DNA from: Onchidella celtica
Taxonomy: Eukaryota > Mollusca > Gastropoda > Systellommatophora > Onchidiidae
DNA length: 64,000 bases
Assembly (NCBI GenBank): GCA_963931925.1
Contig: OZ007570.1
Span: 43,422,187 to 43,486,186 of the forward strand
Reading direction: 5' to 3'
Position numbers and translations under genes: made by a program. The notes beneath the pieces were generated by a model. That model saw only the letters and a list, made by a program, of their open reading frames with translations, was not told the DNA's origin and ran no database searches. Every line of letters begins with the position of its first letter. Positions within the stretch are counted from its first letter, which is position 1. Shown one piece after another: positions 1-64,000 of the stretch.

Positions 1-159
1 TGGTTTCCAGGGGATAATTAAGATTTTATCGCGTTATTAGTTAGTGGACAGAAACTTCACCTTACCATTTACAAACAACGAGTTTTGTCAGTATCAGGAA
101 AGGCATGCTGAACTATCTACAGCCAATGTTTTATAGGCCAGTTTGATGTTCACACACGA

Positions 160-382
<223 letters not shown>

Positions 383-411
383 CAGACAAAGAGAGAGAGA
401 GAGAGAGATCA

Positions 412-2180
412 AACTGAACCATTTTCATTGCGTTACCAAACCAAACTTTTGTTGCATGCAAAAAACAAAAAAAAATGTTAGACAGTTTGATACTTGGTGG
501 CTATGCTTGTTTCTTCATTAGAAATGCCTTTAATGATGGGCGACCAAGACAAATCTTCTCAGAGGACCTTCTCGCTACAATCTGAAATTACTCTATTATG
601 GTATTGACGCCTCACTTGCCTTTGTGAATATGGCCCTTCTTACGATATTTCCCATGTCCTATTTCGTTCTTACTCTATCTCCTTTTCTTTCCATCCTACC
701 CCAACCTATTTCTCTCCTTTCCTTATTCTAAAAAAGTGCGATTTCATCCATCTGGTAATGAATGTTACAGAGCCCATTTTCCCTTCGTTTCCGTCTCCAT
801 TCATCTTCCCCCCCCCCCTTTTTTTTTTCAGATACATGTACCACGGTACGGAACTGTTACTCGGTCACACTCTAGTGTTTATGATGTCCCCAAAGACACA
901 TGTAAATCGTCCTTTACTCCAGCATGCGACCTCTCCTACTCTCATCAGTTTCTTTCTGTATGGCACTGTTCATGACAGGAAATTGGGTTAAATAAAGCAT
1001 TGAATTTGTACCTACGACACAATCCTCGTTATTTGAGAGGTTTCTGTTTCACTTTCTCATCCTTTCATAAGGCCTATTGCAAGTCGTCTATTTTCCCTTC
1101 GTTCAATAGCCACGTTATGTTCATCACGTTACTGCTTAAACTGTGTGATTAACGTGATTAAACTACGTAGTACGTGATGTATAGAAACATTTGGGCCAAA
1201 GTTGTTGTTTTTTTAAAATGTATAGTTGCTCTTTACCAGGGAAAGACTCTGCCCTTGACAGGAAATTCTAGGTTTCGCTTTTCGCTTTTTCAAAATCTCT
1301 GCAAGAAAAAAAAAATGCGGTAAAGTGTGGGGGGGGGGGGGTTATTATGTTGGATACGATGCCCGTAACATGACCGGAGACTGAACAATCCAAAGGCAAA
1401 TCATCCAAAGATGATGTTAGTAAGTGGAACCAGAGAGTACAGATATAGAGAGGTTTCACTATTGGTGGATTTGCACTACGAGACACGGGAGGCTATGCGA
1501 AACCATTGCCAGCACGGAGCGGAAAATAGGCCACTGCGGTAAACAATACCCGTTTGTGCATTTCCACTCGGCGTAGGAGCTTAGAAACGGTTTTAACTAG
1601 TTTCAATCAACCCAAAAATATTAACAAACAACAGTAGACAGATTATAATATGCACAATATTTTTGGTGAAGGCGGTCTCTTTCAATTCTTCAGTTTCTTG
1701 TTTACCGCAGCGACCTAGTTTCGCGATTTGGGGGAAGTGAACCCTCTATATATATCTCTACTCTCTGGTGGAACGGAATACTTGTGGTGATGTCTGGATT
1801 GACGCTAATTGGTTTAATGGAGGTCAGTTAAGGCATTGAAAACTTGGGGCTGTAATCTATTAGTCACTGAATCTGTGACCTGGGAAACAGATTTATGAAA
1901 GGACCTCAGGGTTTGGGATTAGTGTCTACATTATACAAAGTTAAAATGTTTCAAGGGGCATTCAAATGTGTAATAAACTATCGACGTTCAGCAAAACCAG
2001 GTGACACTAATAATGGCGATAAATAAAGAAACCACGGAGATTTGCCTATTGGGTGATGTTTGTCTCGGAATGTACGTCTAGCACAACCAAAATGTGCGAC
2101 ATCGTTAGATTACATTTCCTTATCATTTAGATCAGTCATAAATACAAGAATAGTGCTCTGCGGTATAGGTAGAATGCGCA
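412..2180. other. Non-coding stretch
   Basis: No convincing coding exon. It holds a poly-C/poly-T patch near 810-830, a poly-G run at 1329-1341 and a 13-bp perfect inverted repeat (1534-1546 against 1698-1710, core CTGCGGTAAACAA) that may mark a small decayed inverted-repeat element. Confidence 0.5.
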
Positions 2181-2229
2181 TGACGTCACAGAGTTTTTGT
2201 TTTGTACTTCCGCCAAACAAGATGGCCGG
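2181..2229 (+). promoter_or_regulatory. Promoter-like cluster: CRE and YY1-type motif
   Basis: A full palindromic cAMP-response element, TGACGTCA, lies at 2181-2188. An AAGATGGCCGG motif resembling the YY1 core follows at about 2219-2229. It sits 50-90 bases upstream of the THAP-like ATG at 2277, an arrangement typical of TATA-less animal promoters. Motif presence is direct observation; promoter function is inference. Confidence 0.4.
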
Positions 2230-2276
2230 TGGATTAGCTGATGAGTGTAACTTCGAGATGTGTCTAAGCGGTTAAA

Positions 2277-2453
2277 ATGCCTACTGGTTGCATTGCAGTT
2301 GACTGTTGTGACAGGGGTGGAAAGGATGTATCCAAGCTGGTCAGATTCCCTACCATACGTGTAAACAAGAGAAAGGAAGTGAAAGAATTGACCGAACGTC
2401 TCCCATGTGCGTATACACACGTGTCATTGTTTACTGTGGTGAACTTTTTTTAA
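2277..2453 (+). pseudogene. THAP-domain-like N-terminal fragment
   Basis: A 58-codon frame starts at an ATG preceded by AAA. Its first 41 residues look like the start of a THAP zinc finger: Met-Pro, a C-x4-C pair (Cys5 and Cys10), an RGGKD turn, an RFP motif at residues 23-25 and a basic KEVKELTER helix. In the THAP family this is followed by a conserved Trp and a C-x2-H pair. Here the similarity stops at residue 41 (about 2399) and the frame runs into unrelated sequence and a stop at 2453. It could be exon 1 of a split gene, with the splice donor near GAAC-GT at about 2396, or a truncated copy such as a transposase remnant. I found no continuation downstream. The assignment rests on motif recognition by eye. 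Confidence 0.45.
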
Positions 2454-4594
2454 AATTCGCCGCCGATTGGTTCGCGACGCCTTAAGGGGGTCCGGACAGA
2501 CAAGATGATGGATATGCGCATTCTACCAACACTTAAGGGGCTGGATGGAAGGAGCCAGGAACTGGCTGGAAACGAACAAACTAAACTTCACGGTGCATAT
2601 CACTATGCCTATGTTATTTTTCCCACTTCAACGAAAGAACTGCTGATAAAATTATTCCATACAGGCATGGCACCAATCCTTCAGCACTGATTTGCAATGT
2701 CGGAAGCAATAGTTTGCTTGTTGTGTTTCTAGGCAAAACATACATTTTTGTTGTTGTTTTTTGTTTTAGCAAAGTTTTGACTTTCTAGCGAGCCATGATG
2801 CGACCACATTATTAATTTACTTTTTTTTTTTTGCTGCGGGAAGAAGTAGAGAAGAAAAAATGGGGGTTAGAAGAAAAATCTGCACACAGTTTCAATTTCT
2901 CCAGCGTTCGCCTTATCTGTTCCTTTCTGAAAATGCTTTTGTACGATGGAAGTGGCTGCTTACACTGTATTCCTGTGGTCATGGACCCCGAATTAAATCA
3001 TAGTTCTCACTTTCCTCAAAGATACTAGGTAAAGATCAGACATTCCCTTCTTCGGGCCTCTTAAAATACCGTTTACACCCCGTCATGGGCACCGCCCACT
3101 CTCGGCGCGCAGAGCCGGCGCTTCGTACAATGGATTTGCATAGAAAATAAGACACAACATTGATCGGCTTCGCTTTAACTTTAAGAGGCAGTTTCACCGT
3201 CAAAATATTTTGAAATATGTAGTATCTAATTAATAATGAATTTTTCTTTAAAGCAAAGCTAAAAAGGGTGGGTGAAGGAAGGAAAAAGAGAAACAGATTT
3301 TTCACGAAATGGCTCAGGCATGGATCTAGTAATGTGCGTGCGGCTTCCCCGGCCTCTCTCGCGACAAGTTACATGTATTTTTAGCCTACCGACGGCGCTT
3401 GGGACTCGACTGTTAACTGTTTGTACTGCTATGCGTCTCTGATGCACCGGTTGAGGTGTTTATCCACGATGGTGTGTTTCTCGTGAATTTGGACAAGAAA
3501 AAGAAGAGAAAGAGGAACGAGAAGAAGGAAAATTCAAAGTTAGTCTGTTAAAGGAAAGTCCTTAAACGTGTTCAAAACCCTTCACAGTCCCTGCTTTTGT
3601 TTAATTTCTTACTTGCATTTGCCGCTGGAGACAGGGTGCGTGAGTTACGTCATGAACGGAAAATCCAGCCTCGGTCCCATGTTATTCTAAAAATATACTA
3701 GATCTATCTTCGGTACGATGGTAAATTAATAAAACGATTGTGACATTGCTACCACATTTAAAAAGGAAAAAAAATAGCCAGAGGTTTCCTAGTACAACGA
3801 ACTACTTTATAATTACAAAGTCAGCGACTTAAAGCAAGGTCTAGGGTGAGAGCTGAACACTGCATGTAACTCGGCATTTTCTCTCTTCGGCTTTGTAAAA
3901 AAATGCCGTTGTTTACATCTCTCACGCTGACGCCACTACACGCGAAAACCCCGAGCTGGCTCATCTTATCACTCGAGTCTCTTTGCTTTCCTTACTTTAC
4001 ATGTACACGTTGTCTGAATGGCCAGTAAGTATCACTAAAATTAGTAAAACTAGCATTTTTTTTTTTTTACGTTTTTGAGATCTGCGTGCCATTACTTTAT
4101 CATCATGAGAAGGATTGGACAAAATTGGAAATTCTTTTTTTTCTTTGCTTTTTTGTTTTTTAATACATTATTTTGTCCTTTTTATCTTTACCCCATTCCC
4201 CCCTGGCTGTGCGAGGAACCGACGTATCACTACTCTAATCCGTGTATGTTCTAGCGCGCCGAGTTTCTCTGCACGACCAAATGACGTACAAGGGGATACG
4301 CCATTACCTCGGAACTAGGATTTTGGCGATACACCGGTTCGCCATAAAGCCGACGTACTGTTTTCTGACCAGGATGAACCAAATCTCAGGCTCGTCTGTG
4401 TCTTGAAATATGAGAACTTAATGGATAAGGTGTTGCATTTATCAGGGCAGAGGTTTAGGCCTAAAGAATAACCAATCATTATGTCTCAATCACGAATTAA
4501 TCCCCTTTTTACGGCTTCACCGTAAGCGCGTGGGAGCTGCTCGCGATTCTTGCTCTAGTTTGGTTAACCCGGACAATGATGTCCTGTTCTGGGG
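2454..4594. other. Non-coding stretch
   Basis: No supported gene or RNA. Contains short A and T runs and a moderately GC-rich patch at 3080-3140. Short open frames lack any recognisable domain. Confidence 0.5.
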
Positions 4595-4850
4595 TGAGAT
4601 GGGGGAGATGGGGGTACATTTTATATGTATAGAGGGTGGGGCGCATATTTGGATGAGGTCACAGTAACAAGGATCTGAAAAAATGAATTTTGTTTTTAAA
4701 GAAAAACTCTTCAGCAAAGAAGCGACATGCCGTTTAATAATGTAAAAATTCCGACGAGTGCTGGTTCAGCAATAAAAGAATAGCTGACTTCAAGGCTCCG
4801 GCGCTGTGCCAGAACAGTTTCCATACATACAAGTATTTGCAGTTCGATTT
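4595..4850 (-). repeat. Dispersed repeat, copy A (inverted relative to copy B)
   Basis: The reverse complement of this stretch matches two blocks of plus-strand sequence further on, 6465-6555 and 7025-7140, in the same order and at roughly 80% identity by eye. Shared landmarks are TGGCACAGCGCCGG, CCTTGAAGTCAGC, ACATTATTA, CTTTGCTGAAGAGTTTTTCT and ATATGCGCCCCACCCT. In this copy the two blocks are joined with only a few bases between them. No protein is encoded. Element type is unknown. Confidence 0.75.
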
Positions 4851-6215
4851 GCAAGACGTCACGGCACAGCCAGATGAAAAACACATCTCTCGCACACAAA
4901 ATTCATACAAGTTTATAATTATACTAGCTGAGTTCCTGGCCCTGCCCGGGATAAATCGATTTATTAGTTTGAGTTCTGGGCGATTATTATGGACCTGCTT
5001 CATTTTGCCTGTTCCTTTAGCTTTATTTTATTTTTGTTTGTTTGTTTGTTTTTAGATACGTTTTACTGCTCTCCCTTTGCGCGTTGACGTCCTGCGCGTC
5101 CCGCCAGCATCCGCCAAATGGCTATGAAGTATGATTTGCGCACGGGTTAGTTTGTTTGCACATCGCAGGAAGTGATAACGTCATTGTGTTAATGGAAAAG
5201 AAATCTGTACTAATATTTTCCTAATCCTAGGCATATTGAAAACACAAACCTGTACTTTTGGCCGTGCAATGCCAATCTCCCAATTCCAGACCCTTTCTTT
5301 TTCCTAGTCTAGGCACATTGAGAACACACATACAACGTTTCATACTTGATAGTCTTAGAACTCAATCTCATCATTCAAACCAGTCCTAACCGGAAGTTGT
5401 TTTGTGAGTGTGATACAGTCTATACCGGAACCAATCTCAATTACGTATATTTGCCGAAAAAATAGATCGAACGCCAATGTGGCGCAACCTAGCAACTAAT
5501 ACAAATGTTCTGCGAGTCATTAATTTTTTTGGTATTTTTTGTGCCGGGTACACGACGACCGTCTATACTAAGCGTTGTATAAAATCTGAGGGCCACCGAA
5601 TCAGCATTAACAGAGGAGTAGCGAAAGGCGCGCTGCAATTGTCGTAAGGTTTCACTTTTATTAATATAGATTACGGGCTGATGTGTGAATGCAGGATTGC
5701 AATAACATGTACTTCTCGTATTAGCAGTGTAAATCAGGTGCAAAATTACACCAGAACCCTGCGTTGTCAAGCCAGTTAGTGTTAGTGTTTCCAACAGCAT
5801 TCATTTTTTTTTTTTTGCGTTACTTCGTTTTGTGTAATCGCCAAGTCTCTGTGCATTAAAGAGAACAGACTATGTCATGTTGCTAATTTTGTTTCCCCCC
5901 CCCCCCCCCCCGCTCCCATGTTTTTCTTCTTATTTATCTTTCGGGAACTGATCTTCATGAGAAAAGGTAAATGTCTAGGAAGTAACCGCACTGAACGTTC
6001 AATGCATTTATTTTGAGGCAAACTGCCCCAAAATTCTCCACTGTGACAGTGTCGGAGACAATTTACTGTCAAGCACTGATCTGATAACATGTCAGTTGTC
6101 AGAATAATGCATTGGTTTTTCAGTAAATATGTAAAAAAACAAAAGGTAAGCTGTTGAGTAAGAGAAAAAAGAGGGGGGGAGGAAGGATGAGCATGAGTAG
6201 GAAAGGTCCTCTCAT
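4851..6215. other. Non-coding stretch
   Basis: No gene recognised. There is a poly-C run at 5887-5910 and GACGTC half-sites near 4855 and 5087. Nothing else can be supported. Confidence 0.5.
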
Positions 6216-6402
6216 TCTTCAGCCAGCTTCACTACTCTGTCCGACGTAAATTTCCTTAGTAGCGGGTCCCTACATCAAAGCGCCGTCGGCGCGATGTCGT
6301 AACCAACGGATCTAGGCCTACGTAGGAACGGTGTCATTCCTGTGTGCAAAATTGACGTCAATCCTACACGCTGGATAGCCTGAAAGATTACTGGCTGGGT
6401 CA
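6216..6402 (+). repeat. MITE-like dispersed repeat, copy 1
   Basis: Shares a run of blocks with 30488-30686 (CCGACGTA, CGTAACCA, CGGATCTA, GTAGGAAC, GTCATTCCT, TGTGCAAA, TACTGGCTGGG) in the same order and orientation, at about 75% identity by eye. The right end keeps TGGCTGGG; the left end is degraded. Non-coding and about 190 bases long, so a non-autonomous DNA element is the likeliest reading. Confidence 0.65.
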
Positions 6403-6449
6403 GCCCGAAGGTGGGTCTAGACTTCACTCCCTCAGTTGGCTTAGTACAA

Positions 6450-7150
6450 ATAATTATGGTATGAAAATCATTCTGGCACAGCGCCGGGACCTTGAAGTCA
6501 GCCAGGCTTTCATTACTAAACCAGCACTCATTGGAATGTTTTACATTATTAGCAGCATATAGTTCAAGGGTTCTCGAAACTATGAAGCATTTATCTTGCT
6601 CAAAATAAACTTTTTTTTTTAAGCGGAGGGGGAAGGTGGTGGGGAGGGGGGGGGGGGAATCTACAAATTACAGCATGAACTCTGGAATTAAATAATTAAA
6701 CCAATGGTTTACATCGCGGATTTTCAAGTGTCTGCTGTCGTTTCTATGCGGACGATGTACAAATAAGGTTTCAGATTGCTTGTGCTAAATGCGTACATGT
6801 ACATCTGGTAAGTACACACACTTTGGAAGCCATTGCGTGAATTCGTCTTTGATATCTAGTCGCTGTGATTTTTTTTTTCAGCCTGGGATGAAGGATGTAT
6901 AATAAAGGTTATGCCGATTCGGCACATCGCCGAAATAAATAGTGATACAAGTCTAGGCTTAAACTAATTTAAGAAAAGATGATCTTGTAATTCTCTGTGT
7001 AAGTGTCCCTATCAGGGCGGAACCAGGATGTCGTTTCTTTGCTGAAGAGTTTTTCTGAAAAAAAAAATATTCATTTTGTCAAATCCTTGTTATTGTGTCC
7101 TTGCCCAATATGCGCCCCACCCTGTACACATATGAAATGTACCCCCTTCA
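6450..7150 (+). repeat. Dispersed repeat, copy B, split by an insertion
   Basis: Plus-strand counterpart of the repeat at 4595-4850. The first block (about 6450-6555) and second block (about 7025-7150) are contiguous in copy A but here are separated by about 470 bases (roughly 6556-7024). The insert is non-coding and contains a T run at 6611-6620 and a G-rich run at 6635-6658. No clear target duplication was seen at the break. Confidence 0.65.
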
Positions 7151-7194
7151 TTACCAAATTGTACAGATAAACATTACATAATGTACATTTGATA

Positions 7195-7206
7195 CTGGGT
7201 AAATAA
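7195..7206. repeat. LINE target-site duplication, 3'-side copy
   Basis: CTGGGTAAATAA, identical over 12 bases to 11283-11294 at the other end of the LINE, and directly abutting its AT-rich 3' tail. Confidence 0.75.
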
Positions 7207-7343
7207 TAATAGTTCGTCCATCAGGTATGATGATGACCTTAACAACACCAGAGGAATAAAGAACAGAAATTGTTGAGAATTTCAACGCATGGACAATAAA
7301 GAGAACTAAAGGACACAGAGGACAGAATGGAAAGACTGTTCTT

Positions 7344-10300
7344 TCATGACTTATGGCTTCTCATGTGACTGATAAGTCCTATTTTTGCCCTGCAGACCCT
7401 TCCGCATAAATGACAAGAGTGCTCCGTTGGTTCAGTACCACTGGGCCTTTTCTTGCGCCGTTCTCTTTTTTTGATAGCCTGCTGGACTCTGTCAGCTTCC
7501 CATGCTTTGCTGCCTCTGGTAAGGGCCGCCCTCCAATTTGCACGATCAAGCGAGAGCTTTTCCCACTCACTCACATCAATGGCAAAGGCCTTCAGTGATT
7601 GCTTGAGAGTGTCTTTGTAACGTCTCTTTGGGGCCCCAACATTCCTCGTTCCATTGGAGAGCTCAGAGAAGAAGATTTGCTTAGGGAGTCTGGAGTCGGG
7701 CATTCTGACAACATGTCCTGCCCAACGTAGCTGAATTTTTTTCAGGTGGCAGAAGATGCTCAATTCCTTGGCACGATTGAGGACCTCAGTGTCTGGAATT
7801 TTATCCTGCCATTTGATCCTTAGGATCTTTCTAAGGCAGGCCAGATGAAAGTGATTTAGCTTTCTGGCATGCGATTGGTACACTGTCCAGGTTTCAGCCC
7901 CATAGAGTAGGGTGGGAAGGACCACAGCATTGTACACTTTCAGCTTAGTGTCTGTGCGAATGCCGGCAACATCCCATACTCTCTTTCGAAGCCTGCCAAA
8001 TGCAGAGCTGGCTTTGCTGATTCTTGAGAGAATTTCAGTATCAACACGAGCCGCGGAAGACAGTGTACTGCCAAGATAGGTGAAGTTCTCCGACACCTTC
8101 AGAAGACTGTCATGGACTTTGATATTTGGGGTCACAGGATACTTGTCGTCTGGAGTAGGCTGATGGAGCACTTCCGTCTTCTTTGTGCTTATTGTGAGGC
8201 CAACGTTGTCACAGGCACTAGAGAACTTATCAACACAGTTTTGCATGCTATCCTCATCGTGTGCCAGAAGTGCACAATCATCAGCAAATAGTAGGTCACA
8301 GACTTGAGTACTTTTGGTTTTGGTTTTTGCCTGAAGTCTCCTGAGGTTGAATAGACTGCCATCAGTTCGGTACTTGATGCTTACCCCTTGAGGAGGAGAG
8401 CTAAAGGCTTCTTGTAGCATTGCAGAGAACATGATGCTGAACAGAGTTGGGGCTAAGACACAACCCTGTTTTACCCCATTTGTGACAGCAAAGGGCTCTG
8501 AAACACTGCCGTTGCTTTTGACTGCAGCTTGCATGCCATCATGAAACTGGCGCACTATTGTGATGAATTCGGGTGGACACCCAAACTTCGCCAAGATTTT
8601 CCAGAGGCCTTCACGACACACTGTGTCAAATGCTATTGTGAGGTCAACAAATGTGATATACAGCGCTTTATTTTGTTCCATGCATTTTTCCTGAATCTGT
8701 CTGGCAGCAAAAATCATATCCGCCGTTCCCCTCTCTTTACGAAAGCCACATTGGCTCTCGGGAAGCAAGTCATTTGACGAGAGGTGATCAAGAAGGCGAT
8801 TCAGAAGCATTCTTGCCAATATTTTGCCAGCAATTGAAAGTAGAGAGATTCCCCGATGGTTGTCACAGACTTGGCTGTCCCCTTTGTTTTTGTACAGATG
8901 GATGATTGAAGCATCTTTGAAGTCCTGTGGCAGCTTCCCTGCTTTCAACATATGATTGAACAACTCGGTCAACCTTTCAATAAGCTTTTCTCCACCGAAG
9001 GCATACACCTCAGCAGGGATTGAATCCACGCCTGGTGATTTGTTAAAGGACATCTGATTTGTGGCAGTTCGGGTCTCATTTGCTGTGAATGGCTTGGCAA
9101 GATCTGCATTAATGGGAGTCTGAGGGAGGCGGTCAATGGACTCAGTATTTATATTTGATGGCCGATTTAGCACACCTCCGAAATGTTCTGCCCAACGCTG
9201 AATTATGGCATTCAATTCAACAATGCGTGTTGAACCATCTGACGCAAGAAGTGGCGTAGTGCCAGAGCGGGATGGTCCAAACATAGCTCGGAGGCTCTCA
9301 AAGAACTTTCTAGTGTTGTTTGTGTCGGCATATTTCTGAGTTTCTCTTACTCGCTCTTCAAGCCAGTCATTTTTCATTTTCCTCAGCTTCTTCTGGAGTA
9401 CACCCTTACATGCACGCAGTGCATCAGCTTTTGCTGTGGAAGAGGGGTCACTGCAGTGAGCTTGGATGAGACTATTTTTTTCTTTGATGAGCACTTTGAT
9501 TTCATTATCATTATCATTGAACCAGTCCTGGTGCTTGCGGACAGGAAAACCAACTGTGCTGCTGGCGCAAGAGTGTACAGTCGTATTTAGGTCAGTCCAG
9601 CTCTGTTCAATGTTCTCAGGGTCAAAAGTCACGCAATCCAATTTTGAGGAGAGTTCTGATGAGAGCTCGCTCTGTTTCTCAGCTGAGCAGAGTTTTGAAA
9701 CATTTAGGCGTTTAGGTGGCGCTTTCCCGTGAGGGCGTCTATTGCGCCTCAATGTTAGTCTGAGCTTGCAAACAATGAGTCTGTGGTCAGTTCCACACTC
9801 GGCACCACACATCGCCTTTGTTACAAGGACATCCTTTCTGTCAGTCTTCCTCACAATGACATAGTCTATGAGATGCCAATGCTTTGAGCGGGGATGCATC
9901 CATGACGTTCTGTTTCTCACGGGGAGACTAAAATTTGTGTTGGTAATGAACAGGCCAAATTCAGCGCACAAAGTAAGTAAGCGCAACCCATTGTTATTGC
10001 ATGAACCAACTCCATGAGGGCCCAAAACATTTGGCCACGCTGAGATTTCGGAGCCAACCCTAGCATTGAAGTCCCCCAAGAGAATCAGCTTATCAGCTGC
10101 CGGGACAGAGCATATGACAGATTCTCGATCAGAATAGAACTTGTCTTTGGCTTCATCTGGGTTTGTCATGGTGGGCGCATATGCGCTAATGAGGGTGGCT
10201 GACTGGCTTTTCCCAACTGGGATCCTGAGTGTCATTAGCCTGTCATTTATTTCAATTGGCATGGACTGCAAGTTTCTGACAAGGTCATTTTTAATTGCAA

Positions 10301-10574
10301 ACCCAACACCATGCTGTCTCGGTTCGACTGCACCCTTGCCTTTCCAGAAGAAGGTGTATCCACCACTGAGCTCTTTGAGTTGGCCACTATCAGGGAGTCT
10401 GGTCTCACTGAGTGCCACTATGTCCAGGTTGTACCTGCTGAGCTCAATGGCAATAAGTGCAGTGCGTCTTTCCGGGTTGTTTGAGTTGTCCTGTAGTGTG
10501 CGTATATTCCAGGCTCCTAGCCTGAGTAAGCTGAATTTCTTTTTGTTTCGACCCCATTGGTCGCGGTATACCAG
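7344..10574 (-). CDS. LINE ORF2: endonuclease-reverse transcriptase
   Basis: Open frame of about 1,076 codons, starting after a TGA at 10575-10577; no ATG marks the start. Order of parts: an APE-type endonuclease beginning RLGAWNIRTLQ, then ALSETR, LLGDFNARVG, a WMHPRSKHWHLIDY segment and GTDHRLIV; a linker; a reverse transcriptase with TNGVKQGCVLAP and the catalytic LLFADDCALLA; a thumb region with LYGAETWT and LRWAGHVVRM; and a C-terminal CHLCGRVC...SHMRSH finger (C-x2-C...H-x3-H) just before the stop. The enzyme nicks target DNA and primes cDNA synthesis on it in the nucleus. No frameshift or internal stop is seen, so activity cannot be excluded. The short plus-strand frames in this interval are shadows. 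Confidence 0.93.
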   Translation of the reverse strand: MVYRDQWGRNKKKFSLLRLGAWNIRTLQDNSNNPERRTALIAIELSRYNLDIVALSETRLPDSGQLKELSGGYTFFWKGKGAVEPRQHGVGFAIKNDLVRNLQSMPIEINDRLMTLRIPVGKSQSATLISAYAPTMTNPDEAKDKFYSDRESVICSVPAADKLILLGDFNARVGSEISAWPNVLGPHGVGSCNNNGLRLLTLCAEFGLFITNTNFSLPVRNRTSWMHPRSKHWHLIDYVIVRKTDRKDVLVTKAMCGAECGTDHRLIVCKLRLTLRRNRRPHGKAPPKRLNVSKLCSAEKQSELSSELSSKLDCVTFDPENIEQSWTDLNTTVHSCASSTVGFPVRKHQDWFNDNDNEIKVLIKEKNSLIQAHCSDPSSTAKADALRACKGVLQKKLRKMKNDWLEERVRETQKYADTNNTRKFFESLRAMFGPSRSGTTPLLASDGSTRIVELNAIIQRWAEHFGGVLNRPSNINTESIDRLPQTPINADLAKPFTANETRTATNQMSFNKSPGVDSIPAEVYAFGGEKLIERLTELFNHMLKAGKLPQDFKDASIIHLYKNKGDSQVCDNHRGISLLSIAGKILARMLLNRLLDHLSSNDLLPESQCGFRKERGTADMIFAARQIQEKCMEQNKALYITFVDLTIAFDTVCREGLWKILAKFGCPPEFITIVRQFHDGMQAAVKSNGSVSEPFAVTNGVKQGCVLAPTLFSIMFSAMLQEAFSSPPQGVSIKYRTDGSLFNLRRLQAKTKTKSTQVCDLLFADDCALLAHDEDSMQNCVDKFSSACDNVGLTISTKKTEVLHQPTPDDKYPVTPNIKVHDSLLKVSENFTYLGSTLSSAARVDTEILSRISKASSAFGRLRKRVWDVAGIRTDTKLKVYNAVVLPTLLYGAETWTVYQSHARKLNHFHLACLRKILRIKWQDKIPDTEVLNRAKELSIFCHLKKIQLRWAGHVVRMPDSRLPKQIFFSELSNGTRNVGAPKRRYKDTLKQSLKAFAIDVSEWEKLSLDRANWRAALTRGSKAWEADRVQQAIKKRERRKKRPSGTEPTEHSCHLCGRVCRAKIGLISHMRSHKS

Positions 10575-11162
10575 TCAGGGTGATGTGAAGTGGGCTTTCT
10601 TTAGGGCACCTTTTCTAGCCCCTTCCTCAGTTGAGGTGAGCAGTGCTATCCTTAAATAAGGCTGCGCAGCTACTGTGGGTGCTGCCTCCCCACGCCTCCA
10701 CTTCAATCGACGATGAAGCGACCATAGCCCACAGCCACCAACGTGTAGGTCTGTGCTAACAGCTTCCAGTCTATCCAAACCTGCTGCCACCGCACTCGCC
10801 CATCGCCGTTGGAATTTTGAGAGGAAAGAAGACGAGACAAAGATGAAAGAAGTCGAGGTGAGTGTTAAGACTGGCGCAAAGAATTTGTTTTTAGTGAGAA
10901 AGAGCTGCGCAAACATCAGACTCACTCTCTCGCCTGGACACAACTTATCCAAGTGGCAAGACAGGGTCAAGACGACTGGAAATGTATCCAGGTGCAGGAG
11001 GATGCCAGAGGGACAGTCATGTTGCCTGACTGGCTGCCTGTAGGCTACTCCACAGCCTCGCAGTCCCAACTGACTAGGGTGAAAGACCCAAACCAAAGAA
11101 CACCAATACTGGTGGATGCTCTGTGTCACGATATCCAGGCCAGAGTGACGGTATATTGCCAT
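10575..11162 (-). CDS. LINE upstream open frame, possible ORF1
   Basis: ATG-started frame of 195 codons ending in a TGA that is in the same frame as the endonuclease-RT frame, with no base between the two. It is rich in Ser, Leu and Arg and shows no zinc knuckle, coiled coil or RRM that I can recognise. It may be a genuine short ORF1, a 5' leader that happens to be open, or an N-terminal extension reached by stop-codon readthrough (context TGA-CTG). Confidence 0.4.
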   Translation of the reverse strand: MAIYRHSGLDIVTQSIHQYWCSLVWVFHPSQLGLRGCGVAYRQPVRQHDCPSGILLHLDTFPVVLTLSCHLDKLCPGERVSLMFAQLFLTKNKFFAPVLTLTSTSFIFVSSSFLSKFQRRWASAVAAGLDRLEAVSTDLHVGGCGLWSLHRRLKWRRGEAAPTVAAQPYLRIALLTSTEEGARKGALKKAHFTSP

Positions 11163-11282
11163 CTGCCCTATTAATCAACCACTGGCCTGCTGCCGCCAGC
11201 TTCGAAGCTGCGTCCGGGAAGTTTGCTCAATTCTTCGCCTGTGATTTAGGCAAACAAGCCTATGACCACACCGCTACCGGGG

Positions 11283-11294
11283 CTGGGTAAATAA
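11283..11294. repeat. LINE target-site duplication, 5'-side copy
   Basis: CTGGGTAAATAA, exact match to 7195-7206. It begins directly after the minus-strand 5' start of the LINE (CCCCGGTAGCGG). Confidence 0.75.
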
Positions 11295-12341
11295 AACACA
11301 AACAAAAACTGTACCAGGGTATCGCAATTTTGTGTCATATCGTAACATTTTCATTAAAGAGCTAACATAATTATGCTTGAGTACATTTTCTTAATGTGGA
11401 CGGCCACGTTTTCATACGCCAAATGCGTCAATAAATTTTATTACAGATTCCTTCCTTCCAGCGTGGCTCCTTGCATTGAATTTCAGCCCAGCAAGCATTG
11501 ACATCGCAGTTACTGAATCACAGATATCATAAATCTGTAACGTTTTGACAAAAGGATTTACTTTTATGTTAGCCTAGTCATGAATGTGTTCAGGGTATTT
11601 CTGTACAGAAATAGATGACGCGCGTCAAAGCCAACACCTAAGTTATCTAACCGGTTTGGGCTTCAACTTAATGATCCTGCCAAAAAAAAAAATTTTGCTG
11701 GAGGTTAGAAAACTTCACTCCCTTTGACAAACTAACTCGATTCTCTCCCTTGTGTCTCTGCGGGCGTTTCCCTTTCTGTTAATTACGGTAATCCATTCGA
11801 TATTATCTGTTATGCTTCATGGTGAATACAGTTGTATAAAGGATTTTATTCCCTGCTGGTGAAGTTGAAAAAGTGCAGCCAGCACTATGCTTGCCTTTAT
11901 ACAAACACATGAAAAAGTAGAAAGCGTGTCTTTATATTCGACCTATTGGGTACAAAGAATAATAGAAAATCACTGAAATGGGGAACAAAATAGTATACAT
12001 TTATGGAAATGTCTTTTATATGAGTTTTATTTATAGAAGATTGCCAGGCCATAAAGCGTGACTGGATTTCTATCCATTGAATGTGGAATGTCGCAGGACC
12101 TGAAACTGTGCTAGTTCCTGGGTGCAGTGGGGGCATAGGATAAGGATATATTATACACCTACGAGAAAGACATTAAACTGTTGCAAAATACTGTATAACT
12201 CTCAAAATTCGAGCAAATATCGTGGTGAAATTACCCAAAAATAATTATTATTACTGCAGAAGAGACGTTGACCTCTGAAAAAACATCATGCTCTGTACAT
12301 GTGCAAAATAATTACATGTATGTGTGCGAGGAGAGAGATAG

Positions 12342-12346
12342 AGAGA

Positions 12347-12387
<41 letters not shown>

Positions 12388-12412
12388 AGGAAGAGAGAGA
12401 GAGAGAGAGAGA
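12342..12412. repeat. (GA)n with central G run
   Basis: GA dinucleotide repeat interrupted by a G-rich patch at 12379-12388. Confidence 0.95.
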
Positions 12413-13440
12413 TCGTGGAAACAGTAAATAAATGAACATTGTTTTGTTCTGTTTTGCTATCATTTTTTAAAATATGTATTCTGAATACTGTGGGTAAGAT
12501 AATAAAAGACCACTCTATTGATATTTTACACACCGCCAGACATTATACGAATCAAATTACATAATTTGTTTTGTCTACAGAGAATGACAATTTTAATTTT
12601 AAAAATCCAAATTACTTGATTTCAATGAAATAGAATAAATGCTTAGCTACCGTCACGTACGGCACACATACACTTTTAGGTTTTTGCCCTCAGGATTATG
12701 TTCTCATCGCTGGAACATTTTTTTGTTCGTTTCTTTCTCTGTCCGTTTGCGAGTGAATAAATGCAGTTATAATACAATCGTTTCCCAGCACAACTGCGAC
12801 TGTCAGAAAATGTTAAGCATCAGTGTGAATATGTACGCAGCTTGGTATAACATTTCAAAAAATGCGTTTTCACAAACACACTTAAGGATTAAGTACTCCG
12901 AACACTCGAAATAATATTATAAACATAAGTGCTTCAATTAAAATGTGATTTGTGGAAAGTGCAAAAGAGTACCAAAAAATGTCCAAGAATCTGAGTATTT
13001 CTGACATGCAGGTACAGTTTAATAAGCCTGCCGCCGCTGTACATGCGTGTTAAAAATTGTTATAACGTACAGTAAAAAATTATTTTGTTATTTTCATTCT
13101 TACAAGAGAACGCAATAGGAGGAATAACAACAATATCAAGGATAAAAACAGGATGTACTTTTAGATTCTGAAGTAGAAATTTTGCTACAGCTTTAGCATT
13201 TCCACTTCAAAATCTTAAAGTCTACATCAAACCACGTCATAATTGTTTGGTTGCTGTTTCGAGTGACGCTGGGCCTTGGAAATAAGTAAACCTCGGCTGA
13301 TGGAGCATGATGAAAGTGTCCATGCAAAGATAATACTCGTGCTCTTCAACGTGGAGAACATGGATGTCCTCCCTCTTCGGAGGTATGAATGTTTTACTAA
13401 CGATGTGGCCTCTCCTCTCCATCTCATTTAAAAAGGAAAC

Positions 13441-13500
13441 CCTCCCTCCCTCTCCCCCCTCTCTCTTTCTGTGCTGTGTCCCTTTCTCTCTCTGTCTATC

Positions 13501-13533
<33 letters not shown>
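13441..13533. repeat. CT-rich / (CTGT)n tract
   Basis: Pyrimidine-rich tract on the plus strand passing from CCTCCCT through CTCT into TGTC repeats. It generates spurious open frames on both strands. Confidence 0.9.
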
Positions 13534-14368
13534 TGAATTTGCTTGACTTAAATTGTACAGTGAGTCTCCTGAATTTGCTCTTAGAAAGATGAGACTAGTC
13601 TTTACATCCGTGGCCAAAGTAACAACCGATGTTCAGTTCCCAACTATTACACAAAGAAGTCACAGGACGAAATCCAAATAACACGTTGTTTACGGAAAAG
13701 AATACATTGAAGGGGATTTCAACTTTCAGAGTCTCACGCTGTTTTGATCACTTTTCGTGTCTAAAAGTGTGTCGCCATCAGCGTCTAGTTAAAAAATAAA
13801 AATGATTTGAGACAGAAATAAAATACGTTTCACTAAGAAAATCTGGAGATCCCACAATTAAAAAAACAAAGTGGCTGCATCAGACTGGTCCAAGGCCACA
13901 TCACATTTTCAAATAGTTTTTCCACGTCTATCCCTCAGGCGAAGATTTGAGTTTTGTTCATAAAAAAAAATAAAAAAAAGTTATGCGTTCCCACAGAAAT
14001 GTGTCGGAAAATCAAACAAGCAAATGGGATCAATATGTAGTTAAACCTATCTAGTGTTGAGCTCAGTTCCTGGTTTTTAAGTGTTTTTATTTACGAGTAA
14101 TTTTGTGCTGCTATAACTGAATTGTGATAACTGAGTATGCGGCCCCCAGAAGATGTTAACAGTTACTAGAGATCTATAACAGAGAATTAAACCTGCTATT
14201 AAATCGAAAGCTATGCAAGAAAATCTGCGTTGAAGGTCAGGGCTAATGTTGAGGGCACTTGACTTAAGAAGATGCTGGTTAGGTCCGGTTACCAATTTAT
14301 AGCAGCTAGGATAAGACGTAAAGTCTATTTCTCAAGTGGCCATAAACCTATAGGCCATGAGAATTTGT

Positions 14369-14495
14369 CTGTCTGTCTGTCTGTCTGTCTGCCTGCCTGC
14401 CTCCCTGCCCCCCCCCCCGCCCGCCCGCCCGCCCGTCCGTCTGTCTGTCTGTCTGCCTGTTTGTCTGTCTGCCTGACTGTCTGTCTGTCTATCTA
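14369..14495. repeat. (TGTC)n / (CCCG)n compound microsatellite
   Basis: TGTC units pass into CCTG, then a C run, then CCCG and CCGT, and back to TGTC. This is a graded compound repeat, typical of point-mutation spread within one tract. Confidence 0.93.
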
Positions 14496-15174
14496 TATAT
14501 AATAATAATATTTTTTAAGGGGGTGAAACTACTTTACAAAGTTATTGGTGGGCGTTCAAACAGATACGTGTATTATACAAATTCTTAACAATGATGACAG
14601 CATTCTATTTCTAGAGAACACCAGTGTACCAAACCAGTGGCAAACTCTGACAAACCAGGATACTTCATGTCTATCATTTTTCCCCAGAAAGCTAACAGGA
14701 TGTTAAATAAGTGTAATCTTCATCCATCTGCGTTGGAAAGCCAACGTTTGTTTACCCCTGATGTGATGTACCTTCTCGGTATATTTAAAAAGAACAAACA
14801 CAAGATGGATGGACACGGAGTTCCAAGGCTGAATTTTTTTTTTTTAAGTTTTAAATGTGAACTTTTAAGTAACGTGGATGGGTTTGATGACATCGTTGTC
14901 ACATTAAACGTGGCGCAGACAAAGTGCAAATTGAATATGTCCTTCGTAACATGTCTTCGTTAAAGTGCTGAAAAAAAAAATGCTCCAGTATTTTCCAGAA
15001 AAATCAGTCTCTGAAACTTATACGGTGTTGTCTGTGTTGTGAAGAAGATAATTTACTTCAGTCTGTTATTTCGTATGATCCCAATAAAAAATAAAAAAAA
15101 GCATATTTGATTGTCTATGTTAGACTTTCATTCTTTGATTAGTATGCACAACAAACGTACTTCACTGCCGACAG

Positions 15175-15178
15175 ACAG

Positions 15179-15209
<31 letters not shown>

Positions 15210-15243
15210 AGGAGGGATTGACAGACGGACAGATAGACGGATA
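15175..15243. repeat. (GACA)n microsatellite
   Basis: Imperfect GACA repeat on the plus strand. With the TATC/TGTC tract at 15310-15497 it forms an inverted pair of complementary simple repeats about 70 bases apart. Confidence 0.93.
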
Positions 15244-15309
15244 GACACGGACCGACAGTAATTAATACTGTTATTACTATATTACATCTATCTATACCTA
15301 TAATACTAA

Positions 15310-15346
15310 TTAATTATATCTGTCTGTCTGTCTGTCTGTCTCTGTC

Positions 15347-15417
<71 letters not shown>

Positions 15418-15418
15418 G

Positions 15419-15493
<75 letters not shown>

Positions 15494-15497
15494 GTCT
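15310..15497. repeat. (TATC)n microsatellite
   Basis: TGTC units lead into about 38 TATC units with one TGTC interruption near 15418. Confidence 0.97.
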
Positions 15498-15554
15498 ACC
15501 TGCGGCCTATCTGTCTGTGTGTTGTTTCCCCCTGTCTGCCTGTCTATATAAATA

Positions 15555-15819
15555 CACTCGAGCCAAAAAGTTAAGCAACCCTGGGTTATGCTCAGAACTG
15601 ACAACTTTATTTTTCAATTAATTCAAACACGTTCATTGGAATCAATTTATTGTTATGTAAGTCTGAAATCACATTCAATTTCATTTTACCCACCCCAAAA
15701 ATGGGGCTCAATGACTTAAACAAAATTTTCTTTTATACAAAAACAAAAAAGTCAATAATTGAATGGCAAGAGTTCACAAATCTTGTTAGTGAAGGTTGCT
15801 TAACTTTTTGGCTCGAGTG
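15555..15819. mobile_element. Tc1/mariner-type MITE
   Basis: A 265-bp non-coding element with perfect 26-bp terminal inverted repeats (15555-15580 and 15794-15819; outer bases CACTCGAGCCAAAAAG). It is flanked on both sides by TA (15553-15554 and 15820-15821). A TA target and a CACT-type terminus match Tc1/mariner elements. The interior is AT-rich with no transposase, so it would depend on a transposase made elsewhere. The perfect ends imply a young copy. It sits directly beside the TATC microsatellite. Confidence 0.9.
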
Positions 15820-15821
15820 TA

Positions 15822-18800
15822 GCTCTCTTAGAGCCACAATTCTGACAAAAGTTAATATCTAATTCCCGTGAGAACAGAGTTATAGAAAGTCATACTGAAT
15901 AGAAGACGCAATGATGACGTCGATACGCATACCTGGCGTCAGTGAACGGAATGGGACAGTTAGAGTGTAGCTCTATGTTTACTTTGTCATTTCTGTTTAC
16001 TGAATCCCGTTTTCTGTTGAACCACATATGAATTAAACGTCAAGCCAGTCTGCCTCCATGAGAACGTACTGGATATTTTCTCCGTCATATGAAATAGCTT
16101 TTTGCATTTTTTTCCCATTTGAAAAAATTATTATTTCTATTATCATTATTATTATTTTATCGCATTATTTTCTTAAATTTATTTATTTATATATGTTTTT
16201 TTTTAATTGATAAAGCTTACGGTGAATAAAATTATTTGAGTTGGTAGTGTCCGCAGTTGTATTGACAACTAGTAAATTATAGGCAGATGATCTAACTTGA
16301 TTGTGCTATGTAAAAATTACTTATATTCAGCGTTCACGTCTTTACGTACGTGTCCTGTTTGCCAGCACTGATAATTATCTAAATGTTAATTCTGAAGTGT
16401 TCACCGCCCTTGTGATGTTGGCAGTGATAAAATTAAAGCGGGCGTTGACATGCACAAGTTTTGATATCAAATGTTCTATCTTCAAGTGCTTTTAACTGAT
16501 TTCTTGTTACACAAGTGCACATACATTAAATTTGTCTCTCTTGACGAAATTTCACCAGCTTGTTGCTGTCGTTGCTGGTGTCACTTTAGCAGTTCTAATA
16601 AAAAAAAACAAAAAAACATTGAAACTTTCATTTGTATGGCTGTATTCAGCATTTCCAGATGACACGCTTTCAGTCTAAATATTTGTTCCATTTAAATACA
16701 CATTTGTCACCGGCAACGCCTACCTCGGGAATGTCAGAATCGAGCGGTGTAGGTTTTCATGACCTTTAAGCCGTCTAACTTCTTGAAATACCTCTCTACG
16801 GCTGTGATTTCCTCAACTTGAAAGGTAATCCATATTCTCAGTACTGTTATATCATCAGAATCTGACAAGTCAAAAGACATTACGTTAAAAGAAAAAAAAA
16901 AGGAGGGGGAAAGGGGGCAACCCTAAAGTACGTACTATCGAGTATGACCCCCCCCCCCTCTCCCACACACACACACACACACACTTTCCATACGCCTGGC
17001 TGTGTCAAATAAAAAAGAAAAAAAAAGAAAAACGCTGGGGTTGGTAACAAGATTCCTGCTGCACAACCTACCAGAGACTAATAAATTAACGGAACTTGCT
17101 GAAACTAATGTGATTTAAGGGATAAAAATAAGCCTATAATTATCATAACCATCAAAATAAATATCAGTCTTCTAATCGTTTTTAATGCTGTGGATAAATG
17201 AATGGCGTAACTGGAATCCAGACAGTACTGTCTACACATTTCAGCCTTCTTCTTAATTTTAAATGATCTCAGTTTTATACAACTATTTAGACTTACTTAT
17301 AATGCGTTCACACGTTTTAATCATCATTTTGTGATCATTATAGGCTTGTAATATACACATTTCAGTCTGTATTATTCTCGATATTCTCATTTCATTCTGG
17401 TAATAATTCAGCCATAATCCTATCATTTACATTATATTTAGTCTGAGCTCCCCCAATCCTGCCAAACAGCAATATGACTGGGGAGAATCCCGTCACGTAG
17501 GCGCTGGTCCATGATCTAAATCACCGTAATGAACTAAGCGGATTTAAGCAGTCAATATCCATCTGGTGCCATTAATTATAGTTCACGTACTGGCTGATCA
17601 TCACTACAACTAACTAGATTATGTCATTCTGCATGAAGGTTGAAGGGTTGACAATTTGGCTTTAATAACTATGCCAAGAGTGTGTTTGATGTTTGGTGGT
17701 TGCCGTTGGTAAATGTGGGACTCGTTACTGTTGGGATACAGTGCTCACGAACACACACACACACACATGCACATGAGCCCAGGCAGGACATGCACATAGT
17801 AGATAACCCCTCCCCCCCCCCCCCTCAATTGTCAGAAAAGTTGTATTGGAAATGATAATACGGGGTCTCGCGATCATCCTTGCTGTCCCCCTTGACATTT
17901 GTGACAAGGTGAAACAGAGAAAAAGATAAAAGGGCCAGGGCCCCGGGGAGGGGGAGTGAAGACGGTGATGTATTTGTAGCATCCACACTGATGTACCTTA
18001 TAAGCAGCATGATCAGAAGAACAGAAGACAGAGCTTTTTTTTTTTTTTTTCAAATGCAAGACTGGGTTTGTGTCACTCAGAATATGTTTTTCTGTTTTGT
18101 TTTGTTTTTTGGGTTAACAACAGTAGCATTAACAACACTGAATTGCCTTTCCCATTGACAAATACCAACAGCAGCAGCAGCATTCTTATTTTACTGGAAA
18201 AGTCACAGCTGGCTCCAAAGTAGATTCATTCTTAATTTTGACTTGCAAACATTCAAGTGTACATCCGTTCATTTTACTAAACTAGTTAGCCAAAGTGGCT
18301 CACGATCAAACGCGTCAATTCTCACGTACTATTTTCATCCATCTAGACATGTTATCATATTATAAACAAAAACAAATAAGCGAACAAATAAGACAAACTA
18401 TATACGCTTTGTTTTCAGAAATAATACCAAACTGTATTAAATTGTTAAAAAAAAAAAAATGTCATGGCAGGATTTGATTTCAACAACACGCAATGTACAA
18501 ATGTAAGAATGAAACAAAGTAAATTCTATGATATCACAAAGTCGTCAGTACACATCCATGTACACTAAAGCAGCATTACATGTGACGATGCTAATAGACC
18601 TTCAGCACATGATCTTGAGTTTGAAAAAAAAAAAGCCCTTAGAAATGACATAATAGCGTGAACATTATTATGTTCTAAGAGTAGTTTATGAGCGTAGACA
18701 TGGCTGCTACAGTACGCGTGTGCGTTTCACAGTGGAATGCCTTTACTCGTCACGATCTTGTTAGCTACAGAAGAATAGATAAGCCAATGCACAGATCGCA

Positions 18801-19849
18801 TCTATTCACAGTTTTCCATTACCATCATGCTAGAGATAAAGTAGAGGAGAAAAAATAATGCCCTAGCTGAACAACGACGAATGCTACCATTTTAACGTAC
18901 TGTGATCACATCTCTTGAAGCCTGTTATAATGGTGTTCCTGCTAACAGTGATAGTAATGCTGACAAGGCAATGTTATCTGTGCCAAAGGAAATTAGCTTT
19001 ATTACCCCAGAAAGTACTAGGGATCCTGACGACACGAAGTACACACAGGGGGTAAGTGGGGTGGGGGCAAGGTGGGGGGGGGGGGGGGTTACTACAAGAG
19101 TTTGAAGGAGTGTCAAATTCTACGTTAATAGTAGATCTTTCTTCGCAGATCATAGCTAGATGGAAGAATGCGCATTTACTTCAGTGGTCATGACCAGTAA
19201 TGGCAAGACAACGCTAAAGAGATGCACTTCGTATCATCCCCTCATTCAATCACATCATTTGTTATGAAGACTCTTAAATTCAAACGACAAAATTCCTGAC
19301 TAGAATATAAAACCTGGCTCAAATATTCTGCGTATAACAGGATACATGACATTGACGTCCCTACAGCAGAGTACTCCCATAACCAGGTTAACAGCAGTAG
19401 AGCAGACCAAGAAGTAGTAGGACGTGGCGTTAAATACTTGATCAACATGTGAAAGTTTTGACGTAGAGCTGAGAGTAAAGAGGTGGGCTTTGGAAGTATC
19501 TCTTGTATGACACGTAATGTTTCCATTTACAGAGATAAAAACCGATAGGTAAAAACTACTGCACTTGAATTGCCATGTTCTTTTTGAGGTTTCCGTTCTC
19601 CTTTCCCCTTTGTCTTTCGCTCATACGTAATACTGTATCTAGACTTATTGTTACGTCTTTAACATGGCGACCGCCTTGACGAAAAGAAGCATCCAGCCTC
19701 CTCTTCCGCACATCGCCATTTATCACAAAGGAACCATCTACAACAAATTATAAACAAATTAACAAGTTCATGCAACATGCCCACTTTCCGCCATTCATTC
19801 AAACATTCTGAAAGATTCAGCCTACACAATCATCGCCTGAGCATTTAGT
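15822..19849. other. Non-coding stretch
   Basis: No gene supported. Contains CA repeats near 16968-16983 and 17753-17766, C or G runs near 16950, 17812 and 19073, and a T run at 18037-18050. On the plus strand at 19664 an ATG in good context opens a 29-codon frame. Across it on the minus strand, an acceptor-like site at about 19740 is followed by a basic frame of about 60 codons. Neither is phase-compatible with the gene at 19850, so neither is called. Confidence 0.45.
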
Positions 19850-22800
19850 TCATACGAATCTGATGTTTGGGACAACAGACTCAGTATGGAGAAGAGATGG
19901 AGCATTTTCATCTGAAAACAAATTCAGAAGAGCCAAATGGCTTTTCATATCTGAGTCTTCATTGGAACACTCCATATTGGACAGTGGAGATGGTGCTGCG
20001 GAGGACGATTCTTTCAGCTCCCACGGAGATGAGGGACAGACAGACATATCACAGTGGTCATCAATGACCGAATCTGGAGAATGCGGAGACTGCTTGTTGT
20101 AATCTGAATGATGTCGGATGATGCCATTGTCTCTCATGTGATCAGAAAGTTCAGCAAGAAAAGACAATTTCAGCTGTGATACATGCAAGTCTTTGTTGTC
20201 CGATTTCAAAATTCCTTCTGTTTTCTGATAGGTGTGGTCATGTGAAAGCAATGGAGATTCAATCAGTTTATTCCTGTTGGTTCCTGCAGCTGAAGTCTCT
20301 GTGAAGTCTTCTAAGTCCATAAATGATTCCAGATCTAACGGTGCTGAATGACACTGACTTGACTTTTCTGAGCAGTCAGAGACATCGTCAGCAATTGGAC
20401 TCATCATACTGTTTTCCTCTCCTCCCTCACCTAATTTTTGTAGATTCTGATTCTCATTGAGCCAGTCGAATAAATCTGCTGCGTTCTTGGTAACATCTTG
20501 TGACATACTATCGTCCATCAAGATATCCAGACATTCATCTGTGATTGGCTGAAACGATGTGTCGACAAACAATGGTGACATGAGTTCTGTGGTTGACGAT
20601 ACATTGAGTGAGCAGTTTGAGCAAACATTGTCCTGTTCATTTTTCACTGTACTTGGACATACCCGTAAGTCTCCCTGATGAGTGCGGTGAGCAGTAGAAT
20701 AAATCACACTGGATACACTGTCAGAGCTGGAGCACGAACACTTCTTGGTGGGTACAGCCTCTATGGGCGGTAAGTCAGATGACAAAAATGAAGGCGTTGG
20801 AAATGTATTTACAGGGGAATGTAGCACCAGTTGCTCCGGGAGACTCACAAGGGGCTGATCTCGTTGAACTGGCTGGAGACCTAACAGTCCCAGAAAGTCT
20901 TCTTTTTGAAGAATAACTGCGCTCGGCCCATCTTCAACAACTGTGTTTGTTTCAAAGTAAGATGAGCTCGGTTTTTCCAACGCTGAATCTATGAAATCCT
21001 GGAAACTATCTTCGATCGTAACGTCGCCGCAAGGGTCAAGGTCATCAAAACAAAAATCAAGATCATCTGTGGACAGAAGAAATAAAGTATGTATTATAAT
21101 GCAAAGTTTATACTGTTTATAAGTTGTATACTATTTGGCTGACTGACATTAATATAATACATGTAATCACACCATTTCCAAACTGAAAGTTTGAAGTGGA
21201 CAATAATAATTTTTAAAAAACACAAAATGAACATTAATACATAAAATATGTATTACCAGAATACCAACTGCCCTGTGTTATTATATCCGTTATCACTTCA
21301 GAGCTTGTGAATGTTTCTAGGGTTAAAACACGTCGCGAATAGCGGTTATGTCCATTACAAGTCCTCGCGGATTTGAGTGACTGTGCAAGTTCCTGTAGGA
21401 CTGAGTGAATGTATGCGAGATACTTAAGTGATATGTGTATGTGTGTGTGTGAGACGGTACGTGCGTGTACAAATGAGAAAATAGTGCAGATCTTTGTCAC
21501 TCCTGTATGACAATTCTAGATGACACAAGGAAACAGACAAACAAACAAACACACAACCCAAAATATTATTATCAAAAAGTAAAATTATTTTAGAATTTCA
21601 AAGCCTAGTGCCCTTTCCATCATGGATTCCCCGACTCACTTTCAGTCCTACTTTTTCCAGTGATCATAAAAGACAAAAATAGTCAACAAAAATGGATGTA
21701 AGGGAGTAAAACAAATCTCAAGAACCTCAAGAACTTAAAATATTTTTTTATTTAAATTAAAAAAAACAAATCCTTTCACAACCCCGTATGTATTTCCAGT
21801 GATTAGTGGGGTGTTCAGGTGGAGTACTTATTAACACCAGAGTGGACGGCTCCATTTTTAATGTTGCCAGACTAAAAGCAAAATCTCGTACAGAGCATAT
21901 TATGTTACAAGAGCTCCTCTTCGCAGATGATGCTGCAATCGTGGCCCACGATGAAACCACGCTCCAGGCTCTCATCAATAGCCTTGCCAAAGCCTGTGAC
22001 AAATTCATGCTAAAGATCAGTGTCTCAAAAACTGTAGTTTTGACACAAGGCTTGAGAAACCCCAACCCAATCATGCTGAATGGCTCTCCTCTGGAGCAAG
22101 TGGGAAAATTCTGCTACCTAGGCTCAACCATCAGTGGTAGCACAGACATAACAACTGAAATAAATGCCAGAATAGGAAAGGCGGCCACAGCTTTTGGCAA
22201 ACTCTCAAAAAGGGTGTGGAACAATAGCAAGCTGACCATCAAAACAAAGGTACTCGTGTACCAAACTTGCGTCCTAAGCACCCTGCTGTATGGCTCAGAG
22301 ACATGGACCACCTACTCCAAACATGAAAGATCCCTCAACTCCTTCCACCTGCGCTGCCTACGCAAAATTCTCAAGATCAAGTGGCAAGACAGGATCTCAA
22401 ATATCGAAGTTCTGAGCCGAGCCAACATTCCATCAACTCAGGCTCTTCTAGGCAAAAAAAGACTGCGGTGGCTTGGACATCTCCACCGTATGGAAAATGA
22501 TCGCATCCCCAGACAAATTCTCTACGGGGAACTTGCTACTGGCAACCGACCCAGAGGTAGGCCACATCTGCGATTCAAAGACACTTGCAAGGTCACGATG
22601 AAAGCATTCAACATCGACCCCAATGAATGGGAGAACCTTGCAAATGATCGAAGCAGATGGAGACAAAAATTGCGCAGTGGCACGCTCGCAATAGACTTCA
22701 AGGCAAAAGAAACATACCTGACAAAACGACAGAGGCGGAATGAAAACACTCGCCAAAGTGAACCCAAAAGACTGACCTGCAATCACTGCCATCGCACTCT

Positions 22801-23425
22801 CGGGTCAAACATTGGTAGAATAAGCCACGAGAGAAGCTGTCAGTCAAAGTGAAAGTGAATATTCTAGCTGCTAAGACCGTCTGTAAAGACGCTAAAGGCC
22901 ATATATAGTGGGAGGTACATCTAAATCCCGAAATCTTGTCAGTTTTGAGGATGCTGGTTTGGAACTGAGAACGATTCCAGATAAGAACTACCGAGACAGA
23001 CATCTCGACAGATGCAATGACCTACCTAAGTCTTGAAGAAAATCCGTATCACACAGATCGTCACTTGTGGCGTTGTCATGGTCAATGGCACAACTACTCA
23101 ACATTGCGTCACTGCCGTGATTGGTCTTTCCTTTAGTTTGCTGCTCAGGCAAATTGCGTGTATTTGTATCGCTGTCTCTTGTGATCGCTGATTTCGCGGC
23201 GTCCACCACTGCCGGCTTCAGGACGTAGTCGTGGTCAAAATAGACTGAAGAAACACTAGATGATTCCCATGAAGAAGTCTGTGACAGTGGCGGTGTTGGC
23301 GGGTGGACAAGTTTCAGAGTGGACGGTGATGAAAACGGTGACTTCAGCAGTGGAGGCGACCGGTGGTTTGAGATGGTCATCATGTCCAGTTGGTCGTAGA
23401 AAGTATTCACCCCAGGCGGAGCCAT
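19850..23425 (-). CDS. Two-exon acidic activator-like nuclear protein, unidentified
   Basis: Exon 1 is 23026-23425 (ATG, 133 codons plus one base) and ends at a consensus donor (CTTAG, then GTAGGT). Exon 2 is 19850-21066, after a clean pyrimidine-rich acceptor ending CCACAG. The phase (1) matches across the junction. The predicted protein has about 538 residues. It has a Pro-rich patch (PPTPPLSQ), then many short acidic-hydrophobic modules: DDLDFCFDDLD, DSFQDFIDSALEK, DFLGLLGL, DECLDILMDD, ADLFDWLNE, LDLESFMDLEDF, LALLNLF. These resemble transactivation segments. No bZIP, bHLH, zinc finger or membrane span is visible, so a DNA-binding exon may lie further downstream, or the protein is a coactivator. 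The frame ends in TGA just after a weak donor-like GTATGA. Splicing is confident; the family is unknown. Confidence 0.78.
21780..22900 (+). mobile_element. 5'-truncated LINE inside the intron
   Basis: Lies wholly inside the intron of the 19850-23425 gene, in the opposite orientation. Only the end of the reverse transcriptase, the thumb, the C-terminal finger and a short 3' region remain, which is the usual 5' truncation of a LINE insertion. It belongs to the same broad group as the full-length LINE at 7207-11282 but is a clearly different family. Borders are approximate and no target duplication was identified. Confidence 0.85.
21806..22852 (+). CDS. LINE reverse transcriptase, C-terminal portion
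   Basis: Open frame of 348 codons. Visible: LLFADDAAIVAHDE (catalytic FADD), a YLGSTISG turn, LLYGSETWTTY, the LRCLRKILKIKWQDRI segment, KRLRWLGHLHRM, and a C-terminal CNHCHRTL...SHERSC finger before the stop. The N-terminal endonuclease and RT palm motifs are missing, so it is non-autonomous. The ATG used is arbitrary because the frame enters from truncated sequence. The absence of internal stops suggests a recent insertion. Confidence 0.85.
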   Translation: MGCSGGVLINTRVDGSIFNVARLKAKSRTEHIMLQELLFADDAAIVAHDETTLQALINSLAKACDKFMLKISVSKTVVLTQGLRNPNPIMLNGSPLEQVGKFCYLGSTISGSTDITTEINARIGKAATAFGKLSKRVWNNSKLTIKTKVLVYQTCVLSTLLYGSETWTTYSKHERSLNSFHLRCLRKILKIKWQDRISNIEVLSRANIPSTQALLGKKRLRWLGHLHRMENDRIPRQILYGELATGNRPRGRPHLRFKDTCKVTMKAFNIDPNEWENLANDRSRWRQKLRSGTLAIDFKAKETYLTKRQRRNENTRQSEPKRLTCNHCHRTLGSNIGRISHERSCQSK

Positions 23426-23790
23426 GAATCTTGTGTGAGGTCGTATCCGAAAAAAAAACAAAAAGTCCAGCTTTTTGGTAGCTTTAGGCAATCATCAGTT
23501 CTCGAAGTTGATAATTCTTCACAGCCAGAGCAAGTTTTGTTTATCCTGTTATGTGAGCACTGGCGCAATCTACACGAGATCGATGTCTCTCTAATAAACC
23601 AGGTGTGAACACGATGCTTAATATCACAGTTGGCGTTCAAGATTCCTTTTACTTTCACGTCAGACTGTATAGGCGTGGCAGCAGCTTACTGCATTCAATA
23701 AATCAATATTATGCTTTTTAAACACTTCGATCCTTGTCTTGATGTAGTCCCTCTAGACGTAAAGTACAGGCAGCTCGTTCGTTATACGCG
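23426..23790 (-). promoter_or_regulatory. Probable 5' UTR of the activator-like gene
   Basis: Sequence between the ATG at 23425 and a TATA-type box at 23815-23822. If that box is used, transcription would start near 23785-23790, giving a leader of about 360 bases. Inference from position only. Confidence 0.35.
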
Positions 23791-23814
23791 CTGCTTACGA
23801 GTAGTGTCACAACG

Positions 23815-23822
23815 TTTATATA
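23815..23822 (-). promoter_or_regulatory. TATA-box candidate
   Basis: TATATAAA on the minus strand, about 390 bases upstream of the ATG at 23425. A second candidate, CTATAAATAG, lies at 24287-24296 and has a CACGTG E-box near 24267; another CACGTG is near 24524. Which, if any, is used cannot be decided from sequence. Confidence 0.4.
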
Positions 23823-23829
23823 CTGTCGA

Positions 23830-26567
23830 GCCCCTCTCGCCCCTTCGCCTGGTGTGTCTGTCGCAATTTGAACTACAGCCCAGTATACGTAGCTTGCCGG
23901 CTTTGCGGTTTTCCTGCCTGGATTCCGCTCTTATCGGTTCAAAATAAAAATGCGTCTTTTGCTGGGGGCTTGCCAGGCCACATTGCTCTCCCTTGCCCAT
24001 GCGTGAACGAAGGGAGAAAAAATAAAAACCTCTCTATTTACAATCGTGCCATGGTCTGATTCCTAATCGGTTTCACAAACAAGGGTTGGCGCGGGTGTCC
24101 TCCCCTGGTTGGGCCATTCAGTGTCACGAGTTTGAAGGGCGTTCTTCACCTTACGATATAGATGACCTCATTTCAAAGGTCAGTGTAGACTGATTAAAAC
24201 GGTGATCGATGAATGAGTCATAACCTACGTGGCCACACTATCGCTGCCTTCAACTCAAGTGCTGCCACGTGGGACAAGTTGTGTTCTATTTATAGCCAAT
24301 AGCCACTAGACTGTTATCAGATGCACCAGACAAACTACACATGGGTGGCAAGGACTGGGGATAAAGAATTTGTGTGAACAGAGTCCATTCGGGAATTGAA
24401 AATTTATCACCACAATCATTCAAAATAGGCAGTGGTGTTTGCATGTAGCGAAGCAACGTAATACCTGTTCAACAAGGTGTTTTGAGTCGGCAAAACACTC
24501 TTCTGCGCAGGTGAAAATCTACCACGTGAGAATCTATTAATAAACCGAACCCACCTTTCGTGTTTGTAAGCCCCGTCATCGCCGGATGGCTGGTGAGAAT
24601 TACCCATGCATGATGTTCCCCGATTACTACCGGCCAACGTGGCGAATACATTATAGAGAGAAAAAAAAAAGGAGGGGGGGAGGGCAGGATGTGGTCTCGT
24701 CGGTTGAATTTTACTTCACTGCTTCATCCCATTTCTTTTTCACTACTGCCGAAGGAAGACTGCACTAATATTAATAATTTGGTCGATACGCAGCTGAAAG
24801 AGCCACCATGAATCACTTTATCGAAAGCGATACACGCCCAAATGAATAATGTTCTGAATTTCGCAACCAGCTGTGTCTAAAGAACTTGGTACGGAGGGCT
24901 CATATTCTGTCGCAACCGAAGGTTCACTTGTTTATTTCTCATTAAAAATGTATTTACTAAGCCTTGTCGATTGCCTGGCCAGCTCTGTGTTTGGTACTGC
25001 AACTGTGACGACCATTTGAATAATGATAAGAAAAAAAAAAAAAAGCCCAGGCTAGGAATGAACTAGTATACAGTTGGCAGGCTATGGAGGCTGTAGTTTA
25101 CAGTGGCCTGAACTGGCTGAAAGCGGTTTTGTCTATGACTAAACAGTGCTATTAAAGGCTAAGCTTTGGTCCGGCTGAGATTCACAGTTTCTGTGGGGAT
25201 GAATCCTATTTGCCTCACTCGAATAACTCTTACCTTTCTCTTGCGCACCAGTTCTTGTTTGGTTTTTGTTTTGTTTTTTACTTCTTTTTTGTTTTGTTTG
25301 GCTGATCTTGGTTCTGTGCCAAATACCCAGCAAGTATTCGTAAACATGCCAAGTGGCCTGACAGGCCAAGTAGAAATGATGAAACGGGTCAGCAGCTATT
25401 CTTGCGCCCTATTTCTAAAGGTCAATAAAGGAGGGGTGGTAGGGTAGGGGTGGGGGTCTCTTAAGAGCTTTACCTTACAATTAATATAAAGGTCGTTTCT
25501 CCTGTCACCTCAACATGAATACACCAGTTATCCGTTGATCATGAAAAGATTTTATTACATTCAAGTTATTAGGCCCTACAAAATAGTGTGCTTGTTTTCC
25601 CGTCCCTTTAGCATGAACACAATGGAATGTTACGGTTGGGTGGGAATAAAGGCTATTAATATTGCAAATACATGTTTTGGTATTTTGTAATGTATTTTGT
25701 ACATTCAAAAGTGGGCCTACGTGGCAACGTTCAGTACTTGGCATGCCACAAAAAAAAAAATTATCTTTCTGTTTATCCGGTGTCGCTAAAGTTTGTTAAG
25801 ATACATTGAGGGTAGGGGGTCCGTGTATACTTCTTTAGATAATGGGGAAAATGGAAGATGTGGAACTCCATTGAATATCAAAATCTTTCAAAATAAGAAG
25901 AGGGAATAATAATAATAATGACAAATCCCTAGCTGGCCCGTTATCGCTATATATAAGGCATAGATATATTTGAAAAATTGATTACTGAAAGGCCAAAATG
26001 ACAAATATTGTCAATATCGTCATCGTTCTCGTGAAATATCACCGAAATCTGATAGAAAAAAGAAAAAGTTATTCGGCATAACCTTTAAGCAACCAGTTCC
26101 GTGACCTAGATCTAGATAATAGCCTGACACTTTTACGAAAACCTATAACTTACTAAGTTTGTAGGAAATGTCCTGTGGTTACAGGCGTTAACGCGCGAGA
26201 AGTTCAGAGTTCATGTGACCGAAACCATTTTGCGAGAATGACTAGCCATGTGATGTGGGAAAACCATCTCTCCTAGACTGCCCGTTGTTCAGGAAACTAG
26301 ACGTGGCAAACAGTTTCGCTTAAATGGATTTCCCAGGGAGAATGGAAATAGCTCGTGACCCAGTGACGTGGAGATGATAATGAAACGGGAAGTCACAAGG
26401 GAGTGAATCATCCCCGACAAGTTATGCAAACTGTACTGTACCACTACAATAACAACATCGGCGTAACCACGGCACAGCAGGGGCGGCGAAAACATCTTCA
26501 TCAAGAAGGTATGAAATACAAGATTCGAAGGGAAGAAGAAAGTATCTATCTGTTATATATCCATATG
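23830..26567. other. Non-coding stretch upstream of the activator-like gene
   Basis: No coding exon recognised. Holds the second TATA-like site and E-boxes mentioned with the TATA candidate, an A run at 24661-24670, a G-rich patch at 24672-24684 and T/GT-rich sequence near 25260-25300. Confidence 0.5.
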
Positions 26568-26586
26568 CCGGTGGTTTGAGATGGTC

Positions 26587-26589
<3 letters not shown>
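26568..26589 (+). repeat. Short exact copy of activator-gene exon 1 sequence
   Basis: These 22 bases, starting CCGGTGGTTTGAG, are identical to 23360-23381, which lies inside coding exon 1 of the gene at 19850-23425. The match does not extend on either side, and here it runs straight into a TATC microsatellite. Confidence 0.7.
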
Positions 26590-26632
<43 letters not shown>

Positions 26633-26638
26633 TTATCT

Positions 26639-26680
<42 letters not shown>

Positions 26681-26697
26681 CATCCGTCTATCTATCT
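26590..26697. repeat. (TATC)n microsatellite
   Basis: About 25 TATC units with one TTTATCTTC interruption near 26632, followed by looser TGTC-rich sequence to about 26820. Confidence 0.95.
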
Positions 26698-26879
26698 CCA
26701 ACCTTACATCGGTCTGTTCGTCGTTCTGACTGTCTGTCTGTCTATGTCTTTTTTTTTTCTTGTCTGTCAGTTTGTCTTTATAATTATTTATCAGTGTCTG
26801 TTCTTTATTGTCTGTCTCTTCCACATCCTGTTTAACCTGCATTGGTCTGTGTCACTGTTTGCTAATCAATAATTTCAGC

Positions 26880-29800
26880 CTGTGTGTATTTTCTTTACTC
26901 AACGACCTCTTGATCAGTGCATGTCTTACTGTCATAGATCGTCACTGACCCCTTACCTAAAAATTTCGAAAAATTGATTTTCATTCTTATGGTCAACTAT
27001 ATTTAAAGCCTCATCGAATGATCTTGGTTATAGACTCTTAGGTCGAAAAAGAATCGAATAGCAAACTTTAAAAAATGCATCTTAACTATACCAGTTGTGC
27101 TAAAATAACACAGTTTTTTTGCTTCTCCTGGGAAGTAGACAGAACCGATTAGCCTACTACAGTTTTAGGGGATGATGACAAAATTTCCTGCCAATTTTCC
27201 CTAATAATGTTATGTAGGAAATAGTTTGTGTACCACATTTATTACATAGTATGGCTTACTGGCATGAAGCGGGTAAACAAGGATATAGCCGTTTACTTGA
27301 TATAATTTGTATTAGTATGCGTTAATACCGCCGTGCCAGCCTCGCACATTACCATTGTGCTGGAAATTCTGTCGCTTTCAAAATTATAACATATCCTTTT
27401 TGTATGAACGTTTGAGAGAAAGAGGGGCTGGGACAGACAAGATGGGAAAAGAAAAGATCTGCTTAGGGAACGTCAGCAACACACTCTAAAGACGCAGATA
27501 TGCTGACGAATCATTATCGCAACCAGCGCTATTTCCCAATAACCGGGATTTGTTACACTTCTATAGAGAACGTGAAAATTGGACGATGTGGTAAAATTTG
27601 TTTACTCTAAAAATAGCTCAAGACGTCAATCGCACTTATGAGACATTTATAAATGTGATCGAACATATTTTCAGTTTGATTTTGGGGCCAATAGCATTAG
27701 GCTGAGGGCCCCCGAGAAAGAAAGATCTTCCTTCAATTTGGTTTTTATGACGTTGAGTGCATATAGGGCGAATTAAAGTCGTGAAAGAAACAAAACAAAA
27801 CAAAAACCATTAATATTTGATGTAATCTTTGACATCACAAACAATGTATGTAAACATATTCTGTAAATGTACAAAGACCCAAATGTGCAAATGGGAACAA
27901 ACTGGCCCGTGTCAGCAAAATTTAACATCTGTCGCTGGGGTCACCCTCAAAAACAAAAGCAGCCCAAACAGTTTGACATTTTGAAAGTTGTATTAATGAT
28001 TTTTGTTTTGACAATTTTTTCTCCTTCGAAAGCCATAATAAGACTCGTTTGTGGTATATAGAGTATTGCAATGAATCTTGTTATTATTATTATAATCGTT
28101 ATAGCGATGGTGAAATGTCTACAAACTACTATTGGTTTTCAATGCCCCCCCCCCTCCTAATTTCCAGTTCAATTTCAGCTGTCCCCAATTCACCGGTTGA
28201 TATAAGTGGAGTAGGGAGAGGGATAAGGAGGGGGGAGGGGGGGGGGGAGCTGTACAACGAACATGCACGTTACATAAATATTACAAACCCAGGTTATCGG
28301 GAAATACAGTCTTTCTAGACTTGGACACTAGAGACTTAATTTTTTTTTTTTTAAGCATGTTTTTGCTACAGAGAAAGGGGGGAGGGGGGGTGGTGGTGGA
28401 ATTCTCGGCGAGCTGATGGCGCCCAACATAGTCGAGAAAGAAAAAGGTAAGAAAACAAAATTTGAAAATGCTATAACAGACGGAAATTTATTGGCCTGGG
28501 CGCGAAAACAACAACAAAAAATTGATGTCTTTAAGAAAGTTGTAGTCTTGTTCTTTTCCGCGTCTTGTCTTGAGTAAATCCAGATCCATCTAAGCTAATA
28601 GGCCTACAAGTCATAACATATTTGAACATTGTTGTCCCAGATTCCATTTAGTCAGTTTTTTTGTACTTTATTAAAAGGCCCACAATCTATTTTCTCATAT
28701 TTATGTACCGGTACGTTGTTTGAAGTGAAGAAGATAAGAAATGTCAAGGGCATATTATTAAATGCGCATTATAATTATGACATTCTATAAGCATAGTGTA
28801 GACTGGAGTAAATATGATTCTGAAGTGGTTGGTAGAGGATGTGCGATGTTTTAACCCTCTACCTCCATAACGCTAAACTTGATACTAAGCAAAATCACAT
28901 CCCATCCTCTCGTATCCTTCCTGAGTAGGGCCGCGAAAAAAAATTTACTTCCTTGTTTGTTATCCGCCAAATTGGCGAGTTTCAAATAAACTTATCCTTG
29001 ATACAGATGTCCATTCACTTCGAAAATCTATGACAGGTTTGACTGGGGAAGGGGTGCTCGTAGCCGTACTTTACTTTGCAAAGTGTCAGATTAGACTTGT
29101 TTTTTTTTATATTTTGCATGAAAATAATAATAATTATATTTTTATTACCGTCATTATGATTTTGTTGTTATGATCGTTACAATTTCATAATTCTGGTAAT
29201 TTATTCAGTGTATGTCACCTATCTCTTTGATTCGGTTTTGGACAAAAAAGAAAATCTGTTATGTGTAACTGTGAATCCTTAAATGCCTTTGCCCCACCCC
29301 CATTTCTGCTTGTGAGAAAATCTGTCTTTGTGAGAATTTGTTCTTAGGGTTTTTCGTGATTATTTGGCTGATCTAGTATATAGTGTAGAAATTACTTTAT
29401 AAAGTGCAACTTTTCTTGCCTTGAATTCTTATGGTAGCTGCAGCCGAGTGATAAATTTCTGTGATTCACTGGTGATACATGGGACTTGGAGGGTTAAGAA
29501 GATGGTTATTTCAATAGTCTGCCGTGCTGTCCTTAAAATATCAACTTCCCGTGTGGTCCTGTTCAGGAATTTTGCATTTTTAACTAGCAAAGCCACAACA
29601 AAGCATGGCTGGTGAAAACCACACCATAGCCCCTGTTAAACCTAATTTGTTGTGGGCTGAAGGTTACAGATATTAATTTGCCATTTGAATTTGACATCAA
29701 CAAGGAAATGATAACATCAGGCTGTTAAAATTACCCACTCGCCTTTTTCTTCACAGTGTTTTCCGTAATGCCGTATTTTGTGGTTTTCTTTGTGAAAACC

Positions 29801-30487
29801 CTCACCCGTGCTAGAAAAGATCATCCCAAGCTTACACCCGCTTAATTTTTACAATATCCTCCATCAGGCCGTACATAATTTTTGTTTCCTTTTCATTCAT
29901 TTGCTCTGTTTATAATTGACTAGATTACGTCACCAGACGAATTACCACAAGAGTGACTGGTTAACTGGAAACTCTTGTGGTTTTGTTTACCATGGGGTGC
30001 CATGTCGACCAAGACTGCCAGTTTCTTCCACACTATGGTAGGAATATTCTAGCTTTTCTGTTACTGCAGTGAGTCGCAGGTTCTGAGGCAATAAAACATA
30101 CAAAATCTACATCTATCTACATCCATCCACATCTATCCGATCCTATCCACCCACTCCCAACCTACCCATCCACATATTTTCACCCAGGTATCCCCTGTAT
30201 CCATTCATCCTATCCACCCACACTGTCAAACTATCCATCCATTTCTCGATCTCTCCCCCCCTCCCCCGCCCCCCAAATTCATCCATCAACCACTTTTACT
30301 TTCAAATCGCAAATTTCCAGGACAATGCTAATTGCAGAACCCTAAACTCTCACCTTTAGAGCTGAGGACTCACTGTCTTCATCTTTATCATTATCATCAC
30401 ATCATCTATTCATTAAGATCATCATACATGTATTATCATTATCTTTTCTTGACATTGCCATCATTATTCTCGTTGTGACCATTAATC
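26880..30487. other. Non-coding stretch
   Basis: No gene supported. Long C or G runs at 28146-28154 and 28229-28247, and a T run at 28340-28351. The 30100-30280 part is rich in ATCCA/CATCC motifs, a weak decayed simple repeat. Confidence 0.5.
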
Positions 30488-30686
30488 ATCCCAGCCATAA
30501 CCCTACGTCAATCCGACGTAGATTTCTGTAGAATTGGTGGGATTACCACAGGGGCGGGTTTCCTATATCAAACCGATGTGGTGCAATATCGTAACCAGCG
30601 GATCTAAGTAGGAACAACGTCATTCCTATGTGCAAACTTGACATCCATTCTATGAGTTGGATTTCCATAGGGATACTGGCTGGGAT
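30488..30686 (+). repeat. MITE-like dispersed repeat, copy 2, with inverted ends
   Basis: A 199-bp element whose ends are a perfect 10-bp inverted repeat: ATCCCAGCCA at 30488-30497 and TGGCTGGGAT at 30677-30686. The inversion continues imperfectly inward (CCCTA against TAGGG). It is homologous to 6216-6402. It has no coding capacity and no obvious target duplication. Best read as a non-autonomous DNA transposon. Confidence 0.75.
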
Positions 30687-30689
30687 TAG

Positions 30690-31179
30690 TTTGTTCGCTT
30701 CATCACCTTCTAGTTTCATCATTTCTGTGTTTTAGAATTCCTTTACAGTTCTTTTTATTATCATCATTATTGTCAGTACCATCTTGCTCTTGACCTTGTG
30801 GCCATTTGATCATTAACGCCATTAAAGTTAATGGATCTTTTCAAAATATGCCCCTTCATATAAACTTTCTCATCGTGTACTTTAGTGTCCATTGTTCTCC
30901 TGTCTTCATAGTCTTTTCCCTCTTCTCATTCTTTTTTTTTTTGTTTTTCTTCGAGGGGAAATTCTCTTTGATAATTAAGATTTGTCGGGGCACTTTAAGA
31001 TGTATAATTTAATGCCAAAGAAATAAATAAATGCATTGAATGAGATACGACGGGGACTCCTTTCTTTTTACAAAAGTCCTGTTTCTAGCGACCCTGAACG
31101 TGTGGAAATACCTCTGATGCTTCAGCGCTTTGAAACTATAGGTACGCACGTGACACAATATTGCGGTCACGATGGACTC
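30690..31179. other. Non-coding stretch
   Basis: AT-rich sequence with ATC-rich simple patterns and a T run near 30935. Nothing else supported. Confidence 0.5.
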
Positions 31180-31880
31180 CTGGCGTTGCGTTGAGACATG
31201 TCGGTGCCCTGGTATATCTGTCGGTGCATGATGCATGTGTCCTGTCATTGAGGCATGCTGGTGTCCTGGGACATCTGAAGTATTTCTGTTATGTCATTGT
31301 CCTGACCTTGAAGCATGCTGACGTTCTGGAGCATCTGAAGTATCTCTGCGATGCCACAGCTCTGGCGTTGAGGGATGGTCGTGGGGGCATCTGAAGTATT
31401 TCTGTGAGACTATTGTAGTATTGTTCTGGCGTTGAGGCATGCTATTGGTAGTGTGCTGGGGCGTCTGAAGTATTTGTGATACTATTGTTCTGGCGTTGAG
31501 GCACGCTAGTGTCCTGGGTCATCTGAAGTATTTCTGTGATACTGTTGTTCTGGCGTTGAGGCATGCTGATGTCCCAGGACATCTGCCGAGACATTTGTAT
31601 GATCCCAGTGTCCTGGTGTTGAGACACACTTTTGTCCTGGGATATTTGGATTATTTCTATGATACCATTGTCCTTCTGCCGAGGCATGCTTGAGTTCTGA
31701 GATATCTGAAGTACATGTATTTCGATGACTTCATTGTGCTGACATAAAGGCAGGCTGGGGTCCTGAGACGTCTTCTGCGACTTTTCTACGATGCCAGCGT
31801 CCTGGCACACATACTGAGACATTTCTACGATGAAAGTGTGAGGGGATTGGGCTACGCTTGTGTCCTAGAACATCGGAAGT
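31180..31880. repeat. Minisatellite, about 60-bp unit, 10-11 copies
   Basis: Diverged tandem repeat. The landmark TTGAGGCATGCTG or a variant recurs at about 31248, 31308, 31368, 31432, 31496, 31556 and 31619, and each is followed by GTCCTGGGACATCTGAAGTATTTC-like sequence. Because 60 is divisible by three, the minus strand keeps a 126-codon frame (31442-31822) with a 20-residue peptide period (pattern QxxQDxSxPQxQxNxI). The frame is most likely incidental. Confidence 0.92.
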
Positions 31881-31902
31881 GTTTTTGTGATGCCGCCATT
31901 CT

Positions 31903-32034
31903 CTCTTCACAAGGGTCGAGTCATATAACTAGATCCGATCACTATTTTCTCTTCATATGGGTTGGGTCATATAAGACCCGATCACCATTTTCTCTTCATG
32001 AGGGTCGGGTCATGTATTGTAAGACCCGATCACC
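31903..32034. repeat. Tandem repeat, about 45-bp unit, 3 copies
   Basis: Three units starting CTCTTCA and ending near CCGATCAC. The second and third contain a small palindrome (GGGTCATATAAGACCC in unit two) that can form a stem. Directly follows the 60-bp minisatellite. Confidence 0.88.
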
Positions 32035-32206
32035 AAGTTATGTAAGTTTTTTCATCACCACCGCACGGATTAAAATGGTGATGAATGTTCTTGCAGTATA
32101 TTATATGCTCTGCATGTCACTTTACCTGTCACATAACTGTGTCAGACAGGCGCCGAATAGCTGAGCTTTGGTGAGTAATGGAAGGATGGGTTAGGGATGG
32201 GGTGGA

Positions 32207-32276
32207 AGTAATGATGGTGGAAGTAATGATGGTGGAAGTAATGATGGTGGAAGTAATGATGGTGGAAGTAAGTGGT
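32207..32276. repeat. 15-bp minisatellite, about 4.6 copies
   Basis: Perfect tandem repeat of GGAAGTAATGATGGT. Confidence 0.97.
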
Positions 32277-32289
32277 TTTAGTGAGACGT

Positions 32290-34936
32290 TGGAACTTGCC
32301 TCAGGGTTGATGGAAGATGTTTGAATTTCCTAATACTTCGGTCGTTTTTTGTCGAATTCTTTGATCAGACACACCCCCCCCCCCACACACACACACACTA
32401 AATTCAGGTTTTTGTGTTTTTTTTGAAGTGTGAGAGTTCCCGGTGGCATTGTTGTTGTTGTTGTTGGAACTGACTTTTCATTTTCCAGCCCCTCCTTTTG
32501 TTTCCTAAATTGACAGTGACATTGGGTTGTTAGCCTTGAGGGATCAAGAACTATTATCTGGCCGGTATGATCTCCTTATCCGTGTTACCCAATGACAGGA
32601 CCCCCAGTATTACCGTTGATGTAGGAACACTCTTTTTGAATCTGACCACGAACTGAGTTTCGGGCTATATGCCCACAGAAAGGGCAGCCTGCTATTTAAC
32701 GCATAGGGTTTTGATTATCTAAATGTCAGGTCAAGATGTTTATTCCCTAGCAGGCTTGTTGTCATCGAGTACCAGTACGCGAGGCCTAACCTTTCGCATT
32801 TAGTTCATGGTGCCAAGCCTCCAATTTCTGAACAGTACCTTTGTTTCTCGCCTTGCAATTATAATCTCGAAGATATGCTACAGACTCGTTGCGATAAAAG
32901 TTAGTGCATATCACAGCCCGTAAACCCCCGACTGATGCATTGGCCTACAGCACTTGAAGCAAGCACGAGAAATCCCATTCGTGAATCCTGCTCAGGGTTG
33001 CACCAAACCAGTTTTGTATTCCCTAATGTTTTTAATCCATATGCCCATCTGATGGCACTGACACCAAGTTTAGTTTCTCATGTAACCTCGTTATGTTGCG
33101 GATGGGCGAAAGAAGACCCGGTGAACTGATATCTGAACCCAGTATCTTTAGAAGCATCAATGTCCTATTTTCGTCCGGATGCATGCAAATTATAGTTCAT
33201 CCCTGTCGTTCCCAACGGTTGGCCAAAGACAAATTCAAGGCCTCGCAATGTAGATTTGCCGAATGAGTATTGTTTGAATGCTTGTTTGTTTTGTAACTGC
33301 TCATTAACAACACTATTTGTATTACACTGTTCATGACAGTTACTTAGTTGCAGTCCAAGGTGTGCCATCTTACAAATTTAGGAATCCAGAATCAACTATT
33401 TTCATTTTTAGTTTCGCCTATTAATAATTGTCACGTTGATGTCACTGGGCCCTTTTTGATAAATTACATTCCTCACCCACCCCTCCTCTAGAGTCCACTC
33501 CCCATCTTTCCTTCACTTGTTTCAGTTACAGCGCAATAATACAAAGTTTAGTGGTGACAATGGGAACAAAGCACGGGACACAGGGGTCTGTTCATAAACA
33601 TTTCTTTACCTCTTTTGACATACCTGCGCTACTCTCCGGAACACAAGAAATAAAATATATGGGTATAACCAAAGAATGTAAAAGTTATTCCTACAGTCTT
33701 TGGTATAACTAAGTTAGTGGTCTTGTTCAGAGCTTATGTTCGGCTTCGCTATTTTTTACAGAAACATGGCGTATGACAAAGTAAAAAACTTTTTGCCTCT
33801 GTATAGCCTACTTGTCCACGGCATCCGTTCAGCTCCGCTCCTCGCCGCTTTAGAGGCAAAGAGAGTCTTTCTTATGTTATTTTCCGTTAAAATAGCGGTG
33901 CGGATGCTGTGGACAAGACCACTGATGTAACTTTTAAGAAAATTTGTATAGATCTTCAAAGTGTCTTATGAAATTTGTTTATCATGATGACAAAACCGTT
34001 TAAGATTAGTATTTTGTTTGAAAAAAACAACCCAACAATGCGGGCGAAACAATAATGTAGTCTCCATGATATCGATACCATGTTCATTATTGCACGATCT
34101 GGAAATCCTGCAGAAAGTGGTGTAATCACCCTTAACAATAAATATCTGAGGAAAACAATGTCAGTTACATTGTAAAATAATATCACGACGGCATTAAAGC
34201 CATGACCCGCTATCTATTAACTGTTACTGTTTATTGACTTCCCTAGTTCCCCACAATTTCATTATATGAGCCAGAAAACACCAATGGAAATACCACAGAA
34301 ATAGTTCACAGTGCTGGCCTAATTTCACTTCCAAATTGGACGCCCTCCAAAATACGATTATATTATAAAGAAGACCCGCTCGTTTCAAAGCTGCTGTCTC
34401 ACGTAACAGCAAAAAGTTTGGGTACTGACACAGCGTAATGTATATCTGTCTCACCCCACCACCCCCCACCCCTCCCCTTCTCCATTTTAATTGTCATGCC
34501 AAACCACTTGACATGTGACAGCTGCATGATGGCGCATTTCGCTTTTTTTTTTTTTTTAATTCCATCAACATTGTGGCGGCCTAGCCACGATAACTTAATG
34601 ATATTCATATAGGAATGCATAATATAATACAGACATGTAATTTTTATCTGTCAATTGTGGCACAGAATTCTGGATAATATCACCGCATTTTGTTAACACT
34701 CGGCACAACAGTTACAATTGAAATGTCTAAGTTTCGCTGTTTTTAATTTACTGTCACTTTTGCCGCACTTTTGATCCAAGATAAGATTAACGCACATGTA
34801 ATATAAATATTGCCAAAAAATGGCATAAACGAACTTTTCGAATCCATTATTATCTTACAGACAACAGTGCAGAGGTAGAATCTATTAAAATTATATTTTT
34901 TTTTGATAGAAAGAAAGAGAGACAGAAAGAAAGACA
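32290..34936. other. Non-coding stretch
   Basis: No gene supported. Contains a C/CA run at 32370-32398, a TTG run near 32450-32465 and a T run at 34543-34557. An imperfect hairpin pair lies at 33811-33827 and 33901-33917 (16 of 17 bases pair; core CTTGTCCACGGCATCCG), possibly a small decayed inverted-repeat element. Confidence 0.5.
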
Positions 34937-34939
34937 GAC

Positions 34940-35029
<90 letters not shown>

Positions 35030-35109
35030 CTAGATAGATAGATGGATGGATGGATGGATGGATGGATGGATGGATGGATGGATGGATGGATGGACGAATG
35101 GATGGGTGA

Positions 35110-35178
<69 letters not shown>
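34937..35178. repeat. (GATA)n-(GATG)n-(GATA)n compound microsatellite
   Basis: GATA units to about 35040, then about 14 GATG units, then GATA again. The symmetrical block structure suggests GATG expanded within a GATA tract. Confidence 0.97.
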
Positions 35179-35179
<1 letters not shown>

Positions 35180-35644
35180 GAGTTTGCCATCGAAACTCCC
35201 GGGTAACAGCTGTCAAGTGAATAATATATCAACATTCCCTCATGACTCATAGTAAACAAACCCACGCGATTTCCATGACACCCCCCCCCCCTTCTCTCTC
35301 TCTCTCCCGTTAAGAACCCCAACTTGACAAAACAGAAGAAACAGAACACTAACCGTCATACAATTACAGTTGACTGAACATACAGAATTATAATATGTTT
35401 AAAGTTCAAGGCTTTGGAACAATGGTTATTTAACTGTGAGTCATATACCCGTGTACGACGTGTTAATGGCACGTAATAATATGTCTTACATCATTCAACA
35501 TTTGGAGGGAGGCGGTCACATGACATTATAATAATTATACATGGATCAGAATCAGTATAATATACTACAATAGTCTATCCCTATAGGATACCGGTAACCT
35601 TTGCAACTTCCTTTTAAAATGGGAAACAGAAAAGTAAAATGTAT

Positions 35645-35806
35645 TAGTGGGCTTGCTTATTGGGAAAATACTTCAGTTTGTGATACTAACATGAAACTTG
35701 GTACAAACATTCTCTGCATGGTACTAAGTAAAAAAAAAGGCGTGGGCCAAAAAAATTTTTCATAAAGATGGGAAAAAAATCAAGATGGCCGCCACAGTCA
35801 TATTAT
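35645..35806 (+). repeat. Left terminal inverted repeat of the transposon
   Basis: Pairs with 41170-41341. Shared blocks in order from the tip: the 20-base tip, ATACTTCAG, TTGTGATACTAACATGAAA, GCGTGGGCCAAAAA, CAAGATGGCCGCC and GTCATA. By eye about three quarters of the bases agree, with small gaps. Confidence 0.9.
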
Positions 35807-36121
35807 AATACCTTCATATTTCATATCATAATTAAATGGCTTGAAAATACATTGTACATTCACATTTAGCATATTAAATCAATTCTCAAGACAAAAAGAT
35901 AATCATTTTTTTTAATAGAAAGTATTTTGGTGGGGCTAAATTATATTAAAATCCAAGATGGCCGCCACAAACATAGCTGCTGCTACACTACTCAATGAGT
36001 CATACCAGCAAAAGTTCAGAAGTCTCTATTCTCTATGTCTAGCTGTTTACAAAAAGATGTACAGAATTATCTTTCAATTTATGCTAGTTAAAAGCCTTAA
36101 CATGTATGTTATATATAAACA

Positions 36122-36293
36122 GTGTGTCCATGAAAAGACACTACTACATTGTGACCTATTTTTCTCTATTTATTGATTGTCTCGGTGCAACACATTTGCT
36201 GTAACTGTAATGGACGGTGTATAAGTATTGTTTGATTGGGTCTACTAAAGAGAAAACAGTTCACAGTGTAGTAGTGTCTTTTTACGGACACAC
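36122..36293. repeat. Large hairpin inside the transposon, downstream of the transposase stop
   Basis: Arms of about 50 bases (36122-36173 and about 36243-36293) pair at roughly 80%, including an unbroken AAAAGACACTACTACA segment, around a loop of about 70 bases. It lies between the left terminal repeat and the transposase stop, so it would fall in the 3' UTR of the transposase mRNA. It could be a nested MITE or a structure belonging to the element. Confidence 0.8.
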
Positions 36294-36319
36294 GGCACAA
36301 ACATCATGTAAACATATAC

Positions 36320-36353
<34 letters not shown>

Positions 36354-36365
36354 TCTTTCTTACCA

Positions 36366-39300
36366 TTAACACAAATCACGAAAGCATGAACAGCTACACA
36401 TGGAAGTGCATTGAAGATTTGACTTGACACAAGTACATCTGCCACTGCATTCTTTCTTACAAGAACATTTGCAAAGTTCTTTGCCCACATCTGAAATTGG
36501 GTTTAGACCAGTCCAATGAATGGCCCATGTCCCGTCCACCTTTCTACACCAGCCCCACGATTCTGGAGATGGCAGCTGAGCATCCTGGTCAAGACTTTGT
36601 CCCCAGACAATTCCTCCCTGGTAAGCTGCTCTGCATATCTGCTCTTTTAAAGCTGCCTTTGTTGGGGGTAAAGAGTCAAACTGGATATTCTTGTGCATGA
36701 ATAAATCTTTCCTTGCAGCATCAACACCAGAAGATGAAGCTGACTTGTCGTACAACATAACAACAAACTCTTCTATTTTCTGGATGTCATCTTCTTTCAC
36801 ACTAACTGGGAATTTACTCAGTTTGACAAATGTTTCTGTTACATCCGGAAAAGCATTCCAAATCTGCAGAAAAGACTTCTTCCCTTTTCCTCTGAAGCCA
36901 GACACAGTGTCACATCTGCTAAATGCATGAAAAAAGGAAAAGCCTTTGCACTGCACTGTCCCAAGTTTTTCCGTGAGGTCATGTATTGGGAACCATCTTC
37001 TCTTTGCTCCATTCCCAAAAGAGATCCATAGTTTTTGCAGTCCAATTGCTTTTAGTTCATCAAAACATGATACAGCAATCACAATGACATCTGAGTCATT
37101 TGAGAGAAAACAGGCTGTTGTCGCACAATCATTTTCAATCGCATGCTTCAAGTGAACAAACAGTCTTGTGTCTGCCTCCTCGTGTGAGCATGATATTGTC
37201 GGTCATGCAATCTTGTTGCAGATCGTGCTGTCATCCAAAGTTGCATACACAACTCCATTTTGTATACTGTAAATACTCTTAGCAAGCAATGTAAATAGTT
37301 CAGCTTTGTTGGCATCATTTTTGAGAAAAGTGGGCCAGTTCTTTGGCACTTTGCCTGTTGATGTTACTTTGCGTCTACTTCCCACACCCCGAGACTTTCT
37401 AGTGAAGGTTTTCAGGCTGTCTGACTTGTACTGGTCAAAGACGATATCAACTCTTGTGTGAGACTGGGCAAAACAGGCAATCCTTTTTGCAAAGTCATTG
37501 TCTGCATACTCTCCAAATGTAACATTTGTGGGGCGTAAGGAATATACCAAAGCTGAACCATCTATGAGAAGCTGTTCGCAGTGTGGTTGATTTTGTTCCG
37601 TATCAATGAGCTCTTCTAAAGCATGAATCAAGTCGGCTTTCTGTGTTACATACAGTTCCCCGTTGTTGCTAAGAGCGGGCGGGTAAGGCTGATTTTCGTG
37701 CTTGAAGAACTCATTCAAGTCCAACTGGCGACTTTGACAGATGATGAACAAATTAGCAAAGAGTGCACGATCTTGTTTCACAATTTTATCATCAGATTTG
37801 TGAGTATGCTGGGTAGCTGCATTTGAAAAGAGTACAAACTTGTTCCTCTGAATTGGATCATAAAACTTTTCATGGTTTTTCTTGTATGACTGAAATTGTT
37901 CGTCACCCCTTTGCTTAAAACTGCAGAGACTGTGAGATCCTGATATTAGCTTGGAATCTAGTGTAAGCAGTTCTCCGGATTCTTCTGTGAATGGGTTCCC
38001 GAGTTCTTCAATGCACCTCTCTAGGTTTGTGACTTCTTTATGAAAGCGCTTTTGTGCAGATGGAATGTCCTCGTGGTGCTGTGTTTGTAGTTTCTGCTGA
38101 CTCTTTGATTTCTCTTCATAATCATTCACGAGTTGGCAAATTTCTGGTCCAGATGTCATCCATCTCAGAAGAGCAGTCGGGTTTTCTGTAATCCCTATTG
38201 CTCCCCCATCTGCCTTCACAACAGTATTGTTGTGCTCATGAGCCTGATCAAGTGGCATTCCAGAGAATTCCCTTAGTGACTGATGGAGAACGAAGTGTCT
38301 CTTTTGAAACTCTGCCTCAACATCTCGATGAGACTCATTCAAAGAGAGCATGTCGTGGAGGTGGACTGTCAACCATCTGGAATAGTGAGTATTGTCATTT
38401 GCAAAAAAGTATGGCATCAAGTTTTCAATTGATTTTTTGTATGCGTCAAAATTTCCTTCACGAAATGAACGAACAAATATGAGGAGGGAAAGTTCCAGCT
38501 CAAAAATCATGTACCAGTACATGAAGGTCGGTTGCTCTGCACACTTTGCAGTACACCAATCCTCAAATTCTTTTATGCTTTCTTCCAATTCTTTGTCAAT
38601 GTCATATGCCATTTTTAACAGTTTATAAAGTGCACAAGCACTTATCTGATGAGCTCTTCGGGATTTTGTGATGCTTGCAGCATGTAGAAAAGAGTCTGAT
38701 GTTCCCGCTGTTGCAATCCCTGATTCTTCGATGGCAGTTGTCCAGCCGCCGTCTTTCAAGATGGAGCCAATCATCTTCAAAGTTGCCAACTCAATGTGGA
38801 GACCTCCAAACATAATGACAAAATGTTTATATTCCTCTGGCCATGACCATTGTATTTGCTTACCTAGTGCATATAATGGTTGATCAACTGCGACGACAGT
38901 GGTTTGTGCTGGATTCAATAAAGACACTACATCCTTCACTCTGTCCAGGGCATGCTTTATAGTTGCAACATTGTGTGCCTGGTCCCTTAGAAGTGGTAGA
39001 AGTGTTGATATTCCAACTTGAAAATCAAGTCCTCTCAGCTGAGAGGCGTGATGGGCAGACCACGTTAACTTCACAGAGTCATCAATGCTTTCTGTTATGT
39101 TCACTTTTTCCAGCCACTCGAATTCTTGCCTAAAATAGAATAATGAGGGTCCTGCTGTGAGTGAGTCAGGGTGTCCTGGAGGAGGCAGTGGTCGATTTTT
39201 CATGTTTGCGGGTTTGACGTTTGTAAAGACATCAGGTAAACTGGAGATGTTCTTCACTTTGTCTTTTGTCACTTGAAGTTTCATTTGAGGGCTGTCCTCA

Positions 39301-40805
39301 TTTGGTCTGTGCTGAAAAAGTGAAATGCTTGTTCCGTGGAACGAAGATGTTGCTGTTGTAGCTGTTGGGTTGTGATCTATGTTGTCTATGGCTGCTGACG
39401 TAAAGATTCCTCCTTTCAGCTTTAAAGGGCAAACTAACCCACTGTCTGCATATCTTGATACCACTGATTCTCCCATTGTGTTAGAGATGGTCAAAACTCT
39501 GTCATAAGAAATACTTATACCATTTTCATGAAGAATATTCACAAGACTTTCTTTTCTTGTCTTTGAATACATGGACAATCCTATGTAGACTGGGAATGCT
39601 GTTTCCTTTTCAGCTGAGTGTCTGTGAAACCTGGCATCTTCTTTATATGTTTTGTGGCAGTTGAACTGAAGCAAATGAGATAGAGCAATGTCAGTTTTTG
39701 AAGCACCAAATTCAATTTGAGATTTTATGTCAGGCCCATGAGATAAACTTGAAACAAACTGTGTTAGTTGTCGTGGAACACAAGTGTCAACATATTCTTC
39801 ATCAAAATAGCCAGGAAAACTACTCTTACACTCCAACATTTGTTTTCTTAATATCTGTGCTGCTCTAGCAACTATTATTGCATCCTCATAATCATTTGCT
39901 TTTGACAGCAATGTACCAATGTCCTGTCTGAATGCCAGCATGATGTTTCTGCCTTGCTTATATGCTTCCAGTTCGGGAATATGATGCATCAAACGTTCTT
40001 TCAGTCTAGATGCGTTAACATCTGGTGTCTCCACGCCAAACTGCATGAGCCGTTCCAAGAATATTTGTCGAAGCTCAGCAAGCTTGAATACCTTAGGCTT
40101 ATCTGAAACCACTTGCTGTTCATGGATATACGTAACTAGCTCAGAAAAAGCCAGAGGGTACATTTCAGAATGCAATTGTTGTTCTTCACTAGCTTCTTTG
40201 TCACACAAATGACGTAGAGATCGGAGCCGATTATGGATGGATGCTAGACATTTTTTGTGATACTTCAGTTCTTGTGCAATTGGATCAGCAGTACTTAGAC
40301 TTTTCAACAATTTCACATCATTCAGTTCTGTTGCCATGTCTTTCAAATTAGCACAGGTTTGAAGTGTTTCTAATTGACAGAGATTTGATTGAACATCTTC
40401 TTTTTCACATATGAAGCACAAAATCTGGCCCATTTGTGTGTATTTTCTTTTAACTTTAGGACTGCTATATTCTTCCATTAAATCTTTGCTTGATTTTCTC
40501 TTTTGTGTTTCAGTTTCATGTTTCATCTTTACCCTTTCAAGCTTTGTATCTTTGAAAAGTAACCTACTAGAATCATGATATGCTCCAACATTCTTTCTCA
40601 AAGTCTCTTCAATTCCACTTCCATCATCCAATCTTTCAATGTTTAAAGGTAAAGGCAGAGCCCCCAGGCCATGGAAAATGGGAATATTCTGTACCAGTGT
40701 TCTGTAACCACAATTTGTGGGCTTTCTCAAAGCTTCTTTAGTTTCTTTTTGGCACAAAAAACAAAGTGACCAATCTGTAGGATTATTTGAGCTTGAGCTT
40801 GCCAT
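36366..40805 (-). CDS. Academ-like transposase with FEN1/XPG-like nuclease domain, one in-frame stop
   Basis: A 1,479-codon frame from ATG (40805) to TAA, broken only by TGA at codon 1201 (37203-37205); the frame is unchanged across it. Residue positions: C15-x2-C18; a second zinc motif C130-x2-C133...H183-x2-C186; a central block with AAIDNIDHNP (D474, D477), VVAVDQPLYA (D641) and PLDQAHEHNN (E857), which I read as a possible RNase H-like DDE core; then a FEN1/XPG-like domain with IDGSALVY (D1082), VFDQYKSDSLK (D1124), SCSHEEAD (E1209, E1210, D1212), NDSDV (D1237, D1239) and CDTVSGFRGKGKK (D1299); and a CXC-type cysteine cluster (about 1449-1475). The acidic set matches a two-metal 5' nuclease. 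The stop would delete the nuclease's second half and the CXC tail. CGA-to-TGA by CpG decay is a simple explanation. Confidence 0.9.
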
Positions 40806-41169
40806 TTTTCTGATTCACTTGATGTTCAATTTCATGTAATATTTGAATTGTTCAAGGTTTGTTTGATTCAGTGCATGCGAGTTCATTTTCTCTTTAAATA
40901 GCCTGAAATGAAAAAAAAAAAGTAAGACAAATTAGTATTTCGTTTAAAAATTATTTTTTTTTTTTTGCAAAATGGTTTAGTTTGACCAAAAAAAACAAAA
41001 AAAAGGAAATATTTACCAAACTCTAAAAAATCTTGGTTTTTCATGCAATTAAATGTGGATTGCCCCCTCATAATTGTACAGTGTTCTTTAATATTCATGA
41101 CTCAACTTGTTTTAAACCCATTCATTCAATTTAGGTGCTATACTTTTATTGAAGATGTACAGATTCCTT

Positions 41170-41341
41170 ATTATGACAGTTTCGGCGGCCATCTTGGATT
41201 TTCGGCCGCCATTTTGAAAAAAATTTTTGGCCCACGCTGTTTTTTTCAAATACATCCTATAGACAACATCTGTGCCAAATTTCATGTTAGTATCACAATC
41301 TGAAGTATTGACCCCCATTTACCCAATAAGCAAGCCCACTA
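41170..41341 (-). repeat. Right terminal inverted repeat of the transposon
   Basis: Reverse complement of the left terminal repeat. It also carries the GGCGGCCATCTTG motif at 41184-41196, whose complement occurs at 35781-35793 and again at 35954-35966, giving three sub-terminal copies that could be transposase-binding sites. Confidence 0.9.
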
Positions 41342-43910
41342 TATCCCAGGCACTGCAAAATTCAGCTGTTCCGCCCATCTATTACTATTAAACCACTATA
41401 GATCTCTATATACGGTAGGAAAACTCCTTTGTTATCAACAGGCTCGAACACTATCCATCGGGTCTATCTGGACAAAAACATGACATGATGTAGTGAAATA
41501 GGGTTGCCGACCATTATAGGCGATATAAGATTGAACTCTTAGCTCACGAGTGGGTTTAGGCGACATGATAAATTGATAGTGATACGAAAGGGCGTTCACT
41601 GAACAAAGTTCTCGGTGCGCACTTACTCTTACCACGTAGCTGTTAATATTGGAATTACATGTACTTGTACAATACATGTCTTGTCTTCGCAGTCTGCTCT
41701 GCTTTAGAGACTCCATTCTTTAAAAACACAATTAAACCATTTAACTCCGATTCTTGTGAATGGGTTTCGTACTGTAGTCTTTTCATGAATTAACAATAGT
41801 GTGTGTAGCCTAATTAAATTCTGTTTGAAAGGTACATGGACACTGAATGTTTATGTAGCCTGTACCATGACAAATCTAAGCAAGTGTATGTGATTCCAAC
41901 GCTATTTCTGGCCTATTTGCCGCGGTGGGGCTGACGTTGGTTTGGTTTGTCAAGGATGGACGTTTGATAGTTTGTTTGTTGGTCATCATTGTTTTCTGTC
42001 AATATACATACATTGTATTTCAATGATTTGGTATGCCAATTACTTGGCCCTTAGATTTAGAACATCCAAACTACTAAACTAGGGTCTTATCCGCCTATGG
42101 CGATACCGGTAACTGATAATTCATTGCCCATCCTAAAATCAAATCTTGGATTGTGCATTGTAATTAATTACATTTTGACAGACGCAAAAAGTCGTTAATA
42201 ATAATATCCACCTGTAAATTTCCTAAGCAACCCAAGAGAGGGGGAGTGGAGGGAGAGATGGGTAAGATCGAAAGGAAAGATTAGGCCTATACATATGGTA
42301 AAAACATTAGCCACTTCACATTTCGCGGCAGCTGTTTTTACCACGATAGGTTGAGCGTCACTGATCAGCATTCGGCTCATTGAGAGTCAAAATTAAAGAG
42401 CGCCAGAAAGTATTGTAGTTCGGCGAGATCTGCTGATGCCGTCGTTGTTGCATCTGTGATGGTCATTGATGCTATTTTTTCACTGGTTCGGGTCTAATCG
42501 CGTTATTATAATATTAATCGCAGTCAGTGTTGGGAGTTGCAGACTTCTGGGTAATTATCATATCGGTAGACCCTGCTGTTTATATCATTCTTCCTCAACT
42601 TTCTTTCCGGTACCAAGCAAAGACAACAAGTAGTCCAAACGTTGCAGATGTCGTTCTCTGACGCGACTGTTTCAAGCCTACGTATGGGAAGGATGCCGTT
42701 TCTTACATATGAGTTTGTCATTACATGCAATTTCTCAATTTAAAACTTATTGTTCACTTGATTCAGTCAAGAGTCCTTGGAAACACACATACATAGGTGT
42801 ATAACCAGATTGGTTTCTCACCATGTATAATTTTCTTCTAGAAATGTCATTAACGACCAAAAAAAAAAAAAAAATGCCCACTGGCTCAGCTGGAGTAAAA
42901 CTGACATAATAAAATTGTAGCCTCAACAGTGCCTGCTGCAATTTATTGTGGTAAAAAAAAAATTTATTAAAAATTAAAACATTCAAAACATTATACATGC
43001 CTGTAAATCTGAAGGAAAATACAAATAATGGGAGACCGTTACTTCCATTAGACTGCTCAGTTTCATATGTATTTGTTATGTCGAGAGGTGTCAGCATGTG
43101 CCAACATGCCACCAAAGTTCTCCTCTCCTCCTTTTGTCAACATGAGTAATATAATACATAATTATATACGTCATAGATGTGTCTCTGATTACTCATGTTC
43201 CATCAGCGTAACTTAACAGCTGGCTGTACATGTTCAAACATTAAAATTTGTTGTATAAGCCACATTCCAAATGATATCGATTTGCTCATGGGCTCATATC
43301 ACTGTCCAAGGTGTTTAAATGTACAGCAGCTGTATTGCATTGTGATTTGCACCGTTCTAGTTTTCCTCTCACTCACAGACACAGGAGCCTATGCTTTCTC
43401 GCCGATGTGTTCAAGGCTTATGGACTTAACAGCGAATACTATTTCTTGAATATAAATTGGTTAATAACTCACACCTTAGTATTTTATTATCATACGTTAA
43501 ATTTGTAGGAGTAACAGTGGCATTCGCACAATATCAGACAACAGTCTGGAACCAAATGACAGTTTAACAATAGTGTATCATTGATCTTTGAAGAACATTA
43601 AGAAAAAAATAACAAAAAAAAACAATGTCATATTATGTGAGTACGTCTGTACATGAGCTGTACTCAATCAGTTCTGAAAGTTTGGACTTTACGTCAAGGA
43701 GATAACAGAGAAGGATCACGTCATAATTGTTATCTCCTCGGGGCCAGCAGGGTGAACACGGACATGAAATGAAGTACAATCGCGTGATCCCAGAATTAGG
43801 ACCAAGTCTGGCTGTTCGTGTTAACTGTTATGCGTGATCCAACTTTGTAGTTTGTGCATCTTGGTGAGTTTATGGGACTGGAGTTTAGGTGCCTACTCAG
43901 ATTAACTAAG

Positions 43911-43931
43911 ATAGAGAGAGGAGAGACAGAC

Positions 43932-43976
<45 letters not shown>

Positions 43977-44015
43977 AAGAGAGACAGAGAGAGAGAGACA
44001 GAGAGACACACATAC
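43911..44015. repeat. (GA)n / (GACA)n microsatellite
   Basis: Mixed GA and GACA repeat that produces spurious Ser/Leu-rich or Arg/Asp-rich frames. Confidence 0.95.
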
Positions 44016-44390
44016 ACACACAGAGATCACCGACAGTATTGAATATGACCCACCATTTCTGATTCAGGGAAGCTATAACAACTACACCACTGCCTTCATC
44101 ACAACAGTTTATTAATTCATAATACGTATACAATTTGTTACCTATTACATGTACCACATGTGACATTCTTTCTGTTCCAACTTTGGGGAGATAATGCCAT
44201 TTGTCCTTTGTACAGTATTAGTAACATTCTCACTACATCGCTGCGTTTTCAGCAAGTGATAAACCGCTAAGGCAGCAGCACATGTGTATGATGTCAGCTC
44301 GTTCTTATTAATCTTAACCAACAAAAACCTTGACTACAGATACCTCTGAGGGGATTCGATAATTTGGGGGAAGTTCACAACTGCCATTAC

Positions 44391-44464
44391 TGAATAATTC
44401 TCAAAAGTACGCACCCCAAGCGCAATTACTCAATTATTCTCAAAAGTACGCAGCCCAAGCGTTT
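44391..44464. repeat. Direct repeat, two units of about 40 bp
   Basis: ATTCTCAAAAGTACGCA followed by CCCAAGCG occurs twice with one or two substitutions; a looser third trace is near 44678. Confidence 0.75.
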
Positions 44465-46192
44465 TGAGCTAGACGCCCCGACGTATATGTGCCTATCCCT
44501 TATCTCCAACCCTAAATCTAAAATCGAATCCCTAAACCCTGCCCGCTACCCTTTCAACAACAACAACAAAAAATAAAACAACAAAAAACCGAAAGAATAA
44601 TTATTTAAGGTTGCTGTTACTTGTTAGGAGTATTTCGGGAGGAGCCCTCTAGCTCTAGAGTCAGGAAAGGATTTAAAATACGTACCCCTAGCGTAAAGAA
44701 CCTGGGCGACGTCTGTATTTGTAACATTTTTATAAAAATAAGAACGATCTTATACCGTCACTTGTAATGAAAATAAAGCGCCTACAGTTACCGCCACCCA
44801 ACACAGCAATAACAGAAGCTCCTACAAAACCGCTTAATGCTGCGACAGCATTATTGTATGCCCCAAACCCTTTTACAAAGTGGATCGGCCATGTGCGCCA
44901 GTGCGATGACGACCTCGGACACCTGGGCAATGGCTCGCTAGCGTGTGAACTCGCACCTGGTAAGTGGGACATCCCGGGGAAACCAAACAGTTGAGGGGAT
45001 TCCCCGCGTTTTCCCCGTCCTTGAGGCGAATGTCAGTAACTTCCACAGCGGCACGACAACATTCATTGCTACCTGTCCTGTTTTCCAGCGCGGGTTTACC
45101 TCGCTGCGTAGGTCTTGGTGGACATTTTTATGATTATGACGCAGCCAGTGGCATGGTGGGACATTCCAAACTTTTCACCCGTCTGGAGTCATCCAGAAAG
45201 TACGCGCTCTCGGGGGAGGGAATGGGGAGGCTCGTGGATGCCCCTAATGGGGAGGGGGTGTTATGGGGGTCGTCGTATAATTTTGAATTACAGTAATGAA
45301 TTAAAAAGTTTGTTTTGTTTACTGTTTTTCTTCCAACAAAGAAAGAAAAGTAGAATTTTGTAAAACTAGGACAGTACATCAGTACATTATCTAATGAAAC
45401 TGAAACAAGGGAATAGGTCATGTATAGTGCCACTTACCGGTTTAGAAGATCAAGATTTTGTCATGATTATTCATCATTTTAATGACGGAAAGAGGGGGAG
45501 GGGATTGGAGCCGAGCCAACATGGAAAGCGGACACGGGTGCGAGGGGTAAACAACTGCCAACATCCCTCATGCTTACTTTTAAATTTAAGGATGGCCCTT
45601 TCCTAGAACTTAGAAGAGGATACACATTTAGGAGAAATGGAAAGCAAGTGCTGCATCTGTTAAAAAAACTAAAAAAACATTCGTTTGTTTTCTCGATCCT
45701 TCATACCCCACGTTTGGTTGGGGTGGGGGGAAGAAGAAGAAATACAAACATGGACAACGATTTAACCATCTACAATGAACACATCAAAATTCTACCCCCC
45801 CCCCCCCCACACACACACTTTTAGCTTCAGTCTCTATTTCTGCATTCTGCATTAAATTTTGTGTAAGTGACACCAGAAAAAGAGACAAAATTATCATAAC
45901 TCTTGAACATGCTGGAAACATCAGGTATTTTTTTCCTCTTCAGATTTGGCTTTCCATGTAAATGTTCCATCTATGTTCTGCACCTGTATGTAATACTCTA
46001 CATGTAAAATACACGAATATAGAGTGCACCATAACCGATTATGCATCCGCCCTTCTGCAATGTACTTTTGTTCACGGGGATGATCTGAAATCGTTGATTG
46101 TGTTTGAGGGGGAATTAAACAGAGTTAAAATCAGTCCTGTATCGGAAATATCTACTGGCTGACTGGTGAAATCTCCCTTGTATGAAAATATG

Positions 46193-47480
46193 TCTAAGAG
46201 GGGGAGTCAAAAAGTATTGTAATGCAATTTGTTTCATTGCTAGAATAGAAATGAACACAATAACAAGTATCATACCTCAAATTGAAGCCATACATTAGAG
46301 GATCAGATCCCTACATCTCAACGTAGTCTCCACTTCTCTCGATAGCCACTGTCCACCTTTTATTTAGTAAAGCCACGTATGCCAGCTTCAGAGTGCAAAA
46401 TGTTCACACCTCAAATTGAAGCCATACATTAGAGGATCAGATCCTACATCTCAACATAGTCTCCACTTCTCTTGATAGCCACTGTCCACCTTTTTATTTA
46501 GTAAAGCCACGTATGCCAGCTTTGTAAAACTGAATAGGCTGATCTTTGGGCCAACTTTTAACAGCGGTCTTGACTTCGTCGTTTTCATACCGATGACTTC
46601 TCTGGGCTTCTTTCATGGGACCGAAAAGGTGAGTATGACGGTGCCAAATCAGGAGAATAAGATGGGTGTGGCAGTGTTGTCCATCCAAACGAGGTGATTG
46701 CCTTCCTTGCCATGATACTCGTGTGAGGGCGGGCATTGTAGTGGTGAAAAAGAACTTTGTCCATTTTCAAATTGGGCCTCACTCGTCAAATTCTTGCTTT
46801 CAGCCGTTTTAGTGGCAAAAAAATCAGTGAAAATTACACCTTGAATGTCCCAGAACACAGTGCCATGATTTTTCTGTCTTGCATATTTTTGTCTTTGAGA
46901 ACGTTAGATGTCGCCATTCCATTGATTTTCGATTCTGATTCATAATAATGAACCCACGTCTCATCTCCAGTGACAAGCCTTCTAAAGAATGTGTAGTCGC
47001 TTTCAAAAACTAAGCTGCAAAAACTCCGTGGGGCAATTCACCCTTTCAATCTTGTAATCAGCTGTCAGTTGTCTTGGTACCCAATGGGCACAGACTTTGG
47101 AAAACCCAAGTGACTTGATGAGGTTATGAGCACTTCCGTGGCTTACCTCTAGCTTTGCTGTCAACTCATCAAGTGTTATTCGCCTATCAGATCTGATTAA
47201 AGCTTCTGCTTTTGCTTTGTTGGCAGTATTGACACAACTTGACGGGCGACCGGTACGATGTTTGTCAGATAAGCATGAAGATATCAACACTTCCTTGTCT
47301 TCAAAGCGTCGGGCCCACCTACAAACATTACTATACATTAAAGCTTAATCTCTGTAAACATTTTGCACTCGCTTGTGGATGTTTTAGGGGTTTCTCCTTC
47401 TGTCACAATCACTGCTCCTTGTTTCTGTCAGATTTCCAATGGGGATACAAAGGGGCAGCCATTTTGAAACAACTCACTCA
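46193..47480 (-). pseudogene. Mariner transposase relic
   Basis: Minus-strand mariner-family transposase in several frames, with stops and shifts. From the N-terminus: an ATGGCTGCCCC start-like region near 47468, then a helix-turn-helix part (YSNVCRWARRFEDKE, a TGRPSS turn, ITLDELTAKLEVSHGSAHNL, KVCAHWVPRQLT), GDETWVH-like sequence near 46970, HHYNARPHTS, YSPDLAPS and a C-terminal IQFYKAGI. This resembles the transposase half of SETMAR-type mariners. It once catalysed cut-and-paste movement at TA sites. The last catalytic Asp region is displaced into another frame, so the gene is dead. No matching terminal repeats were identified; ends are approximate. Confidence 0.9.
46274..46522. repeat. 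Tandem duplication of the mariner 3' end, 115-bp unit
   Basis: Two nearly identical 115-bp copies, 46274-46388 and 46408-46522, separated by 19 bases. They differ at only a few positions. The unit covers the C-terminal coding end and 3' flank of the mariner relic, so the duplication happened after or during insertion. Confidence 0.93.
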
Positions 47481-47524
47481 CTCAAAAATGAAATGAAATA
47501 AAATTTAACAATTTAAGTTTGAGA

Positions 47525-47558
47525 CAAGGACTACTATATTTTCATATAGTAGTCCTTG
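47525..47558. repeat. Perfect 14-bp hairpin
   Basis: CAAGGACTACTATA (47525-47538), a TTTTCA loop, then the exact complement TATAGTAGTCCTTG (47545-47558). No U-run follows, so it is not a terminator. It lies between the mariner relic and a LINE fragment and may be a tip of a palindromic MITE. Confidence 0.9.
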
Positions 47559-47599
47559 GTTTGAGAGTACATACATATGTACCATTATGCCAAATATCA

Positions 47600-48165
47600 G
47601 TCTCTCTAGCTCTCTCTATCCCTTAGTCTTGTGGACCGTTTGGGGTGTCACGGGTGATCTGGCAACCAGCATCCTCCAATCCTCTCGGTTTTCTGACCTC
47701 CTGATTGTATCGCTCAACCTCAAGCCCGTCCATTCTGGGATATTGTCCTCCCTTCTCTTCCTCTGTCTGCCTTTCCTACTCCCTCCTTGCACTGTGCCCT
47801 GCAGGAATGTCTTGGCAAGCCCTGATGATCTCATGACATCGCCGTACCATTTGAGCTTGCGTCTCTTGACCAAGGACAACAGGTCCTCGTGGGGCCCAAC
47901 GACTTGTCTGATTCTGTTCCAAACTTCTTTGTTCGGAAAATGATCTTTGTAGGAGATGCCCAGGAGTCTTTGAAAGCATCTCATCTCAGTGGACTGTATT
48001 CTCTTTTCTATCTCAGCTGTTAAAGTCCACGATTCACATGTATAAAGAATACTGATGTCACCAGAGTGCGCATCAGTCTGATCTTCGAGCCGAGTGCAAT
48101 GTTCCCGTCGTTCCAGATGTACCTCAGTTTTGTGAGCGCTGCTGTCGCTCATTTGATGATAAACT
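47600..48165 (-). mobile_element. 5'-truncated LINE, C-terminal RT fragment
   Basis: Minus-strand remnant of a non-LTR retrotransposon RT of a different group from the other LINEs in the window. Similarity starts near 48150 in one frame (ATAALTKLRYIWNDGNIALG), shifts frame near 48050 and continues as LYTCESWTLTAEIEKRIQ, LLGISYKDHFPNKEV, KRRKLKWYGDVMRSSGLAK, FLQGTVQGG and EDNIPEWTGL. This is the usual C-terminal tail of endonuclease-reverse transcriptase elements. The frameshift shows it is inactive. Confidence 0.88.
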
Positions 48166-48239
48166 GTGTTCAGTAGGAAACAAATTGCATTACTTGTTGA
48201 CTGTCCCTCGTACATGTACGCATGTAAAGTATTGTGCAT

Positions 48240-50985
48240 GAGAGCGAGAGGGGGAGAGAAAGAGACGAGAAAGAAGAGAGCTGTTAATTTACTACTTCAC
48301 TGTAAAGCGCCTTGGATCCACTTTATGGAGACCTGCGCTACATTGTATTCCATTATTCATTTTCATGACTAATTTCCATTTTCTGGACTCATTTCTTCTT
48401 GGCCCAATGCCCTTCCGGTGTTGTCGTGACATATCTACATTATAGATGAATAAACATTACTTGAGATCCACTTAGATGATTCTTGTATTCTCTGTCAAAT
48501 TTTTTTCTTTTTAGTGATAAAATAAAAATTTTTTTTTTTTCTTTCTAACTTCAGATGTACTGAATGACTTTTAAACTGGCTAATGAAATGAGTCTGGAGA
48601 AAGATAGCTGAATGAAAAAAAAAAATGTTTTGCTCAGGAATGGTAACAAAACGCCATTTCGTAATTACGCCTGCTACAGTAAAAATTGAGTTTAGGCCAT
48701 GACAGCCGTCTCTAAAGTGGGAGGAGGAGGCTGTCCATACTATCTGAGCCATCATTAAAAACAAATAATCCAAATGATTGCATTCCAAAAATGTGAAATG
48801 AAAAATGTAAGTTGTGTATCGCTGTCTCATGCTCTGAAAAGTCCAGAACATTAACCACGGCTATCTTGAAATTATAAGAATTAAATACATGTAAATTCTT
48901 TTCTTCTGACATACTTTCCCCCTTGATTACCTTTAAAATGTTCAATCGAAAAAAAAAATTTCTTAATATATGAATTACAAAATCCATGGGTGCTAAACTC
49001 ACTAAAACTATATCAAGAAAAGACTTGCAAGTTACAAGAATTTCATGAAATTCAATGGAAATTGGTTTGTTCCATCTGAGTTCATTTTATTCATTTTATG
49101 TAAATCATTTTCTGTCAGGTGGATACAATAAAGGAGCTGATCACTGGTCGCGAATCAGACATTCATAATGGCTCCAACGGTCACTGTCATGCAGTGATAA
49201 AAAAAGGCACGTGGGGTTTGATAATGGGGCATGATGGAAGATATGACACATGGCATATGTATCAAAATTTCGACTGCTGTTGGGAGGTCCCATAAGACCC
49301 CAGTTTGAAGTTCATTTTAAATTCCAATCAAATTTTTAAATTTTATGTCCAGACTTTGCTTATGTACACAAATCCCCAAAATGGGTTCATTTAAGCCAAA
49401 ATTCAAAAATTGAATTTAATATAATGTCATGAATGCGAACTGCAGTGCTAATGTTGGTTAAATCTTTTTTGCTTTTAAAAATGATTTAATGCCAATCATA
49501 AAGGGCAGAAGGAATGAAAAACCTACTTGTGAAATCCTTGGTGTTTTAAGTTTGTACAAAAGTACATGAAATAAATATCAGTATCATATCGAAACATCCA
49601 GTGGGAATTATAAGCTTTTCTTTACACAAAGCTATTCAAGTTTCCTTGCTGGACTGTTTCAAAAGAATTCGTCGTTTTTTTTTGCACATAGTGTACTCGA
49701 TTGAATTTCATGCAGAGAAATGTGTACCCCATTCTGCTATGTGTACATGTATATCATTCAACATCAAAAAAATTAATGTAGGTAATCATATTTTGTGACT
49801 CCTTTCTAGGCAACTCTGGAGAAGAATAAGTTATGAGAGGTGTAAGCCTAGGTACACACATGTGACTTATTTATGTTGCTGTTCCATCCCATTTTTGAAA
49901 TCTGGGCAAGGGAATGGAGATATGCACAAGTGTGACACTTGGGCTTATTACATAATCAATGGGAAAATGAAACTAGATGTGACAGCAAGTCGCATACATG
50001 AACTTAGCATAAAATACACAGTAAACAAAGTAGACTGGTGCCGTCACAGAGTGTGCAGTTTATATCTACTGTGTGTTGCCACAAGTGTGAAAGTGAAATC
50101 AAATTAGATATGTGCTTTTCCTGAAAACAGCTGTCCTCAGAAACACAGATCTTTCAAACACTACATACAAGTACATGTACAGTACCAGTATTCTTTGAAA
50201 CAGATGAAGCAAACTATAGCAAGGCAAGAGGGTTGCAGTTACAATTCTGGCGGTGCCCACTTTTTCGACCAACTTTCATCCATGCTCTGCCAGCATTTGG
50301 AAGTGCTCATAAGACTGTATATCCACAATTCTGGGAAAATATTATTTCTAATCATTTAAATACATGTACTGTGATTGTATTGTGATTGCAGAATAAATCT
50401 GTTTAAAAAAACATTGATCACACCATTATACTGAGTGGGTATGAAATAAACCACTGAAGCCATTTTCTGAAGCTCTTTCAAATGGCTTCTAAATACATGT
50501 ATACTCAATGCATATAGCACTATTGTTATTAGAAACTATAGCATTTTTGAAGAACAGAAATGTATGCCTGGTTTGGGGCAAAAACATGTATTGGCCCTTA
50601 GAGATGTTCCATACTGCCATTAAGTTCTCTGACTAATGGGACTTGAAATGGAATTTGCTGTCTTGAAATACATTTAACCTCATCATACAAATATTCAGTT
50701 GAACATTCTCCCTTACTTCATACAAACAAAAAAATGAATAAGCTTCTTTTGCCCACTCTCTCTTCCAATCATTTCTCATCTAGCAAGTGCTGAAAGCCCT
50801 TGTACAAAATGAAATCATTGCAATATTTTCCTCGTATTCTACTTCACTATTAATAATGAATAAGGCGAGTGTGAGTTTTAACAATCACAAACTTTATCAA
50901 GAAGTATCCATAACATAAGGAATAGAAACTTGCATTCAAAACACAAGAAACCAATGTAAAAAGATAATAATGTATTTAATTAATG
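48240..50985. other. Non-coding stretch downstream of PRMT3
   Basis: AT-rich. The part next to 50985 should hold the PRMT3 3' UTR, but I could not pick a convincing polyadenylation signal. No other gene supported. Confidence 0.45.
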
Positions 50986-61238
<10,253 letters not shown>

Positions 61239-61276
61239 CTGTAAGAACAAATAAAGTTTGCATAGATCTTCTATCC

Positions 61277-62480
61277 AAAATAAGATAAGATATAACTTTA
61301 TTATCCTGTTGCCAGGAAATTTGTTGTCACAGCATCAGTAGTGGTACAACAGTAAATACAATATCTAAGACCTATAGGTCTTTAATGCATATCACACACA
61401 CGCACATTGCTCACACAACATTACCAGCAAGTAAGAACATTGCTCACACACACATACTGTCAGAACAATCCATTAGGAAAACTAACAACAGCATACTACA
61501 CCAGGAAACACAAATACTCTGAATTGCAGATGACAAAAAAGATCGTCTATAGCGCTCTCTGTTTGTTTTTAAATACAGTATTCCTCCACTTCTTTTGGGA
61601 TCGACTATCTGATGGAACAAGGGGTGGGAGCAATCATTTCGAATTGATTTTAGTTTCTGTTTGCACAAATAACTCATCAAAGTTCATGTATTCACTGTTA
61701 GTTAGATAGCAAGCTTTTTTGATAAGACAGTTGTTAATTTTGTTCTTGTCTTGCTCCTCCCCAAGCTGTATTACAAAATAGAATGATACTTTGGATAGTT
61801 GATTTATAAAACATCTGAATGAGTGTTTCATCTATATTAAATGATCTAAGTTTCCTCAAGAAATACATACATTTGTTTGCCTTTGCATGAACTGAGGTGG
61901 TATGAGCGTGCCAGTCAAGTTTGGAGTCGACATGGATTCCAAGATATTTATAAGAGTCAACTCTATCAACATTTTGATTACAGATTTTAAGCGGTGGAAG
62001 TGATGCTGCGTTTGTTCTGAAATCGAATTACCATTTCCTTTGTTTTCTTTACATTTAATAGTAAAAAGTGATCTTCACACCACTAGATAAACCATTGTAT
62101 AGTTTTGAAATAAACGTCTTCATTGAGTGAGTCACAAATCAATCCTTGTATGGTGGTATCATCTGCAAACTTTATCAAGGGGACATTTGCATGTTTACTT
62201 TTGCACTGGCTTGTATAGGTTGTAAAAAAGGGCAGGTGACAACACGCAGCCCTGGGGGGCGCCTGTATTGATGGAAATATTAGATGACATGTAATAATGT
62301 GTGTTGGTACTCTTGTGGCTGTTACTTGCCTTTAATTTGATGTACTGGGGTCGATGGATGAGAAAGCCTAAAACCCATGCCACAAGATTTTTGTTCACCC
62401 GCATGTTTAAAAGTTGTGAAACAAGTAAATGAGGCTGGATAAAATAAAGCTGCAGATTTTGACACTGACAGTAGAACAAT
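61277..62480 (-). mobile_element. Decayed LINE (L2/CR1-like), 5'-truncated
   Basis: Minus-strand remnant just upstream of the first PRMT3 exon seen, presumably inside an intron. RT motifs are INTGAPQGCVLSPALF (about 62200-62270) and, after a frameshift, KFADDTTIQGLI (about 62140-62180). A C-terminal tail DCSHPLFHQIV follows near 61610-61650, and the 3' end has AATTTCC-AATAAAGTTATATCTTATC, a simple-repeat tail typical of L2-like LINEs. Several stops and shifts show it is dead. The clade is inferred from the tail and RT style. Confidence 0.88.
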
Positions 62481-62510
62481 CTTCAGTAAGGGAAGTTTAA
62501 ACAGTTTTAA

Positions 62511-63198
62511 CTCATTCTGCCCGGAGTGACGACTCAGTCATCAATTGTTTCCCTTCAAATCGCCGGGGAAACGAGCCACTCGTAGATTTGTTTTGACTGG
62601 TATTTTTCTATACTCAACTGTTATTTGCAGAAATATGTTACGACAATCGCTAGTAGAGTTCTTCATTGAAATAAATAATACAACTTCTTCCGGTTTTGTT
62701 TCGTCTGATTGCTTTACAGCGAAAACTTCCTAGAACTGACCTGTTGATTTGCATGGATTTTATGTGGAAATGTTCACACGTGTTACTTCATTTGGATTAT
62801 TATAAAAGTGATATTACAAGTACAATACCCATATATTTGGTACCACATGACAGGGGATTGGATTACCTACCTTTTGAGGCTACTCTTGGCCACCTAGGGC
62901 CACTACAGTCAAATCCAGAGGTGGCAAAAGTGAATTTGTGAGCAGAATTTTTTTTTTTGGTTACTACTAAACACTCACCATTCCTTCAACATATTAGCAT
63001 CACAGACACTAGAATTGACATAAAAAGACAGTAAATTGTTTCTCTGTCCAATTCTGTTTATTTTGATACCAAATATGTCTACCTTTCTTTCTTCTTTGTT
63101 TGCATTAAACGTTTTTTTCTGCAGTCACCCAGTACCAGTTTTTGTCAAATGAGTTTTTGCTCCGGCAGAATAGGGAATCTAGCTCTGGGTGGAATGAG
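62511..63198. mobile_element. TTAA-flanked inverted-repeat element
   Basis: About 690 bp. Left tip CTCATTCTGCCCGGAG and right tip (complement) CTCATTCCACCCAGAG agree at 13 of 16 positions. Both are flanked by TTAA (62507-62510 and 63199-63202). Non-coding interior. The tip resembles the CTCTTTCCC tip of the element at 52541-52823, so both may use related piggyBac- or Kolobok-type transposases. It lies 30 bases from the LINE relic. Confidence 0.72.
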
Positions 63199-63202
63199 TT
63201 AA

Positions 63203-64000
63203 AGAGCTGTGAAAACATTATGTACTCATAATTATCATAACTAGTAACTGCCCCATTCTTCGAATGGTAAAAAAACAAAGCTCACCAATCAAGACCGAAA
63301 GGAATCAGCACAAAGACATTGATGTCGAGACACTTTGGGTCATCCACATAAAATTGGCGATTAAGAGATAGATAGGATAATATTATTAGTATATTGTGCA
63401 AGGTAGAATTTTTCAGGAAGTGATGATGTCATGGACTCATGACTGTGTTCGTAAAAAATGAAGGATCGGAGGTAGTCAGTTAGCGGCATAAAGCAAACTA
63501 AAAACAATACTTCCACACCTTTTCAAGACTCCAAATCTAAAAGAGAACCTTTTGCGGGTCGAAGGGCAGGCACATGTAAAATTTCAAGCAAATCCGAGCT
63601 GTGTGAGCGGCAGTAGCTCTAGTTCGATCCTCGAGGCGTGAGAGGCCTAGATCTAGCCTTTCGACAAAGTTTTCTTGGCATGACTGACACTCCGAGATCT
63701 AGTCTATAATAAAAATTATTTCCTTCCGAGCTTGAAGCACACTCTAAATATTTCTACACAGTTTTCTTGGTATGAAAGAATGGCACTCATCTCATCTGTA
63801 TAACAATATACTCGGTATCAAAGTTTTCTTGGCGTGGCTGGATCGTGAACTCTAGTTTACATTTCCGGTAAGAGGCGGAAATGTCGAAATTGACGGAAGT
63901 ACATTATCACGTCGTATTCGCAATCATGAATTGATAACTGATAATTATAACTGAATTTCTAGGAGAAGTAAAGAGTTTCGGGAAAAAATGAGCTCGACAT
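63203..64000. other. Non-coding stretch at window edge
   Basis: No PRMT3 zinc-finger exon was found here. A motif AGTTTTCTTGG(C/T)(A/G)TG recurs near 63668, 63759 and 63822. An ETS-like patch, CATTTCCGG and GCGGAAATG, lies at 63860-63892, which could belong to a promoter, but no gene can be tied to it. Confidence 0.4.

Follow-up and report, generated by a model that had tools for sequence, protein, structure and literature searches.

The transposon described here is very probably a recent insertion, no longer active, of an autonomous cut-and-paste DNA transposon of the Academ type, and most likely of the sub-lineage AcademX, the comparison with Academ and AcademX being by description only. 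It occupies positions 35645-41341 (5,697 bp, with its gene on the minus strand) of the window, the whole stretch of 64,000 nucleotides from Onchidella celtica that was analyzed (C4:43422187-43486186). The searched genome comprises 1.14 Gb in 43 contigs; it is chromosome-scale and carries many related families. The original prediction of a complete DNA transposon is borne out by copies, ends, duplications and empty sites. The element most likely belongs to a kind already known as common in some animal genomes, of which it is a clean example and no surprise.

Ends, copies and target sites

The left end of the element starts with TAGTGGGCTTGCTTATTGGG at 35645 and the inverse of this sequence finishes at 41341 (TAGTGGG...CCCACTA). 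Complementarity between the ends is 96% in their outermost 25 nt and reaches 83% and 79% in two more stretches. Local alignment of one end against the other gave terminal inverted repeats of 161 nt on the left (35645-35805, plus strand, 3' of the gene) and about 173 nt on the right (41169-41341, minus strand, 5' of the gene), with 74% identity over query positions 1-161, in agreement with the repeats of about 160 bp originally noticed. Direct reading of the flanks showed TAT on the left (35642-35644) and again on the right (41342-41344), a 3-bp target site duplication whose pattern is backed by the other copies.

When the genome was searched with the left end, at least 38 matches were returned, the counts in this search being lower bounds. 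Six near-identical copies contributed 13 of these, comprising both ends of five copies and three pieces of the sixth, and no short derivatives were found among the 13; the 25 others are 69-82% identical and look like the ends of related families. The five full-length copies (that of the window and those at C13:17.81M, C5:42.81M, C1:44.31M and C1:39.14M) share 98.8-99.2% identity across alignments of 5,617-5,686 bases and lie between unrelated flanks. The C1:44.31M copy has a private 692-bp insertion, the C1:39.14M copy is without the first two bases at one end, and the sixth copy, at C15:51.48M, is present as pieces scattered over 19 kb. Since the flanks differ among five near-identical copies, similarity stops at the named ends; a stop inside them, which the original prediction gave as a ground for refutation, was not seen. 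The terminal repeats exceed chance, as the genome has five full-length copies that carry both of them between unrelated flanks.

Duplications of 3-4 bp are present in four of the six copies: TAT in the window (window orientation), TAT at C13 and AGTA at C5 (both read directly, in gene orientation), and ATT at C1:44.31M, which was obtained by comparison with empty sites. The C1:39.14M and C15 copies have none. The duplication had originally been given as TAT or TA. The former is favored because the duplications of the other copies are 3-4 bp long and lie outside TAGTGGG/CCCACTA; TA was rejected, as these copies fix the end of the element at TAGTGGG.

The check suggested with the original prediction, a search for further full copies and empty sites, gave four more full-length copies and empty sites for three of them. 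The C5 and C1:44.31M copies are inserted within dispersed repeats, and for each of the two, 38 of the 41 matches listed are paralogues that span the junction without the element; three were read in detail for each copy. At C5, the empty sites have a single 4-bp stretch (ACCA, ACTA, ACTA) vs AGTA twice in the copy, and at C1:44.31M they identify the target as ATT. Two flank paralogues of the C1:39.14M copy are also empty sites, one of which matches DDE_Tnp_1_7, which we take to be of the piggyBac type. Comparison with these sites showed that 22 bp of the target are missing at one junction, at which the element is also without its first two bases, and this loss would explain the absence of a duplication. 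An empty site for the C13 copy was not found among the matches listed: the 39 others cover the right side, and one of these, at C5:38935691, extends a few bases past the junction, too short to judge. For the window copy, a genome search with its flanks matched only those two flanks themselves. Together, the copies and their empty sites establish a mobile unit with the named ends that duplicates 3-4 bp of its target.

The right junction of the C1:44.31M copy (L023, C1:44307696-44315275) contains 16 extra bp from position 6981, located between the end of the element and the target copy and consisting of a second CCCACTA, ATT and TAGT. These look like pieces of both junctions and suggest a trace of templated repair. 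An interrupted excision followed by such repair would fit, as a single case that proves nothing.

Among the related loci, five end pairs were accepted (L027, L028/L029, L032, L034 and L038); L030 and L036 were left out, having a poorly matched second end, and neither has a duplication. Duplications flank four of the five accepted pairs (TGTA, TTAA, TCT and AACT), L034 being without one. L038 (C17:4316300-4323300, with ends at 395 and 6551) represents a distant family with 36% protein identity that shares the end AGTGGGCTTG; its 4-bp duplication, AACT, requires the end to be read as AGTGGG, which has one base less than the end of the window family.

Two further features of the element are a subterminal motif and a palindrome. 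The motif CAAGATGGCCGCC occurs near both ends, at 35781-35793 and 35954 on the plus strand and at 41185 on the minus strand, and its core is also present in some related loci. It is possibly a binding site for the transposase, and it resembles a YY1-type site. An internal palindrome of 172 bp (36122-36293; 41-nt arms, 88%) was located downstream of the gene by inverted-repeat search. It was considered as a dispersed MITE, and this was rejected because a genome search (six first-look candidates) gave no occurrence beyond the six copies of the window family.

Other repeats are present in the window outside the transposon. Non-LTR retrotransposon frames lie at 7344-10418 (minus strand; RVT_1, 5.4e-36, plus an endonuclease domain) and at 21806-22852 (plus strand; partial RVT_1, 1.3e-5, below its cut-off). 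A long GATA/GATG simple repeat (34924-35181) is found about 460 bp to the left of the transposon, and a near-perfect inverted repeat with 55-nt arms, 98% complementary and 30 nt apart, occupies 59240-59379.

The encoded protein

The gene is a single transposase-length frame of 1,479 codons (36369-40805, minus strand) with one in-frame TGA at codon 1201 (37203-37205), just as had been noticed originally. Near the N-terminus, the alignment shows Cys/His clusters (CFLC; CFIC ... YHKKC; 40248-40763, minus strand), which are predicted, with some probability, to be a zinc-binding part that contacts DNA. A central region (38016-39515, minus strand) has the conserved acidic motifs DNIDH, DQP, GGLHxE, DQxHE and DGGA, and is a putative RNase H-like transposase core. 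It is followed by a putative XPG/FEN-like nuclease region (36771-37625, minus strand) with the motifs DGS, FDxYKxDSLK, HEEADTR, NDSD and CDxVSxFxGKGK. The translation ends in a cysteine-rich tail (36384-36473, minus strand) in what we take to be a CXC-like pattern.

A genome search with the first 1,200 residues gave at least 41 matches (951 first-look candidates, 39 scored, 41 matches listed). Of those listed, 30 do not belong to the six copies and have identities of 36-75%. The window protein was aligned with the frames of eight relatives. Several rows are without one or both ends because single uninterrupted segments were chosen, and at least two (L028 and L042) are out of frame at the 5' edge. 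The acidic motifs of the nuclease region are invariant and in FEN-like order in all eight sequences aligned there, the window's included, down to 39-45% identity. In FEN1 the metal-binding residues follow one another in this order, and the spacing is roughly similar. In one FEN1 chain, EAEA is found at 158-161 and DMD at 179-181; the remaining metal-binding positions used for the comparison are those that we assume for the enzyme. The XPG/FEN-like assignment is thus suggested by the motif pattern.

Searches of profile libraries gave weak matches at best. The window protein had no significant family match in Pfam or NCBIfam, Pfam gave no match to a helicase family, and the nuclease region matched no family in PHROGs. 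XRN_N was weakly matched by three of the eight sequences of one alignment (A2; best 0.01) and two of the nine of another (A1; best 0.048), and in the one sequence for which the position was shown the match covers the NDSD motif. These matches are no stronger than others presumed to be chance, such as XXXCH_domain of NCBIfam (0.016); a match to Binary_toxB_3 (E 0.036-0.05, below its cut-off) was likewise taken as chance. For the central region, DUF6589 was the best family match; of the eight aligned sequences, one relative matched it, at 5.2e-5 and below the curated cut-off.

Profile searches of the PDB gave no match for the whole alignment, and one unrelated match (0.85) and no DDE transposase for the central region. 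With the nuclease region they returned six sequences, comprising YacP twice (0.24) and four unrelated ones (0.4-1.1), with no FEN/XPG among them. YacP is a PIN protein, and its weak match falls on the DGS and FD motifs. A profile of the nuclease region compared with the host FEN1, EXO1 and XPG exons reached a probability of 0.1%, no better than the control. Two single-sequence AlphaFold predictions each had a mean pLDDT of 32.8 and gave no readable fold, and scans of viral contigs yielded nothing useful.

Burst, decay and selection

Comparison of the five full-length copies revealed 132 singleton columns vs three informative ones. This star-like pattern points to one recent burst from a common source, with the copies now decaying; the source would lie outside the five. 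Relative to the majority base, the coding changes among them are 21 synonymous, 79 nonsynonymous and 7 stop (20/74/7%), vs a neutral expectation of 28/69/4% that assumes a fourfold weight for transitions. Coding changes therefore appear in roughly neutral proportions, and each of the five copies is broken by at least one stop or frameshift.

It is conceivable that the window copy is still functional, either by read-through of the TGA or because its two frames are two proteins, and the TGA is indeed the single interruption in 1,479 codons. However, the frame is open at this site in the other four full-length copies, and the TGA sits within the nuclease-like region that relatives keep whole. In addition, this copy alone has 21 nonsynonymous vs 3 synonymous changes from the majority base, as expected without selection. 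A functional window copy is therefore considered very unlikely, and an inactivated one is the preferred reading.

A different picture was obtained between families. The dN/dS of the window protein was 0.12-0.14 vs three sequences at 71-72% protein identity; by protein region, the values vs families at this identity were 0.06-0.24, with 0.09-0.12 for the central region and 0.13 for the nuclease-like region. For three more distant relatives dN/dS was not computable because synonymous sites were saturated. Pairs within three related families gave 1.09, 0.69 and 1.00. The low values between families, combined with near-neutral change within them, imply that the protein was selected while the element was moving and that the copies are now unselected. 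The regional values indicate that this past purifying selection acted on every part of the protein, the nuclease-like region included.

Purifying selection between families would also be expected of a domesticated host gene that happens to have repeats around it. A single-copy gene of that kind is at odds with the at least 41 protein matches listed, 30 of which are outside the six copies, with five near-identical full-length copies that have different flanks and are each broken, and with the existence of empty sites. This explanation is regarded as extremely improbable, and a transposon family under selection during its activity as the better account.

Proposed mechanism and comparison with known elements

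In the mechanism proposed here, one large protein would bind the ends of about 160 bp through its N-terminal zinc-binding clusters. The RNase H-like core would then excise the element and join it to a staggered cut in the target, which would give the 3-4-bp duplication that is observed. The C-terminal XPG/FEN-like nuclease may help by processing ends or flaps while the element is excised or joined; a role in trimming or resolving branched intermediates at the ends is given a little less than an even chance. The family would have expanded in one short burst, after which the five full-length copies decayed without selection. A stronger proposal is that the nuclease is a divergent PIN/XPG-family enzyme obligatory for transposition, because it is about as constrained as the transposase core (dN/dS 0.13 vs 0.09-0.12) and its acidic motifs are invariant. 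This is viewed as doubtful; were it true, the 16 bp at C1:44.31M would be a trace of cut-and-repair at a transposon end.

For one probable Academ family, the analysis documents a star-like burst and defines the exact ends, target duplications and empty sites. It also shows that, during the activity of related families, selection acted on all parts of the large protein, with no exception for the nuclease-like region. This should be useful for transposable element libraries and for the study of a little-studied kind of transposition, and leaves knowledge of the superfamily unchanged.

Academ elements carry an XPG-type nuclease, and AcademH was reportedly first described by Kojima in 2020. A literature search for this nuclease in Academ elements with terminal inverted repeats found nothing on the subject, and the Academ passages of PMC9783078, PMC4746887, PMC9004415, PMC8290104 and PMC4455052 contain no defining features of the proteins. 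The superfamily was first reported by Kapitonov and Jurka in 2010, as cited in PMC4455052, and one table gives 2,833 and 3,377 copies of Academ-1 in its two column sets (PMC8905726). The original prediction held that intact copies are rarely described; this finds no support, a 2023 study of bivalves having listed 100 curated full-length Academ consensus elements with a mean of 5,565 bp (PMC10294476). In the set of that study Academ is third by number among DDE/D superfamilies, and of the molluscs covered there, bivalves are its sole or nearly sole carriers.

Elements of other kinds were also compared. KolobokE, KolobokD and KolobokP resemble the present element in being DNA transposons with a transposase and a nuclease, the latter putative here; however, Kolobok duplications are TTAA-specific and the nucleases are of other types (PMC9587614). 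Kolobok and piggyBac were rejected, since TTAA specificity does not fit TAT, AGTA and ATT in the window family or TGTA and TCT, beside one TTAA, in its relatives. A DNA transposon of another or undescribed superfamily that is Academ-like in size, duplication length and nuclease would be compatible with a comparison made by description alone, and with RNase H and XPG folds that neither profiles nor structures confirmed. It is nonetheless unlikely, as the 3-4-bp duplications, the nuclease-like region and the length of 5.7 kb match what is reported for AcademX and the curated Academ elements. The original Academ label is probable, being consistent with the duplications, the size and the putative nuclease, whose XPG character is read from the motif pattern.

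Within the superfamily, AcademX is the closest fit. AcademH has the name of the superfamily in common with it but duplicates 9-10 bp, vs 3-4 bp for AcademX, a difference tied to an encoded helicase vs nuclease (PMC10045372); it was rejected here, as the duplication length is wrong and no helicase was matched in Pfam. By their descriptions, size, duplication length and nuclease-like region are consistent with Academ and its sub-lineage AcademX. The present element resembles AcademX, as described, in its 3-4-bp duplications, its inverted repeats and its putative nuclease in place of a helicase, and at 5,697 bp it is close to the mean of the curated bivalve Academ elements (PMC10294476).
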